Assembly: GCF_000156355.1 (NCBI RefSeq)
Contig: NZ_GG657897.1
Span: 164,659 to 228,658, forward strand
Length of the DNA stretch: 64,000 nt
Reading direction: 5' to 3'
From: Methylophaga thiooxydans DMS010
GTDB lineage: Bacteria > Pseudomonadota > Gammaproteobacteria > Nitrosococcales > Methylophagaceae
The position numbers and the translations under genes were made by a program. Under the pieces are notes generated by a model that was not told the DNA's origin, ran no database searches, and saw only the letters and a list, made by a program, of their open reading frames with translations. The number at the start of each line of letters is the position of its first letter. Within the stretch, counting starts at the first letter, position 1. Shown here piece by piece: positions 1-64,000 of this stretch.

Positions 1-775
1 GCTGAAAAAGCCGATTGCTGAAATCACCAAAGACATGGTGGAAAGAAAACATCGTGAGCTCGGCAAACGCAGTGAAGCCAGAGCCAACAACTCTATGCGC
101 GTGCTAAGAGCACTAATCAATCATGCCATGAGTAAATATGAGGATGCTAAGGGTAACCCGATCATTATAGTGAACCCTGTCGAACGACTCAGCCAAACCA
201 GAGCTTGGTACAAAGTGGAAAGGCGTAAAAACCTGATAAAGCCTCACCAATTGAAAGGTTGGTATGAAGCTACCCTTCAGCTCAACCAGGAAACCACACG
301 GGATTATCTGCACTTTTTGCTCTTCACAGGCCTTAGAAGAACAGAAGCCGCTCAATTACGCTGGGAATATGTGAACTTCGAAGACCAAACCTTCACTATC
401 CCTGACACCAAGAATGGTGAAAGTCACACACTGCCCTTCTCTAACTTCATAGAATCGATGTTAATCAGACGCCATGAGTCACGGCAGAGTCATTTCGTTT
501 TCCCCAGCGACTCAAAAACAGGATACATTCAAGACCCCAGGAAGGCGATCCTGAGAGTGAGTGAGCTATCTGGTGTAGAATTTCGACTGCATGATCTCAG
601 AAGAACTTTCATCACCATTGCAGAAAGTAGAGATATTCCAGCTTATGCTCTAAAAAGACTGTTAAATCACAAAGACAGCAGTGATGTTACATCGGGTTAC
701 ATAATCAGTGATATTTCTCGTCTGAGAAGCCCTATGAGAGTCATCTCTGACTTCATCCTCCGCTCGATCGACTAA
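1..775 (+). CDS. int: Tyrosine recombinase/phage integrase (5' end cut by window)
   Basis: Site-specific recombinase that would integrate or excise the surrounding element. The reading frame is open from base 2, so the N-terminal arm-binding and part of the core-binding domain lie left of the window. The catalytic domain is complete. Counting from the in-frame ATG at 35, it has Arg101 (GLRRTE), Lys126 (DTKNG), His186 and Arg189 (HDLRR), His212 (LLNH) and the nucleophile Tyr222. All catalytic residues are present, so the enzyme is probably active. It is followed closely by the putAbiC gene on the same strand. P4-like integrases of this kind usually target tRNA genes, which fits the tRNA at the right end of the element. 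Confidence 0.93.
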   Translation, partial: LKKPIAEITKDMVERKHRELGKRSEARANNSMRVLRALINHAMSKYEDAKGNPIIIVNPVERLSQTRAWYKVERRKNLIKPHQLKGWYEATLQLNQETTRDYLHFLLFTGLRRTEAAQLRWEYVNFEDQTFTIPDTKNGESHTLPFSNFIESMLIRRHESRQSHFVFPSDSKTGYIQDPRKAILRVSELSGVEFRLHDLRRTFITIAESRDIPAYALKRLLNHKDSSDVTSGYIISDISRLRSPMRVISDFILRSID

Positions 776-798
776 GTTAAATAATGGAAAGAATAACT

Positions 799-2091
799 AT
801 GCAGGAAGCTAACTTTAAGAAAAAAAACAATCTGAAATCATCAGCCCAACAAAGTCTTGCTGTTATATCTGGCTCACTCCTGTCTACGTCACTAGTTGTA
901 TTAACTGCGAAGTATTCAAACTTTCAGCCCTTCATCGCATACTCGATAACGATAATATTCCTAATACTGGGACTGGTTATTAAAAACAGAGTTACAAAGT
1001 TGCAGGATATGATAAGAACATTAATGTTGTCTTTTTTGGCCACATTCTTGTCATTTCAAGTTCTTAGTCTGGTAGCTGACATCACGTTAAGACTTCTGTA
1101 TTGGGAGCTCCCCTTTCAAAATGTTCCATCATTAATTATCGACAATACTCCTCATCAGCAGAGTCTCTTTTCATCTCTATTTTATTTACTGATAGTGCCC
1201 ACCATTGTGATCTGGCTTTGGGATCGACCATCTGAACTAAAGTTTGTGGATGAAATAAAAGTTCCAAGTTGCATGAAGGAGTTTATTTTGAAATACAAAT
1301 TCTTTGTCATTTCAGCTTTTGCAATAATTACCTACTTCTTAGTAACGGGATTTTATTATTGGTTTGCAGGTGAGCAACCTATGGGCGGCCTGGCAAATTT
1401 AGCTCTTTTTGGGGATTTCTTTGGAGGGACTATGAATCCCCTTTTGAGCTTCCTAGCTCTGATTGCACTTTTTTACACAATCAGCATACAAAGCCGAGAG
1501 TTGGCCCTATCGAGGGATGAACTCAGAAATTCTGCAGATGCACTTACATCCCAAAATGCCACATTAAAAAAACAACACTTCGATAGCTCTTTTTTTGAGA
1601 TGCTTAAAATGCATAACTCTCTAGTAGATGACATCGATATCACATTCTCTCATTTACACGCAGGAGCTAACCGATTCCAAGGAAGAGACGCATTCGACAA
1701 ATTAATTGACGTCTTTAATAGACGTTATGAGGGAATACGAAACCAAAGTCCAGACATAAGCGAAGAAGATAAAATTGAACGAACGTACCAATCTTTCTAC
1801 AGTTCTCACAATCCAGACCTTGGTCATTACTTCAGGTATTTATATAACCTCATTAAGTACATTGATCGGAATAGTTCTGAACTCAATGACCCCCGCATGT
1901 ACTCAAACTTGGTCAGAGCTCAATTATCAGATGATGAAGTCGTGATACTTTTCTATAACTGTCTTAGCAGCCTTGGGAGAGAAAAATTTAAACCTCTAGT
2001 CGAGAAATATGCGCTTTTGAAGCACTTACCAGCTGATCGCCTAGTCCACGTTGATCATAAAAACTTTTACAAAGAATCTGCATTCACCTAA
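799..2091 (+). CDS. putAbiC-family membrane protein, putative phage abortive infection
   Basis: About 430 aa. The N-terminal half has roughly five or six hydrophobic segments. It is followed by a conserved block with GDFFGGTMNPLLSFLALIAL near residue 205, then a helical cytoplasmic region with FFEMLKMHN. This order matches the putative phage abortive infection family (putAbiC, Pfam PF16872). The proposed start is ATG 799, which has GGAAAG about 8 nt upstream; an in-frame ATG at 784 has no ribosome site. It lies 23 nt after the integrase and 11 nt before an unknown gene, so the three are probably co-transcribed. Family members are linked to phage defence by annotation and context; the mechanism is unknown. 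Family assignment is fairly sure, function is inferred. Confidence 0.72.
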   Translation: MQEANFKKKNNLKSSAQQSLAVISGSLLSTSLVVLTAKYSNFQPFIAYSITIIFLILGLVIKNRVTKLQDMIRTLMLSFLATFLSFQVLSLVADITLRLLYWELPFQNVPSLIIDNTPHQQSLFSSLFYLLIVPTIVIWLWDRPSELKFVDEIKVPSCMKEFILKYKFFVISAFAIITYFLVTGFYYWFAGEQPMGGLANLALFGDFFGGTMNPLLSFLALIALFYTISIQSRELALSRDELRNSADALTSQNATLKKQHFDSSFFEMLKMHNSLVDDIDITFSHLHAGANRFQGRDAFDKLIDVFNRRYEGIRNQSPDISEEDKIERTYQSFYSSHNPDLGHYFRYLYNLIKYIDRNSSELNDPRMYSNLVRAQLSDDEVVILFYNCLSSLGREKFKPLVEKYALLKHLPADRLVHVDHKNFYKESAFT

Positions 2092-2102
2092 TGAGTTAAT
2101 CA

Positions 2103-2846
2103 ATGACGGACTTGTATAAGGTTGATAAATACAACGAGAACTTTGATTTCTTTGACGATGAGATTCCTGAGAATGACAGGCTTTATTTCTCGTTGGGAGA
2201 TCAACTTAACAGAGCTCGCTCGATTCTCCAGAGCCGTTCCAGAGAACAAATTGAGTACATCATTGAATCTCTCGACTGGATGCTTCGTGAGAGCAGTCAG
2301 CTAGAGTTTGAGAACTCTATGCGAAGACTCGAAAACGAAGATTCAGTGTTTATAAATCGAGTCAAAGCTTTCAAATTATTCAGTGAAAACTACGACATTA
2401 GAAACCAGCCAAACCTCCCAAATGCCTCATGGGCTGACTATTTCGCAACACTTTCCCTCGTCACCATATTGGAAGCCATCCACCCAGAAAATTATGAGTA
2501 CAGCATTTCTCATTTGGACTTCCCCCTGGAAGCGCTTGAAGCAGTATGCATTGCTGAATTTCATAGAGAGATCGAACAGGCTGAAAGCTTGTCTGCAAAG
2601 CGAAAAGGCAAAACCGGTGGTAAAAGAAAAGCGAGTAAGTTTGCCGATATCATCAACAAAGTTCTTACTACCTACCGTGACACACCAGGCCTCTCTGATT
2701 TATCCAATAGAAAAGCCGGCTATATGCTCAGTGAAATACTCAAAGAAGAAATTGAGTCTTCGCCATTAGATACAGAAGAGCCAGAGCATCGAATTGAAAT
2801 TTGGCTGGGTAAGTATAAGAACGGAAAACTTACCATTTCAGAGTAA
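2103..2846 (+). CDS. Unknown protein paired with putAbiC gene
   Basis: 247 aa, soluble, strongly charged and mostly helical by eye. No motif I recognise. The middle has a Trp/aromatic-rich helical part (residues about 95-165). A basic patch SAKRKGKTGGKRK follows near residues 163-176 and could contact nucleic acid or be a linker. It starts 11 nt after the putAbiC stop, so the two are likely translated together and may form a two-gene unit. Codon use and AT content match the neighbouring element genes. It could be a partner or regulator of the Abi-like protein, or independent cargo. No function can be given from sequence alone. Confidence 0.75.
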   Translation: MTDLYKVDKYNENFDFFDDEIPENDRLYFSLGDQLNRARSILQSRSREQIEYIIESLDWMLRESSQLEFENSMRRLENEDSVFINRVKAFKLFSENYDIRNQPNLPNASWADYFATLSLVTILEAIHPENYEYSISHLDFPLEALEAVCIAEFHREIEQAESLSAKRKGKTGGKRKASKFADIINKVLTTYRDTPGLSDLSNRKAGYMLSEILKEEIESSPLDTEEPEHRIEIWLGKYKNGKLTISE

Positions 2847-2878
2847 ATATATTCTTAGCTGCCAGAGGTATATCGCTA

Positions 2879-2890
2879 GCTGCTAGCAGC
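2879..2890. promoter_or_regulatory. Perfect 12-bp palindrome upstream of AlpA-like gene
   Basis: GCTGCTAGCAGC is its own reverse complement and sits in the 107-bp gap before the AlpA-like gene, 63 bp ahead of the start. Related half-sites (TAGCTGCC at 2857, GCTAGC at 2875) lie beside it. It is a plausible operator for the AlpA-like protein or another element regulator. No binding data exist here. Confidence 0.35.
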
Positions 2891-2953
2891 ATTCAGAATA
2901 GGGACTCATAGCTTTAACTTTGTTTGTGCTTGTTTCACAAATGGAGAATAACT

Positions 2954-3154
2954 ATGAGCAAACTTCTATCAACCAGCCAAGCTGCTGAATATCTTGGTGT
3001 AAGCAAAGCCTTCCTGGAAAGAGATCGCTGGGCCGGTGCACGTATTCCCTTTATCAAGATTGGGAGTCGTGCTGTCAGGTACCGTAAAAATGATCTTGAT
3101 GATTACATCAATCAACAAGTGCGTGTTTCAACTTCTCAATATGGGGAGGAATAA
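2954..3154 (+). CDS. AlpA/excisionase-family helix-turn-helix regulator
   Basis: 66 aa. The reading starts with LLSTSQAAEYLGVSKAFLER, a MerR/AlpA-type helix-turn-helix (HTH_17), followed by a wing with IPFIKIGSRAVRYRKNDLDDYI. This is the standard layout of small phage and island regulators or excisionases such as AlpA of P4-like elements. Start ATG 2954 is chosen because GGAG lies 7 nt upstream; a longer reading from 2924 has no ribosome site and no family match. The stop is followed at once by the next ATG at 3155, so the downstream small ORF and the DUF3987 gene are probably in one operon. It may control excision or transcription of the element. Confidence 0.85.
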   Translation: MSKLLSTSQAAEYLGVSKAFLERDRWAGARIPFIKIGSRAVRYRKNDLDDYINQQVRVSTSQYGEE

Positions 3155-3286
3155 ATGCGTCACAGAAAAACAATGTCTTTAAAAGAGTGTTCTTTAAAGA
3201 AACCACCTCGTCTCACAACAAATTTCCCTTATAAGCAAATTCCCCTTATAAGAAATTCCAGTGCTTCAAAGGGAGGTGGTAACTAA
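3155..3286 (+). CDS. Small 43-aa basic ORF between AlpA-like and DUF3987 genes
   Basis: The ATG directly follows the TAA of the AlpA-like gene, and the stop overlaps the ATG of the DUF3987 gene (TAATG). GGGGAGG lies 5-11 nt upstream of its start, and GGGAGG near its end could serve the next gene. The peptide (MRHRKTMSLKECSLKK...) has about ten Lys/Arg and no recognised motif. It may be a real small protein or only a coupling leader for the DUF3987 gene; the DNA repeats inside it may be what is conserved. Tight spacing on both sides supports translation. Confidence 0.45.
   Translation: MRHRKTMSLKECSLKKPPRLTTNFPYKQIPLIRNSSASKGGGN
3226..3252. repeat. Two iteron-like CCCTTATAAG direct repeats
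   Basis: CCCTTATAAG occurs at 3226-3235 and 3243-3252, 17 bp apart, and each contains the palindrome CTTATAAG. A perfect 12-bp palindrome, TTCTTTAAAGAA, lies at 3190-3201. The cluster is immediately upstream of the DUF3987 gene. Repeats placed like this are often binding sites for an element's replication or regulatory protein. They lie within the 43-aa ORF, so coding constraint is the alternative. Confidence 0.4.
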
Positions 3287-4851
3287 TGTTTCCCTTTAAA
3301 GAAAAGAAAACTGAAACGCTTTATAAAGATTGGGGCGAACCCGGTGAGATAAAAACATCAACACCCAGAGTTGCAAGAATGACTGAGGATCTTATGCCTA
3401 CTCCTTTAAAGGATTGGCTAAAGGATGTCAGTCATAGAATGCAGACTCCGGCAGACTTTTCAACAATATCCGCTGTGGTCATGTTTGCATCAGTCATTGG
3501 TTCAGCATGCTCCATAAGACCAAAACAAGAAGATAGCTGGGAAGTTATCCCCAATCTCTGGGGTGCTTGTATCGGCCAACCTTCAGTCATGCTTAAATCA
3601 CCCAGCATGCAGGAGGCAATGAGCATGCTCGAGAAGCTTCAGGCTCATTATGGTGAAGAATATGAGCACCAAAAGAGCCAATTTAAAGCTGATGAGCTGG
3701 AGAGAGAATTAAAGCTAAAGGATATTGAAAGGCGAATGAAAGACCTCGCAAGAGGCAAGGGTATTACAGGAACGGTTGAAGCTGATGCGATGGCAGTATT
3801 AAAGACTGACTATGCTGAGATATCTAAAGAGCTTGAACAAACGCCTCAAAGACGCCTTTTCAAAACCAATGAAACAACTGTCCAGAGTATGACTTTAATT
3901 CAGGAGCAAAATGAGAGAGGCATTCTGGTATTTAGGGACGAGTTAGTTGCTTTGTTACTGAATTGGGACAAAGAACAAAATGCCGACGAGAGGGGCTATT
4001 TTCTTGAAGGATGGAATGGAAATGGCACTTATACGGATATGAAAATATCAAGGGGGCTGACTGAGGCAAAAAATATATGCATAAGCTTATTAGGTGGAAT
4101 TCAGCCTGATAAGCTAAAACGCTACCTACTCCAAGCTATTAAAGGTAACAACGATGGACTATTGCAAAGGCTTCAGCTTGCTGTATGGCCTGAAAATCCC
4201 GATTCATGGTCATTAGTAGACCAAAAGCCAAATTATGAAGCTAGAGATCATGTTGAGGTCATTTTATTTAAACTCGCAGAATGCGATTTCAAAAAGCTTG
4301 GCGCTAATGAAAATAGCGAGAAAAATAGACCATTTTTCAGGTTCGACGTTCAGGCTCAAAAAATTTTCAATGACTGGTTAACAGAGCTACAAACTCAAAA
4401 AATACCTCAAGAAGACAATCCTCTAATGCTGGAACACTTCGGTAAGTATCGTTCACTGATGCCTAGTCTTTCGTTGATTTTCCATTGTCTGGATAGTATT
4501 GATTCAAGTTACATTGGACCGATCAAAGCCTCATCTGCTCAACTAGCTGTGCGTTGGTGTGATTATCTTGAGAGCCATGCGAGAAAGATTTATTCAATGA
4601 TAGATAAAGATGAAGAGCAAGCTGCAATCATTTTAAGTAAAAAAATTGAGGCAAAGGCCTTAGCTAATCCATTTACAGCAAAAACCGTATACAACAAGGG
4701 CTGGTATGGTTTAAAAGATAGAGTTGAGGTTGAAGCTGCTTGCAGGGTACTTATAGATCAGAATTGGCTTCAAATAGAAGCCCGTGAACCCAATAGTTCA
4801 GGAGGCAGGCGCCCACTACCAATTTATAGAATCAATCCAGGTCTTTTATGA
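3286..4851 (+). CDS. DUF3987 protein (helicase/primase-like, mobile element)
   Basis: 521 aa. It matches the DUF3987 family found in phages, satellites and integrative elements, usually beside primase or replication genes. Visible features are a P-loop-like GQPSVMLKSP (near residues 97-106), a long charged helical segment (about 110-190), the family-typical VFRDELVALLLNWDKE (about 211-226), a glycine-aromatic loop (FLEGWNGNGTYT) and LLGGIQPDKLKRYL. The Walker A lacks the usual GKT order but is typical for the family. The C-terminal 90 residues look like a winged helix. The start overlaps the stop of the small ORF. Role in element replication is inferred from family context; no separate primase gene is visible. 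Confidence 0.8.
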   Translation: MFPFKEKKTETLYKDWGEPGEIKTSTPRVARMTEDLMPTPLKDWLKDVSHRMQTPADFSTISAVVMFASVIGSACSIRPKQEDSWEVIPNLWGACIGQPSVMLKSPSMQEAMSMLEKLQAHYGEEYEHQKSQFKADELERELKLKDIERRMKDLARGKGITGTVEADAMAVLKTDYAEISKELEQTPQRRLFKTNETTVQSMTLIQEQNERGILVFRDELVALLLNWDKEQNADERGYFLEGWNGNGTYTDMKISRGLTEAKNICISLLGGIQPDKLKRYLLQAIKGNNDGLLQRLQLAVWPENPDSWSLVDQKPNYEARDHVEVILFKLAECDFKKLGANENSEKNRPFFRFDVQAQKIFNDWLTELQTQKIPQEDNPLMLEHFGKYRSLMPSLSLIFHCLDSIDSSYIGPIKASSAQLAVRWCDYLESHARKIYSMIDKDEEQAAIILSKKIEAKALANPFTAKTVYNKGWYGLKDRVEVEAACRVLIDQNWLQIEAREPNSSGGRRPLPIYRINPGLL

Positions 4852-4875
4852 ATTGATATCTTAATGTGGGCATCT

Positions 4876-4912
4876 AAACCAGCTAAATCAGTAAAGATGG
4901 TTTAGTTGGTTT
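4876..4912. terminator. Hairpin between convergent DUF3987 and SRA-HNH genes
   Basis: AAACCAGCTAAA (4876-4887) pairs with TTTAGTTGGTTT (4901-4912), 12 bp with one G-U, loop 13 nt. It sits between two convergent stop codons and could end transcription both ways. T-rich tails are weak, so termination efficiency is uncertain. Confidence 0.5.
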
Positions 4913-4922
4913 GTCTTTAGCG

Positions 4923-5747
4923 TTATGAGAAATTTTTCTCTAGCTCTCTTACCACCGGCTTCAAAGAATCATTAAATTCACGAAAGTTCTTAGCATAATG
5001 CGCGCGACGATGGCAGTTGGGACACAGGCCTATAACATTCATTGGATGATCAGGCCCTCCATCGGCAACCCGATGTAGATGATGACATTCGATATATGGA
5101 CCTTTCCTGGATTCAAAAGGCGCGGGCACAGCACAAGCTTCACACTTACCCCCAGCTCTTTTTCTTACATACAGCCTCAATGCTTTAGATCGGTAGTAAG
5201 CCGACTGCCTCCTTTCACTAGCATTTTTAGTATGGGAAGGCTTTTCAAGAGCAGCCTCTCTCAACTCTAGTAAAGATTTTTTTCTCAAATCTTTTGGCGA
5301 GAAAGTTGAGATTGTTGTCGTACTGCTTCCAGGAATATCAGGGCAAGAGTCAATATCAAGGTGAAATATAATTGCTGACCTATCTTCACCATGCTTATCT
5401 GGTCGAACCTCTTCGTGATACCCAAGCAACTCAGCTTGCCCCATATATCTCACATGAGCCTTCCTGGTGTATTCAAAGGCATGAATAATTTTGTTATTTG
5501 CTTTGTGATTAAGAATGGCTTTGTTGCCATTCTTCATTTGCATATCACCAACCTGCCCTTCGCCGGTATACCAAAACGTTCCATCTGGGCGGTATTCATC
5601 TTTGTAGCTGTTCTCTTCACCTTCAGATGTAAAAATAAAAATCACATCTTCATCTTGAGGAGTAGATATGCCTCCTTGAGCCTGACCTTTATACCGCCCA
5701 TGTATTTCTGTCTTGCGGTGATACTCTTTCCCTATTTCAAACTTCAA
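4923..5747 (-). CDS. SRA-HNH (McrA-like) modification-dependent restriction endonuclease
   Basis: 274 aa, two domains. Residues about 5-130 resemble the SRA-like domain of ScoMcrA-type enzymes (also found at the C-terminus of DUF3427 helicases). Hallmarks are IHGRYKGQAQGGIS, YTGEGQVGDM and GNKAILNH. The C-terminal HNH domain has zinc pairs C202/C205 and C242/C245, and catalytic H222-H223, N237, H246 and H250. Such enzymes recognise modified DNA (5-methylcytosine, sometimes phosphorothioate) and cut it, so this is a type IV restriction candidate. No cognate methylase is nearby, consistent with attack on foreign modified DNA. The start ATG overlaps the upstream stop by 4 nt (ATGA), so it is translated with the 166-aa unknown protein. 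Domain call is strong; substrate is inferred. Confidence 0.85.
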   Translation of the reverse strand: MKFEIGKEYHRKTEIHGRYKGQAQGGISTPQDEDVIFIFTSEGEENSYKDEYRPDGTFWYTGEGQVGDMQMKNGNKAILNHKANNKIIHAFEYTRKAHVRYMGQAELLGYHEEVRPDKHGEDRSAIIFHLDIDSCPDIPGSSTTTISTFSPKDLRKKSLLELREAALEKPSHTKNASERRQSAYYRSKALRLYVRKRAGGKCEACAVPAPFESRKGPYIECHHLHRVADGGPDHPMNVIGLCPNCHRRAHYAKNFREFNDSLKPVVRELEKNFS

Positions 5748-6244
5748 ACTTGTACGTCCATATCAATTAGTTGTTCAAAGAATATTAGTTTAATTGTCCC
5801 CTCATAAGGTCTGTCTGTTGTGACTCGAATTGTTGAGCCATCAGGTACTATTTTTATACCTACTGGAGAGCTCGTAATGAATGTGCAGATAGGGTTCTCG
5901 ATTAAGTCATCCAGGTTTACGATATATTCCGTTAGACCAGCATCAGTTAGTGAACTACACCCTCCACTCTCATGTATTGCGACGGTGCCCGAAGTATCGA
6001 ATGTAATGAATCCTCCAACTTGATGAGCCCTGAAGCTTTCAGTCTCACCGACATGAACCTTATTTTCAACTTCATAAGGACTGTCACCATAATACTTAGA
6101 TGTCCTGTTCAACTCATTAATAACCGATTTGGTACTGAGCTGACTTATAGCACTCCCTGTGACTTGATATGAGACTGCTAGTTCTGAAGCTGTCATTATC
6201 GACAGACCCAAAATTCTCGAAAGTTTGGAGTGGTCAAGTTTCAT
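5744..6244 (-). CDS. Unknown protein translationally coupled to SRA-HNH nuclease
   Basis: 166 aa, not recognised. The first 50 residues are Ser/Thr-rich and could be helical (LSRILGLSIMTASELAVSYQ). From about residue 60 onward the pattern is beta-rich, with many alternating hydrophobics and Gly/Thr turns, ending in GTIKLIFFEQLIDMDVQV. There are no catalytic signatures, zinc pairs or clear signal peptide. Its stop overlaps the start of the SRA-HNH gene in an ATGA arrangement, so it probably acts with that enzyme or regulates it. The gene upstream ends 29 nt away. It could be a specificity or sensor subunit; that is inference from coupling only. Confidence 0.7.
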   Translation of the reverse strand: MKLDHSKLSRILGLSIMTASELAVSYQVTGSAISQLSTKSVINELNRTSKYYGDSPYEVENKVHVGETESFRAHQVGGFITFDTSGTVAIHESGGCSSLTDAGLTEYIVNLDDLIENPICTFITSSPVGIKIVPDGSTIRVTTDRPYEGTIKLIFFEQLIDMDVQV

Positions 6245-6273
6245 TCGAAAAGCAAAATTTATAATTCAGCTTG

Positions 6274-6630
6274 CTAGAGAGCAGAACTAAACAGATAACT
6301 AGCTAAAAGTACTTGTGCTCCAATAGCAGCAAAGCCTATTAACAAATTTTCAGGTATTAACTCACCTGCACTCACCTCAATACCATCTACTCTGAGGCAG
6401 TACCTCATAGAAAGGGCTCTAGGATATACATTCAAATGCAGGTGATGCTTCTGACCAGGGTTTATCTCATAAGTCTTTTCATCATTCATTGAAAACCCAG
6501 AGCCCGAAGCTCTCAATATCTCTTTCTCTCCATTTTTCAGAGTAGTCTCAGTACCCCAAAAAAGTCTTTTTGGTGAAAATCTGGTTTCAACCTGGAGTTC
6601 TGTGTCTTTCCATTGAAATTTCGTTGGCAT
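6274..6630 (-). CDS. Unknown protein with C-terminal membrane anchor
   Basis: 118 aa, not recognised. The N-terminal 85 residues look like a beta sandwich (FQWKDTELQVETRF, LFWGTETTLKNG, HHLHLNVYPRALSMRYCLRV). The last 25 residues are hydrophobic and end in LLASYLFSSAL, consistent with one transmembrane helix at the C-terminus. It lies 29 nt before the 166-aa gene and 29 nt after the GIY-YIG-like gene on the same strand, so it belongs to the same transcription unit. A tail-anchored membrane protein beside a nuclease is common in abortive-infection systems, but no function can be assigned here. Confidence 0.65.
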   Translation of the reverse strand: MPTKFQWKDTELQVETRFSPKRLFWGTETTLKNGEKEILRASGSGFSMNDEKTYEINPGQKHHLHLNVYPRALSMRYCLRVDGIEVSAGELIPENLLIGFAAIGAQVLLASYLFSSAL

Positions 6631-6659
6631 ATATTCCCTTGTTGTTGATTAAAACCTCT

Positions 6660-7376
6660 TCAGCTTAGAAGCCGTTCTCTGCAATCTGGACAAGCCCCAG
6701 TAGCTGTTAAGTTATTGCCGCATATAACGCATTGGCCGTACTCTCCCGATGTGGTCGGTATGTTTATTTCTTTTTCAGCAGCGTCTAAAAGTCCGAGCTG
6801 TTTCAATGCTAACTCGACGGCTTTTGAGGCCTCTGATACTGAGCAACAAAAAACTTCCCCAATAGGAGCAAGCTTATCGAGCTTCTCGACCAGTATTTGA
6901 TGGGTTTCTGACTCAACCAGCTCAGCGCGTTCTGTGTGATAAACAGTGCTTATTTGCCACATGCCTAAGGGCTGATTGTAATGTCTAAACAACTTAACTC
7001 GCTTCTCAAGCGAATTAATTTTTCTGGTGACTGACCCTTTTTCAGTACCAGTAACGTTCTCAACTAGCTTTTTAAGGTTCTGAAGGTGCTGCTCAGCAAA
7101 AACCACTTCTCTCTCAATAGGAGCCCTATCCCCTCCAGGGCATTCAACTCCACTTACTACATGTTGAGGAACAAGTCCTTTAGTGTTGATGAAACGCCTT
7201 CCACCGCAAACCTGGCAAGTGGCTTTTAGTCCTATCCAGATGTTATTGAGATCTCTGAGTCGATCTAGAACATTAGTCGTACTCAGAATCGTCATGCCCA
7301 CTTTCACACGCTGAGCTTTGACGTTTTCAAAAATATAAACAGCGCCACAGGGATAACGATAACTGGATTCGTCCAT
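6660..7376 (-). CDS. GIY-YIG-like (T5orf172-type) protein with zinc-ribbon tail
   Basis: 238 aa. The start GAVYIFENVK...VKVGMT with DRLRDLN (residues 11-44) resembles the T5orf172/MUG113 branch of GIY-YIG nucleases. The other half of that fold appears near residues 150-190 as ESETHQILVEKL...GEVFCCS...AVELAL, with Glu157 a candidate catalytic acid. About 100 residues are inserted between the halves. The insert contains CQVCGG (C54/C57), C79 and a charged helical part. A CVIC...CPDC ribbon (C216/C219/C229/C232) closes the protein. The family call rests on pattern and spacing, so it is moderate. It is probably the first gene of the unit ending in SRA-HNH. Confidence 0.55.
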   Translation of the reverse strand: MDESSYRYPCGAVYIFENVKAQRVKVGMTILSTTNVLDRLRDLNNIWIGLKATCQVCGGRRFINTKGLVPQHVVSGVECPGGDRAPIEREVVFAEQHLQNLKKLVENVTGTEKGSVTRKINSLEKRVKLFRHYNQPLGMWQISTVYHTERAELVESETHQILVEKLDKLAPIGEVFCCSVSEASKAVELALKQLGLLDAAEKEINIPTTSGEYGQCVICGNNLTATGACPDCRERLLS

Positions 7377-7420
7377 TCAAGGCTTAGCTTCTGTAGAGTG
7401 AAGACAGAAAAAATAACATT

Positions 7421-9703
7421 CTAAAGACCTTGCCTCTCGAAAAGATCATCTATTTGCTCATTCTCAGCTGCATCAGAATCAGATATTCCTTTCCACCGGT
7501 GTGGATTAGATTTAGCTTCTTCTTCATATCTATCTCTGTTTGATTCAACAATTGTGTCCTTGTCGCAGCTGTAAACAACGTCCCAAACTTCAGAGTCAGA
7601 AAACTCGATTTCAATGTTATCAAGTCTACCGGTAAGAAATTCGTAGAGTTCTGAGTCCTCTATTTCATGCGTCTCCAATGCATCTGGAAAGGCATCATAT
7701 TCCATTACATCTCCAGTTAAATTCGAGTGGTAGTGCTCAATCACCCTAGTTTTGAGTAAATCCTTTAAATCCTCATCAACGCACATTAAATTCAGTATGT
7801 CTGCCACATACATGAACTCATCGTTGAGATCATCCCAAGACTCATTCAACTCATTGTTTAATTTATTTCTGATGTAGCTGCTAAGTCTAGTGTCATATGG
7901 ACTTAATGCCTGCATTTCTAAATTAGAAAGTAGAAACTCGAACTCCTCTAACATAATCGTGTTTTCTTGACCAAAGAAGAACCTATCCAGCAGCTCATCT
8001 AGATCATATTTGCGCAAACACTGCTCTCCTAAATTAGCAAAAACAGTGTTAAAAAGTACAAGGGTATATTGATCGAGCTTCGGAGATATCTGAGTAGCTT
8101 TTAAGTAATAATCCAACTGTCTAACTAGAACTTGCTCGAGAGCCTCTTGGCTGATGATTCCATTTCTTGAGTAATTAGCGAGGGCGATGAGGGCATTGGG
8201 ACTTCTAAGGTAAGTTAAGACTTCATTCATCAACGCTGTATTAGTTGCATACTCAGAATTTACAAAGTCTCTTATTGATGGATTGAAAAGTGAATAATAG
8301 TGTTTTTTATCGTAAACCTGAGTTCTGTTGACCAGGGCTCCGGTTAACGCCTTAATTTCGGTTGTAAATGAACTACTTTTTGCTAGACCCGGTTTATTTT
8401 CCAATAACCGATAATAGAATTCCTCCAATAACCCCTCTTCTATCGGCTTCTCATTCAAAACCACAGCAAGCACTAGATATAAAGATTTTTCACTCAACTG
8501 AGAATCAAAAACTTTCCTCCAGATTTGGGATGGATTACTAAGGCTTGTTTCGATATAGCTCCAGTAGTGTTCCGGTTTGACTTCATCCAAGCGCTGACAA
8601 TCAGTAATAAACTGCACCAACCTAGGGTTGAAGTTTTTGTGCACAATTATTTTTAGATATCTTTTATCTGTATATAGCTCGTTGACATATTTTGGTGTCA
8701 GATTTCCAAACCAAATGTGGTTGTATAAAATTTTTGCTTTATCAAACTTCGATAAGTTACCAACCGCCAATAAGAACTCGTTTTGAGATGTGTTCTTTTG
8801 CTCAAATATCTCGGAAAGACGCTTCGCTCTGTTGAGGATATTTGTCCGCGAGGTCAATATGAACCTCTTATTACTGCTAGATTGAACTCTTTTTATAAAG
8901 CTAACTACGTGAGAATCCTCATGAGCATTGAAAGCCTCAAGGTAGTTTGTCCCTAAAAAATCATCAAAATAAAATATCTGCTTTTTTTGAGGATCAAAAA
9001 TATCCTCAGCTTCATTTAGAGAGTTCTCAATGTAAATAAATTTATAATCTTGGGCGATATATTGATAGCAAAGCTGCTCGGCCAAAAATGTTTTACCTAC
9101 ACCAGGTTCACCACAAATTATTACTGAGTGTAGCTCCTCAAGTTTTTTCTCAGCTTTTAGGTGACTCTCCGTCATCGCATACATTGCGAGTTTTGAGCTA
9201 ATTTCTTCTATTTTGTACTGACTTCGACCATGTATCGCACTGTGAATTATTCGGTTAAGTACAGTGGTACTTGTCATCCACAATTTATAGTGCTTTTCCT
9301 CAATGTTTGGGTTATCACCCAGGAAGTCGTTAAGGTCTTCCCTGCCAACCACATCAGACTCTTTATGGATGAAAGGGCTAAAAATCGATTTTATCTTTTG
9401 CTTATTTGCCTTTGACAACTCCAAAGATGTTACAAAAATATACCTTTCCGGTGAGAGCTTTTTTACCTTCTCAACTTCTTCCTTTTGAAGGTGTGATAAC
9501 AACGCAGTAATACCGGTTTTAAACCAATGCTTGCATTGAATTATGATTTCGCCACCTGTAGAGGAGAAGTATCTTCCATCAACGCCTCCATCTTTGCCTG
9601 GCTTAAAGCGCTCTACGAGAACGCCATCTCTTTTAGAAATAACATCTGCAGCCAGGACCTCGAATTCCTTGTCATTTAGAGCATGAAAATCATATTCGCT
9701 CAC
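7421..9703 (-). CDS. Mrr-type nuclease fused to nSTAND NTPase, putative anti-phage protein
   Basis: 760 aa. The N-terminal 130 residues form an Mrr_cat/REase-like domain: FKPGKDGGVDG with Asp42, then EIIIQCKH with Gln56 and Lys58, the D-(Q/E)-x-K core. A STAND-type NTPase follows, with Walker A GEPGVGKT (198-205), Walker B IFYFDD (243-248) and an LTSR sensor-like motif (283-286). It resembles nSTAND3 proteins. The C-terminal 400 residues are helical, likely the sensor arm. Nuclease-nSTAND fusions are known as phage sensors of the Avs type, so this is very likely defence. It starts 139 bp from the tRNA, pointing away from it. A 44-nt gap separates it from the GIY-YIG-like gene. Confidence 0.82.
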   Translation of the reverse strand: MSEYDFHALNDKEFEVLAADVISKRDGVLVERFKPGKDGGVDGRYFSSTGGEIIIQCKHWFKTGITALLSHLQKEEVEKVKKLSPERYIFVTSLELSKANKQKIKSIFSPFIHKESDVVGREDLNDFLGDNPNIEEKHYKLWMTSTTVLNRIIHSAIHGRSQYKIEEISSKLAMYAMTESHLKAEKKLEELHSVIICGEPGVGKTFLAEQLCYQYIAQDYKFIYIENSLNEAEDIFDPQKKQIFYFDDFLGTNYLEAFNAHEDSHVVSFIKRVQSSSNKRFILTSRTNILNRAKRLSEIFEQKNTSQNEFLLAVGNLSKFDKAKILYNHIWFGNLTPKYVNELYTDKRYLKIIVHKNFNPRLVQFITDCQRLDEVKPEHYWSYIETSLSNPSQIWRKVFDSQLSEKSLYLVLAVVLNEKPIEEGLLEEFYYRLLENKPGLAKSSSFTTEIKALTGALVNRTQVYDKKHYYSLFNPSIRDFVNSEYATNTALMNEVLTYLRSPNALIALANYSRNGIISQEALEQVLVRQLDYYLKATQISPKLDQYTLVLFNTVFANLGEQCLRKYDLDELLDRFFFGQENTIMLEEFEFLLSNLEMQALSPYDTRLSSYIRNKLNNELNESWDDLNDEFMYVADILNLMCVDEDLKDLLKTRVIEHYHSNLTGDVMEYDAFPDALETHEIEDSELYEFLTGRLDNIEIEFSDSEVWDVVYSCDKDTIVESNRDRYEEEAKSNPHRWKGISDSDAAENEQIDDLFERQGL

Positions 9704-9739
9704 GAAATATCCTTTTTAACAGCACCACAATGAGTATAA

Positions 9740-9786
9740 GTCTACATTAGAAAATAAACCGAATTCTGTCTACATAGTGTCTACAT
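9740..9786. repeat. Three GTCTACAT direct repeats beside the tRNA 3' end
   Basis: GTCTACAT occurs at 9740-9747, 9768-9775 and 9779-9786, all in the same direction within 47 bp and 57-103 bp from the tRNA CCA. Short repeats like these next to an attachment core are typical of integrase arm-type or excisionase binding sites. This supports the element end lying at the tRNA; binding is inferred. Confidence 0.45.
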
Positions 9787-9800
9787 AAGACATAAACAAA

Positions 9801-9834
9801 AAAGCCTTAACGCTAAAAATAACGCTAAGGCTTT
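9801..9834 (-). terminator. Intrinsic terminator after rpoD-tRNA
   Basis: Read on the minus strand, AAAGCCTTAGCG pairs with the complementary arm ending TAAGGCTTT (with G-U pairs), followed by TTTG. It lies 8 bp past the tRNA CCA and would end transcription from rpoD and the tRNA. The direct repeat AACGCTAA within it is part of the stem. Confidence 0.7.
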
Positions 9835-9842
9835 GATATATA

Positions 9843-9919
<77 letters not shown>

Positions 9920-9933
9920 GACAACTTGTTGTC

Positions 9934-11766
9934 TTATGACCCTTCTGAATCGAGGAAACTTCTCAATTGATCAGAGCGTGATGGGTGACGCAGTTTACGC
10001 AGTGCTTTCGCTTCAATCTGACGAATACGTTCACGTGTGACGTCAAACTGTTTACCGACTTCTTCCAAAGTGTGGTCAGTATTCATATCGATACCGAAAC
10101 GCATACGCAGTACTTTGGCTTCTCTCTCGGTCAAGCCGTTTAAAACGCCTTGTGTCGCTTCACGCAGACCTTCAATAATCGCTGAATCAGATGGCGAGAT
10201 GACGTTCACGTCTTCCACAAAGTCACCCAGGTGTGAATCTTCATCATCACCGATCGGTGTTTCCATCGAAATTGGTTCTTTAGAGATTTTCAGCACTTTG
10301 CGTACTTTGTCTTCTGGCATTTCAACGCGTTCAGCTAACTCATCAGGTGTTGGCTCACGCCCCATTTCTTGGAGCATTTGTCGCGCTACACGGTTGAGCT
10401 TGTTGATCGTTTCGATCATATGCACCGGAATACGAATTGTCCGCGCCTGATCCGCTATTGAGCGGGTAATCGCCTGACGAATCCACCACGTCGCATAGGT
10501 AGAGAATTTGTAACCACGTTGATATTCGAACTTATCAACGGCTTTCATCAAACCGATGTTACCTTCCTGAATCAGATCCAAGAATTGCAAACCACGGTTG
10601 GTGTATTTCTTCGCAATTGAGATAACCAAACGCAGGTTAGCTTCGACCATCTCTTTTTTGGCACGGCGCGCTTTAGCTTCGGAAATCGACATTTGGCGTG
10701 CAATTTCTTTGATTTCGGAAATCGAAAGACCACGGTCTTCTGAAATCTCAGCCAATTTGCTTTGCGCAGCAACGACTTCATCATGATGTTTTTTGATCGT
10801 TGAAGAGTAATGTTTTTTCGCTCGGATGTGCTTATCTGCCCAGTTAACGTTACTTTCATTGCCTTGGAATGAATCGATAAAATCACGGCGATTCATTCGA
10901 GCCTGATCAACAACGATGCTCATAATCGTTCTTTCTTGCTTACGAATTTCGTCGATGGTGTCGGCCATCAAGTCGTTGAGGTAGATCAGGGTCTTAGGCG
11001 TAAGTTTGAATTCCATGAACAAGTTGCTTGTTTGTTCACGCGCTTCTTCAGCAGCATCGCCAGCGGCTTTGTTGTAGGCTTTGAAGCTATCACGCAAGGC
11101 ATCAAATCGCGCCTTGGCTTCTTCTGGGTCAATCTCACCAGAACCTTCTTCGTCATCACTGACGTCATCTGAATCGTCGTCATCGTCATCAGACTCGCTG
11201 TCTGACTCTTCGACAGAGACCTCTTCCTTAGCTTCTTCTTCTGCGACTTCTTCTTCAGCAACAATAAAACCTTTGATCAGCTCGTTAAGACGCATTTCAC
11301 CAGCTTCAACGGCATCAAATAATTCGAGAAATGACGCAATACAGTCAGGATAGGTAGACAGCATTTGCAGGCTTTCGCGCAGACCGGCTTCGATACGCTT
11401 GGCGATAACAATTTCGCCTTCACGCGTTAGTAGCTCAACCGAGCCCATTTCGCGCATGTACATGCGAACAGGGTCAGTGGTACGGCCAAACTCACCATCG
11501 GAGCTGGCTAAAACTGCGGCAGCCTCTTCATCAGAGACTTCATCATTAGAAGAAATGGCCTCAGCAAGGCGCTCCATTTCATCGGTATCCATGCCATCTT
11601 CATGGACCATGATACCGAGGTCGCTAAACATGCTGACGATATCTTCTACCTGATCAGCATCGACTAGATCTTCTGGAAGATGATCATTAATCTCACCGTA
11701 GGTGAGATAACCACGTTCTTTCCCTAAGGCGATAAGTTCCTTAACGCGTGATTGTTGATCTTTCAT
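9934..11766 (-). CDS. rpoD: RNA polymerase primary sigma factor RpoD (sigma-70)
   Basis: 610 aa, the usual length. Region 1.1 covers about residues 1-80, region 1.2 starts at [11 protein letters not shown], and an acidic non-conserved segment (about 165-215) contains long Asp/Glu/Ser runs. Region 2 ([32 protein letters not shown]) recognises the -10 element. Region 4 near the C-terminus ([18 protein letters not shown]) binds the -35 element. It is the last protein gene of the macromolecular synthesis operon, 92 bp after dnaG. It also has its own perfect TATAAT -10 in that gap, so it is probably transcribed both from the operon and independently. The tRNA follows 14 nt after the stop. Confidence 0.98.
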
Positions 11767-11810
11767 GCGGCCCCTTTAAAACCCTTGACGCTAATAGTCG
11801 TGAACACTTC

Positions 11811-11816
11811 ATTATA
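11811..11816 (-). promoter_or_regulatory. -10 box of an internal rpoD promoter
   Basis: TATAAT on the minus strand, in the 92-bp gap between dnaG and rpoD, would give a leader of about 40 nt before the rpoD ATG. No good -35 hexamer stands at 17 bp; a TTGATG lies 20 bp upstream. Internal rpoD promoters are known in E. coli (heat-shock type); class here is unknown. Confidence 0.45.
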
Positions 11817-11858
11817 CTGAAATGCTTAATTTTTTGCATCAAATTTAGCTAAAAACAT

Positions 11859-13577
11859 TTACTTATACGACTTAACTTCGGCTTTTTCTGCCTCCGTTAA
11901 TTCACTGAACGGCTTGCTGGTCAACTCATTGATTCGCTGGGACTTTGCTTCTTTTTGCAAACGAGAAACAATACCGGTGAGTTCGTGTTTGAGTGCATCC
12001 GCTGATAAGCTTAACGGTTGCAATGCAAGTTTCTGAAGATGCGCCCCGTTTTCTTTGTCTCGCCAGCGCTCCAGCAGGGCCGCAGTAGTTAAATGGGGAT
12101 GCTGGTGCAGAGTTTCAAGCAGTTCCTGCAAAATATTCACGCCAGGCTGTTTTACCGACTGAATAGCAGCCACATCATCAATCTCACGAGCCAGTATCGG
12201 ATACTGCAACACAATGGTGATAGCCATGCGAATTGGCGTCATTGTTGCCATAGCCTGTTTTTTAGCAGGACGTTTTTGTTGTTGAGCCGGTTTTTCTAAA
12301 TGCTTGTTCAGAGTCGCTATATTGGTTTTGCTTAGCTCTGCTAGACGTTGTTCTAGCATATCCCGGTAAACACCAGCGGGCACATGCTTGAGATAAGGCT
12401 TGGCCATCTCAACTAATCTTGCTCGACCATCCATTGAGGCCAAATCCACTTGGCTGCCTAATGTTTCAAAAAAGAATTCGGAATAATTCTGTGCATTTAC
12501 AACGCGCTCATTAAACGCCTCGGCACCTTGCTCAGAAACCAGACTGTCTGGATCTTCACCATCAGGCAGAAACATAAATTTGAGTTGCTGATTGCCGCCT
12601 AACATTGGCAACGCATTTTCAGCAGCACGCCAGGCCGCATCACGTCCCGCTCTGTCGCCATCAAAGCAGAACACCACTTCCGGCGCCGCGCGTAATAGCA
12701 AGCGAAGATGATCAGCGGTGGTAGACGTGCCTAATGTAGCAACAGCATTGGATATACCATGCTCTGCCAACGCAATCACATCCATATAACCTTCAACAAT
12801 GACGATGCGCTCAAGCTTACGATTCGCTTTGCGAGCCTGATAGAGACCGTATAGCTCCGCCCCCTTATGAAAGATTGGCGTTTCAGGTGAATTCAGATAT
12901 TTGGGTGTGCTGTCATCCAAAACTCGACCGCCAAAACCAATCACACGCCCTCTTCTATCCCATATCGGAAACATGATTCGATTACGAAAGCGATCGTAGG
13001 TTCGACCTTTGTCGTTTTTGATCAACAAACCGCCATCTAATAACTGCTTGGTTTGCTGTGGATTACTGCCAAACGTTCGCAACACATTATCCCAACCATC
13101 TGGTGCCATGCCGATACCAAATAACTCGACAGTTTTTTGGGAAAGACCACGTCGTTTCAGATAATCAACAAACGCTTGTCGTTGCGGATGGGTTTGCAAT
13201 TGATGCACATAATATTGGCCGACCTTATCCATCAGGTCGTAAAGGCTTTGTTTAACGGGAGAAAGGCTTGCCTGTTGTGTAGTGGGCACTGTCATACCCA
13301 CATGATCCGCTAGCTCCTGAATCGCTTCAGGGAAACTTAGCTGATCATATTCCATTAAAAAGCCAATCGCCGTGCCATGCGCACCGCAACCAAAGCAATG
13401 ATAAAACTGCTTTTCTTGGCTTACTGTAAAGGAAGGTGTTTTTTCATTATGAAAAGGGCAGCAGGCATGAAGGTTTTTACCTGCTTTTTTGAGCGGCACA
13501 CGGGTATCGATGATATCAACGATATCAACCCGTGCAAGCAGCTCATCAATGAATTGTGTGGGGATTTGTCCAGCCAT
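11859..13577 (-). CDS. dnaG: DNA primase DnaG
   Basis: 572 aa, near normal length. The N-terminal CHC2 zinc finger is visible (CCPFHNEKTPSF...CFGCG, residues 40-65). The catalytic TOPRIM core follows with IVEGYMDVIAL and CFDGDRAGRDA, which carry the metal-binding acidic residues. The C-terminal 150 residues are the helicase-interaction domain. It makes RNA primers at the replication fork and binds DnaB. It lies between the yqeY and rpoD genes on the same strand, in the rpsU-dnaG-rpoD order conserved in gammaproteobacteria. Confidence 0.97.
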   Translation of the reverse strand: MAGQIPTQFIDELLARVDIVDIIDTRVPLKKAGKNLHACCPFHNEKTPSFTVSQEKQFYHCFGCGAHGTAIGFLMEYDQLSFPEAIQELADHVGMTVPTTQQASLSPVKQSLYDLMDKVGQYYVHQLQTHPQRQAFVDYLKRRGLSQKTVELFGIGMAPDGWDNVLRTFGSNPQQTKQLLDGGLLIKNDKGRTYDRFRNRIMFPIWDRRGRVIGFGGRVLDDSTPKYLNSPETPIFHKGAELYGLYQARKANRKLERIVIVEGYMDVIALAEHGISNAVATLGTSTTADHLRLLLRAAPEVVFCFDGDRAGRDAAWRAAENALPMLGGNQQLKFMFLPDGEDPDSLVSEQGAEAFNERVVNAQNYSEFFFETLGSQVDLASMDGRARLVEMAKPYLKHVPAGVYRDMLEQRLAELSKTNIATLNKHLEKPAQQQKRPAKKQAMATMTPIRMAITIVLQYPILAREIDDVAAIQSVKQPGVNILQELLETLHQHPHLTTAALLERWRDKENGAHLQKLALQPLSLSADALKHELTGIVSRLQKEAKSQRINELTSKPFSELTEAEKAEVKSYK

Positions 13578-13646
13578 AAGCGCTATTATGGCTTAAATTC
13601 GCAGTAAAGATTAACCACGTCTAGATAGACTTGGCTGCATAAGCTT

Positions 13647-14108
13647 TTAGTTGCTCAACGCAGCCTTAACTTGACCGCTTACCGCGCTCATATCAGCACG
13701 ACCTTGGATCTTAGGACGCAGTACATTCATTACTGCTCCCATGTCTTTAATGCTGGAAGCGCCCGCTTCAGTAATCGCTGCCTGGACGGCTTCCGCAATT
13801 TCTTCTTCGCTCAATGCTTCAGGCAAGAACTCTTCAATAATGACTAGTTCTGCCTTTTCAATCGATGCCAGATCATCACGGCCCGCATTTTCATATTGAT
13901 CCAATGCTTCACGACGTTGCTTGGTCATTTTAGTCAGGATGACAATAATGTCGTCATCTGACAGATCCGCGCGGTTATCCACCTCAACCTGCTTGATGGA
14001 TGCGGTAATTTGACGCAACACATTCAGACGATCTTTGTCTTTGGCGCGCATCGCGTCTTTGACATTATCCTGAATGGTGACCTTTAATGGACTGGCTTCA
14101 GCTGGCAT
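13647..14108 (-). CDS. GatB/YqeY domain protein
   Basis: 153 aa. It matches the YqeY family related to the tail domain of GatB in the amidotransferase that corrects mischarged tRNA. Family marks are KEDAMRAKD-like (here VKDAMRAKDKDRLNVLRQI), KMTKQRREALDQYENAGR and the C-terminal KDMGAVMNVLRPKIQGRADMS. It stands between rpsU and dnaG, a frequent position in gammaproteobacteria that are not enterics. A role in tRNA amidation or tRNA binding is presumed from family; it has not been shown. Spacing is 22 nt from rpsU, so it is part of the macromolecular synthesis operon. Confidence 0.93.
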   Translation of the reverse strand: MPAEASPLKVTIQDNVKDAMRAKDKDRLNVLRQITASIKQVEVDNRADLSDDDIIVILTKMTKQRREALDQYENAGRDDLASIEKAELVIIEEFLPEALSEEEIAEAVQAAITEAGASSIKDMGAVMNVLRPKIQGRADMSAVSGQVKAALSN

Positions 14109-14130
14109 AGTCTTAATCTAAATTGCGTGA

Positions 14131-14346
14131 TTAGTACAAACGAATACGGCTTGCGTTTTCACGAGACAATTTCTTTTGATGACGCTTAACTGCCGCTGCT
14201 GCTGCGCGTTTACGAACAGTTGTTGGCTTTTCATATGCTTCACGAGCACGTGCTTCAGCAACAGTACCGGCTTTTTCACAAGCACGTTTGAAGCGACGCA
14301 AAGCTACGTCAAATGGTTCGTTCTCTTTAACTCTAACTGCAGGCAT
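14131..14346 (-). CDS. rpsU: 30S ribosomal protein S21
   Basis: 71 aa, the normal length. Almost the entire sequence is family-typical: [21 protein letters not shown] at the start, then [20 protein letters not shown] and a basic C-terminus ending RIRLY. It helps 30S initiation by supporting mRNA base-pairing near the anti-Shine-Dalgarno region. It is the first gene of the rpsU-yqeY-dnaG-rpoD unit and is divergent from tsaD across 135 bp, the classical arrangement of this locus. Confidence 0.98.
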
Positions 14347-14481
14347 TCAATGCTCCCTAAACAATTCTTGTACGGAAAACCCCCAATTGTACGAAATATC
14401 TACCAGAAAGCAAACAGTTAAATCACTTTATTTCAAAAAAAGGCATAATACTTCTGTTTAGATTAATAGCCTGGATAAGAA

Positions 14482-15489
14482 ATGCGCGTTTTAGGAATCG
14501 AATCATCTTGTGATGAAACTGGTGTGGCCTTGTATGACACAGAGCAGGGCTTGTTGGCTCATGCCTTGTTCAGCCAGATCGATCTTCATGCTGAGTATGG
14601 TGGTGTGGTTCCGGAACTTGCCTCACGCGACCATATTCGCAAAACCTTACCGCTTATTGATGAAGTTCTGAACTCTGCGGGTTTAACCACACAAGATATT
14701 GACGCCGTTGCTTACACCGCAGGCCCAGGCCTTGCCGGCGCGTTACTGGTTGGCGCCGCGATAGGTCGTAGTGTGGCTTGGGCACTTGATAAGCCGGCAT
14801 TAGCCATTAACCATATGGAAGGCCACTTATTATCGCCATTGCTTGAAGATCGCTCCCCGGCGTTTCCCTTTGTGTCTTTATTAGTATCGGGCGGCCATAC
14901 CTTGCTGGTTGATGTAAAAGCTGTCGGTGACTATGAGTTACTGGGCGAATCTGTAGATGATGCGGTTGGTGAGGCCTTTGATAAAACAGCAAAGCTTCTA
15001 GGCATGGATTACCCTGGCGGCCCTTATTTGGCAGCAAAAGCGGAAGAGGGTACTGCTGACCGATTCGAGTTTCCACGCCCCATGACCAACCGACCAGGTC
15101 TCGATTTCAGTTTCAGTGGCTTAAAAACCTTTGCTATGAATACCTGGCTGGACAGTGATAAAACCGAGCAAGATAAAGCTGATATTGCCTTAGCATTTCA
15201 AACGGCTGTCGTGGAGACATTAGCCATTAAATGCCGCCGCGCCCTGAAACAAACCGGTCATAAACGCTTGGTGGTCGCCGGTGGCGTCAGTGCCAATAAA
15301 GCGTTGCGCACTAAGCTTGATGCGATGCCGGGTGTCGATGTGTTTTACCCGCGCCAACAATTTTGTAGTGATAATGGCGCCATGATTGCCTTCGCAGGGG
15401 CAATTCGTCAGCAGGCGATGGTCAAACAAGATGCGCCCAGTTTCAGTGTTCGCCCGCGCTGGCCGCTGAATGAATTAACACCACCTTAA
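14482..15489 (+). CDS. tsaD: tRNA N6-adenosine threonylcarbamoyltransferase TsaD
   Basis: 335 aa, standard. It transfers the threonylcarbamoyl group to A37 of ANN-decoding tRNAs with TsaB, TsaE and TsaC. Visible marks are the N-terminal [13 protein letters not shown], the metal-binding NHMEGHL (near residue 110), SGGHTLLV, a [10 protein letters not shown] block and [12 protein letters not shown] near the end, all of the Kae1/TsaD ASKHA fold. It is divergent from rpsU. Its stop codon overlaps that of plsY on the other strand by four bases (TTAA), so the two genes are convergent with no intergenic DNA. Confidence 0.98.
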
Positions 15490-16079
15490 GACTTTTCTTC
15501 TTCGCGGCTGAGTAGGCGGCGAATATTGCTGTGATGGCGGGCAATTAGCATCAGCGCTATCAGCAAAATCAGCCAGCGTGCTCCAGCGCTCTCGATCAGC
15601 CACAAACTATATAGCGGTGTTAAGGCTGCTGCGGTCAGTGCTGACAGGGAAGAGAGCCGGCTGATCGCAAACACCAACAACCAAGTGGCGAGTCCCGCTG
15701 ATGCCAAAAGCGGCGACAATGCCAGAAAGCCACCCAAAGCGGTGGCGACCCCTTTACCACCTTTAAATTGAAAAAATACCGGGAATAGGTGTCCTAAAAA
15801 TGCCGCAAAGGCGGTAGCAGCCACCCACACCATCGTTAAGCCCAAAAGATGGGCAACCAACACCGGTATAACACCTTTGAAGACATCAATAATCAGCACT
15901 GTCGCAGCCAGCTTTTTACCACCGAAACGCAATACATTAGTAGCGCCGGGGTTACCTGAGCCCTGTGTACGTGGATCAGGCAGGCCACCAAGTTTGCAAA
16001 GCACAATGGCACTGTTCAGAGAGCCGATTAGATAAGCAGCCACAAGCAGCGTTATGGGTAAAGCGAGCGTTTCAAGCAT
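15486..16079 (-). CDS. plsY: Glycerol-3-phosphate acyltransferase PlsY
   Basis: 197 aa, membrane protein. It transfers an acyl group from acyl-phosphate to glycerol-3-phosphate, the first step of phospholipid synthesis. There are five hydrophobic segments. Conserved loops are [11 protein letters not shown] (near residue 37), GGKGVAT (near 105) and the C-terminal [10 protein letters not shown]. The start chosen is ATG 16079, where the family N-terminus ([10 protein letters not shown]) begins about 20 residues later. A reading open back to 16367 would run into the divergent folB gene and has no family support. Divergent from folB by 78 bp. Confidence 0.95.
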
Positions 16080-16157
16080 GGTATGATGCTTCCTATTTAG
16101 TTTTTGCGACATTATAGGTCGCAAAACGATGATTGCCACCCTCAAAGCAGCATGCAG

Positions 16158-16511
16158 ATGGATAAAATATTTCTCAACGACCTTAGCATTGACACCATTA
16201 TCGGTATTTACGACTGGGAGCGCCAAACCCAGCAAACGCTGACCTTTGATCTTGAAATGGACTGGGATATCCAGCCCGCAGCAGCGACTGAAGATATCAG
16301 TAAGACCTTGGATTATGGTGCCATTGCGCAAACCATTGTGGCTTTTGTTAAAGCCAGTGAGTACCAATTAATCGAAACATTGGCAGAAGATCTCAGCGCG
16401 ATGTTACTAGCGCAGTATCCTATTCCCAAACTAAAGTTAACCCTGAGCAAACCCGTTGCCCTGCATGGTCAAAATACGGCTCGCATTGTGATTGAACGGC
16501 CGCGCGGATGA
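16158..16511 (+). CDS. folB: Dihydroneopterin aldolase FolB
   Basis: 117 aa. It cleaves dihydroneopterin to hydroxymethyl-dihydropterin in folate synthesis. Typical features are MDKIFLNDLSIDTIIGIYDWER at the N-terminus (seen with DWER shared by the family), DYGAIAQTI in the middle and LKLTLSKPVALHGQNTARI near the end. The start is ATG 16158; an ATG two codons earlier (16152) is also possible and neither has a strong ribosome site. It overlaps folK by 4 nt (ATGA), so the two are translated together. Confidence 0.95.
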   Translation: MDKIFLNDLSIDTIIGIYDWERQTQQTLTFDLEMDWDIQPAAATEDISKTLDYGAIAQTIVAFVKASEYQLIETLAEDLSAMLLAQYPIPKLKLTLSKPVALHGQNTARIVIERPRG

Positions 16512-17014
16512 GTCAATGCAGGACCGGCTATCTGCTGGGATTAGGCAGCAATATCGCACCGTTTGAAAACTTTGCCCAAATGACGACCTTGTTACTCAAA
16601 TGCTTTGAAAAAATCAGCATGAGCAGGGTATTACATATTCCACCAGTGGGAATGAACAGTCAGCATTATTTTCTCAATGCGGTCGCTTTTATCGAAACCG
16701 ATCTCAAACAAGACGATCTCAAACATATCTGTAATCAGATTGAAATCGCCTTGGGCAGGGATCGTGACGATCCCGATAGCAAACATAAAGATCGACCAGC
16801 CGATCTTGATATCCTTGCTTATCTGGAGTTTCCCCGTGACATCAATCGTGAGGCCAACAGCATCACTGATGAGTATTTTTTATACCCGCTGATTGATGAA
16901 ATAAAAGCCTATTTGAATGATAAACCTTGTCAAACAGGCATTCAAAAGGGGGCTGAAGTTACCGTTGGCAATTTAACGTTTGGACAAACGGCGACCACCA
17001 TCTACCGGAATTGA
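16508..17014 (+). CDS. folK: 2-amino-4-hydroxy-6-hydroxymethyldihydropteridine diphosphokinase FolK (HPPK)
   Basis: 168 aa. It adds pyrophosphate from ATP to hydroxymethyl-dihydropterin. The N-terminal YLLGLGSNI and the motif ALGRDRDDPDSKHKDRPADL (catalytic Arg/Asp pairs, DLDIL) identify the family. The middle is more divergent than in E. coli. The C-terminal 60 residues continue beyond the usual end with no known motif. It overlaps folB by 4 nt. Its last 42 bp overlap the end of the convergent folM-like gene. In this organism folates serve biosynthesis while methanopterin carries C1 oxidation. Confidence 0.88.
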   Translation: MSQCRTGYLLGLGSNIAPFENFAQMTTLLLKCFEKISMSRVLHIPPVGMNSQHYFLNAVAFIETDLKQDDLKHICNQIEIALGRDRDDPDSKHKDRPADLDILAYLEFPRDINREANSITDEYFLYPLIDEIKAYLNDKPCQTGIQKGAEVTVGNLTFGQTATTIYRN

Positions 17015-17692
17015 AACACCGGTTAAAAATGGATTAATCAGCAGGCTTTTCACTGCAAGATAAACGGGCTCAGCACCACCTTCCCGCGCCAACGGCGTCT
17101 CTTGCATCATGTTGTTTCTGACTTCTTCTGAATGTGACTCAGTAAATAACACTGGTCCGGGTGCAATTGCATTCACCTTAATGTCAGGGGCGTACTTTTT
17201 CGCCAATACCAGCATCATATTGTGTAAACCCGCCTTAGTCGTGCCATAAATATCAAAGCGTGGCGTGGGGTTCTCGACATTGATATCCGTTATATGAATG
17301 ATGTCTGCCGGATCATTATTGTCGCCATGCAAACGGTCATGCAGGCCCTGATTAATAAGATACGGTGCCATCATATGTGCATAAAAAAAGGTTTCATATT
17401 GTTCAGCCGCCTGTGCTAAATCGTCATCGGTCGGGAAAAAGCTGGAGGCGTTGTGGATGATGGCTCTGAAGTCTTGATACTGCTTGCGCAGTCGGGCCAC
17501 AAACTCAAGAATACTGTCGCGACTGTCAAAGTTGGCGCGGATGGTTTCAACCCCCATTGCTTTCAATTCTTGGACACCTTCGGTCTCACTACGGTAATGT
17601 GCTAACACCGAATAACCGTCTTGATGCAAACGTTTCGCGAGATGCAAGCCAACTCGACGACTGGCACCGGTAACAAGAACCTTTTTTTGCAA
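16973..17692 (-). CDS. folM: FolM-like dihydromonapterin reductase (short-chain dehydrogenase)
   Basis: About 239 aa SDR enzyme. FolM-type enzymes reduce dihydromonapterin or dihydrofolate with NADPH. The cofactor motif is VTGASRRVGLHLA; arginines after TGAS are typical of pteridine reductase relatives and favour NADPH. IIHNASSF and the catalytic YGTTKAG (Tyr-x-x-x-Lys) are present, and VDGGRRL ends the fold. The start is probably TTG 17692, with GAGG 9 nt upstream. A longer ATG start at 17743 would overlap the divergent midA gene by 35 bp. The folB-folK neighbours support a pterin role. FolM versus other SDR is fairly but not fully sure. Confidence 0.82.
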   Translation of the reverse strand: MQKKVLVTGASRRVGLHLAKRLHQDGYSVLAHYRSETEGVQELKAMGVETIRANFDSRDSILEFVARLRKQYQDFRAIIHNASSFFPTDDDLAQAAEQYETFFYAHMMAPYLINQGLHDRLHGDNNDPADIIHITDINVENPTPRFDIYGTTKAGLHNMMLVLAKKYAPDIKVNAIAPGPVLFTESHSEEVRNNMMQETPLAREGGAEPVYLAVKSLLINPFLTGVSIPVDGGRRLSKR

Positions 17693-17708
17693 TGGTTTAT
17701 CCTCAGAA

Positions 17709-18881
17709 ATGAATGACACAATAACAATAGCTGCTGACAACATGCTGGCGCAACAACATAGTGACCAGCTTAAAGCGTTGATTACTGCTGAGATTGAGCA
17801 GCAGGGCGGTTTTATCAGTTTTGCCGACTATATGCAGCGTTGTCTCTACCAGCCAGGGTTCGGTTACTACAGTGCTGGCAGTCATAAACTGGGGCAGGGT
17901 GGTGACTTCACCACCGCGCCTGAAATCAGCCCTTTATTTGGCTATGCTGTGGCTAATCAGGTTCATGATGCTTTGCAACAATGCACCAGCAAACATATTC
18001 TCGAATTTGGTGCTGGCAGTGGTCAGCTTGCCATCGCCATGCTAACTCAGCTTGAGAGCCTAAACGCGCTTCCTGAGCGCTATTTTATTCTCGAGATCAG
18101 CGCCGATCTGCAAGCACGACAACTGCAACTGATTGAGCAACAACGCCCCGATCTTGCTGATCGTGTTGAGTGGATACAAACTCTGCCCGACGTGTTTAAC
18201 GGTGTCATGCTGGCCAATGAAGTCTGTGATGCTATGCCAGTCCATTTACTGCGACTGACAACCTCAGGCATGTTTGAGCGTGGTGTCAGCATTGAAAACG
18301 GCCACTTCATCTGGCAGGACAAAAAACTGGCTCATCCGCGACTTATTGCTTTTGCTGAGCGAATTAACGAGCCATCACAGGCCGAAGACTACCTTACCGA
18401 AGTCAATCTCAACGCTGTTGACTGGATGCAAACAGCCGCCGCCTCACTGCAACAGGGTGCTATTTTCATCATTGACTATGGTTACCCGTTTAACGACTAC
18501 TATGCCGCTGAGCGAGTACAAGGAACGCTGCGTAGCTATTATCGCCAGCAGGCTATTGATGATCCGCTACAACTTCCCGGTCTACAAGATATAAGCGCGC
18601 ACGTGGACTTCACCACGCTAGCGGAAACCGCGCTGGAAGGAGGTTGTCACGTGGCAGGATTTCATGAACAAGGTGACTTCTTAGTGGCGGCCAACATCAC
18701 GCAGATAGCCGCTCAACTGGAGGCCAAAAAAGATGCGCTAAGCTGGCTTCAACATAGCGCCGCGCTAAAACAACTCTTAATGCCGCATGTCATGGGCTAT
18801 CAATTTAAAGTATTAAGTTTAAGCAAAGCGATTGAACTATTACCGCGTTTGCAGTTACAAGATCGCCGCTACCAGCTATAA
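17709..18881 (+). CDS. MidA/NDUFAF7-family SAM-dependent methyltransferase
   Basis: 390 aa. The family (Methyltransf_28, DUF185) contains mitochondrial NDUFAF7, which methylates a complex I subunit; bacterial roles are mostly unknown. Hallmarks are FADYMQRCLYQPGFGYY, GGDFTTAPEISPLFG (near residue 67), the SAM-binding ILEFGAGSGQLA, LANEVCDAMPV and IIDYG. It is divergent from folM and ends just before a strong bidirectional terminator. The start ATG 17709 is close to the folM start, so both promoters must overlap the neighbouring reading frame. Confidence 0.92.
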   Translation: MNDTITIAADNMLAQQHSDQLKALITAEIEQQGGFISFADYMQRCLYQPGFGYYSAGSHKLGQGGDFTTAPEISPLFGYAVANQVHDALQQCTSKHILEFGAGSGQLAIAMLTQLESLNALPERYFILEISADLQARQLQLIEQQRPDLADRVEWIQTLPDVFNGVMLANEVCDAMPVHLLRLTTSGMFERGVSIENGHFIWQDKKLAHPRLIAFAERINEPSQAEDYLTEVNLNAVDWMQTAAASLQQGAIFIIDYGYPFNDYYAAERVQGTLRSYYRQQAIDDPLQLPGLQDISAHVDFTTLAETALEGGCHVAGFHEQGDFLVAANITQIAAQLEAKKDALSWLQHSAALKQLLMPHVMGYQFKVLSLSKAIELLPRLQLQDRRYQL

Positions 18882-18882
18882 A

Positions 18883-18906
18883 AAAAGGAGCCCGAAGGCT
18901 CCTTTT
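18883..18906. terminator. Bidirectional intrinsic terminator
   Basis: AAAAGGAGCC-CGAA-GGCTCCTTTT forms a perfect 10-bp stem with a tetraloop and has A/T runs on both sides. It lies between the convergent midA and lipoprotein genes and can end both transcripts. Confidence 0.92.
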
Positions 18907-18927
18907 AAACGTTGATGAAGTGACGGT

Positions 18928-19800
18928 TTATTCCGCTTTCGATTCATCAAGCTGTTTTTGCAGTTTGTCGAGCTTATCGCTCATTTCAAACAGTACTTCT
19001 TTGATATTCGCCATGTCATCACGCAGGTTATTTGTTTCTTGCGTGTTGCGTGCAATGGCTTCTTTTTGTTCAGGCGTCAAAGAGCCGCCTTGCTGCGCCT
19101 CTGCTTCACGCTCTGCCGCTGTTGCCAACACGGTAGGAATATCAATAACAATCCAGTCACTACGCTCTTCACCGGTTTTAGGGTCAACGTAATAAGATTG
19201 GCCATTGTCTAAAACGATGGTTCTATCTGGTTCTGAATCGCTACGACGAGTACCCGGTAACAGTGGATTTGTTCTGCGATCGATAGGCTGATTAGTGATG
19301 GGATCTTTTTCTCGGTAAACCTCTCTCACTTTACCGAAAATAATATTCAAACGACCGCCACTATAGAACACACGACCCGTGTTGGTTTCTCTTTCCGCTG
19401 CTAATGCACTTCTATGTGTACCGATAGTCACAAACGTCACATCTTGACTTGATTCAGCCCGCGACAGCCCCGATGCCAATGATGTGCTCAAGACCTGTAG
19501 CTCACCAGGCGAAAATAGCGGTGTTTGGCGCTCTTGGAACAATACCGTATCGGTGATGTACATTGATTCAAGAATCGTGCGCAGGTTCTCCGATGAAATA
19601 GCGAGGGGATGATCGTTAGCTACGCCTGCGACATCTCTTTCTTGAATCTGGACATTTTGCAAACCCGCTTCAAAGACGGTTTTGCCTTCCAGAGAAATTT
19701 CAACTTCGTCTTTCTTTGGCGAACTACCGCAGCCTGCCAGTCCCAGACTGAGCATCATGACCGTGGCAATCGTTGTGCTGTACTTCAATATGCCTCGCAT
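18928..19800 (-). CDS. Unknown outer-membrane-type lipoprotein with C-terminal coiled coil
   Basis: 290 aa. The N-terminus is a lipoprotein signal with lipobox LAGC (Cys24). The next residue after the modified Cys is Gly, not Asp, so Lol export to the outer membrane is expected. The core (about 60-200) contains LRTILESMYITDTVLF, RVFYSGGRLNIIFGKVREVY and YYVDPKTGEERSDWIVID, which look like a conserved but unnamed family. The last 50 residues form a coiled coil (LRDDMANIKEVLFEMSDKLD). Start ATG 19800 has AAAGAGGAA 6 nt upstream. It ends the rhodanese-grxC-secB-gpsA unit. I cannot name its function. Confidence 0.82.
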   Translation of the reverse strand: MRGILKYSTTIATVMMLSLGLAGCGSSPKKDEVEISLEGKTVFEAGLQNVQIQERDVAGVANDHPLAISSENLRTILESMYITDTVLFQERQTPLFSPGELQVLSTSLASGLSRAESSQDVTFVTIGTHRSALAAERETNTGRVFYSGGRLNIIFGKVREVYREKDPITNQPIDRRTNPLLPGTRRSDSEPDRTIVLDNGQSYYVDPKTGEERSDWIVIDIPTVLATAAEREAEAQQGGSLTPEQKEAIARNTQETNNLRDDMANIKEVLFEMSDKLDKLQKQLDESKAE

Positions 19801-19813
19801 AGATTGTTCCTCT

Positions 19814-20854
19814 TTAGTTAACCTGGTTTCCTGCAGGATGCAGCAACTCTGCTTTTTGTTCCCTGCACAATAATGTTTGTACCGACTCGCGCGGATCGTA
19901 CCCTTCGAACAAGATTTTGCATACCTGTTCAACAATAGGCATTTCCACACCGACCTGCTCCGCACGTAATAAAACTTCTCGAGCAGCATGCATGCCTTCT
20001 ACTGTTTTGCCAACCGTTTTGACTGCATCAGCAACACTAAGCCCCTTACCCAGCGCCAAACCTAATTGCCGATTTCGACTTTGATCGTCGGTACAGGTCA
20101 GAATTAAATCACCAATACCCGACAACCCGAATAAGGTTTCCGTTTCTGCGCCTAAGGCTGCTGCCAGACGTCGTATTTCTGCCATACCTCGGGTGATAAG
20201 CGCTGCGCGCGCATTCGCGCCGTAACCCAAGCCATCAGAAATACCCGCGCTGATAGCCAACACATTTTTTACCGTACCACCGATTTGCGCGCCCAGTACG
20301 TCATGCGTTGTGTACACCCGCAGCGTCGGGGAGTGCATCAGCTCTGCGAGATCCTCTAATAAACCCTGGTCGGGTGAAGCCAGTGTCACTGCTGTCGGCA
20401 AATTGTCAGCGACTTCCGCAGCAAATGAGGGCCCAGAAAGTACTGCTAGTGGTTGTTGAGGCCCAAGAATCTGCTTTGCAGCATCAAACAAAAATTGCCC
20501 TGTTTCCGGCGTCAGTCCCTTGGTCGCCCAACTTACCGGTGTCGATGCTTTCAGTACTGGTTGTAATGCTTTCAAGGTTGCAACAAAAGCAGTACTTGGC
20601 ACTGAAATCAGGACATGTTGGCAAGCTTTAGCAGCCAATTCAAAATCGTCAACTATTGCCAGACTATCAGGGAACCGCACACCCGGCAGATACCGACCGT
20701 TTTCACGTGACTGTTTCATTTCTGCCAGCTGTGCCTGATCTCTTCCCCACAACCAGACTTCTTGACCAGTTCTAGCAATGGCCATCGCCAAAGCCGTGCC
20801 CCAGGCACCAGCGCCAATAACCAGCGTAGGAGAAAGTTTAGCCTGCGTCGTCAC
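19814..20854 (-). CDS. gpsA: NAD(P)H-dependent glycerol-3-phosphate dehydrogenase
   Basis: 346 aa. It reduces dihydroxyacetone phosphate to sn-glycerol-3-phosphate for phospholipids, thus feeding PlsY. The N-terminal Rossmann motif VIGAGAWGTALA, the WGRD that follows, VLSGPSFAAEVA, the catalytic lysine region GTVKNVLAISAGISDGLGYG and GLSGIGDLILTC are all present. It is 14 nt downstream of secB and 13 nt upstream of the lipoprotein gene. secB-gpsA pairing is common in gammaproteobacteria. Confidence 0.97.
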   Translation of the reverse strand: MTTQAKLSPTLVIGAGAWGTALAMAIARTGQEVWLWGRDQAQLAEMKQSRENGRYLPGVRFPDSLAIVDDFELAAKACQHVLISVPSTAFVATLKALQPVLKASTPVSWATKGLTPETGQFLFDAAKQILGPQQPLAVLSGPSFAAEVADNLPTAVTLASPDQGLLEDLAELMHSPTLRVYTTHDVLGAQIGGTVKNVLAISAGISDGLGYGANARAALITRGMAEIRRLAAALGAETETLFGLSGIGDLILTCTDDQSRNRQLGLALGKGLSVADAVKTVGKTVEGMHAAREVLLRAEQVGVEMPIVEQVCKILFEGYDPRESVQTLLCREQKAELLHPAGNQVN

Positions 20855-20868
20855 AAACTTGTCCGGTA

Positions 20869-21357
20869 TTAATGAGTCGCTTGTGATTGAGCTGCTTCAG
20901 CTTGTTTCTGAGCCTGCTCTTTCTGATGCATGTACATCGCGTCAAAGTTAACCGGAGACAGCACTAATTGTGGGAAACCACCTTTAGTCACTAAATCAGA
21001 TACCACTTCACGAACGAATGGGAACAGGGTGTTCGGGCAGTAGCTGCCTAACAATGGGCCCATTTCTTCATTGCTGTAACCAGTCAATGTGAAGATACCA
21101 GCTTGTTTCACTTCTACCAGAAATGCTGTTTTGTCACCCACTGTCGCGGTAACCGTCACTGTCAGGATAATTTCGTGATTATCATCGTCGATGCGGTTGT
21201 AACCATTGCCCAGCTGCAGATCCAGCTTTGGACGCCACTCTTCACGGAACATTTCCGGTGAGTTTGGCGACTCGAATGACACATCTTTTGTGTAGATTTT
21301 TTGAATGATAAAGCGTGGTTTTTGCTCTTCGCTAGCTGCTGTATTTTCTTCAGCCAT
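20869..21357 (-). CDS. secB: Protein-export chaperone SecB
   Basis: 162 aa. Cytosolic tetrameric chaperone that keeps preproteins unfolded and delivers them to SecA. Family marks are FIIQKIYTKDVSFESPNSP near the N-terminus, the beta-strand block IILTVTVTATVGDKTAFLVE, and the CPNTLFPFVREVVSDLVTKG loop with GGFPQLVLSPVNFDAMY. The C-terminal tail is Gln/Ala rich. It is 21 nt downstream of grxC in the same unit as gpsA. Confidence 0.97.
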   Translation of the reverse strand: MAEENTAASEEQKPRFIIQKIYTKDVSFESPNSPEMFREEWRPKLDLQLGNGYNRIDDDNHEIILTVTVTATVGDKTAFLVEVKQAGIFTLTGYSNEEMGPLLGSYCPNTLFPFVREVVSDLVTKGGFPQLVLSPVNFDAMYMHQKEQAQKQAEAAQSQATH

Positions 21358-21378
21358 GATTATTCCTTCTCTATAACG

Positions 21379-21636
21379 TTATGATTGTGCCAACAGGCTG
21401 TCGAGCTGCTTGGAGCGATCAATCGCAACCAAATCGGTGTAACCGCCTACGGCTTTATTATTGATAAAAATTTGTGGCACCGTTCGTTGCTGACTTTTTT
21501 TCATCATTTCTTCGCGTTTTGACGGATCTAAATCCACACGAATTTCCTGATAGTCCACGCCTTTACGTTCAAGCAACTGCTTCGCCATAACGCAATACGG
21601 ACAATGCGCGGAAGAATAAACGATTACCTTAGCCAC
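21379..21636 (-). CDS. grxC: Glutaredoxin 3
   Basis: 85 aa, the full family length. The redox motif CPYC sits at residues 12-15; the cis-Pro region TVPQIFINN and GGYTDL for glutathione binding follow. It reduces disulfides and glutathione adducts using glutathione. The rhodanese gene is 27 nt upstream and secB 21 nt downstream; this grxC-secB order is classical. Confidence 0.96.
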   Translation of the reverse strand: MAKVIVYSSAHCPYCVMAKQLLERKGVDYQEIRVDLDPSKREEMMKKSQQRTVPQIFINNKAVGGYTDLVAIDRSKQLDSLLAQS

Positions 21637-21663
21637 AAAAAAACCCCTGCCATTTCTGAAAAT

Positions 21664-22083
21664 TTAGTTGAACAGAGGCAGTTTAGCCTCTTTCCAAGCA
21701 TGCAAACCGCCTGTTAACACATAGACTTGTTCAAAGCCTTTTCCTCGTAACTGTTTAGCGGCGCTACGAGCACGCTGACCACTGGCACAGACGATCACCA
21801 CTGGTTGCGTTTTGTCCTTAAGTTGTTTTGACTCTTCTGCCAGTTGCGACAATGGCAGGTTTAACGAATCGGCAATGTGCTCTTTTTCGTACTCTGACGG
21901 ATCTCGCACATCGACAAATTTACCTTTGTTCTGATTCACCAGTCTAACGGCCTGCGTCGCGCCCAGTGGCTGCAGACCACTTAGTCTGCGGTTTATTGAG
22001 TCAGAAAAGACCAGCCACGCCAGAATCACAAAGGCCGAGACCAAAATCCAATGATTAACAATAAACTCACCCACGTTTTCCAT
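21664..22083 (-). CDS. Membrane-anchored rhodanese-domain protein
   Basis: 139 aa. One N-terminal transmembrane helix (about 10-25, ILVSAFVILAWLVFS) precedes a rhodanese domain with DVRDPSEYEKEHI and the active-site loop VCASGQRAR, whose Cys is the expected sulfur carrier. It matches the YibN family that in many gammaproteobacteria lies before grxC-secB, as it does here. A sulfur-transfer or sulfide-related role is implied by the domain. It begins the five-gene unit to 18928; its promoter should lie in 22084-22150. Confidence 0.92.
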   Translation of the reverse strand: MENVGEFIVNHWILVSAFVILAWLVFSDSINRRLSGLQPLGATQAVRLVNQNKGKFVDVRDPSEYEKEHIADSLNLPLSQLAEESKQLKDKTQPVVIVCASGQRARSAAKQLRGKGFEQVYVLTGGLHAWKEAKLPLFN

Positions 22084-22466
22084 AGCACCCCTTCATGCAG
22101 ACTAAACAGTTATTTTTTGAAAATAAATACTATCTCAGCCACTCGCTTTTGATTCGATAGCGCACGGTGAGACTCAAACGTTATTTATATCTTGGCTGTG
22201 ACAGCACCCGCAAAGCATAGCGCAGAAAATCGATTAAGCCTTCGCGCCCCGCCTACTGATGCAGCGCCAATCCAGCGCATTCAATATTGTTGCGACTTGC
22301 GATAGTATCTTGCCTATTGGCCAAAACCAAGCTTCAGCCCACGACTCGTTGCGACTGTATTTCATCACAAAAGCCCATATAATACACGGCATCAACTTTG
22401 AATTACATATAACACAACGGTCAGCCACAATAGAGCCTGATCACTTCTAGCTTTAAGGATTATTTA
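22084..22466. promoter_or_regulatory. 383-bp divergent intergenic region (rhodanese operon / gpmI)
   Basis: No gene is supported here. Reading frames of about 60 codons on both strands lack ribosome sites and family likeness. It must contain divergent promoters. A perfect TATAAT at 22378-22383 on the plus strand is a good -10 for gpmI, with no clear -35 at 17 bp. An AAGGA lies 7-11 nt before the gpmI ATG. On the minus strand an AT-rich stretch (22108-22132) is the likely rhodanese promoter. Confidence 0.45.
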
Positions 22467-24002
22467 ATGACTCACCCACACCGACCATTGGCGCTAATTA
22501 TTCTTGATGGATGGGGTTACAGTGAAGACCCGGACAATAATGCCATCCTTGCAGCAAATACGCCCGTTTGGGATAAACTCTGGCAGCAATATCCGCACAC
22601 CTTAATCCACGCTTCAGGAGCCGGTGTCGGTCTCCCCGGCGATCAAATGGGTAACTCTGAAGTTGGCCACCTTAATCTGGGAGCGGGCAGGGTCGTCTAT
22701 CAGGAATTCACACGCATTAGCAAAGCCATCGAAGAGGGTGCATTCTTCGATAACCCCGTGTTATCTGAGGCGGTCGACAAAGCCGTGGCCAACAACAAGG
22801 CTGTGCATATCTTCGGTCTGTTGTCAGACGGTGGCGTACACAGTCACGAAACGCATATTCATGCGATGGTGGAAATGGCAGTACAACGTGGGGCAGAAAA
22901 AGTCTATGTTCACGCCTTTTTAGATGGTCGTGATACCCCACCGAAAAGTGCTCAATCAGCGCTTGATGCCCTCGAAAAAACCTTTGAAAAATGTGGTAAG
23001 GGGCGTCTAGCAACCTTGGTAGGCCGGTTTTATGCAATGGATCGTGACCAACGTTGGAATAGGGTTGAAGAAGCCTACAAACTCATCGCTGAGGGGCAGG
23101 GTGCCTATCATTTCGCCACTGGCAGTGAAGGCTTGGCAGCCGCTTATGAGCGTGAGGAAACCGACGAGTTCGTTAAACCGACTACGATAGGCGATGCGGC
23201 GCCCGTCGAAGATGGAGACAGTATCGTCTTTATGAATTTCCGTTCGGATCGTGCCCGTGAATTGACCGAATGCTTTATCAAACCGGAATTTGACGGCTTT
23301 ACATTACCCCGCCATATCAAGCTTGCCAGCTTTGTCACACTGACAGAATACAAAAAAGACTTTGCTGTACCAGTCGCTTTCCCAACCGAAAAGATGAACA
23401 ACATCTTAGGGGCTTACTTGTCGTCGTTAGGCCTCAAGCAGCTGCGTATTGCGGAAACAGAAAAATATGCCCATGTAACCTTTTTCTTTAATGGTGGTCT
23501 TGATAAACCCTTTGACGGTGAAGATCGCATTTTGATCCCCTCACCCAAAGTCGATACCTACGATCAACAACCAGCAATGAATGCGCCGGAAGTCACTGAG
23601 AACTTGGTTGAAGCCATTCAAAGCAAAAAATACGATGTCATTATCTGTAACTATGCTAATGCCGACATGGTGGGACATACCGGAAACTTTAATGCCGCTG
23701 TTGAAGCCATTGAAGCGCTGGACACTTGCCTTGGTAAAGTCTGGGGAGCATTAGAACAGGCCGGAGGCGAAATGATCGTGACGGCGGACCATGGTAATGC
23801 TGAACGCATGGTCAATCATGAAACCGGACAGGCTCATACAGCTCATACAAACAATGTTGTTCCGCTTATATTTGCTGGACGTAACGCCACCTGCCATGAA
23901 AACGGTACTTTGTCAGATATTGCACCGACCATGTTGTCGTTAATGGATCTGCCTATTCCGGCAGAAATGAGCAAACACTTATTAATTGAAGAAAAGGCAT
24001 AA
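22467..24002 (+). CDS. gpmI: 2,3-bisphosphoglycerate-independent phosphoglycerate mutase
   Basis: 511 aa. It interconverts 3- and 2-phosphoglycerate in glycolysis and gluconeogenesis, using two Mn ions and a phosphoserine intermediate. The N-terminal [11 protein letters not shown] binds metal, and [14 protein letters not shown] holds the nucleophile Ser64. [20 protein letters not shown] and the C-terminal [10 protein letters not shown] (metal site) are intact. The order gpmI-envC-ctpA is conserved in gammaproteobacteria. Confidence 0.98.
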
Positions 24003-25197
24003 AGCCACTGTGTTGACGCGTTCTTTTCAAGCTCTGGCGCTGTTGCTGGTCTGCACCGGCGCTTATGCCGCACCTGACTCCGCACAACAGTTGGATTCTG
24101 TTCGTGAGGAAATCAAAACGCTCAATGCTGATTTGTCAGCACAAAAAGCCAGCCGCGAAGAACTCTACGCAGAGCTGAAAAAGCAAAGTCGGAGTGTCTC
24201 GACGCTCAACCGTAAACTACGGGATTTACAGCAACAGATTCAGCACAAAGATGCTGAACTCAACCGCTTGCGTACACAAATGGGGATCAAGGAAGAAGAG
24301 CAAAGCCAGCAGCTTGAGGCGCTTTATGCTCAGATCCGAGCCGCCTTTATCAATGCTGAGCCCAGCTATCTCGAAATGCTACTCAATCAACAGGATATTG
24401 CCACCATCAGTCGCGGCAGCACCTATTTTCGTTATTTTCATCAAGCTCGTGAAACCCAGATCGATCAGATCAACACCCTGTTACGCCAGCTTACTGAAGA
24501 ACAAAAAGCGGTGTTACTGGCTCAGCAATCATTAGAGACCTTGCTGGAAGAGCAAAAACATCAGCAACTGAAGTTGCAACAGGAAACGGAAAAACGCCAG
24601 GCCACCTTAGCGGCGTTGGATAAAACCATTTCCGGTAAAAATGCACAATTGAGCTCCTTGCAGGAAGAAGAAAAAAACCTGCAAAATTTACTTGATTCTC
24701 TGGCAAGAGAAGAAGCCAAACGCCAACAACAGGCAAAGCAAGCACAAAGCAAAGCCCCCACTCAAAAAACTGTTACAGCCGTGAAACCAAACACACCTTT
24801 TTCACGTCTGACTGGTAAGCTCAGCTGGCCGGTGAACGGAAAAGTGCTGGCGCGCTATGGTAGCCTACGAAATCTTGGTAAACTCAAGTGGCAAGGCATT
24901 GTCATCGCCTCACCAACAGGCAATGAGGTCACAGCCACGGCATCGGGCAGAGTGGTGTTTGCCGACTGGCTAAGAGGGTTTGGCCTGCTAATCATCATTG
25001 ATCATGGCGAACAATACATGACGCTGTATGGTAATAATGAAAGCCTGCTACGCGAAGTAGGAGATGTTGTCCAAGCCGGTGATACGATTGCCCAATCGGG
25101 TGAACAAGGAATTCGCGGGCTGGCCGGATTGTATTTTGAAATCCGTCATCGTGGCAGCCCCACCAACCCAATGAAATGGTTGGGAACACAGGGCTGA
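23986..25197 (+). CDS. envC: Murein hydrolase activator EnvC (degenerate LytM/M23)
   Basis: About 400 aa. A signal peptide ([13 protein letters not shown]) leads to a long periplasmic coiled coil (about 35-255) and a C-terminal LytM domain (from about 280). The zinc ligands of active M23 peptidases are missing: the H-x-x-x-D site is replaced around [11 protein letters not shown], and the end reads LYFEIRHRG. This is as in E. coli EnvC, which activates the amidases AmiA/B at the septum instead of cutting. The start is uncertain: TTG 23986 (overlapping gpmI by 17 nt), GTG 24010 or TTG 24013 all keep the signal peptide. It lies in the gpmI-envC-ctpA operon. Confidence 0.93.
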
Positions 25198-25221
25198 TTG
25201 ATTAATCTATAAGGAAAGAAT

Positions 25222-26577
25222 ATGAGCTTGTTTAAACGTGATTTCGGACTGATAACCAGCGGCGTAATTCTTGGTGCCACGCTGGTCTTCGGCCAAATGG
25301 TCTTTGCAGATAAAGAGGCTGTGAAACCGGATCTTCCGCTTGAAGATCTACGTACTTTCTCCGAAATTTTTGGCCGTATCAAAAGTAGTTACGTTGAACC
25401 GGTCGAAGACAAACAACTCATCGAAAGTGCGATCCGCGGTATGTTATCCGGCTTGGATCCACATTCCACTTATTTAGATTTGGACGATTTCAAGGATCTC
25501 CGCGAAGGTACCTCGGGCGAGTTTGGTGGCTTAGGCATTGAAGTCAGTATGGAAGATGGCTTTGTTAAAGTGGTCGCCCCCATTGATGACACCCCGGCAG
25601 CCGAAGCTGGCATCAAACCCGGTGACCTGATTATTCGTCTAGATGACACTCCTGTTAAGGGCATGACACTCAACGATGCCGTCGATATTATGCGGGGTAA
25701 ACCGGGTAGTAAGCTGTTACTCACCATCATCCGTGAAGGGGCAGACAAGCCACTAAAAGTCGAGTTAACTCGCGCAATCATTAAAGTTGAAAGTGTGAAG
25801 AACAAAATGCTGGAGCCGGGCTACGGTTACGTCCGTATCTCTACCTTCCAGTCGCGAACCGGTGCCAGCTTGCGCGAAGCCATCAGTGATCTGAAAAAAG
25901 AAAACGATGGCAAACTCAACGGTATGGTGCTTGATTTACGTAACAATCCAGGCGGTGTTTTGGATGCCGCTGTCGATGTGTCAGATGCCTTCATAACCAA
26001 AGGCATGATTGTCTATACCGAAGGCCGTATTGCAGACTCTGAACAAAAATTCCACGCAACGCCCGATGATCTACTTAAAGGTGCACCGCTGATTGTTCTT
26101 GTTAATGGCGGCTCGGCATCAGCCTCTGAAATCGTCGCAGGGGCATTACAAGACCAGAAGCGTGCCATCATTCTGGGTAGTAAAACCTTCGGTAAAGGCT
26201 CAGTACAAACGGTGATGCCTTTGACCAATGACACCGCTGTGAAAATGACTACTGCGCGTTACTTCACGCCATCGGGTCGTTCTATTCAGGCAGAAGGTAT
26301 CGTGCCGGATATCGAGATTAATGGCATTCGCGTGGCATCCGTTGAAGACAGCGAGTTCACGCCGCTACGTGAACGTGATCTGGCCCATCATCTGGAAAAT
26401 GGTGAAGCAGAAAACGGTGAAGAAAAGACCGAACAACCGGTGACTGAAAACGCTGAGAGTACTGAACAAACTGACGAAAATACGGAAGCGGAAGCAGAAC
26501 AACCACTTGAAGTCAGCGATTATGTGTTGTCTCAAGCCTTGAACTTATTAAAAGGCATGACCATCCTGAATCGATAA
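25222..26577 (+). CDS. ctpA: C-terminal processing peptidase (S41, CtpA)
   Basis: 451 aa. Periplasmic Ser/Lys protease. The N-terminal hydrophobic stretch is a signal or anchor, a PDZ domain covers about 95-175 (GLGIEVSMEDG, PGDLIIRLDDTPV), and the peptidase core has GGSASASEIVAGAL (Ser) and SKTFGKGSVQ (Lys). After the core, 60 residues are rich in Glu/Asn/Thr (about 395-435) and look disordered. Such proteases trim periplasmic proteins and, with an NlpI-like adaptor, control murein endopeptidases. Located right after envC, so both genes deal with cell-wall remodelling. Confidence 0.97.
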   Translation: MSLFKRDFGLITSGVILGATLVFGQMVFADKEAVKPDLPLEDLRTFSEIFGRIKSSYVEPVEDKQLIESAIRGMLSGLDPHSTYLDLDDFKDLREGTSGEFGGLGIEVSMEDGFVKVVAPIDDTPAAEAGIKPGDLIIRLDDTPVKGMTLNDAVDIMRGKPGSKLLLTIIREGADKPLKVELTRAIIKVESVKNKMLEPGYGYVRISTFQSRTGASLREAISDLKKENDGKLNGMVLDLRNNPGGVLDAAVDVSDAFITKGMIVYTEGRIADSEQKFHATPDDLLKGAPLIVLVNGGSASASEIVAGALQDQKRAIILGSKTFGKGSVQTVMPLTNDTAVKMTTARYFTPSGRSIQAEGIVPDIEINGIRVASVEDSEFTPLRERDLAHHLENGEAENGEEKTEQPVTENAESTEQTDENTEAEAEQPLEVSDYVLSQALNLLKGMTILNR

Positions 26578-26594
26578 TATCTCGGGAGTTATCA

Positions 26595-27149
26595 ATGTCG
26601 AAGGTGCTGATACCTCTGGCAGACGGCTGCGAAGAACTCGAAGCCGTCACGCTGATTGATTTGCTCAGAAGGGCTGGCATCACAGTCACAACGGCGAGCC
26701 TGTCAGCTCAACGGCAACTCACTGCCAGCAGGCAAGTTGGCTTAGTGGCCGATTGCCTGCTCGACGAGGTCATCAACAATGATTTCGACATGATAGTACT
26801 GCCAGGTGGGCAACCGGGTACTGACAATCTAAATAATGATGAGCGTATTCATCTTCTCGTCACACAATTCCAGCAGGCTGGAAAATATATTGCCGCGATT
26901 TGTGCCGCTCCTATCGTACTAGCAGATGCCGGCGTATTATCAGGTCGCCATGCAACCAGTTATCCTGGCGCCTTAGATCCACAAAAATGGTCCGATATCA
27001 GCATCAGTAACGACGCCATTGTTATGGACGACTTTATACTGACCTCCAAAGGTCCGGGAACGGCGATGGATTTCGCCTTGTTAATTATTGAACTATTGAC
27101 TGATAAAACCACACGCGATGAGGTTGAAGCAGGACTGGTTCGTAGCTGA
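26595..27149 (+). CDS. DJ-1/PfpI-family protein (YajL-like)
   Basis: 184 aa. Small cysteine protein of the DJ-1/ThiJ/PfpI superfamily. DGCEELEAVTLIDLLRRAGI carries the conserved Glu. The nucleophile elbow AAICAAP carries the reactive Cys, and GPGTAMDFAL near the end is family-typical. YajL-type members protect against oxidative and carbonyl stress; their claimed deglycase activity is disputed. Formaldehyde-stressed methylotrophs could use such a function, but that is speculation. It lies 17 nt after ctpA and 13 nt before the double-receiver gene. Confidence 0.93.
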   Translation: MSKVLIPLADGCEELEAVTLIDLLRRAGITVTTASLSAQRQLTASRQVGLVADCLLDEVINNDFDMIVLPGGQPGTDNLNNDERIHLLVTQFQQAGKYIAAICAAPIVLADAGVLSGRHATSYPGALDPQKWSDISISNDAIVMDDFILTSKGPGTAMDFALLIIELLTDKTTRDEVEAGLVRS

Positions 27150-27162
27150 AAATACGACTCAT

Positions 27163-27957
27163 ATGGCATCACTGAAAGCGTCTGACTTATCAATCCTGCT
27201 GGTGGAACCTTCAGCCATGCAACTCAAACTCATCATGCGGCATCTGAGTGAAGAAGGTATACAAAAAATCGACGGCGTAGCTAACGCTGCAGATGCTTTA
27301 AAACACATTAGCCAATACCCGCCTGACTTGGTTATCAGTGCCATGTATTTGCCCGATATGACGGCGAATGAGCTGATAGCTGAAATACAGCAGCAACACA
27401 GTCAAGTCATCCCCTTTATGCTGATTTCCAGCGAGACCGCCGCTCGCGCACTAGAGCCAGTAAGGCAAGCCGGGGTGATGGCCATTCTGCCTAAACCTTT
27501 CAACCGAGACGATTTACAACGGGCGATTCGTGCAACGCTGGATGTCATTGATCCAGAAGAAATACAGCTACAAAACTATGATGTCAGCGAATTGAACATC
27601 TTACTGGTAGATGACAGTTTCACCTCGCGTAACCATATCTCTCGGGTATTGAACAGCATGGGGATTGATCATATCGATCATGCTGAAAATGGCCGTGAAG
27701 CAGTTGAATTGTTAGCGGCACGTAAGTATGACCTGATTGTCACCGATCTGAATATGCCGGAGATGGATGGTGAACAGTTAGTGCACTATGTTCGTGACGA
27801 AATAGGGGATGTGATGGTGCCGATATTAATGGCGACCACGGAGAATAATCAAGCCACATTGGGCAACGTCCGCCAGGCCGGTGTCTCAGCAATTCTCGAC
27901 AAACCTTTTGAACCACAAGTCATACGTGACATTCTCTATCGCATGCTCGATGAGTAA
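27163..27957 (+). CDS. Double receiver-domain protein (one degenerate, one canonical REC)
   Basis: 264 aa with two CheY-like receivers and no output domain. REC1 (about 7-125) keeps the LPKPFN lysine. It has Glu in place of one acidic-pocket Asp (ILLVEPS) and Ala where the phospho-acceptor Asp should be (VISAMYLPD), so it cannot be phosphorylated normally. REC2 (about 145-260) is canonical: ILLVDDS, VTDLNMPEMDG and LDKPF. The start is ATG 27163; a longer frame from 27118 overlaps the DJ-1 gene. It could act as a phosphate sink or protein-interaction adaptor in chemotaxis-like signalling. Its stop codon abuts that of metR, which is convergent. Confidence 0.9.
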   Translation: MASLKASDLSILLVEPSAMQLKLIMRHLSEEGIQKIDGVANAADALKHISQYPPDLVISAMYLPDMTANELIAEIQQQHSQVIPFMLISSETAARALEPVRQAGVMAILPKPFNRDDLQRAIRATLDVIDPEEIQLQNYDVSELNILLVDDSFTSRNHISRVLNSMGIDHIDHAENGREAVELLAARKYDLIVTDLNMPEMDGEQLVHYVRDEIGDVMVPILMATTENNQATLGNVRQAGVSAILDKPFEPQVIRDILYRMLDE

Positions 27958-28854
27958 CTACTTACTTACATTTATCCCCTTTTGCTGTCCTAACTCAACA
28001 AAGCGCTGCATATAGACGACATCCTGTTCACCTTCCCGCATGGCTGCGAATAAGGTTTTCATCACGCCTTTCTTGCCTAATTTCAGCACTTTCACTGCCA
28101 TATTTTTCTGATAAAACTGAGCGAGCCAATGAGGTAAAACCGTCACACCACGCTGTAAGCCCACCATTTGTATCATAATATCAATCGACTCCATGGCTTT
28201 ATGTCTGGGGCTGACACCTGCCGGCGTCAGAAATTGGCTATACACATCCAGACGCTCATGAGGCACCGGAAAGGTTAACAGCAACTCATTCGTCAACGCC
28301 TCTGCCTCAATCTCGTCATATACCGCCAGTGGATGATCTGCCGCGACCAGTAAGACTAGTTCATAATCAAACAACGGGGCATATACCAAGCCTTCTCGCT
28401 TTACTATGTCGGGCGTCACCAATAAATCGATATGAAAATTAAGCAAACCTTCCAAACCGGAAAACTGGAATTTATGCACGATATCAACATCCATTTTTGG
28501 CATCGCGATCAGGTAATCTGACAAAATACCTTTCAACCACTCATAGCAGGGATGGCACTCAACCCCGAGACGAAGTATCCCTTGCTGGCCCTCACCATAC
28601 GCTCGCAGCGTATTCTCAGCTTGCTCCAGTACCGGCAAAACCTGTCCTGCAACCCGCAGCAGCAACTCACCGGCCTGTGTAAGACGTAATTTACGTCCTT
28701 GTCGCTCCCATAAAGACACTTCCAGCTTCTGCTCTAAATAACGCATCTGGTGCGACAACGCGGGTTGTGTCACAAACAAGGCATTGGCGGCGGCAGTCAG
28801 GCTGCCGTGGTCAGCCAAGGCCTGAATAATTCGGAGATGGTTTCGCTCTATCAT
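27958..28854 (-). CDS. metR: LysR-type activator MetR
   Basis: 298 aa. The N-terminal winged helix (LTAAANALFVTQPALSHQMR) and the substrate-binding fold are LysR-type. The block FQFSGLEGLLNFHIDLLVTPD matches MetR. It faces metE across 100 bp, the standard metR-metE divergent pair. MetR activates metE with homocysteine as co-activator and represses itself from the shared region. No clear MetR palindrome was found by eye. Confidence 0.93.
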   Translation of the reverse strand: MIERNHLRIIQALADHGSLTAAANALFVTQPALSHQMRYLEQKLEVSLWERQGRKLRLTQAGELLLRVAGQVLPVLEQAENTLRAYGEGQQGILRLGVECHPCYEWLKGILSDYLIAMPKMDVDIVHKFQFSGLEGLLNFHIDLLVTPDIVKREGLVYAPLFDYELVLLVAADHPLAVYDEIEAEALTNELLLTFPVPHERLDVYSQFLTPAGVSPRHKAMESIDIMIQMVGLQRGVTVLPHWLAQFYQKNMAVKVLKLGKKGVMKTLFAAMREGEQDVVYMQRFVELGQQKGINVSK

Positions 28855-28954
28855 CTATGAGTTTTTCTTATAGGTTTGTTAAAAAATATCATTATTACTT
28901 ATATGTCACTGTCTTTACAATGGCGCCACTCAGCTATTTTGTAAGGACATAATT
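28855..28954. promoter_or_regulatory. metR-metE divergent control region
   Basis: 100 bp between the divergent starts, AT-rich in the centre (28868-28905). TAAGGA lies 8 nt before the metE ATG. It must hold both promoters and MetR binding sites by analogy with enteric metR-metE, but I could not find a convincing TGAA-N5-TTCA site. Confidence 0.45.
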
Positions 28955-31234
28955 ATGGTAACAACACACAACCTCGGCTTTCCCCGCATTGGTAAAAACC
29001 GTGAATTAAAATTTTCTTTAGAAGCCTATTGGCGCGGTGAGACAAGCTTAGTCGATCTGGAAAAAACAGCTCAGGACTTGCGTCAAACACACTGGCTTAG
29101 CCAGCAGCATCTTGATTGGGTGCCTGTCGGTGACTTTTCCTTTTATGACCACGTATTAGACACCAGTCTGTTAGTCGGTAATTTGCCTAAACGTAGCGAT
29201 GCCAGACTGGGAGATGTTGATCGCTACTTTCAGGCAGCACGCGGGCAATCCTCAAAAAATCTCGAACAAACGCCAATTGCAGCGGCTGAAATGACCAAGT
29301 GGTTTGATACCAATTATCACTATATGGTGCCGGAATTTGATCAAGACACCCAGTTCCAGCTTCATGCTGAGCGCTATCTTGCTCAATACCAAGAAGCCGT
29401 CAACCAAGGTGTGAATGCAAAACCCGTATTATTAGGTCCGGTCAGCTACCTTTGGCTGGGAAAAGCTAAAGATGATATTGATAAACTGGCACTGTTAGAT
29501 AGCCTATTACCGGTTTATGAGCAATTATTGATAGCCTTGGCCGATGCTGGCGCGGAATGGGTTCAGATTGATGAACCGATTTTGGCCACAGAACTGGGTA
29601 GTGACTGGCAGCATGCATTAACACAAGCGTATTTTTCCCTGCACAAAACACCGGTCAAACTATTATTAGCAAGCTATTTCGGCCCTCTCAGGGAAAACCT
29701 GAATCTGGCTTGCGAATTAGCCACAGCCGGTTTACACATTGATGCCATCAATGCCGCTGATGAATTCGTCAACGTTGTCGACTGGTTACCACCACACAAA
29801 GTCCTTTCCTTAGGTGTTATCAATGGTCGTAATATCTGGAAAACTGACTTAAACAGTACGCTTGATAAGCTAGAACCTATACACCAAAGGCTCGGCGATC
29901 GGCTTTGGTTAGCGCCGTCATGCTCTTTGTTACATGTCCCCGTTGATCTGGAACAGGAAACAACGCTGGATACAGAGATTAGAAACTGGCTGGCCTTTGC
30001 CAACCAAAAGCTTAATGAGCTATCCATCCTGGCGCAGGCATTGAGCTCCGGCAGACAAGCCGTCGCTGAAGAGCTAAACGCTAATGCCGAAGCTATTCTC
30101 AGCCGCCAACACTCAAAACGTGTTCATAAAAAAGCGGTACAAACGCGACTGGAAAATATTTCCAGCGACATGGCACAACGCCAACAGCCTTATTCTGAGC
30201 GGGTGGGCTTACAACAAAAACAGTTTGTTTTGCCGTTATTCCCAACCACCACAATAGGCTCTTTTCCACAAACACCGGCAATAAGACAAAGCCGCCGACT
30301 ATTTAAAAAGGGTGAGTTGGATCAACAACGCTACCACGCTGATATGAAAGCACAGATCGAGTTAGCGATCAGAGAACAAGAAGCAGTAGGGCTGGATGTA
30401 CTCGTTCATGGTGAAGCCGAGCGTAACGACATGGTCGAATATTTCGGTGAACAGCTTGAAGGCTATATCTTTAGTCGCCTTGGCTGGGTGCAATCTTATG
30501 GTTCGCGCTGTGTTAAGCCGCCAATTATCTTTGGTGATATTGAACGCCCCCAAGCAATGACCGTGGACTGGATAAACTATGCTCAATCGCTTACAGACAA
30601 GCCGGTAAAAGGCATGCTGACCGGACCTGTAACTATGCTGAACTGGTCGTTTGTGCGTGATGATCAGCCGCGCTCTGTGACCTGTCAGCAGCTAGCACTG
30701 GCTATTCGTGATGAAGTCCAGGATCTGGAACAAGCCGGTGTCAAAATCATCCAAATTGATGAAGCAGCTCTACGTGAAGGCTTACCTTTACGTCAAAACG
30801 ACTGGCAGACCTATCTCGATTGGGCTGTATTTAGTTTCAAACTATCCGCGAACGGCGTTGCCAATGAGACTCAAATCCATACACACATGTGTTATTCAGA
30901 GTTCAATGACATTATCGAGTCGATTGCTGCTATGGATGCCGATGTCATCACTATAGAAACATCTCGCTCTGATATGGAGCTGCTGGATGTCTTTAACGCT
31001 TTTGATTATCCGAATGAAATCGGGCCAGGCGTCTATGACATTCACAGCCCGAATATTCCATCAGTTGCATCGATTTGCCAGTTGATGGAAAAAGCAGCAC
31101 AGCGTATTCCACCAGAGCGTTTATGGGTCAATCCTGATTGTGGTCTTAAAACGCGGCAGTGGACCGAAGTCAAACCCGCACTTGAAGCGATGGTTAACGC
31201 TGCCAGACAATTACGCCTAGATGTTGCGGCATAA
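28955..31234 (+). CDS. metE: Cobalamin-independent methionine synthase MetE
   Basis: 759 aa, standard length. It methylates homocysteine with 5-methyl-tetrahydropteroyl-triglutamate. The N-terminal domain starts [16 protein letters not shown]. The catalytic C-terminal barrel has [12 protein letters not shown], the zinc-site pieces [17 protein letters not shown] and NPDCGLKTR, and [13 protein letters not shown]. Regulated by the divergent metR. It is independent of vitamin B12, so the cell can make methionine without cobalamin. Confidence 0.98.
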
Positions 31235-31288
31235 TTTCCTCTTGGTTTGGGTGAGTAGGGCAAGGATGCCTTATTTATCCAAACCTTT

Positions 31289-32209
31289 TCATTGCCACTT
31301 GTCGGGCAGGTGCGTTTTTAAATACTCAAAAAAAGCCGTCACTTTCGGTGTTTTTGCATAACGATCCAATAGGCAGAAATAATACTCCAGCGGTTCTGCC
31401 TCTACTTCTACATCAGGGCTCTGCTCCTTCTCAAATAGCTGAATTAATGATCCATCAGCAAGAAAGGGCATTGCCACAAAGCTTGCTAAACGGGCAATCC
31501 CACCACCCGAAATAGCCAGTCGCGCCAACAGATCAATATCGTCACTGATCATCGTTGCCTTAACTTCGGGCTCATAACGCACACCATCGCGTATAAACGC
31601 CCAACGAAAGATCTTGCCCTCCACCGGAACCCGAAACATCAAACAGTTATGCTGTAACAAAGCCTGTGGTGTATCAGGACACCCGACTTGTTTTAAGTAA
31701 CTAGGCGAAGCACAGAAATGTAACGGCACCGTTGCTACTTTTCGAGCAACGATGCCTTCTTCAAGCTGCTGTCGAATGCGGATACTGACATCAATCCCTT
31801 CACCAATATGATCGGGGCGCCTATCTGTCGCCACAACTTCTAGACTTATTTGCGGGTAAGCGGCTTGAAAGCCAGGAATTAACGGTGCCAGAACATGGCG
31901 AGCAAATGCCGCAGAGCAAGCGACGGTTAATTTACCGCTCACCTCACCTTGTGATGCTGAAACAGCTTGTTCTGCTAACTCTAATTCCTGTATCAGACCT
32001 TTAACTCGTTGATAATAGACTTCACCACTATCGGTTAATGCCAAGCTTCGTGTCGTTCTGGTTAGTAACCTTGCGCCCAAGCCTTTTTCTAGCCTGGCGA
32101 TATTCTGACTGGCAGCTGCCGAACTGATGTTGAGCCGCCTTGCTGCCGCAGCGATACTCCCTAACTCCACCGCCCTGACAAAGCTCTCGATGCCACGCAA
32201 TGTATCCAT
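31289..32209 (-). CDS. LysR-family transcriptional regulator
   Basis: 306 aa. The N-terminal winged helix reads SIAAAARRLNISSAAASQN with LLTRTTRSLALTDSGEVYY, of the CrgA/DmlR-like LysR group. The effector domain is complete. The target is not known. It is divergent from a small DUF2798 gene across 129 bp rich in TTAA/ATTAA, which is the most likely target. The organism has several LysR genes; this one has no metabolic gene nearby to hint at the effector. Confidence 0.93.
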   Translation of the reverse strand: MDTLRGIESFVRAVELGSIAAAARRLNISSAAASQNIARLEKGLGARLLTRTTRSLALTDSGEVYYQRVKGLIQELELAEQAVSASQGEVSGKLTVACSAAFARHVLAPLIPGFQAAYPQISLEVVATDRRPDHIGEGIDVSIRIRQQLEEGIVARKVATVPLHFCASPSYLKQVGCPDTPQALLQHNCLMFRVPVEGKIFRWAFIRDGVRYEPEVKATMISDDIDLLARLAISGGGIARLASFVAMPFLADGSLIQLFEKEQSPDVEVEAEPLEYYFCLLDRYAKTPKVTAFFEYLKTHLPDKWQ

Positions 32210-32338
32210 AAGGCATATAAACCATTAAATATTTAATTTATTAAGTTTACCTTAATAGTTTATGTAGCCGAAATCCACTACCGAGTCGACATCGTCGTGC
32301 GTAAAGTATTAACCATGAGTTACTTAAGGAGAAAACCG

Positions 32339-32599
32339 ATGTCATCCCTGACAGCAGCTATAACAAGAAAATTGCCTGCAAGCACAACACCTGTGGTGTT
32401 TGCTTTTTATATGTCCGCGATTATGGCTGTTTTGATGTGCTTAATCATCACCGGAGCCAATCAAGGAGTTAGCGCTCACTATCTTGAAGATGCTTTTAAT
32501 GCCTATAAGATAGCAATGCCTTCAGCCTTTATCTGTGTGATGGCGGTAAGACCTTTGGTGGGCTATTTAGTACAGAAAACAGTTCAAACAAAAGCATAA
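32339..32599 (+). CDS. DUF2798 small membrane protein
   Basis: 86 aa with two hydrophobic helices (PVVFAFYMSAIMAVLMCLIIT and the KIAMPSAFICVMAVRPLVGYL region). It matches DUF2798, a family of two-helix proteins with unknown role, often next to LysR regulators. Start ATG 32339 is chosen because AAGGAG stands 8 nt upstream; a longer frame from 32297 adds non-conserved residues. The LysR gene next door is divergent and probably controls it. It ends 2 nt before the convergent mfnB stop. Confidence 0.85.
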   Translation: MSSLTAAITRKLPASTTPVVFAFYMSAIMAVLMCLIITGANQGVSAHYLEDAFNAYKIAMPSAFICVMAVRPLVGYLVQKTVQTKA

Positions 32600-32601
32600 G
32601 T

Positions 32602-33297
32602 TTAGCTGGCAAGACTAATTTCGGACTGCATCTTATCTGCAATTCTCATTGCCAACGATAACTGTAAAGCTTGGGTACGTTGGCGCTTGTCACATAAGGC
32701 ACTACGAAAACCTAAGTAGTCCGCATTGAACGGTTGGAGTAATGTAATATCATCGATTGCCAACGCTCCCGCCAAACCACACAGCATACTCAACTCGTGT
32801 GCTCTACTCACAAAAGTCCTGAGCTGCTGCTCAGACCAGTGATCAAACAAACGTAAACCATCTTTTGTGGCGGTATCCACCATCACACCGGCAAAACCGG
32901 CCTGCTTGATAAGTGATAGGTCTAATTCTGTCTTCTGATCAGCAAACACAACGGCAATGGTAGGGGTTTTGAGTTTGGCTAGGGTTGTTTTCAGCTCCAA
33001 CAAGCAGCTTTGCAGGTTTTTATCCGCGAATAAGCCCACTTTGACATAATCAACACCGCTGCTCGCCATTGCCGTAACGGCCTCTGCGATAACTGGCGCT
33101 TTCATCGGCAAATCACCCACCGTTGCACTAGTTAAACAACGTCCATCAAGCCACTGCACAATGGTCTCTACGTCATAAACAGATAAAGCACCCAATGCGC
33201 CTTGTGAGGGGTTTTTCAGATCCAGAATATCTGGCAGACACGAGAGCAGCGTTTGTGCCTCTGCCAGTGACTGCACGCTGGCCAACCATTTAGTCAT
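32602..33297 (-). CDS. mfnB: (5-formylfuran-3-yl)methyl phosphate synthase MfnB
   Basis: 231 aa TIM-barrel enzyme (former DUF556). It makes the furan ring of methanofuran from two glyceraldehyde-3-phosphate molecules. The family signature LDLKNPSQGALGA (with the Schiff-base Lys) is near residue 27, and VDYVKVGLFA and AGFAGVMVDTA follow. Start is ATG 33297, which overlaps the DUF447 stop by 8 nt; a TTG two codons earlier is possible. Last gene of the methanofuran/methanopterin operon. In methylotrophs this makes the cofactor for the Fhc complex encoded at 58-63 kb. Confidence 0.92.
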   Translation of the reverse strand: MTKWLASVQSLAEAQTLLSCLPDILDLKNPSQGALGALSVYDVETIVQWLDGRCLTSATVGDLPMKAPVIAEAVTAMASSGVDYVKVGLFADKNLQSCLLELKTTLAKLKTPTIAVVFADQKTELDLSLIKQAGFAGVMVDTATKDGLRLFDHWSEQQLRTFVSRAHELSMLCGLAGALAIDDITLLQPFNADYLGFRSALCDKRQRTQALQLSLAMRIADKMQSEISLAS

Positions 33298-33874
33298 GCT
33301 CAATGTGAATACCTGCCTGTTCTATTTTTTCCATTAACCAACCCCAAGCTTCTAACTCACGCTCTCCGGCTGTTTTTTCGATTCCGATACGGAGGTAGGC
33401 GAGCTCTTCGCGTATCTTCTGCTCAGATAACATGCCAATGCGGCTGACCAAAATTGCTGCTTCAATCACCGCACTTTGGGCACGATTGAAACCGCGGTAG
33501 GGCGCATGACTCAGTTCTTCAACTACCTGGCCGTAGAAACAAGCACGAGGGTCATCATCATCAACCCGTTTAATCTCTAATTCACTGTGAGATAAGGCCT
33601 GCTCTAAATACTCACCTTTAATTTGTTTACAGGGCAGGGTAGGCCAGTCTCGTCGGCCGGTTAATGCGCCAGCAAACACGCGCACATCATCCGTGTAATT
33701 AATGGTGCATTGCGGATGTCTTTTCAGGTTATCGTAGGTCGATGAGGGTTTGAATGGTTTAATATGAAAGTAACCATTTACTTCGCTTATGCCCATTGGC
33801 GCAGAATGTGGTCTACCACCTTCATCCAAGGTTGTTACGATAACTTCATGTATCCGACTTGTCAGCCGTGCCAC
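33290..33874 (-). CDS. DUF447-family protein of the C1 cofactor operon
   Basis: About 194 aa, FMN-binding split-barrel-like DUF447 family, found in methanogens and H4MPT-using methylotrophs. Marks are EVIVTTLDEGGRPHSAPMG, KPSSTYDNLKRHPQCTINY and the C-terminal helix pair. The frame is open to 33922, but the likely start is GTG 33874, which has AAGGGG 8-13 nt upstream. This start lies inside the 3' end of the DHPS-like gene (29-bp overlap). A GTG at 33922 gives a 16-residue longer protein. The exact reaction is not established; location between pterin and furan genes supports cofactor synthesis. Confidence 0.85.
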   Translation of the reverse strand: MARLTSRIHEVIVTTLDEGGRPHSAPMGISEVNGYFHIKPFKPSSTYDNLKRHPQCTINYTDDVRVFAGALTGRRDWPTLPCKQIKGEYLEQALSHSELEIKRVDDDDPRACFYGQVVEELSHAPYRGFNRAQSAVIEAAILVSRIGMLSEQKIREELAYLRIGIEKTAGERELEAWGWLMEKIEQAGIHIEHD

Positions 33875-33925
33875 AAGCGCGCCCCTTTTTATTGTCTGTT
33901 TGCTCTGCCGTGCCACAGGCACGAT
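33846..33925. repeat. Duplicated 42-bp segment at the DHPS-like/DUF447 overlap
   Basis: On the minus strand the segment around GTGGCACGGC occurs twice, its cores 42 bp apart (first GTG at 33916, second at 33874). In the DHPS-like frame it encodes ACGTA twice, in the DUF447 frame VAR twice. The second copy carries the likely DUF447 start. It looks like a tandem duplication that lengthened the DHPS-like C-terminus and created a second possible start for DUF447. Confidence 0.6.
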
Positions 33926-35318
33926 CTTTTTTCTTTTTCATGGTCGTGCCTTCCGCTTTTTGCTGCGTCAGATCCTCTTGTTCCTGCTCAACGGCGCATC
34001 CCCATTGTAAGTCTTCATCTTGCACATAGCGTTTTCCCAGTTGCCATGCCACTTCAGCACGCGCCAACTCAACCCCCAAGTAAAAGGCGTGGCCCGGATC
34101 ATCTTTCACTTTTAATTGTGGGTAAAACTCAAACGGGTCGGTATCTTGCACTAAACCATCACGATTGAACATAAAAATGCCTTCTCGGGCGACTTTAATC
34201 CGATAGTTAGGATCTTTAATATTCGCCGCTAACTCAGCAATTTCATCGACCGTATCGGTAAACGGTCTTCGTTCATGTGCTATCAATAAATCAGACGTAA
34301 AATCTCGTGGCAGGCTGTTATCTTGTTTAGCAGCAAACATCATGCGTCTAGCCACATCGGCTTCACGAATCGCACGTCGTGCATGCGGGCTGACTTCTGT
34401 TGCCAACACACAGTTGATATCTAATTCTGAAATCATACCGAACAACATGGCATTGATACCGCTGGTATCAGCATCGGTCAATTCGGTTAGATTACCGACG
34501 CCCATCATAATCGGCGCATCCGGGTATTTTTTCCGCAGCGTATGGTAACGTACGACCGACTCGGTAAAACCAAAGTGAATCGGATCTAAAATGGGATCAG
34601 CTATCCATGGCTTGCCAATTTTATCCATGGCCTCCATCGCTCTTTCCAGTGAGGCGAGAGAGCCCGGCTCAGCGGGAACCAAGACTGGAACAGCATCCGT
34701 GTCTTTTGCCAGATCGATGGTTTCTTCCGTCAGACTCAGTAAATAGTCTGCGCCAGCTTGCGAAGCTCGTTGTAGATCAGGAATAGATAGTGAGTCTACA
34801 CTTACCTTGAAACCCTCTGAATGAAGGGAGTGTATTGCTTCTTCAAGGTGAGGAAACTCCTCTTGTGGCAGACAACCAATATCAATCACATCAGCGCCAT
34901 TATCACGATAATAGCTTGCTCGCTGTATCAGGCTATCTATACTTCTTTCTGGTGCATCCACAATCTCTGCAAAGATATTAACCTGATAACGGCTGAGATC
35001 CGGTTTTTTGCGTTGCTTGCCAAACTGCATCGGCAGATCTTTGATTTCTTCCGGTCCCCGTATCACCGAAATACCCAATTCTCGACTCAAGGCTTCTAAA
35101 TCACCACGGCAGCGGCCAGGCACAATAATTTGCGAGCAATCCTGATAGTCTTCCGGTTTTAGCCTTCGAGCAATCATTTTGTCGGTCATCAGGGCTGCCA
35201 CTGATAAACCCAACTTATGAACACGATACTCAAATGGTAATGGCGCCATTTCCTGCAAGACCTTGTGCACACTAGGCTCAGCCAGCTTGCCAGTCAAAAA
35301 CAGAATTTTATCCGCCAT
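33846..35318 (-). CDS. Dihydropteroate synthase-like protein (methanopterin biosynthesis)
   Basis: 490 aa. An N-terminal DUF6513-type domain (residues about 1-110, KILFLTGKLAEPSVHKVL) precedes a pterin-binding TIM barrel (about 115-420) with DNGADVIDIGCLP, FKVSVDSLSIPDL, WIADPILDPIHFG and MMGVGNLTELTD. It is found in archaea and H4MPT methylotrophs and is thought to join the pterin and aryl parts of methanopterin. The last 40 residues are odd: a MKKKK tract, then ACGTA repeated twice 14 residues apart. This stretch overlaps the DUF447 start in another frame. It is 9 nt after the flavoprotein gene. Confidence 0.9.
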   Translation of the reverse strand: MADKILFLTGKLAEPSVHKVLQEMAPLPFEYRVHKLGLSVAALMTDKMIARRLKPEDYQDCSQIIVPGRCRGDLEALSRELGISVIRGPEEIKDLPMQFGKQRKKPDLSRYQVNIFAEIVDAPERSIDSLIQRASYYRDNGADVIDIGCLPQEEFPHLEEAIHSLHSEGFKVSVDSLSIPDLQRASQAGADYLLSLTEETIDLAKDTDAVPVLVPAEPGSLASLERAMEAMDKIGKPWIADPILDPIHFGFTESVVRYHTLRKKYPDAPIMMGVGNLTELTDADTSGINAMLFGMISELDINCVLATEVSPHARRAIREADVARRMMFAAKQDNSLPRDFTSDLLIAHERRPFTDTVDEIAELAANIKDPNYRIKVAREGIFMFNRDGLVQDTDPFEFYPQLKVKDDPGHAFYLGVELARAEVAWQLGKRYVQDEDLQWGCAVEQEQEDLTQQKAEGTTMKKKKDRACGTAEQTDNKKGRACGTADKSDT

Positions 35319-35327
35319 AACAGTGTA

Positions 35328-35876
35328 TTAACCTAACTCCGCCAGTCGTGACTGCAGAGCCTCAAATAACTGATCGGCATTTTCAACCACTGTCGTTGCT
35401 TCAAAGGTTTTCAGCTTCTCAGTATGCTCTAAGTCAACCTTGCGAGGCCATAAGCGGACAATGCGATCCGGGGCTGGTGTATCCACTTCAGCTTCACTGT
35501 CACAGGCAAGTATGATGCTGGGTATACGGCACTTTCCAGCCTGAGCATACACATTGGTCACCAAGGTATCAGAGAGCCCCAAAACCATTTTAGCGACCGT
35601 ATTCGACGTCGCCGGCGCCACCACCAGAGTGTGATAATCACCACGGTAAAACAAGCCTACAGGCGGGGAACTTGCAGCTCTATCACGGTATATACGCCCT
35701 TCCGGTACCAGTGATTTAGGGTCGTCACCATACATCCTCACGACCTCTTCACCGGCTCGACTGTAGAACAAATCGACTTCATCCAGTTCACGCACGATTT
35801 CCAAACACTCTTTCAAATAGTGTCCGGAACCAGTTACGGCCCAAGCCAGACGGGGTTTTTCAGGCCTTGCTTGCAT
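35328..35876 (-). CDS. Flavoprotein of the dihydromethanopterin reductase (DmrB/AfpA) type
   Basis: 182 aa flavoprotein-family (FMN) protein. AWAVTGSGHYLKE near the N-terminus binds the phosphate of FMN. VVAPATSNTVAKMVLGLSDT is the conserved middle, and CDSEAEVDTPAPDRIVRLWP resembles the archaeoflavoprotein/DmrB branch. Such proteins reduce dihydromethanopterin to the tetrahydro form, the last step of cofactor formation. It is the first gene of the operon that continues with the DHPS-like, DUF447 and mfnB genes. The specific activity is inferred from family and context. Confidence 0.82.
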   Translation of the reverse strand: MQARPEKPRLAWAVTGSGHYLKECLEIVRELDEVDLFYSRAGEEVVRMYGDDPKSLVPEGRIYRDRAASSPPVGLFYRGDYHTLVVAPATSNTVAKMVLGLSDTLVTNVYAQAGKCRIPSIILACDSEAEVDTPAPDRIVRLWPRKVDLEHTEKLKTFEATTVVENADQLFEALQSRLAELG

Positions 35877-36018
35877 ATTGCATCTCTTACCATCAGTTAA
35901 GGTTGTAAATTTTGCCAGACTCGGCTCCTATAGTAAAAATAAGATAGTTTTTATAGGGTTTTTTACGTTAAAATCACATCTTTATTAATAAGTCTGCGTC
36001 GGATTGGAGCCATTGCGA

Positions 36019-37332
36019 ATGTCTAACGATATCCCAAAAATCGTTGTAGTTGGGGGCGGAGCGGGTGGTCTGGAACTGGTCACCAAGCTCGGCAAGAAAC
36101 TGGGTAAAAAAGGTAAAGCACAAGTCACATTGGTTGACAGCACCCATACCCATATCTGGAAACCACTGCTACACGAAGTCGCCGCCGGCACATTAGACTC
36201 GCACGAAGATGAAATTGAATACCTAAGTCAGGCAAACTGTAGTGGCTTTCGTTTTCGATTGGGCCGTATGGATGGCTTAGATCGCGAAAACAAACAGATT
36301 TCTGTGGCACCGACTATCAATCAGGAAGGGCTTGAAATTATTCCTCGTCGTAAATTCGACTATGATTATCTGATCATCTCAGTTGGCAGTATCAGTCATG
36401 ATTTCGGCATCAAAGGTGTCCGTGATCATTGTTTATTCCTCGATACCACGAAACAGGCTGAAACCTTCCAAAACAAACTACTTCAGGCTTATCTTCGTGC
36501 TCACACTCAAGGTAAACCACTGGATGAAGGTCAGCTTAATATCGCTATTGTTGGCGCCGGCGCGACTGGTATTGAGTTGAGTGCGCAACTTCACGAAGTC
36601 TCACACCTGTTAACAGCGTATGGTTTGGATGAAGTTAAGCCTCAAGACGTCAAAATCAGCATTATCGAAGCGGCTAATCGCGTTTTACCCGGTCTACCAG
36701 AAAACCTGTCTGCAGCGACAGAAGATGAACTACGTAAGTTGGGTGTCGATGTCATGACCAACGAACGTGTGGTAGAAGTGACCGATGCAGAGATAAAAAC
36801 AGAAAGCGGAAAAACTATTCCAGCTGCTATTAAAGTCTGGGCAGCGGGTATCAAAGCACCTGAATTTTTAAAAGATATTGATGGACTAGAAACTAACTGG
36901 ATGAATCAGTTAGTTGTTCGTCAAACGCTACAATCGACACTCGATGACAATATCTACGCCATTGGCGACTGTTGCGCATGTAAATGGCAGGGTCACGACG
37001 AAAACGTGCCACCACGCGCTCAAGCGGCACATCAAATGGCATCATTAGTTTATAAATCCATTATCAACCGAATGAATGACAAAGAGGTGCCTGAATACGA
37101 GTATCACGATTATGGCTCTCTGGTGTCTTTAGGCCGCTACAGCACCGTTGGTAACCTGATGGGTAATCTAAGTCGTGGAAGTATGATGATAGAGGGCTTT
37201 ATGGCCCGTCTGATGTATCTTTCTCTATACAAAATGCATCAAGTCGCCTTATTCGGCCCATTCCGTGTAGTCATGCTGTCGTTGTCTCACCTGTTCAGAC
37301 GCAGTGTTCATCCTAAGATCAAGCTGCATTAA
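36019..37332 (+). CDS. ndh: Type II NADH:quinone oxidoreductase
   Basis: 437 aa. It oxidises NADH and reduces quinone without proton pumping. FAD motif VVVGGGAGGLELVTKLG at the N-terminus, NADH motif IAIVGAGATGIELSAQL near 175, and IYAIGDCCACK for FAD near 315. The C-terminal part has amphipathic helices for membrane attachment. ATG 36019 is used; an in-frame TTG at 36004 has no ribosome site. NADH from formaldehyde and formate oxidation would enter respiration here. It ends before a strong terminator. Confidence 0.96.
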   Translation: MSNDIPKIVVVGGGAGGLELVTKLGKKLGKKGKAQVTLVDSTHTHIWKPLLHEVAAGTLDSHEDEIEYLSQANCSGFRFRLGRMDGLDRENKQISVAPTINQEGLEIIPRRKFDYDYLIISVGSISHDFGIKGVRDHCLFLDTTKQAETFQNKLLQAYLRAHTQGKPLDEGQLNIAIVGAGATGIELSAQLHEVSHLLTAYGLDEVKPQDVKISIIEAANRVLPGLPENLSAATEDELRKLGVDVMTNERVVEVTDAEIKTESGKTIPAAIKVWAAGIKAPEFLKDIDGLETNWMNQLVVRQTLQSTLDDNIYAIGDCCACKWQGHDENVPPRAQAAHQMASLVYKSIINRMNDKEVPEYEYHDYGSLVSLGRYSTVGNLMGNLSRGSMMIEGFMARLMYLSLYKMHQVALFGPFRVVMLSLSHLFRRSVHPKIKLH

Positions 37333-37358
37333 TTTCTGCTTAGGTAATATTGCTTAAA

Positions 37359-37385
37359 AAAAAGGCCCTGTCATGGGCCTTTTTT
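37359..37385. terminator. Bidirectional terminator between ndh and cytochrome b561
   Basis: AAAAAGGCCC-TGTCAT-GGGCCTTTTT gives a near-perfect stem with A-run before and T-run after. It lies between two convergent genes. Confidence 0.93.
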
Positions 37386-37391
37386 GTAGTG

Positions 37392-37958
37392 CTATTTATC
37401 GCGTTTGAATAACGACATTCGCTGACTAATCTCATTTCCAGCCAGACGATGTTTCAGCGCTGCGGCGATATGCAGCAATAACAAAGCAATCAGGGTAAAC
37501 GCCAGGAATGCATGAATCGCTGAGAACGACTCTCGCATTGCCACATCAGCCTCAGCGAGTCTGGGCACCACGATGCCCCAGAACTTGGTGTCATACTCAC
37601 TAAACATTGATTGCATGTAACCCGTAACAGGCATTGCGACCATTAAGCCGTATAACAGGCCATGAACGGCTGCTGACACGCGCCTCTGCCACGTTCTCAC
37701 TGAGTCGGGCAGTGGGGGAGCCTTATGAGTCAAACGCCAGCCCACGCGCAACAGAATCAGTATTGCTACAGTCATTCCCAGTGATTTATGCAATAAAAAC
37801 CAGAATGCACGAACACTTTCTTCGCCAGGGGGTAACTCAGACTCTTTGGGTAACTGCACCATAAACAGCCCGATCGCTATCATGCACAGAATGATTGCAG
37901 CGATTAACCAGTGCAGCAAAATTTGTACGCGATCATAACGGGCAACGGCCACGGACAT
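37392..37958 (-). CDS. Cytochrome b561 (CybB-type)
   Basis: 188 aa with four transmembrane helices. Bacterial cytochrome b561 family, a di-heme quinol-linked membrane protein. Heme-binding histidines are expected in HWLIAAIILC (first helix), HKSLGMTVAILILL (second), AVHGLLYGLM (third) and IHAFLAFTLIALLLLHI (fourth). In E. coli CybB oxidises ubiquinol with superoxide. It is convergent with ndh and follows the gyrB terminator. Confidence 0.93.
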   Translation of the reverse strand: MSVAVARYDRVQILLHWLIAAIILCMIAIGLFMVQLPKESELPPGEESVRAFWFLLHKSLGMTVAILILLRVGWRLTHKAPPLPDSVRTWQRRVSAAVHGLLYGLMVAMPVTGYMQSMFSEYDTKFWGIVVPRLAEADVAMRESFSAIHAFLAFTLIALLLLHIAAALKHRLAGNEISQRMSLFKRDK

Positions 37959-37983
37959 AATAATTCCTTATTCCAAGACATAA

Positions 37984-38017
37984 AAAAGTCATACAACCAA
38001 TCGGCTGTATGACTTTT
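37984..38017 (-). terminator. Terminator after gyrB
   Basis: AAAAGTCATACA (37984-37995) pairs perfectly with TGTATGACTTTT (38006-38017), 12 bp, loop 10 nt, with T-run after it on the minus strand (37982-37987). Ends gyrB 24 nt beyond its stop. Confidence 0.9.
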
Positions 38018-38040
38018 AGTGTTCAAAAAGATTCCAGTCG

Positions 38041-41611
<3,571 letters not shown>

Positions 41612-41704
41612 AAAGATTCAATGTTGTTTTAGATAAGACAAAGAAAAACCAACCCGATCGAGATAATCAAGGTTGGTAACAAAGCACTGTTATTAGCTGT
41701 TTAA

Positions 41705-41869
41705 TCACAGCTCAATCATTTCAAAGTCTTCTTTACCCACACCACACTCGGGACACTCCCAATCATCAGGAATATCATCCCATGCGGTGCCTGGTTCAAT
41801 TCCTTCTTCTGGAAGACCTTTTGCTTCGTCATAAATAAAGCCACAGACAATGCATTGCCACTTTTTCAT
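41705..41869 (-). CDS. rubA: Rubredoxin
   Basis: 54 aa iron protein. [18 protein letters not shown] gives the first Cys pair (C6/C9), and [19 protein letters not shown] the second (C39/C42). WDDIPDDW is the family-standard linker. A single-iron electron carrier, perhaps for an alkane or aldehyde system or for oxidative-stress defence. An AGGAG lies 10 nt upstream of the ATG. It lies between recF and oxyR, a place where dnaN would be expected in many relatives. The next gene to the right, oxyR, is divergent. Confidence 0.95.
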
Positions 41870-42084
41870 AAAACCGTTCTCCTAAAACTAAACCGTAAAA
41901 CTGAGTATGCTGATTCTAACAAATCTATGAATTCTGCGTGTGTGTGACTTGAAAACTTCTTGACAGTTCAACAGTCATACCCATCAATGAGCGAAGATGA
42001 TAAGGTCTTTTCGTACAATATGCTGAACTTATGATACTTTTACCATACTAATCAATAGCTAATTATTAAACGGAAAATCCGATT

Positions 42085-43011
42085 ATGCGGTTACCCACAT
42101 TACGTCAATTACAGTATCTGACCAGTGTTGTTGAAGAAAAACATTTTGGTCATGCTGCTGAAAAGTGTTTTGTTACTCAATCAACGCTGAGTGCAGGTAT
42201 ACAGGATCTCGAACAACTTCTTGAGGTCTCTCTTCTTGAGCGAACAAATCGTAAGGTTCTACCAACCCCTATCGGAGAAGAAATCGCCAGTCGTGCGCAG
42301 CAAATATTATCCCTCAGCGAAGATTTAGTTGATTTAGCACAATCGGAGAAAAACCCCTTATCGGGTCGAATTCAAATAGGTGTTATTCCAACCATCAGTC
42401 CATTTTTGTTACCAAAAGTGTTGCCGTCGGTACGAAAACAGTTACCCAATCTTGAGATAGTTTTGATTGAGGATCAATCTGAACGTCTATTGGATCGGTT
42501 GGAGGCGGGCAGCATAGATGTGGCTGTGCTCGCATTTCCTTTCAACACGCGAGGGCTGACTCACCGCGTATTTGCCAAAGAGCCATTTTGGATCGCAATG
42601 CCAAAAAGTCACAAGCTGGCTAAAGCGAAAAAATTAAAAGCCGCTGATTTACCCACCAATGAGCTTCTTTTACTCGCTGAAGGTCATTGCATGCGCGAAC
42701 ATGCCCTGAGTGCCTGTCAGCTACCCGCGTCCGCACAACGTAAAAGCGTACAAGCAACGAGCCTCTACACATTGATTGAAATGGTTGCCAGCGGCTTAGG
42801 CATTACCCTGATACCCGATATGGCGATTAACTCAGACATGGTGAGCCATTCAGATATTAGCTTGGTGCCACTAGAAAACAATAATAATCAGGCCGTGCGT
42901 GAAATTGGCCTTGTCTGGCGTCCGAGCTTTCGTAGAACAGCAACCCTAGAGCAACTTGCCAAGACCTTTTCTGATGCCCTAGCAGATACCGATTATTCGC
43001 TGCGCGCATAG
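42085..43011 (+). CDS. oxyR: Hydrogen peroxide sensor OxyR
   Basis: 308 aa LysR regulator. DNA-binding helix HFGHAAEKCFVTQSTLSAGI near the N-terminus. The redox pair is Cys202 and Cys211 in EGHCMREHALSAC, the same 9-residue spacing as C199/C208 in E. coli OxyR, so it should switch by disulfide. Divergent from the rubredoxin gene across 215 bp, which could be an OxyR target. Its end overlaps the convergent SCO-like gene by 19 bp. Confidence 0.94.
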   Translation: MRLPTLRQLQYLTSVVEEKHFGHAAEKCFVTQSTLSAGIQDLEQLLEVSLLERTNRKVLPTPIGEEIASRAQQILSLSEDLVDLAQSEKNPLSGRIQIGVIPTISPFLLPKVLPSVRKQLPNLEIVLIEDQSERLLDRLEAGSIDVAVLAFPFNTRGLTHRVFAKEPFWIAMPKSHKLAKAKKLKAADLPTNELLLLAEGHCMREHALSACQLPASAQRKSVQATSLYTLIEMVASGLGITLIPDMAINSDMVSHSDISLVPLENNNNQAVREIGLVWRPSFRRTATLEQLAKTFSDALADTDYSLRA

Positions 43012-43625
43012 AAGTCCCTGAGCGCAAAAAACTGCTGCTGAAGGGTAAATGACGTAAACGGCGGTTTAAAACGCGCATAGACGCGCCCCTTGGGATCGAC
43101 CAGAAAAATATCGTGCTGCTGCTCGATTTGGTAACCCTGTTTGAACTGGGTACGCAAAAACAGAAACCCAAACGCCTTCATCACCGTATCTAGAATCTGC
43201 TTATCTCCCGTATATAAGGGCAGGGCAGGCTTAACTTGCTCTGTTTCATAAATAGACTGTTGATCATCGTAGTTTATCAATAAGAACTGAATATCAGCGG
43301 CGGCAAAAAACTGACTCAAATTATTTAGTACCGCCAAAACCGCTCCACATTCAGGCTGACAATGTGGATGCGTAAAATAAACAAATGACCAGCGTTGCTT
43401 AAATGACTGATTAGTAAGTACTTGCTTTCCTTTAGAGTTCAATAAAAACTGAGGAAGCTGCCGCGCAGGAGAAACCAAATGGGGTTTTAATGCGACGGGA
43501 ATATCACGTGTTTCGGGTTGTGTTATTTGGAGTCTGGAAACCCAAAGCAACAGCATTATCACGATGACAAGAAGATATAACAGTAAAAAACCCTTAGAAT
43601 TAACTTTTTTCGACGGCTTAAACAT
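42993..43625 (-). CDS. SCO1/SenC-family copper/redox protein
   Basis: About 210 aa with one N-terminal membrane helix (FLLLYLLVIVIMLLLW, residues 13-28) and a periplasmic thioredoxin-like fold. The copper site is C89-x3-C93 (HCQPEC) plus His171 in QQHDIFLVDPKG, as in SCO proteins that help build the CuA centre of cytochrome oxidase. Start ATG 43625 is preferred over a TTG at 43649, which lies closer to the divergent murJ. No oxidase genes lie nearby. A thiol-oxidoreductase role is the alternative. Confidence 0.84.
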   Translation of the reverse strand: MFKPSKKVNSKGFLLLYLLVIVIMLLLWVSRLQITQPETRDIPVALKPHLVSPARQLPQFLLNSKGKQVLTNQSFKQRWSFVYFTHPHCQPECGAVLAVLNNLSQFFAAADIQFLLINYDDQQSIYETEQVKPALPLYTGDKQILDTVMKAFGFLFLRTQFKQGYQIEQQHDIFLVDPKGRVYARFKPPFTSFTLQQQFFALRDFYARSE

Positions 43626-43678
43626 AAGATTTTCCGTGTGACTGGCCAACCGATAATTCTGAACACGTAGAGTGATGC

Positions 43679-45220
43679 ATGAGCGAAAAGCTGTTTAAGT
43701 CTACCGCAGTTGTCAGTGTGATGACCTTTATCTCACGTATTCTTGGTTTTGTACGCGATATTGTAATTGCCCGTATGTTTGGCGCAGGCCTCGGGGCTGA
43801 CGTGTTTTTTGTCGCCTTTAAAATCCCAAACTTTTTACGTCGCTTGTTTGCCGAAGGGGCGTTCTCCCAAGCCTTTATTCCTGTCTTAGCCGAGTTTCGG
43901 GAAAAGGGCGATGAACCACTCCGGGAGTTGATTGCTAGGACCAGTGGCACGTTAGCGGCCATTTTGATGCTAATAACCGCCATTGGCATGCTGGCAGCCC
44001 CCGTATTGATCATGGTCTTTGCTCCAGGGTTTATTGCTGATCCCTATAAACTCGACTTAGCTGGTCAATTATTGACGATCACCTTTCCCTATATCCTGTT
44101 TATTTCTTTAACTGCACTGGCAGGGTCGATTCTCAATAGTTTTGGTAAGTTTGCAGTACCGGCCTTTACCCCGGTGTTCCTAAATTTGTCATTGATTGGT
44201 AGTGCAATTTGGCTGGCTCCCAACATGGATGAACCTGTTAAAGCATTGGCGTGGGGGGTGTTTATCGGTGGTGTCGTGCAGCTAGTGTTTCAACTACCGT
44301 TTTTGCTTGGCATCAATAAACTTCCCAGACCACGATGGGGTTGGCGCAGTGACGGTGTTAAAAAAATCATCAAATTAATGATTCCTGCCATGTTTGGTGT
44401 GTCGGTGGCGCAAATCAATTTACTGCTGGATACGTTATTAGCTTCTTTTTTGGTTACTGGCAGTATCTCATGGCTATATTACTCAGACCGTTTAGTAGAG
44501 TTTCCATTGGGTGTGTTTGGCATCGCACTGGCCACAGTCATTCTGCCTAGTTTGTCGCAAAAACATGCGTCAAAGTCCGCCGATGCGTTTTCTGACACCA
44601 TCGACTGGGCATTAAAGTGGGTTTTTTTATTAGGGACACCTGCAGCAATCGGCCTGATTGTGTTGGCAGAGCCATTGTTAATCACTTTATTTCAATATGG
44701 TGAATTCACCAGCAGTGATGCACACAAAGCCTCACTGAGTCTGATGGCATATGGTCTGGGCTTATTACCGTTTATTTTCATCAAAGTCTTGGCACCAGGC
44801 TATTTTGCGCGGCAGGATACCAAGACGCCGGTCAAAATTGGCATCATTGCTATGGTCAGCAATATGGTTCTGAATATTATTTTGATGATCTACCTTGCAC
44901 ATGTCGGCCTTGCATTAGCCACCGCCTTGTCCGCTGCACTCAATGCTGGATTGCTTTATATCGGATTGAGAAAACGCAATGTCTATACACCTAATCCGGG
45001 TTGGGCTTTATTTAGTCTGAAACTGTTGATTTCAAATGCCGGTTTGTTAAGCGTTCTGCTGATCCTGATGCCGACCGCTGAGATCTGGACTAACTGGAAT
45101 GTGTGGCAGCGTTGTGCGGAACTAGCAGGGTTAATCTTCGGCTCCGCAGCGGTCTATTTTGTATTGCTGGCTTTATTCGGTATCAGAATCAATACCTTGA
45201 TTCGTCCATTGAGCAGATAA
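43679..45220 (+). CDS. murJ: Lipid II flippase MurJ
   Basis: 513 aa with about 14 membrane helices, MOP superfamily. The N-terminal TFISRILGFVRDIVIARMFG (conserved arginines of the substrate cavity), LFAEGAFSQAFIP and the FKVLAPGYFARQDTKTPVK-type loop match MurJ (MviN). It moves lipid II across the inner membrane for peptidoglycan synthesis. Divergent from the SCO gene. In other gammaproteobacteria murJ often precedes ribF/ileS; here it is followed by ompW on the opposite strand. Confidence 0.96.
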   Translation: MSEKLFKSTAVVSVMTFISRILGFVRDIVIARMFGAGLGADVFFVAFKIPNFLRRLFAEGAFSQAFIPVLAEFREKGDEPLRELIARTSGTLAAILMLITAIGMLAAPVLIMVFAPGFIADPYKLDLAGQLLTITFPYILFISLTALAGSILNSFGKFAVPAFTPVFLNLSLIGSAIWLAPNMDEPVKALAWGVFIGGVVQLVFQLPFLLGINKLPRPRWGWRSDGVKKIIKLMIPAMFGVSVAQINLLLDTLLASFLVTGSISWLYYSDRLVEFPLGVFGIALATVILPSLSQKHASKSADAFSDTIDWALKWVFLLGTPAAIGLIVLAEPLLITLFQYGEFTSSDAHKASLSLMAYGLGLLPFIFIKVLAPGYFARQDTKTPVKIGIIAMVSNMVLNIILMIYLAHVGLALATALSAALNAGLLYIGLRKRNVYTPNPGWALFSLKLLISNAGLLSVLLILMPTAEIWTNWNVWQRCAELAGLIFGSAAVYFVLLALFGIRINTLIRPLSR

Positions 45221-45243
45221 AAAAAGACCCTCCGAAGAGGGTC
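45221..45243 (-). terminator. Intrinsic terminator of ompW
   Basis: GACCCTC and GAGGGTC form a 7-bp stem with a 4-nt loop; on the minus strand it is followed by a T-run (complement of the A-run 45219-45225). It ends ompW and may hinder readthrough from murJ. Confidence 0.85.
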
Positions 45244-45269
45244 AAACACGACGAGGACAAAATGTGGGG

Positions 45270-45989
45270 CTAAAAACGACGACCGATACCCACTCCCCAA
45301 ACGAATGGATCGATGTCCGTATTGATTTTGAGACGAGCGGCAGCGGTGCCATCAAAATGCGCTTCGGTATCAATGTCGATATATTTGACATCAAAGTTTA
45401 CAAACCAGTCTTGGTTTAAGGCGACATCAACACCGGCCTGAACTGCCAAGCCCCATGAGCTATCCAACTTGATATCATCACCCTGTGCTGCAACCAATGA
45501 GCTACTGGGCACTTTTTCATCGAAAAAGTAAGTGTAGTTAATACCCGCACCTAGGTAGGGGCGTACATCACCGTCAGGTCTGAAGTGATACTGAAGCAAT
45601 AAGGTCGGTGGTAAAACCTTCGACTCGATCACTTGGCTAGAGCCGTTCATACCCAGACCTCTAGCAGTTATCTCAGCGCCTTTGTGAACAGCGACATTGT
45701 GTTCTGAAAAACCCAGAATCAATTCAACACCCCAATTTCGGGTGATCATATAGGTGATATCCAGCTCGGGAACCGTGTCATTATCGACCTTCACACCTTC
45801 ACCAATGCTAGTGTAAGCGCCGGGGGAGAGCGCATCAGTGTATAGACGGCCACTATCATCATTTGGCGCCACGGTAATCACACGACCACGAACCAGCCAA
45901 TCACCCGCTTCATAAGCAAACACAGGAGCGGTAACCGCTGATAAGCCTATTGCAGCAAGTAGGATAGTAGCGAGTTTTGTTGTTTTCAC
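45270..45989 (-). CDS. ompW: OmpW-family outer membrane protein
   Basis: 239 aa. Signal peptide cut after APVFA, mature YEAGDWLVRGRVITVAP start, alternating beta strands, and the C-terminal Phe (GVGIGRRF) typical of outer membrane barrels. OmpW is an 8-stranded barrel for hydrophobic compounds. The start is GTG 45989 with GGAGGAA 7 nt upstream; the frame extends to 46064 without support. An FNR-type box lies about 75 bp upstream, and fnr itself is the next gene, so oxygen-dependent control is likely, as known for E. coli ompW. Confidence 0.95.
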   Translation of the reverse strand: MKTTKLATILLAAIGLSAVTAPVFAYEAGDWLVRGRVITVAPNDDSGRLYTDALSPGAYTSIGEGVKVDNDTVPELDITYMITRNWGVELILGFSEHNVAVHKGAEITARGLGMNGSSQVIESKVLPPTLLLQYHFRPDGDVRPYLGAGINYTYFFDEKVPSSSLVAAQGDDIKLDSSWGLAVQAGVDVALNQDWFVNFDVKYIDIDTEAHFDGTAAARLKINTDIDPFVWGVGIGRRF

Positions 45990-46063
45990 GTTTTCATTCC
46001 TCCACGGACATAGCTTTTCCATCAATCTGGATAATATTGTCGTGGAGACGCATTCTGGCCGCA

Positions 46064-46077
46064 TTGACCTAGATCAA
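46064..46077. promoter_or_regulatory. FNR/Anr binding site upstream of ompW
   Basis: TTGACCTAGATCAA matches the FNR consensus TTGAT-N4-ATCAA in 9 of 10 specified bases. It lies between ompW and fnr. Its centre is about 41-46 bp ahead of the start predicted from an AATATT/TATTAT -10 at 46031-46038 on the minus strand, a position suited to activation of ompW. Confidence 0.75.
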
Positions 46078-46101
46078 TAATCGTTACGCTAAAGTGAAAA
46101 C

Positions 46102-46851
46102 TTAGCCACAGAGTTGTTTGAGCCGCTCAGCATCACGCAGAGAAATCGCTTTATTCTTGGTATAAATCAAACCATCATCCTGAAAGCGGGTAAATAAACG
46201 ACTTATCGTCTCTACTGCCAGCCCCAGGTGGTTGGCAATATCACCACGAGACATGGTCAGCTGAAAGTCTGCGGCGGAAAAACCACGGTCTTGAAAACGC
46301 TTGGAAATAGACAATAAAAATGTGGCTAGTTTTTCTTCTGCCGTTTTTTTACCTAACAAAAACATCAGGCTTTTATCACCCGAAAGCTCTCTGCTCAAAC
46401 GTGACATTAATTGAATTTGCAGTTGCGGCATAGTGGCGCTGAATTCTTGCAGCTTTTCAAAAGGCAGCTCGCAAACGGTACTGCTCTCCAGGGATTTGGC
46501 TGTGGATTTATAGGCTTTTGCATAAATCGCATCCATGCCAATAAACTCACCCGGAAAGTAAAATCCGGTGACATGTTCGCGGCCATCAACAGCCTGCACG
46601 GTGGTTTTAAACGAGCCTGAGCGCACAACAAAGATAGAATGGAATGATGTGTCGGTATTAAACAGAGCGTGGCCACGCGGAAAACTTTGACTGCGTTGGA
46701 TGATTTCATCCAGTTCCGCAAGATCATTTCTATGTAACCCTAATGGCAGGCAGAGCCTGTATAGAGCACAGTCTTGGCAGGCAATATTGTGGTCATGTTC
46801 AACTTTGGCGAGGTCATTGAATAACGGTGTAACGTTGCTCGACTGGGCCAT
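46102..46851 (-). CDS. fnr: FNR/Anr oxygen-sensing transcription regulator
   Basis: 249 aa Crp-Fnr protein. N-terminal cysteines C25, C28 and C34 ([11 protein letters not shown]) plus C127 are the [4Fe-4S] ligands. The cAMP-like domain covers about 45-150. The C-terminal helix-turn-helix has [19 protein letters not shown], with the Glu-Ser-Arg contact set of FNR sites. It would be active under low oxygen. Its gene sits between ompW and the divergent his operon. Confidence 0.95.
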
Positions 46852-46948
46852 AGTGGATCCTATAAATACGACATGGCTTATAATAACCCTTCAAACCCTT
46901 GTTAGAAACAGTTATTATCTCCGTTTATTGTCAAATTCAGGACTAACA

Positions 46949-47542
46949 ATGACCACTCGCAGCGCGACCGTAGCGCGAAATACGCTGGAAACCCAGATCG
47001 ATGTCTCTTTGAATCTGGATGGCAGCGGTCAATTCCAGGCAGAGACCGGCGTCCCTTTCCTTGATCACATGATGGAGCAGATTGCTCGTCACGGTTTATT
47101 TGATCTTTCAATAAAAGCCAATGGTGACTTACACATTGATGCTCACCACACTGTGGAAGATATCGGCATCACTATCGGTCAGGCCTTAAAGAAAGCACTC
47201 GGCGATAAAAAAGGCGTCGTCCGTTACGGTCATGCTTATGTGCCGTTGGATGAGGCATTATCTCGCGTTGTTTTGGATTTATCGGGTCGTCCTGGTTTTG
47301 AATTTAATGTCACCTTTAACCGTGACAAAATCGGCGAATTTGATGTCGATTTGTTCTATGAGTTCTTTCAAGGGCTGGTCAATCACGCGGGCGTGACATT
47401 GCACATTGACAACCTGAAGGGCCGTAACGCCCATCACATTGCCGAAACGATTTTTAAGGCCTTTGGTCGTGCTCTGCGTATGGCTGTGGCATTAGATCAA
47501 CGTGCTTTGGAACAATTACCCTCTACCAAAGGGGCGTTATAA
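46949..47542 (+). CDS. hisB: Imidazoleglycerol-phosphate dehydratase HisB
   Basis: 197 aa, monofunctional (without the phosphatase domain of E. coli HisB). Metal-binding histidines are visible in [24 protein letters not shown] and the repeat HAGV...[17 protein letters not shown]. Sixth reaction of histidine synthesis. First gene of hisBHAFIE. Start ATG 46949 is supported by the family N-terminus; the frame is open further to 46700, overlapping fnr. Confidence 0.97.
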
Positions 47543-47603
47543 TTTTTTGAACTAAAAAATTTATCGTCTCAATTACTCTAAGAAATTTGCATACAGGTCT
47601 AAC

Positions 47604-48245
47604 ATGCGTCGCGTAGCAGTTATCGACTATGGCATGGGCAATCTTCGCTCTGTCTCCAAAGCATTAGAAGCGGTTTCCAATAAGGTAACCGTAGAGGTTA
47701 CTTCGGATCCCAGTACCATCCTATCCGCCAGTCATGTGTTATTTCCCGGCGTCGGTGCAATCCGAGATTGCATTGCCGAGTTGCAACGCCTGCAGCTGGA
47801 TGAAGTTATCGCGCAAGCCGCGCAAACCAAACCCTTCCTGGGCATTTGTCTGGGTATGCAAGCGTTGTTAACACACAGCGAAGAAAACAATGGCACCACG
47901 GGTTTGAATATCATTCCAGGTGAAGTCACTTTGTTTGATAAACCGGTTGATGCTGAAGGCAATAAACTCAAAGTCCCGCATATGGGCTGGAATCAGGTTG
48001 AACAAACTTGTGCTCACCCTTTATGGAACAATATCGAACAAAATAGTCGTTTCTACTTCGTTCACAGCTATTTTGTCAGTCCTGCAGACGAGGCCGTCAT
48101 TGCTGGTACCAGTCGGTACCCAGAAAAATTTGCAGCGGCATTACATCGCGATAATATTTTTGCCGCACAGTTTCACCCGGAAAAAAGCCAGCGTGCTGGC
48201 CTGCAATTACTTGAAAATTTTGTAAACTGGGACGGTCAGAGTTGA
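47604..48245 (+). CDS. hisH: Imidazole glycerol phosphate synthase glutaminase subunit HisH
   Basis: 213 aa class I glutaminase that feeds ammonia to His[12 protein letters not shown] at the start, oxyanion PGVGA, nucleophile elbow FLGICLGMQ (Cys), and QFHPEKSQ carrying the catalytic His-Glu. Complete and normal length. It lies 61 nt downstream of hisB; the reading of the operon continues into hisA. Confidence 0.98.
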
Positions 48246-48273
48246 AACCCGCCCAATTAACGGAGAAAAAAAT

Positions 48274-49023
48274 ATGTTGTTAATCCCTGCCATTGATCTC
48301 AAGCAAGGTCACTGCGTGCGTTTGCGTCAGGGTCGAATGGAAGATAATACCGTGTTCTCTGAAGATCCTGTTGCGGTCGCACGGCAATGGGTAGAAGCCG
48401 GTGCGAAACGTTTGCATATGGTTGATTTGGATGGTGCCTTTGCTGGCAACCCAGTTAACGCCGAAGTGATTCACAAAATTTGTAAGACATTCCCTGAACT
48501 TGATGTGCAGGTTGGCGGCGGGATTCGTGATGAAGAAACCATTGAAACCTACCTGCATGCCGGTGTGCGTTATGTCATTCTCGGCACCAAAGCCATCAAT
48601 GCACCGCACTTTGTAGGTGATGTCTGTGCTGAATTCCCTGGCCACATCATCATTGGCCTTGATGCAAAAGACGGTAAAGTCGCGATTGATGGCTGGTCTA
48701 AACTATCGAATCACGATGTCATCGATATTGCCCAGCAATTTGAACAAGACGGTGTGGAAGCGATTATTTATACCGATATCAGCCGTGATGGCATGATGCA
48801 GGGCGTCAATCTGGAATCAACACGCAAACTGGCAAACGCCATTCAGATTCCTGTTATCGCATCAGGCGGTGTTACTGACTACAACGATATCGAAGCGTTG
48901 TGTGCTGCAGAAGATGAAGGTGTAATGGGCGCCATTTTAGGTCGCGCCATCTACGAAGGCACAATCGATCTTAAAAAAGGACAGGAACTGGCGGATAAGC
49001 TCAACCCACCGCTGGAGTTCTGA
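48274..49023 (+). CDS. hisA: Phosphoribosylformimino-AICAR-P isomerase HisA
   Basis: 249 aa TIM barrel. [16 protein letters not shown] contains the catalytic Asp; [23 protein letters not shown] and [12 protein letters not shown] are family marks of the two phosphate-binding halves. Isomerises ProFAR to PRFAR. 28 nt after hisH, 7 nt before hisF. Confidence 0.98.
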
Positions 49024-49030
49024 TACCAAT

Positions 49031-49804
49031 ATGGGGCTCGCAAAACGTATTATTCCCTGCCTGGATGTCGACGCTGGTCGTGTAGTGAAAGGCGTACAGT
49101 TTGTTGATATTCGTGATGCCGGCGATCCAATCGAGGTGGCCAAACGCTACGATCTGCAAGGTGCCGATGAAATTACCTTTCTGGATATCACCGCCACCCA
49201 TCATCAACGGGACACTATGGTTCATGTCGTGGAAGCCGTTGCCAGCCAAGTTTTTATCCCACTCACGGTAGGGGGCGGGATTCGCACTGTCGAAGATATT
49301 CGTCGTATGCTCAATGCTGGTGCCGATAAGGTCGGCATTAATTCTGCTGCCGTTAAAAACCCCGAATTTGTTCGTGAAGCCGCCGACAAATTTGGTTCAC
49401 AATGTATCGTCGTCGCGATTGATGCCAAAAAAGTCTCAGCTGAAGGTGAAATCAATAAGTGGGAAATCTTTACTCATGGCGGTCGCCAACCTACCGGGAT
49501 TGATGCGGTGGAATGGGCAAAGAAAATGGTCGCCTTGGGTGCGGGGGAAATCTTGCTCACCAGTATGGACAAAGATGGTACCAAGTCCGGCTTTGATCTC
49601 GATCTTACCCGCGCTATCAGTGATGCCGTTGATGTGCCTGTTATTGCATCGGGTGGTGTTGGTAAACTGCAGGACCTGACCGACGGCATCAAGCTTGGTC
49701 ACGCCGATGCCGTTCTTGCCGCCAGTATTTTCCATTTTGGTGAACATACTGTCGCCGAGGCGAAACAACAGATGGCAAATCAAGGTATCGAGGTAAGACT
49801 CTGA
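49031..49804 (+). CDS. hisF: Imidazole glycerol phosphate synthase cyclase HisF
   Basis: 257 aa TIM barrel. [18 protein letters not shown] with the catalytic Asp at the start; [40 protein letters not shown] (second Asp) and [13 protein letters not shown] follow. Makes imidazole glycerol phosphate and AICAR with HisH. The stop overlaps the hisI start by 1 nt. Confidence 0.98.
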
Positions 49805-50184
49805 TGGAATGGCTGGATAAGGTAAAGTGGAATCAAGATGGCTTGGTTCCCGTTATCACTCAAGAGTTTGAAACCAAACAGGTATTAACTTTAGCTTGGC
49901 TTAATAAAGAAGCATTAAGACTTTGCGCTGAAACTGGTCATGCTGTTTATTGGTCTCGCTCCCGACAAAAGCTCTGGCACAAAGGTGAGCAATCCGGTCA
50001 TCAGCAAATCATTCAGTCCATTCGCTTAGATTGTGATAACGACGCCGTATTGTTAGAAGTAATACAAAACGGCGGCATTGCTTGCCATACCGGCCGTCAT
50101 CATTGCTTTTACAACAAACTGGTAGACGATCGCTGGGAAGCGATCGAACCTGTATTGAAAGATCCCAAAGAGATTTACTCATGA
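49804..50184 (+). CDS. hisI: Phosphoribosyl-AMP cyclohydrolase HisI
   Basis: 126 aa, zinc and magnesium enzyme. [23 protein letters not shown] is the family core (seen as [14 protein letters not shown]), followed by DCDNDAVLL with the metal Asp residues and the Cys-rich [11 protein letters not shown] zinc site. Separate from hisE, unlike the hisIE fusion of enterics. It overlaps hisE by 4 nt (ATGA). Confidence 0.97.
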
Positions 50185-50501
50185 GCGATATCATCACCAA
50201 ACTGAATCACGTCCTTAATGAGCGCAAACACGCTGATGCTGATAGCTCTTATGTTGCCAGCCTCTACGCTGCAGGTATCGACAAGATCCTCAAAAAACTC
50301 GGTGAAGAGGCGGTAGAAACAGTGATTGCGGGCAAAGGTGGTGTGCGCGATGAAATCATCTATGAAACCGCGGATTTGTGGTTTCACAGTCTGGTATTAC
50401 TGGCGCATAATGATATTGATCCACAATTGATTCTGGATGAATTGGATCGTCGCTTTGGATTATCCGGTCTGGACGAGAAAGCCAGCAGGAGCAAAGAATG
50501 A
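50181..50501 (+). CDS. hisE: Phosphoribosyl-ATP pyrophosphatase HisE
   Basis: 106 aa MazG-like helical enzyme. [20 protein letters not shown] and [11 protein letters not shown]...[14 protein letters not shown] hold the Glu and Asp residues that bind magnesium. Second reaction of histidine synthesis. Start is ATG 50181 overlapping the hisI stop; stop overlaps the hinT start, also ATGA, so hisI-hisE-hinT are translationally linked. Confidence 0.97.
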
Positions 50502-50836
50502 GTAACTGTTTATTTTGTAAAATTGTCAGTGGTGAAATTCCTTCAGACAAAGTGTTTGAAGATGAATGGATCTATGTATTCAAAGATATTGCCCCCAAAG
50601 CTGATGTGCATTTACTGATTATCCCCAAACAGCATATTGCACGACTGGATCAGACCACTGAAGCAGACGCTGCTCTATTGTCACATATGCTGCTAGCACT
50701 CCCTGCTTTAGCTAAACAGCAAGGATTGGAAACCGGATTTCGTACCATTATCAATACAGGACCAGGAGGGGGGCAGGAAGTCGACCACCTGCATATACAT
50801 TTACTCGGTGGTAAAAAACTGCCTGGCTTTAATTAG
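50498..50836 (+). CDS. hinT: HIT-family purine nucleoside phosphoramidase HinT
   Basis: 112 aa. [19 protein letters not shown] at the N-terminus and the histidine triad HLHIHLLGG near the C-terminus identify the group. Hydrolyses adenosine 5'-phosphoramidates. Its place between hisE and tatA is usual in gammaproteobacteria. Four-base overlap with hisE. Confidence 0.96.
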
Positions 50837-50845
50837 GAGCACATT

Positions 50846-51088
50846 ATGGGTATCGGTGGTATCAGCATCTGGCAGTTATTGATTATTCTGGTGATCGTAG
50901 TGTTATTGTTTGGCACTAAAAAGCTACGCTCATTAGGTGGTGATCTGGGTAGCGCTATTAAAAATTTCAAAGACTCAATGCAAGAAGGCAAAGACTCGGC
51001 GGATGAAGACAAAGACGGTGTGATTGAACATGATGACAACGCTAGCCAACAGCACCGAGAGCAGGATAAGGATAAAACCTCCCGCTAA
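50846..51088 (+). CDS. tatA: Sec-independent translocase subunit TatA
   Basis: 80 aa. An N-terminal membrane helix ([18 protein letters not shown]) followed by [21 protein letters not shown], the hinge and amphipathic helix of TatA, then an acidic, charged tail. It forms the pore for folded twin-arginine proteins. 9 nt after hinT; first of tatABC. Confidence 0.96.
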
Positions 51089-51108
51089 CTTAAGCCAACA
51101 GGTCAACT

Positions 51109-51393
51109 ATGTTTGATATCGGTTTTTGGGAAATCCTATTGATTGCGGTCGTCGCCTTGATTGTGGTCGGTCCTGAGCGTCTTCCCAAATTAATCCGTGT
51201 TACCGGCTTATGGATTGGTCGGGCGCAGGCTTCTTTGCAATCAATTCGTAGTGAAATTTCTAAAGAATTGCGTGCACAAGAACTTAAAGATGCACTGAAA
51301 AAGCCTGACAATATGCCGGATCTCAACGAAAACATCGCCTTCCCGGACGATAGCAAACCGAACAAAGCAAAGGATAAAGACCAGAATGGATGA
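51109..51393 (+). CDS. tatB: Sec-independent translocase subunit TatB
   Basis: 94 aa. FDIGFWEILLIAVVALIVVGPERLP is the characteristic TatB N-terminus (Glu in the helix and GPERLP hinge). An amphipathic helix follows with RVTGLWIGRAQASLQSIRSE. Binds signal peptides together with TatC. Shorter than E. coli TatB (171 aa), but the tail is variable. Overlaps tatC by 8 nt. Confidence 0.95.
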   Translation: MFDIGFWEILLIAVVALIVVGPERLPKLIRVTGLWIGRAQASLQSIRSEISKELRAQELKDALKKPDNMPDLNENIAFPDDSKPNKAKDKDQNG

Positions 51394-52114
51394 TGATCAG
51401 CAACCGTTGATTTCGCATCTGGTTGAACTGCGCGATCGCTTATTGCGTAGCGTTCTGGTGGTTTTATTGGTTGCTGTTTGCCTATTTCCGTTTGCTAATG
51501 ATCTCTACATCTACTTGTCGGAACCGTTATTAAGGCATTTACCTGAAACCAGTTCCATGATCGCCACTGAAGTGGCCTCGCCGTTTCTGACCCCGTTTAA
51601 GCTGACCTTAAGCACTGCGATTATGATGGCAGTGCCATTTCTGCTTTATCAGTTATGGGCTTTTATTGCTCCCGGTCTCTATGAGCATGAACGTAAGCTT
51701 GTGTACCCATTATTGTTTGCCAGTACCTTGCTGTTTTTTCTCGGTATTATGTTCGCGTTTTATGTGGTTTTTCCGATAGTTTTGGGATTTTTAACACAGG
51801 CCGCACCGGAAGGCGTCGCGGTGATGACCGATATCAGTAGTTATCTGGACTTTGTTCTGAAATTATTTTTTGCCTTTGGGTTGGCATTCGAAGTTCCCAT
51901 TGCAACCGTATTGCTGGTCTGGACGGGTGCATCAAGCATTGAAAGCCTGAAGCAGAAACGCCCTTATATTATCGTCGGCGCCTTCGTCATTGGTATGTTG
52001 CTAACGCCACCCGATATTATCTCTCAAACCTTACTAGCAGTGCCTGTGTGGCTGTTATTTGAACTAGGCCTGCTGAGTGCCCGCTGGTTACCCAAAAAGT
52101 CGCAAGAAGACTAG
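51386..52114 (+). CDS. tatC: Sec-independent translocase subunit TatC
   Basis: 242 aa with six transmembrane helices. LISHLVELRDRLLRSV is the cytosolic N-terminus that recognises the twin-arginine motif; PFLLYQLWAFIAPGLYEHERK and a later GAFVIGMLLTPPDIISQTLL are family-typical. It is the receptor of the Tat system, needed for periplasmic redox enzymes such as folded cofactor-bearing proteins. The stop overlaps a convergent pentapeptide-protein gene by 4 bp. Confidence 0.97.
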   Translation: MDDDQQPLISHLVELRDRLLRSVLVVLLVAVCLFPFANDLYIYLSEPLLRHLPETSSMIATEVASPFLTPFKLTLSTAIMMAVPFLLYQLWAFIAPGLYEHERKLVYPLLFASTLLFFLGIMFAFYVVFPIVLGFLTQAAPEGVAVMTDISSYLDFVLKLFFAFGLAFEVPIATVLLVWTGASSIESLKQKRPYIIVGAFVIGMLLTPPDIISQTLLAVPVWLLFELGLLSARWLPKKSQED

Positions 52115-52461
52115 CCAGCGCTGCGCATACGTGTTCCATGCTCTAATGACAGTAAAATTTCCTGAGCGCTCACCTGTTCTGGAAAATAAGCACCAGAAAT
52201 TTTAGCCGCGTGAATGCTGGCCCCATTCATACTGATGCATTGACTAAAGTCTATGCCGCGCAAATCAGCCTGACGAAAATAACTATTGGAAAAGTCTAAA
52301 CCTTTTGCAATCAAGCCTTGCAGATTTAGGTGACGAAAATCGCATGAGGTTAAGTCCACCTGCTCACCTGCCGCAACACGTTGATTAAACTCATCAATCT
52401 TACCTTCACGCAATAAGCGGTAGAGCGGATGCTCCGATATCACAGGTGTCGTCATATTCAT
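52111..52461 (-). CDS. Pentapeptide-repeat protein
   Basis: 116 aa. After about 35 helical residues the sequence turns into A(D/N)LxG-like repeats (VDLTSCDFRHLNLQGLIAKG, GLDFSNSYFRQADLRGIDF), a short right-handed quadrilateral beta helix of five to six turns. Function unknown; some relatives mimic DNA and protect gyrase, but there is no basis to claim this here. Convergent with tatC. Confidence 0.85.
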   Translation of the reverse strand: MNMTTPVISEHPLYRLLREGKIDEFNQRVAAGEQVDLTSCDFRHLNLQGLIAKGLDFSNSYFRQADLRGIDFSQCISMNGASIHAAKISGAYFPEQVSAQEILLSLEHGTRMRSAG

Positions 52462-52591
52462 TCTCCTTTGAATTACTTTACTTAGATTACAACCTGTTTT
52501 GGGTGATTGTAAATGGTGGAAAAATGACGCTTCGCAGAGGATTTTATTGTGCTATGTTAATTGAAACTCTCAACGCAAAGAGGCGCTACGA

Positions 52592-52825
52592 ATGACAATC
52601 AAACAACACCTGATTGATGAAATTGAAGTATTACTGCAATTCCCTTTGGATAGTACGCAAGCTGGTATCAAAATTCACAATACCGCTAAAGAAGGCCTGA
52701 TTAATGCAGCACAAAACTTATTTGAAAAAGGGTTAATCACCCAACATGATGGTGGCTATCTGACCGATTTAGGTTATGAAGCGGCTGAGCACCTACAGCA
52801 TGCGCTGAGGATCATTACTTCCTAA
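52592..52825 (+). CDS. TIGR02647-family small protein
   Basis: 77 aa. The sequence (LLQFPLDSTQAGIKIH, NLFEKGLITQHDGGYLTDLG, AAEHLQ) matches my memory of the conserved TIGR02647 proteins of Pseudomonas and relatives, which look like winged-helix or MarR-like fragments of unknown role. Complete, with its end overlapping the convergent folA by 11 bp. Confidence 0.85.
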   Translation: MTIKQHLIDEIEVLLQFPLDSTQAGIKIHNTAKEGLINAAQNLFEKGLITQHDGGYLTDLGYEAAEHLQHALRIITS

Positions 52826-53306
52826 TTCGCTGATAACACTGAAAGCTGTAATCAAACTCATTGTTTTCATCTGCCTGATGGTCTTCAGAACTGATTAACA
52901 TCCAGTCCTGCTCAGACCATTCAGGAAACCAGGTATCCCCCGTCAAACTGGCATGCACCCGTGTCAGGTAAAGCGTATCTGCTAGCGGTAATAGTTGCTG
53001 ATATAGCGATGCACCGCCCATTACCATCATTTCTTCGGCATCACTGCATAAAGCCATCGCAGCTTCTATTGAATTGACCACCTCACAGCCGTCAGCCTGA
53101 TAATCCTGTTGTTTGGTCAACACGATATTTTGTCGTCCAGGTAAAGGCCTGCCTATCGATTCATGGGTACTTCTTCCCATTATGATGGGTTTCCCCATTG
53201 TGGTGCGACGAAAGTACTGCAAGTCAGCAGAAAGCTTCCACGGAAGATCATTCTCTCGTCCGATTAAACGTTGCTCATCCATTGCCACAATAATTGCTAT
53301 AGCCAT
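52815..53306 (-). CDS. folA: Dihydrofolate reductase
   Basis: About 163 aa. IIVAMDEQRLIGRENDLPW is the N-terminal core with the substrate-loop Trp, then YFRRTTMGKPIIMGRSTHESIGRPLPGR, and EMMVMGGASLYQQLLPLADTLYLTR with the NADPH Gly-Gly. The start is ATG 53306 or 53318 (three residues of difference to the family start each way); a weak GAGAG favours 53306. Makes tetrahydrofolate. It flanks the candidate origin on the left. Confidence 0.95.
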   Translation of the reverse strand: MAIAIIVAMDEQRLIGRENDLPWKLSADLQYFRRTTMGKPIIMGRSTHESIGRPLPGRQNIVLTKQQDYQADGCEVVNSIEAAMALCSDAEEMMVMGGASLYQQLLPLADTLYLTRVHASLTGDTWFPEWSEQDWMLISSEDHQADENNEFDYSFQCYQRIRK

Positions 53307-53383
53307 ACTAACTCTCATCTAAAAATACCTGCCAAGGATACCGTAAATAGGCAGCATAATAAGTCTTGTATAAATGCCCAATA

Positions 53384-53592
53384 AGATCGATCACAAGCTG
53401 TGGATAACTTTACCTGTGGATAAGTCGCATTTTTATCCACAAGAGATCCATTCCGCACGATCAAAGTTATCAACAAGCTAAGATCAAGTTAAGATACTGA
53501 ATTGACACGCTTAAACAGATCTATTCAACAATCCACAGGCATTAAACATTAACATCACTAAAAAAATATCTTTCTTTCTTTATGTTTAATTA
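53384..53592. other. oriC: Candidate chromosomal origin of replication (oriC)
   Basis: Between folA and priA stand three perfect DnaA boxes TTATCCACA: 53399-53407 (minus), 53415-53423 (minus) and 53433-53441 (plus). There is also TTATCAACA at 53467-53475 with one mismatch and a weaker one near 53529-53537. Six GATC sites fall in 137 bp (53385, 53389, 53445, 53459, 53482, 53518), far above chance. The right side (53541-53592) is AT-rich with TTT/AAA runs and could be the unwinding element. Box spacing, Dam-site density and AT block match gammaproteobacterial oriC. No dnaA gene is in view, so it could instead be a DnaA-titrating region. Confidence 0.75.
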
Positions 53593-55776
53593 ATGACTAG
53601 CATTCTTCAAATCGCCGTTCCTTGTCCACTGAGACAATTATTTGATTACCTTTCTGAGGAACCAGAAAATCATTGGCAAGCAGGAATGCGAGTTAGGATT
53701 AATTTCGCAAACCGTTCTTGTATTGGCATCGTCATAAAAGCTCGTGACGTAACAAACGATATCGATACAAGGAAATTAAAAGCTATTGATGAAAAGCTCG
53801 ACGACCAGGCATTAATACCTGAAGAAATCCTTCAAACAGTGTTATGGGTTAGCCGTTATTATCATCACCCTCTCGGAGAATGCTTCCAGGCAGCCCTACC
53901 AAAACAACTTAGAAAGGGTGAAACGAGTGATTTACAGCTAGAAAACTGGTGGTTTAAAACCGATCAGCAAAGCAATAAGAAATTAGGAACAAAGCAGCAA
54001 GCCTGTATCGACTTTTTAAACGATTACCCTGATGGGATTAGTCAGGCTGCAATGAAAGCCCATTTAGGCACTGTTCTCTCATCGTTAAAAGCGCTCGAAC
54101 AAAAAAATCTAGTCAAACAAGAACCCTTTCCCAAACTGCCCATTGCTCAGGTTGAACTCAGTGTTCCATTTGAGCTGAATAATAAACAAAAAACTGTGAT
54201 TGAAGCGGTGTGGCAAAAAAAAGCCCAATTCCAACCGTTTTTGCTAGAAGGTATTACCGGAAGTGGTAAAACCGAGGTCTATACTGAGCTCACAGAAAAG
54301 ATCATCGCGGAAGGAAAGCAGGTCTTAATTCTAATTCCTGAAATCGGTTTAACCGGGCAATTCGTTGACCGTTTCAAGAAACGCTTAAATACCAATATTG
54401 TAGTGTTGAACTCTGCAGTATCCGATGGTGATCGCAAGCAAGGCTGGCTATTAGCGAAACGCGGATTGGCAAAAGTCATTATCGGAACGCGATCTGCAGT
54501 CTTTACACCCTTGCCCGATGCAGGCCTCATCATCATTGATGAAGAACATGACGCTTCCTACAAACAGCAAGATGGTTTGAAATACCACGCCCGTAATGTC
54601 GCCTTAATCCGTGCTCAAAAAAGAGGGATCCCAGTATTAATGGGCAGTGCGACCCCTTCCTTGGAAAGTTTGTACCAAGTCGAACAACAACGTTATCAAT
54701 TACTGCAACTGAAGCAGCGTGCAGGTGGCGCAGCATTACCTAAAGTACAGCTAATCGACAGTAATGCTGCACATCCTGATCATGGCTTAAGTCAGTTATT
54801 GCTAAAAAACATGCATCAGCATTTGAATGCCGGCAATCAAGTTATTTTATTTATCAATCGCCGCGGCTATGCGCCAGTATTGATGTGTCATGACTGTGGT
54901 TGGCAAGCGAAGTGTCAGCATTGTGATGCCAGAATGGTCGTGCACCAGCAACGCAACATCCTGTTTTGTCATCACTGTGGTTTTATACAACGGTTGCTTG
55001 AAGCATGCCCTGAGTGTGAGTCTAAACAACTTAAAAGCTATGGCGCCGGTACCGAAAAAATAGAACAGGTTTTACAAAAACTCTTTCCTGACACAGCTGT
55101 GGTCAGGGTGGATCGGGATACCACGCAACGGGTGAATGCCTTTAACGATATCGTTGCAGACATCAAACAGGGGCAGGCTAGAATTTTGGTAGGCACACAA
55201 ATGCTGGCCAAAGGTCATGATTTTCATGATGTGACCTTAGTTGGTGTTTTAGATACGGATCAAGGCTTATACAGTGCTGATTTTCGTGCAACCGAGAATT
55301 TGGCACAAATGATCACCCAAGTGACGGGTCGAGCAGGGCGAGGAGATAAAAAAGGGGAGGTGATAATACAAAGTCAGCAACCTCAGCATCCTTTCTGGGA
55401 AAGTTTAATCCAACAGGGCTATAAAAAAACCGCACAGGATTTATTGCAAGAGCGTATTGATATGGCAATGCCCCCGGTTTCTAACTGGGCTGTGATTCGT
55501 GCTGAAGCGCAAGAACGCCATCAGGCCATGGATTTTCTACAAGCCGTCACCAGTATTTTGCACTCGACACAACAACAGCACGTTTTAATTCTCGGTCCAG
55601 TACCCGCAATTATGGAAAAAAAGGGAGGCCGTTTCCGCGCTCAACTTTTACTGACTTGCCAACAACGCAAACCCTTACATCAATTACTTGATCAACATAT
55701 TCAGGCAATTGGCAGTCATAAACTGGCACGGAAACTCAGGTGGTCAATTGATATCGATCCGATGGATCTACTCTGA
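53593..55776 (+). CDS. priA: Primosomal protein PriA (replication restart helicase)
   Basis: 727 aa, normal length. An N-terminal 3'-DNA-binding domain (about 1-105) and a winged helix are followed by helicase lobes with GITGSGKTEVYTEL (Walker A, about 220), IIDEEHDASYKQ (DEEH), GSATPSLES and VTGRAGRGDKKGEV. Between lobes the zinc-binding CHDCGW, CQHCDA, CHHCGF and CPEC pairs are intact. It restarts stalled forks and loads DnaB. Its start codon is right at the edge of the candidate origin. Confidence 0.98.
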   Translation: MTSILQIAVPCPLRQLFDYLSEEPENHWQAGMRVRINFANRSCIGIVIKARDVTNDIDTRKLKAIDEKLDDQALIPEEILQTVLWVSRYYHHPLGECFQAALPKQLRKGETSDLQLENWWFKTDQQSNKKLGTKQQACIDFLNDYPDGISQAAMKAHLGTVLSSLKALEQKNLVKQEPFPKLPIAQVELSVPFELNNKQKTVIEAVWQKKAQFQPFLLEGITGSGKTEVYTELTEKIIAEGKQVLILIPEIGLTGQFVDRFKKRLNTNIVVLNSAVSDGDRKQGWLLAKRGLAKVIIGTRSAVFTPLPDAGLIIIDEEHDASYKQQDGLKYHARNVALIRAQKRGIPVLMGSATPSLESLYQVEQQRYQLLQLKQRAGGAALPKVQLIDSNAAHPDHGLSQLLLKNMHQHLNAGNQVILFINRRGYAPVLMCHDCGWQAKCQHCDARMVVHQQRNILFCHHCGFIQRLLEACPECESKQLKSYGAGTEKIEQVLQKLFPDTAVVRVDRDTTQRVNAFNDIVADIKQGQARILVGTQMLAKGHDFHDVTLVGVLDTDQGLYSADFRATENLAQMITQVTGRAGRGDKKGEVIIQSQQPQHPFWESLIQQGYKKTAQDLLQERIDMAMPPVSNWAVIRAEAQERHQAMDFLQAVTSILHSTQQQHVLILGPVPAIMEKKGGRFRAQLLLTCQQRKPLHQLLDQHIQAIGSHKLARKLRWSIDIDPMDLL

Positions 55777-55882
55777 AACTCGAACCGTTAAGTTAAACCT
55801 TGCCAAAACAAGGATGTAATCCACCCTGTGGATCGGGTAAAATGCGCGACACCATTCAATTTGCATTCAAGGCTTCACAACG

Positions 55883-57640
55883 TTGAAAGATCAACTGAAA
55901 AACCTGGTTGGCCAGGCGTTATCCATTTTTATTCAAAAACACGGGTTAGAGATCGATCTCCCCGAGATTCAGATAGAGCGCACTAAAGATAAAACGCACG
56001 GTGATTTCGCCTGCAATATTGCGATGATGCTGGCAAAACCAGCCAAAATGAATCCACGCCAAATTGCCACGGATATTGTTGAAGCATTACCGACCAGTGA
56101 CGTTGTAACTCAGGTTGAAATAGCCGGTCCTGGATTTATTAACTTTTTCCTGTCGGCGGAAGCCAGTCAGCAGGTGGTCAAAGAAATCCTGTCTAAAGCA
56201 GAGAAATACGGTCAAAGCCAGATTGGTAAGGGTAAAAAAGTACAGGTGGAATTTGTTTCTGCTAATCCCACCGGCCCCTTACATGTTGGGCATGGTCGTG
56301 GTGCAGCTTATGGATCGGTAGTCAGTAGTCTGCTCAATGCCGCGGGCTTCAATGTGCATCGTGAATACTACGTTAACGATGCGGGACGCCAGATGGATAT
56401 TCTGGGTACGAGCGTTTGGTTACGTTACCTGCAAGCCTGTGGTGAAACCATTACCTTTCCAAGCAATGGCTACCAGGGGAGCTATGTCCTCGATATTGCC
56501 GCTGAACTCAAACAAACGTTTGCAGAGCAGTTCCGTCATCCGGCTGACGCGGTGTTTGATGGTGTACCTGCTGATGAACCACAGGGTGGTGATAAAGAAT
56601 TACACATTGATGGTTTGACCAATCAAGCCAAACAGCTGTTAGGTGAAGCGAATTACCGCATTGTGTTTGATAAAGGGTTGAATGCGATTCTGGGTGATAT
56701 TCGTGATGATCTAGCTGAATTTGGTACCGAGTACGATGAATGGTTCTCAGAGCGGTCACTCGTTGAATCCGGTGAAGTAGAGAAAGCTATCGAACAATTA
56801 AAACAGGCCGGTCAGTTATACGAAGAGAAAGGCGCATGGTGGTTTAAATCGACAGATTATGGCGATGAAAAAGACCGTGTGGTGATTCGTGATAACGGTC
56901 AGGCAACCTATTTCGCTTCGGATATCGCCTACCATCTCAACAAATACCAACGCGGTTTTGATGAAATCATCGATATCTGGGGTGCTGATCACCATGGCTA
57001 TATTCCGCGGGTGAAAGCATCGATGCAGGCCATGCAGCAAAATGTCGATCAGTTGAAAGTCTTATTAGTGCAGTTTGCTGTTTTGTACAGAGGCGCTGAA
57101 AAGGTTGGTATGTCAACGCGTAGTGGTGAATTTGTCACCTTGCGTCAGCTTCGTGATGAAGTCGGTAAAGATGCCGCGCGCTTCTTCTACGTGATGCGTG
57201 GTGCCGATCAACATATGGACTTTGATTTGGAGTTGGCAAAATCACAAAGCAACGATAATCCGGTCTATTACGTACAGTACGCCCATGCTCGTGTTTGTAG
57301 TGTGTTTAGACAATTGACCGAACGCGGCCACGCCTGGGATAAGGCGACTGGTGAACAACACCTCGATCGCCTAACGGAAACGCATGAGGATGCGTTAATG
57401 ACCATGTTGGCTAAATACCCAGAAATTCTGGAAACCGCTGCGTTAAATCACACACCACATTTGCTGGCGCATTACCTGACCGATTTAGCGCGTGACTTCC
57501 ATACTTACTACAATGCCCACCAGTTTATTGTGGATGATAATGAACTCAGTCAAGCGCGTTTAACACTGATTGAAGCGGTGCGTCAGGTGATTCAAAACGC
57601 ACTTACCGTGATGGGTGTATCCGCACCGGAATCGATGTAA
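55883..57640 (+). CDS. argS: Arginyl-tRNA synthetase
   Basis: 585 aa. An N-terminal additional domain (about 1-110), the class I HIGH-type [18 protein letters not shown] near 130, the KMSKS-like [12 protein letters not shown] near 405, and the anticodon-binding DALRxD-type C-terminal half are recognised. Translation probably starts at TTG 55883 ([13 protein letters not shown]); no other start fits. The spacing to priA is 106 bp. Confidence 0.97.
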
Positions 57641-57647
57641 GAGGCTA

Positions 57648-58214
57648 ATGGTGGCTAAACGAAATACCCGAAACGATAACACTTCCCGTTCTTTACCTTG
57701 GGGGCCGATGCTGCTGAGTTTCGCAGTGGGGGCTTTCATCATGTTCTTATTGCACATCAAGGACAATATCCCGGAAGACAAAACCAGTCAGACCAACAAT
57801 AAAAACCAACAACAAGAAAAAAAAGGTGTTGAGCCGACATTTGATTTTTATACCTTGCTGCCAGAAATGGAAGTGGTGGTAGAAAATAAAAATAAAGGCA
57901 AACAACCGGTCGTGACTTCTCCACCGCAAACGCTTAAGCCTCAGCCTGAAGCCCCCCCTGCGGCTGAACCGACAGCGAGTTATATGATTCAAGTGGGATC
58001 ATTCAAAAAATTAGCCGATGCGGATGGATTTCGTGCCAAGTTAGCCTTATTAGGTATTGAGTCTAAAGTTCAGACCGTTACTATAGACAACAAAGATACA
58101 TGGCATCGCGTTCAGGTTGGTCCTATTGCTGGTCGTAATAAGGCCGATGCGGTGCAAAAGCAGCTACGCCAAAATGATATTGATTCTTTGCTGTTGCGAG
58201 CCAAACACGGCTGA
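57648..58214 (+). CDS. SPOR-domain cell-division-type protein (FtsN-like)
   Basis: 188 aa. Short cytosolic N-terminus with basic residues, one membrane helix (GPMLLSFAVGAFIMFLL, about 19-36), a Gln/Lys/Pro-rich periplasmic linker, and a C-terminal SPOR domain (YMIQVGSFKKLADADGFRAK, about 112-185) that binds denuded peptidoglycan at the septum. The layout is that of FtsN-like proteins located after argS in gammaproteobacteria. Start ATG 57648 has AGAGG 6 nt upstream. Confidence 0.92.
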   Translation: MVAKRNTRNDNTSRSLPWGPMLLSFAVGAFIMFLLHIKDNIPEDKTSQTNNKNQQQEKKGVEPTFDFYTLLPEMEVVVENKNKGKQPVVTSPPQTLKPQPEAPPAAEPTASYMIQVGSFKKLADADGFRAKLALLGIESKVQTVTIDNKDTWHRVQVGPIAGRNKADAVQKQLRQNDIDSLLLRAKHG

Positions 58215-58311
58215 TGCCCTAGCAAAGAAAAGCGCGACACCTCTGCTATTGCTTGCAATACTGGCCTGCTGATTCAATTTTTATGATTATTATTTGATTG
58301 AGGACACCGAT

Positions 58312-59586
58312 ATGACGGAAAACACTGAAGCAGGCATCTTTCGTGATGTTGCCAGTCCTTTCTGCGGTATTGCATCTGATGATCTGGTGGTGCAGGTTGA
58401 GGGTAATACGGTCACGGTGAAAGAAAACGGCGATGCAGTTACCAAACCTGGGTTTGAAACGCCGATTACGGATCTTTCACCGCGCGTAAAAGGGCAGGAA
58501 GTCTCGCTGGATAAGGCGGTAAATCATATTGCTAGTTTGTTGAAAAACAGCAAACAGCCGTTAATCGGTGGTATGGGAACCGACTTAAATGGTGCCAGAG
58601 CAGCAATGGCATTAGCGGATATCAGTCGCGCCACTGTTGATAGTCAGTTTTCTGATGCCGCATTCAGAAATATTCTGGTGTTGCAGGACAGCGGCTACAT
58701 GACAACAACACTAACGGAAGTCAGAAACCGGGTTGATGTGTTGCTGGTTGTCGGTACTGACATCGAATCCTCTTTTCCGCGTTTTTTCGAGCGCATAGTG
58801 TGGCCAAAGGAAAGTATGTTTGGCCAGGAAATTGAATCGCGGGAAATTATTTATCTGGGCAAAAAGCCTTCAGGCGAAGCTTCAACCACACCCGGTGGCC
58901 GTAAAGCAGAAGTGCTGGAATGTGATGATGCGGATCTACCAGAAGTCATCTCAGTATTACGGGCATTAGTGAAAGGCAAAAAGGTACAGTCAGAAACCGT
59001 AGGGGGTATTGCCGCCGCTGACTTGGCTGCCATTGCTGAAAAATTAAATGCAGCAAAATACTCAGTAATCAGTTGGTCTGGTACGCAATTGAATATTGAT
59101 CATGCAGAAGTGACGATTCAAAACATCTGCGAGATGATTAAAGAAATTAATAACACCACACGTTGTAATGGCTTACCGTTAGGTGGAAAAGAGGGTGATA
59201 CCACCGTCAATGCGGTGTCGTCATGGCAGTCAGGTTATCCGATGCGAACCAGCTTCAGCCGTAATATGCCGGATTACGACCCGTTTGTGAATCGCGGTCA
59301 GCGCATGTTGGATGATGGTGAGGTCGATGTGTTGTTATGGATATCCAGTTTCAATACACAAACCACACCACCGCCAAGCAATGCGGCCACGGTGGTTTTA
59401 GGTCGCTCAGGCATGACCTTCGAGAATGAACCGGAAGTGTTTATTCCTGTTGGTGTTCCCGGTATTGACCATGAAGGACGCACATTCCGTTGCGACAGTG
59501 TGGTATCTCTGCCATTGACGAAATTACGTGACAGCGGCTTGCCCAGCACTTATGACGTGCTGACAGCTGTTGAACAAGCCCTGTAA
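58312..59586 (+). CDS. fhcB: Formyltransferase/hydrolase complex subunit FhcB (formylmethanofuran dehydrogenase B-like)
   Basis: 424 aa. Related to the molybdenum/tungsten-containing catalytic subunit of methanogen formylmethanofuran dehydrogenase but lacking the metal-cofactor cysteines in methylotrophs, so probably structural. Typical pieces are SPFCGIASDDLVVQ at the start, PLIGGMGTDLNGARAA and the C-terminal RTFRCDSVVSLPL region. Start ATG 58312 has TGAGGA 8 nt upstream. First gene of fhcBADC, which converts formyl-H4MPT to formate. Confidence 0.94.
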   Translation: MTENTEAGIFRDVASPFCGIASDDLVVQVEGNTVTVKENGDAVTKPGFETPITDLSPRVKGQEVSLDKAVNHIASLLKNSKQPLIGGMGTDLNGARAAMALADISRATVDSQFSDAAFRNILVLQDSGYMTTTLTEVRNRVDVLLVVGTDIESSFPRFFERIVWPKESMFGQEIESREIIYLGKKPSGEASTTPGGRKAEVLECDDADLPEVISVLRALVKGKKVQSETVGGIAAADLAAIAEKLNAAKYSVISWSGTQLNIDHAEVTIQNICEMIKEINNTTRCNGLPLGGKEGDTTVNAVSSWQSGYPMRTSFSRNMPDYDPFVNRGQRMLDDGEVDVLLWISSFNTQTTPPPSNAATVVLGRSGMTFENEPEVFIPVGVPGIDHEGRTFRCDSVVSLPLTKLRDSGLPSTYDVLTAVEQAL

Positions 59587-59598
59587 ACGGAGACTGAA

Positions 59599-61266
59599 AT
59601 GCTTAAAAAACTCACTGGTGGACGCATCTTCGATCCCGAGCATGGGCTCAATGATGTTGTTGGTGATATCTACATCCGAGACGGTCGAATTGTCGATGCA
59701 CCGACCGATGGCAAAATTGATGAAGAAATCGATGTGCGCGGCAAAGTCATTATGTCTGGTGCTATCGATATGCACACTCATATCGGCGGTGGTAAGGTTA
59801 ATATCGCCCGTACCATGTTGCCAGAAGATCATGCTGAAGCCTTGATTGAACGCACGGAGTTAATGCGGAGTGGTTGCGGCCATGCTGCACCGAGTACCTT
59901 AACGACGGGGTATCGCTACGCAGAGATGGGGTATACCGCAGGCTTTGAACCGGCAGTATTACCGGTCAATGCACGTCAGGCACATATGGAAATGCATGAC
60001 ACGCCGATCATCGATAAAGGTGGATATGCCATGCTGGGCAGTGATGATTTTCTGCTTAGGATGATGGCGGCCAATGAAGATCAGGAAGCGATTAACAACT
60101 ACGTAGCCTGGACCATGACGCATAGTCAGGCAATAGGTCTGAAAGTGGTTAACCCGGGTGGTATTAACGCGTTTAAATTCAATCAGCGTCAATTGGATTT
60201 AGATGAAAAAAACAGTTTTTATAACGTTTCACCCCGCGAAATTCTGCAACGTTTATCGCGTGCGGTAACCGAACTCGGTGTGCCACATCCTTTGCATGTA
60301 CATGGTTGTAACTTAGGTGTACCGGGTAATAAAGACACGACCTTAGATACCATTCAAGGTATTGAAGGTTTGCCAATGCATTTAACCCATATTCAGTTCC
60401 ATAGCTATGGCACCGAAGGTGATTTCAAGTTTTCATCGGGTGCGGCTGAAATTGCAGAATCGATTAACCGTAATAAAAACATCACGGTAGACGTTGGTCA
60501 GATCCTGTTTGGGCAAACAGTCACAGCATCAGGCGATAATATGCGCCAGTTTGCTGGCGCGCCGCATGCTCATCCAAACAAGTGGGTGTGTATGGATATT
60601 GAGTGTGATGCCGGTTGTGGTGTGGTGCCGTTCAAATACAAAGATCAAAGCTTTGTAAATGCCTTGCAGTGGATGATTGGTCTGGAAACTTTCCTGATGG
60701 TAGATGATCCATGGCGGATATTCCTGACCACGGATCACCCGAACGGTGCACCATTCACCAGTTATCCACATCTGATTAAGTTGTTGATGGATAAATCATT
60801 CCGTAACGACATGTTATCAACCTTGCACCCTGAAGCGCAGAACGCAACACATCTGGCGTCTATGGATCGTGAATATTCTTTGTATGACATTGCGATTATG
60901 ACCCGTGCCGGTGCTGCCAAGCTGGTGGGGCTGGCAGATCGTGGTCACTTAGGCGTGGGCGCGGCGGCGGATATCACGGTATATACCGATGATACTGACC
61001 GCGAAAAAATGTTCAGTAAACCAGACTATGTCTTCAAAGATGGTGAGATGGTTGTCAGAAATGGTGAGATAGTCAAAGTGACGTGGGGCACCACGCATGT
61101 GGTGAAACCAGAATACGATGCCAGTATTGAAAAACCACTTAAAGCTTATTTTGACCAGTACCACACAATGAAAATGGGTAACTTCAAAATCAGTGATGAT
61201 GAAATTGTGGATGATGGTCGTGGTAGTTTGACCATACAGCCGTTGAAGCAAGGAGGCAGACTATGA
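59599..61266 (+). CDS. fhcA: Formyltransferase/hydrolase complex subunit FhcA (amidohydrolase)
   Basis: 555 aa. Amidohydrolase-fold subunit that hydrolyses formylmethanofuran to formate in the Fhc complex. Metal motif IDMHTHIGGGK near residue 55; HVHGCNLGVPGN, HLTHIQFHSYG and the TTDHPNGAPFTSYP block carry the other His and Asp ligands. It starts 12 nt after fhcB and overlaps fhcD by 4 nt. It resembles FwdA/FmdA of methanogens. Confidence 0.96.
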   Translation: MLKKLTGGRIFDPEHGLNDVVGDIYIRDGRIVDAPTDGKIDEEIDVRGKVIMSGAIDMHTHIGGGKVNIARTMLPEDHAEALIERTELMRSGCGHAAPSTLTTGYRYAEMGYTAGFEPAVLPVNARQAHMEMHDTPIIDKGGYAMLGSDDFLLRMMAANEDQEAINNYVAWTMTHSQAIGLKVVNPGGINAFKFNQRQLDLDEKNSFYNVSPREILQRLSRAVTELGVPHPLHVHGCNLGVPGNKDTTLDTIQGIEGLPMHLTHIQFHSYGTEGDFKFSSGAAEIAESINRNKNITVDVGQILFGQTVTASGDNMRQFAGAPHAHPNKWVCMDIECDAGCGVVPFKYKDQSFVNALQWMIGLETFLMVDDPWRIFLTTDHPNGAPFTSYPHLIKLLMDKSFRNDMLSTLHPEAQNATHLASMDREYSLYDIAIMTRAGAAKLVGLADRGHLGVGAAADITVYTDDTDREKMFSKPDYVFKDGEMVVRNGEIVKVTWGTTHVVKPEYDASIEKPLKAYFDQYHTMKMGNFKISDDEIVDDGRGSLTIQPLKQGGRL

Positions 61267-62168
61267 TCATCAACGGCGTCACAATAGACGCAACATTTGC
61301 CGAAGCCTTTCCAATGCGTGGTACTCGCGTCATTATTACCGCACAAAATCTTGAATGGGCAATGAACTCGGCAACGGCCTTTACAGGGTTTGCGACATCG
61401 GTTATCGCTTGTGGTTGTGAAGCCTCAATTGAGCGCACTTTAGAACCCCATGAAACGCCGGATGGTCGTCCCGGTGTGGCTTGTCTTATTTTTGCAATGG
61501 GTGGTAAGGGTTTAGCCAAACAGGTTGAAACCCGCGCTGGTCAGTGTGTGCTTACTTCGCCGACATCCGCCTTATTTTCTGGCCTGGAAATGGACCAAGA
61601 AGGAAAAGAGATTCCTTTAGGCAAGAACTTACGATTCTTTGGTGACGGTTATCAGATTTCTAAAATGATTGACGGTAAACGCTACTGGCGTATTCCCGTC
61701 ATGGACGGTGAGTTTTTAACTCAAGAAAATACCGGTATGCGTGCCTCCGTAGGTGGTGGTAATTTTCTGATTCTGGCTGAGTCTCAGCCACAAGCGTTGG
61801 CAGCCTGTGAAGCCGCTATTCGTGAGATGAAGAAGATCCCTAATGTGATTATGCCGTTCCCGGGTGGTGTGGTTCGTTCAGGTTCTAAGGTGGGGTCTAA
61901 ATACAAAGCTTTGAATGCTTCAACCAATGATGCTTTCTGTCCAACCCTGAAAGGGCAGACCAAAACAGAGCTTTCGCCAGAGGTGGAATCAGTGATGGAA
62001 ATCGTCATTGATGGCCTCACCGAAGACGACATCAACAAAGCGATGAGAGTAGGGATTCAGGCTGCTTGTGAATTAGGCGCTGAAAACGGCATAAAACGCA
62101 TCAGTGCAGGTAACTACGGCGGCAAACTTGGTCCATTCCACTTCCATTTGCAGGAGATCATGGCATGA
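61263..62168 (+). CDS. fhcD: Formylmethanofuran:H4MPT formyltransferase FhcD
   Basis: 301 aa Ftr protein. It moves the formyl group from formyl-H4MPT to methanofuran. INGVTIDATFAEAFPMRGTR at the N-terminus, VIACGCEASIER and PFPGGVVRSGSKVGSKYK are the family's strongly conserved blocks. Overlaps fhcA and fhcC by 4 nt each, so the operon is tightly coupled. Confidence 0.97.
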   Translation: MIINGVTIDATFAEAFPMRGTRVIITAQNLEWAMNSATAFTGFATSVIACGCEASIERTLEPHETPDGRPGVACLIFAMGGKGLAKQVETRAGQCVLTSPTSALFSGLEMDQEGKEIPLGKNLRFFGDGYQISKMIDGKRYWRIPVMDGEFLTQENTGMRASVGGGNFLILAESQPQALAACEAAIREMKKIPNVIMPFPGGVVRSGSKVGSKYKALNASTNDAFCPTLKGQTKTELSPEVESVMEIVIDGLTEDDINKAMRVGIQAACELGAENGIKRISAGNYGGKLGPFHFHLQEIMA

Positions 62169-62980
62169 GTGCATTAACATTCACCCTGAAAAATCCACCT
62201 GCGCAACGGATTGATTGTGCAGCGCTGACGGCCGATAAGCTAGTGGATAAATCGGTTGATGAGATTGCTGCTTTGACCTTAGTGGTTGGTAATCAGAAAG
62301 TCAGAGTTGATGAGTTATTTGATATCTCAGGCACGGATATAGCCAAAATCTGCTTCGAAAACAGTACGGATAAGCTGGACCATATTGGTCATGGCATGTC
62401 GACCGGTAGTATTACAGTAAATGGCGATGCAGGTGCGTATCTTGGCCAGTTTATGACGCATGGTGAAATAGCGGTTAATGGTAATACGGGTATTTATACC
62501 GCGTGCGAAATGAAAGGCGGTCAGATCAAAGTTGACGGTAATGCCGGAGACTTTGTTGGTGGCGCTCGTATTGGTTATAAAAACGGCATGACAGGCGGCA
62601 CCGTCATTATCACCGGTAATAGCGGTGAACGTACCGGTGATCATATGCGTCGCGGCATGATCCTGATTGAAGGCAATGCGGGTAATTACTGTGGTTCACG
62701 GATGGTGTCGGGCACGATTGCTGTTTTAGGCCAGGTCGGACAACATCTTGGTTATGCGATGAAACGTGGTACTTTGCTACTCACGCAAGCACCACAACAC
62801 GGTTTATCAGCCAATTTTAATGACTGTGGTTCACACACACTGGCCTTTTTACCGTTGATGATTGCTTCATTCAAAAAGCTGGATAGTCAGTTTGCTACGC
62901 TCGAGCCATTTTCTCGCGTTCAACGTTATGCGGGTGATATTTCCGGTATCGGTATGGGCGAAATTCTGGTTAAAATTTGA
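62165..62980 (+). CDS. fhcC: Formyltransferase/hydrolase complex subunit FhcC
   Basis: 271 aa. It has a right-handed beta-helix of glutamate-synthase alpha C-terminal type with repeated G-N-x-G units (VNGDAGAYLGQFM, VNGNTGIYTACEM, VDGNAGDFVGGARI, IEGNAGNYCGSRM). Related to FwdC/FmdC. It binds the methanofuran chain and completes the complex. Last gene of the fhc operon. Confidence 0.96.
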   Translation: MSALTFTLKNPPAQRIDCAALTADKLVDKSVDEIAALTLVVGNQKVRVDELFDISGTDIAKICFENSTDKLDHIGHGMSTGSITVNGDAGAYLGQFMTHGEIAVNGNTGIYTACEMKGGQIKVDGNAGDFVGGARIGYKNGMTGGTVIITGNSGERTGDHMRRGMILIEGNAGNYCGSRMVSGTIAVLGQVGQHLGYAMKRGTLLLTQAPQHGLSANFNDCGSHTLAFLPLMIASFKKLDSQFATLEPFSRVQRYAGDISGIGMGEILVKI

Positions 62981-63040
62981 GCTATAAAAGCCAGTCTTTC
63001 GCCTGTGTGCGGGCGAATATTTGAACTGCATCAGAAAAGT

Positions 63041-63069
63041 CGGCGACCCGACATTCAGTCGGGTTGCCA
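63041..63069. terminator. Hairpin after fhcC
   Basis: GGCGACCCGAC and GTCGGGTTGCC pair (11 bp, one G-U) with a 5-nt loop, 60 bp past fhcC. No T-run follows, so it may be a processing or attenuating structure and not a classic terminator. Confidence 0.5.
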
Positions 63070-63150
63070 TTGTCTCCAACGTGGTTTAGCTTTAGATTGT
63101 TAGTATTAATAGCAAAGGTTGCTGAACACACCCAGCTTGGAGGCTAAAAC

Positions 63151-64000
63151 ATGTCCGATACCGGTAAATCGGTTATTCAGTTTATCGTAGAAGAGCAGCG
63201 CGCTAACCCTAGTGCGACCGGTGATCTTTCTGGTTTGCTGGGCGATATTGTCAGTGCCTGTAAAAAAATATCTCATCTGGTTGGACGCAGCGGAATTATT
63301 GGCCTGGGCGGTTATGCTGAGTCAAAAAACGTGCAGGGTGAAGATCAGAAAAAGCTCGATATCATTAGCAATGATGTGATGGTCGATCATCTGAAATGGA
63401 CTGGCCATTTAGCTGCTATGGCGTCTGAAGAAATTGAAGATATCATTCAGATTCCTGCCAAGTTTCCCAAAGGTAAATATCTGATTTGCTTTGATCCCCT
63501 GGATGGCTCAAGTAATATCGATATTAACCTCTCCGTAGGGACAATTTTTTCAATCCTGCGTTGCCCGCAAGGGGTAAAAAACCCAACCTTAAAACATTTC
63601 ATGCAAAAGGGAACCGAGCAGGTCTGTGCCGGTTTTTGTGTGTATGGGCCCTCCACCATGCTTATTATGACAACGGGACACGGTGTGAATGGCTTTACAC
63701 TGGATCGCGATGTCGGCGAGTTTATTTTGACTCACCCTAATATGAACATCCCCAAAGACACTGCGGAGTTCGCGATTAATATGTCTAACCAGCGCTTCTG
63801 GGAAGAACCTGTACAGCGTTATGTCAACGAATGTGTAAAGGGCACAGAAGGGAATCGCGAAAAGAACTTCAACATGCGCTGGAATGCCTCAATGGTGGCT
63901 GAGGTGTATCGTATTCTTACCCGTGGAGGCATTTTCATGTATCCCATTGACAGTAAAATTGCCAAGCAAGGCGGTAAATTACGTTTGATGTATGAAGCAA
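63151..64000 (+). CDS. fbp: Fructose-1,6-bisphosphatase class I (3' end cut by window)
   Basis: 283 codons in view, frame still open at the window end. Metal and phosphate loop [13 protein letters not shown] near residue 115, ASEEIEDI with metal Glu, [19 protein letters not shown] and [20 protein letters not shown] are class I FBPase marks. GGAGG lies 8 nt before ATG 63151. It hydrolyses fructose-1,6-bisphosphate for gluconeogenesis and for the sugar-phosphate cycle that fixes formaldehyde. It lies 170 bp past fhcC, so it may be separately transcribed. Confidence 0.95.

Follow-up and report, generated by a model that had tools for sequence, protein, structure and literature searches.

Bacterial replication origins (oriC) are commonly sought beside the initiator gene dnaA. 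Section 4 of PMC4285127 describes origins lying away from dnaA in Escherichia coli and other bacteria, and the part of PMC5859110 devoted to the predicted oriC of Francisella places priA among the marker genes near it. According to a rule quoted in a passage of PMC7561715, an oriC holds at least three DnaA boxes at an average spacing below 100 bp; for BUS-type origins, the corresponding passage of PMC8287927 asks for at least three DnaA-trios within 16 bp of a box.

Here, we analysed a 64,000-nucleotide stretch (hereafter the window; G000:C11:164659-228658) from the genome of a Methylophaga-like bacterium, a draft of 26 contigs that is 94.7% complete. The 274-bp intergenic region between folA and priA (53319..53592) is very probably the oriC of this bacterium and of its family, parted there from dnaA-dnaN. 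Throughout the text, the names folA, priA, gyrB, recF and dnaA and those of the Mu genes are backed by family searches. Other names, such as his, tat, argS, fhc, spor, rnpA, yidC and dnaN, are putative and follow the general appearance of the sequences.

The folA-priA cassette and its conservation

The intergenic region is bordered on the left by the dihydrofolate reductase gene folA (52815..53318, minus strand; Pfam PF00186, DHFR_1) and on the right by priA (53593..55776, plus strand; PF17764 and PF18074). It carries a cassette of about 200 bp in which two boxes pointing leftward and three pointing rightward are followed by an AT-rich element and then by priA. A box search finds R1 (53399..53407, minus strand), R2 (53415..53423, minus strand, 16 bp from R1) and R3 (53433..53441, plus strand, 18 bp from R2) as exact copies of TTATCCACA. 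R4 (53467..53475, plus strand) reads TTATCAACA, with one mismatch, and the degenerate R5 (53529..53537, plus strand) reads CAATCCACA, with two; R5 is exact in some relatives and is oriented toward the AT-rich element. A TGTATAA block (53367..53373, plus strand) lies upstream of the first box. The region thus contains at least three intergenic boxes at an average spacing below 100 bp, as expected of an oriC.

The putative DNA unwinding element (53540..53592, plus strand) is AT-rich up to the priA ATG and includes a conserved CATTAACATCA block (53547-53557). AT content reaches 85% in the 40 bp from 53554, a level found in 27 of the 63,961 such segments of the window, and the least stable 80 bp on a nearest-neighbour calculation start at 53519, ranking 8th of 63,920. 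A low-stability element therefore adjoins the boxes, another oriC trait, its melting being a sequence-level prediction. Six GATC sites (53385, 53389, 53445, 53459, 53482 and 53518) span 53385..53521. A preliminary description of this DNA had listed the three perfect boxes, the near match R4, six GATC within 137 bp, the AT-rich flank and the two neighbouring genes, and every one of these items is recovered here at the same positions; R5 had escaped it.

Clusters of this kind are rare in the genome. The 3,047,652-base draft contains 30 exact boxes, and the folA-priA region is the only place with two of them within 1 kb; the window has a single further exact box, at 60762. Boxes with at most one mismatch number 32 in the window against a mean of 15.5 for shuffled sequences, none of 100 shuffles reaching 32, and under a first-order Markov estimate the expected number of exact triples spanning at most 43 bp in a 64-kb sequence is about 3e-8. 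No second box cluster, and hence no bipartite arrangement, was found within the 64-kb window, and a search for similarity to plasmids gave no match. To the right of priA, positions 58294-62980 hold genes that by appearance resemble a formylmethanofuran/formyltransferase-hydrolase set, fitting a methylotroph.

To follow the cassette across relatives, the stretch before priA was aligned for 25 loci (24 genomes) and for 46 loci of the family, of which L195 entered incomplete and misparsed. Across the 46 loci, and with at most two mismatches, R3 occupies the same place in all, R4 lies at 67/68 from R1 in 44 and R5 at 128-130 from R1 in 41; the TGTATAA block is also kept. TAACATCA is invariant over the 25 loci (24 genomes) and more variable across the 46, and a CATTAACATCA-like block followed by an AT-rich run up to the priA start recurs in the aligned family loci. 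The exact triple, always 43 bp long, is present in 15 of 24 genomes of the genus, and the reversed pattern in none of the 24.

At family level, the exact R1-R2 core was detected in 49 of 57 genomes, adjoining folA and/or priA in all 49. As the pattern search itself selects the R1-R2 spacing, only G045 and G051 bear on that spacing independently; in these two, a core with one mismatch in R1 was located through PriA. The remaining six genomes (G011, G020, G026, G040, G053 and G054) have no readable priA 5' flank; G026 (1.1 Mb, listed as 100% complete) lacks an exact core pair and, at E 1e-30, any PriA match. In G056, the core adjoins folA (L293, G056:C43:1-3000), and no PriA was found there or genome-wide at E 1e-30. 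G024 (L237) carries an extra exact R2-R3-like pair about 480-500 bp before priA, upstream of a full cassette, which looks as if it were a partial duplication.

Outside the family, the exact core was found in none of six genomes of the order's other family. Among 369 genomes of the class, a sample that includes three family members without the exact triple (G018, G045 and G051), this triple occurs once, in the genome studied here; as it misses variants, its absence elsewhere concerns the exact form only. At 75 outside-family priA loci (L086-L160, among the matches listed, the best 80), folA was not found within up to 4 kb around priA, and an exact box lies within about 300 bp upstream of priA in two (L086 and L120).

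The Dam-site argument of the preliminary description is weak. The six GATC are present and the genome has a Dam homologue, but the same stretch holds one to five GATC in relatives, and a density of six in 137 bp recurs once more in the window, from 16700. A SeqA search, positive for the E. coli control, found nothing in this genome, which is 94.7% complete; neither the conserved dense GATC nor the SeqA that would mark an E. coli-type oriC was thus found. Dam/SeqA sequestration of the E. coli type is not supported, given the varying GATC count and the missing SeqA, and is unlikely at the cassette because no SeqA was found, though a Dam homologue exists. A loose DnaA-trio pattern occurs at 24 of the 46 loci against a control mean of 31 of 46 after shuffling of the right side; strict CTA/TTA trios occur at none of the 46, but are also absent from all five loci of the other family.

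A Dam-like methylase gene is found at 12 places in the genome and in seven cases lies at either of two set distances from the beginning of a contig, seemingly because several near-identical prophage copies exist. A Mu-like prophage of 37.8 kb, with Mu transposase and Mu portal genes, begins contig C10 (G000:C10:1-37769; L286, L287), and the same prophage begins C1 in reverse, judging by four 60-base probes and one end.

The dnaA locus, parS-like sites and GC skew

The cassette and dnaA are 74-216 kb apart in the nine genomes having both on one contig. At the 15 family dnaA loci, there is no box between dnaA and dnaN and no box cluster at dnaA; the better cluster beside dnaA that the preliminary description held against its own proposal is thus absent from them. 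The dnaA-dnaN gap measures 14-15 bp in seven of seven cases. In the genome studied here, dnaA begins a contig and its upstream region lies outside the data; rnpA and yidC adjoin it in G005, G007, G024 and G050, the stretches of G002 and G000 stopping short of there. In three genomes of the sister genus, g3 (G033, G031 and G047), one box lies 108-128 bp upstream of dnaA and may serve autoregulation rather than an origin.

The order's other family presents a different picture, with 5-9 boxes between dnaA and dnaN in five of five genomes. G058 shows the order dnaA, boxes, dnaN, recF, gyrB, with fhcB-spor-argS-priA at 19-26 kb. From its standard position, this dnaA-dnaN cluster is probably the origin of that family. 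As regards a possible homology of the cassette to this probable origin, all five contain TGTATAA, though it sits inside box-like repeats there, and all five lack the ACATCA block. The sixth genome, G057, gave no DnaA match. Its single 1.85-Mb contig (L291, L292) ends with rnpA-yidC and begins with dnaN-gyrB, and dnaA and recF are absent from their usual places, either through real loss or through loss at the record join.

Unmentioned in the preliminary description, gyrB (38041..40464, minus strand; Pfam) and recF (40496..41611, minus strand; RecF/RecN/SMC N-terminal domain, Pfam) lie 12-15 kb to the left of the cassette; recF is separated from dnaA-dnaN in the family. Within recF are two parS-like sites about 630 bp apart, one with a single mismatch (40557..40572) and one exact (41190..41205). 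Pairs also occur in recF of G005, G002 and G050 and a single site in that of G007, so that all five genomes examined have them, at 12-17 kb from the cassette in four and at 39 kb in G050. In all five, recF-gyrB is on the folA side. With at most two mismatches, the examined stretches other than the window give 19 matches, not all of them near the origin, against 1-10 for 20 shuffled palindromes; G007 and G050 also have one exact site each at 41-55 kb in the opposite direction. The cassette therefore has parS-like sites nearby, as would an oriC.

GC skew on the contig of the window is negative to about 210 kb and positive after, with its minimum at 208,010 and the cassette at 218,057. This minimum corresponds to window position 43,352, 10 kb left of the cassette, and the rise from there to 53.4 kb is shallow (-1086 vs -990). 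Relatives were sampled in 20-kb pieces, the one straddling the cassette being set apart. In G005 (one contig, 3.11 Mb), seven of seven samples are negative to the left of the cassette and 12 of 12 positive to the right; dnaA, at 1.655 Mb, sits inside the positive arm with positive skew on both sides. In G007 (one contig, 3.14 Mb), eight of eight are negative to the left and seven of seven positive to the right, and from 1.80 Mb on four of four are negative, the sample at 1.80 Mb, just short of the antipode, standing at -0.007 and three of three beyond the antipode being negative as well; of these 19 samples, which exclude the straddling one, four deviate from zero by no more than 0.01. The dnaA gene of G007, at 0.16 Mb, belongs to the negative arm, with positive skew in the 140-150 kb stretch immediately preceding it; a local switch at that point would therefore be opposite in sign to that of an origin. 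G002, sampled over 0.7 Mb (1.6-2.3 Mb) leaving out a 6,000-base N stretch, has six of six negative and four of four positive samples, and its dnaA is flanked by negative skew to left and right. The switch in G050 falls somewhere from 530 to 570 kb, up to 40 kb recF-ward of the cassette at 528.7 kb.

The negative-to-positive switch characteristic of an oriC is thus present at a resolution of 10-40 kb. Given the 10-kb offset on the contig of the window and that of up to 40 kb in G050, skew resolves the origin no more finely than tens of kilobases; it supports the folA-priA locus at that scale, and the boxes give the exact place. Of the skew minimum near 53.4 kb that the preliminary description had named as support, the sign change at this locus and not at dnaA was borne out in closed relatives, but the minimum of the contig itself is displaced by 10 kb. 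An origin at dnaA was rejected for the lack of dnaA-dnaN boxes and of an origin-type skew change there. On this sequence comparison, origin and dnaA appear to have come apart in the family, through either a move of the origin or an exchange of the genes around it.

The origin reading and the doubled cassettes

The conserved cassette, the skew change in closed relatives and the missing box cluster at dnaA uphold the origin proposed by the preliminary description, and its alternative of a DnaA-controlled region is not needed. On the models for E. coli and Bacillus subtilis, DnaA would bind the strong core R1-R2-R3 and then oligomerise across the weaker boxes R4 and R5 in the direction of the AT-rich element (53540-53592), whose melting would allow DnaB to load. 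From the skew, replication would proceed bidirectionally from the cassette. During the separation, dnaA-dnaN would have closed to its short gap at its present distance, and recF-gyrB with its parS-like sites would have remained within about 40 kb of the origin.

The boxes stand directly before priA, where AT-rich sequence can be a promoter, and they might instead form a DnaA-controlled promoter or a datA-like DnaA-titration site for priA/folA, with the origin elsewhere; the 10-kb offset of the skew minimum fits this. Such a role without an origin is very unlikely: several relatives show the skew sign change and have parS-like sites close by, two exact boxes within 1 kb occur nowhere else in the genome studied here, the dnaA-dnaN gap is left without boxes, and G056, for which no PriA was found, keeps its core at folA.

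It is still harder to credit that replication truly starts leftward, in the his/recF/parS stretch, with the cassette merely assisting. The window offers no box cluster elsewhere, and the skew minimum at 43,352, which would suit such a start together with the parS-like sites at 40.6-41.2 kb, falls among his-tat genes whose plus-strand orientation can by itself raise G over C. G050 speaks on both sides, as its skew changes on the recF side, yet its cassette remains at priA with recF some 39 kb away.

Further to an origin at folA-priA, two exact cores are present in five of the 29 sister-genus genomes (G033, G034, G039, G043 and G047), and in all five the second cassette lies between priA and argS (L221-L225), giving in sequence the two clusters with a spacer gene that define a bipartite arrangement. 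Both copies retain the boxes, TGTATAA and the AT block, and seem from this to be maintained. The priA-argS interval of 12 other loci of this genus holds no cassette, three having one or two single-mismatch boxes. Copies of different genomes are generally 74-94% alike; between G047 and G039, likeness is 93% for copy 1 and 94% for copy 2, against 76-81% between copies, and this higher likeness within than between copies indicates that the doubling predates their split. We tentatively suggest that one lineage of the sister genus possesses a double origin, in which two complete cassettes, separated by about 2.5 kb, stand on either side of priA and have persisted through speciation. If so, the restart-helicase gene would either lie inside a bipartite origin or stand between two alternative start sites, and the family as a whole would illustrate the parting of an origin from its initiator gene. 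With their two cassettes, these genomes would also allow one to ask whether a second origin element is used.

Comparison with known origins

A DnaA-type oriC is of a known kind; for its folA-priA location we found no report. Among open-licence PMC papers, searched by title and abstract start, none on a Methylophaga origin or on an oriC at folA-priA was found; DoriC may list predicted Methylophaga origins. With this location, Methylophaga genomes acquire a proper zero point. The separation of origin and initiator can be located between two families of the same order, with dnaA-dnaN sealed to 14-15 bp, and is a clear case for asking whether oriC-dnaA linkage matters to copy control.

The predicted Francisella oriC, as the relevant part of PMC5859110 presents it, resembles the cassette in having priA near and differs in having dnaA near as well, the comparison being one of neighbouring genes. 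The five sister-genus genomes with two clusters flanking one gene recall the bipartite origins of B. subtilis and Helicobacter pylori, in the sections of PMC4285127 and PMC7561715 that treat them; their spacer gene is priA instead of dnaA, and both clusters have an AT-rich block of the same kind. Like the probable dnaA-dnaN origin of the order's other family (G058-G062), the cassette has two opposed box groups and then sequence running to a gene start, but that origin keeps its boxes at dnaA-dnaN, where the present family has none, its cassette being at folA-priA. With E. coli oriC (mnmG/gidA-mioC), the cassette shares the position in one intergenic region away from dnaA and, as in the K-12 origin, a box next to the AT-rich element that points at it, with the farthest box pointing away. 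It differs from E. coli oriC in its folA-priA neighbours, in the number and spacing of its boxes and in a GATC number that is not conserved, with no SeqA found.
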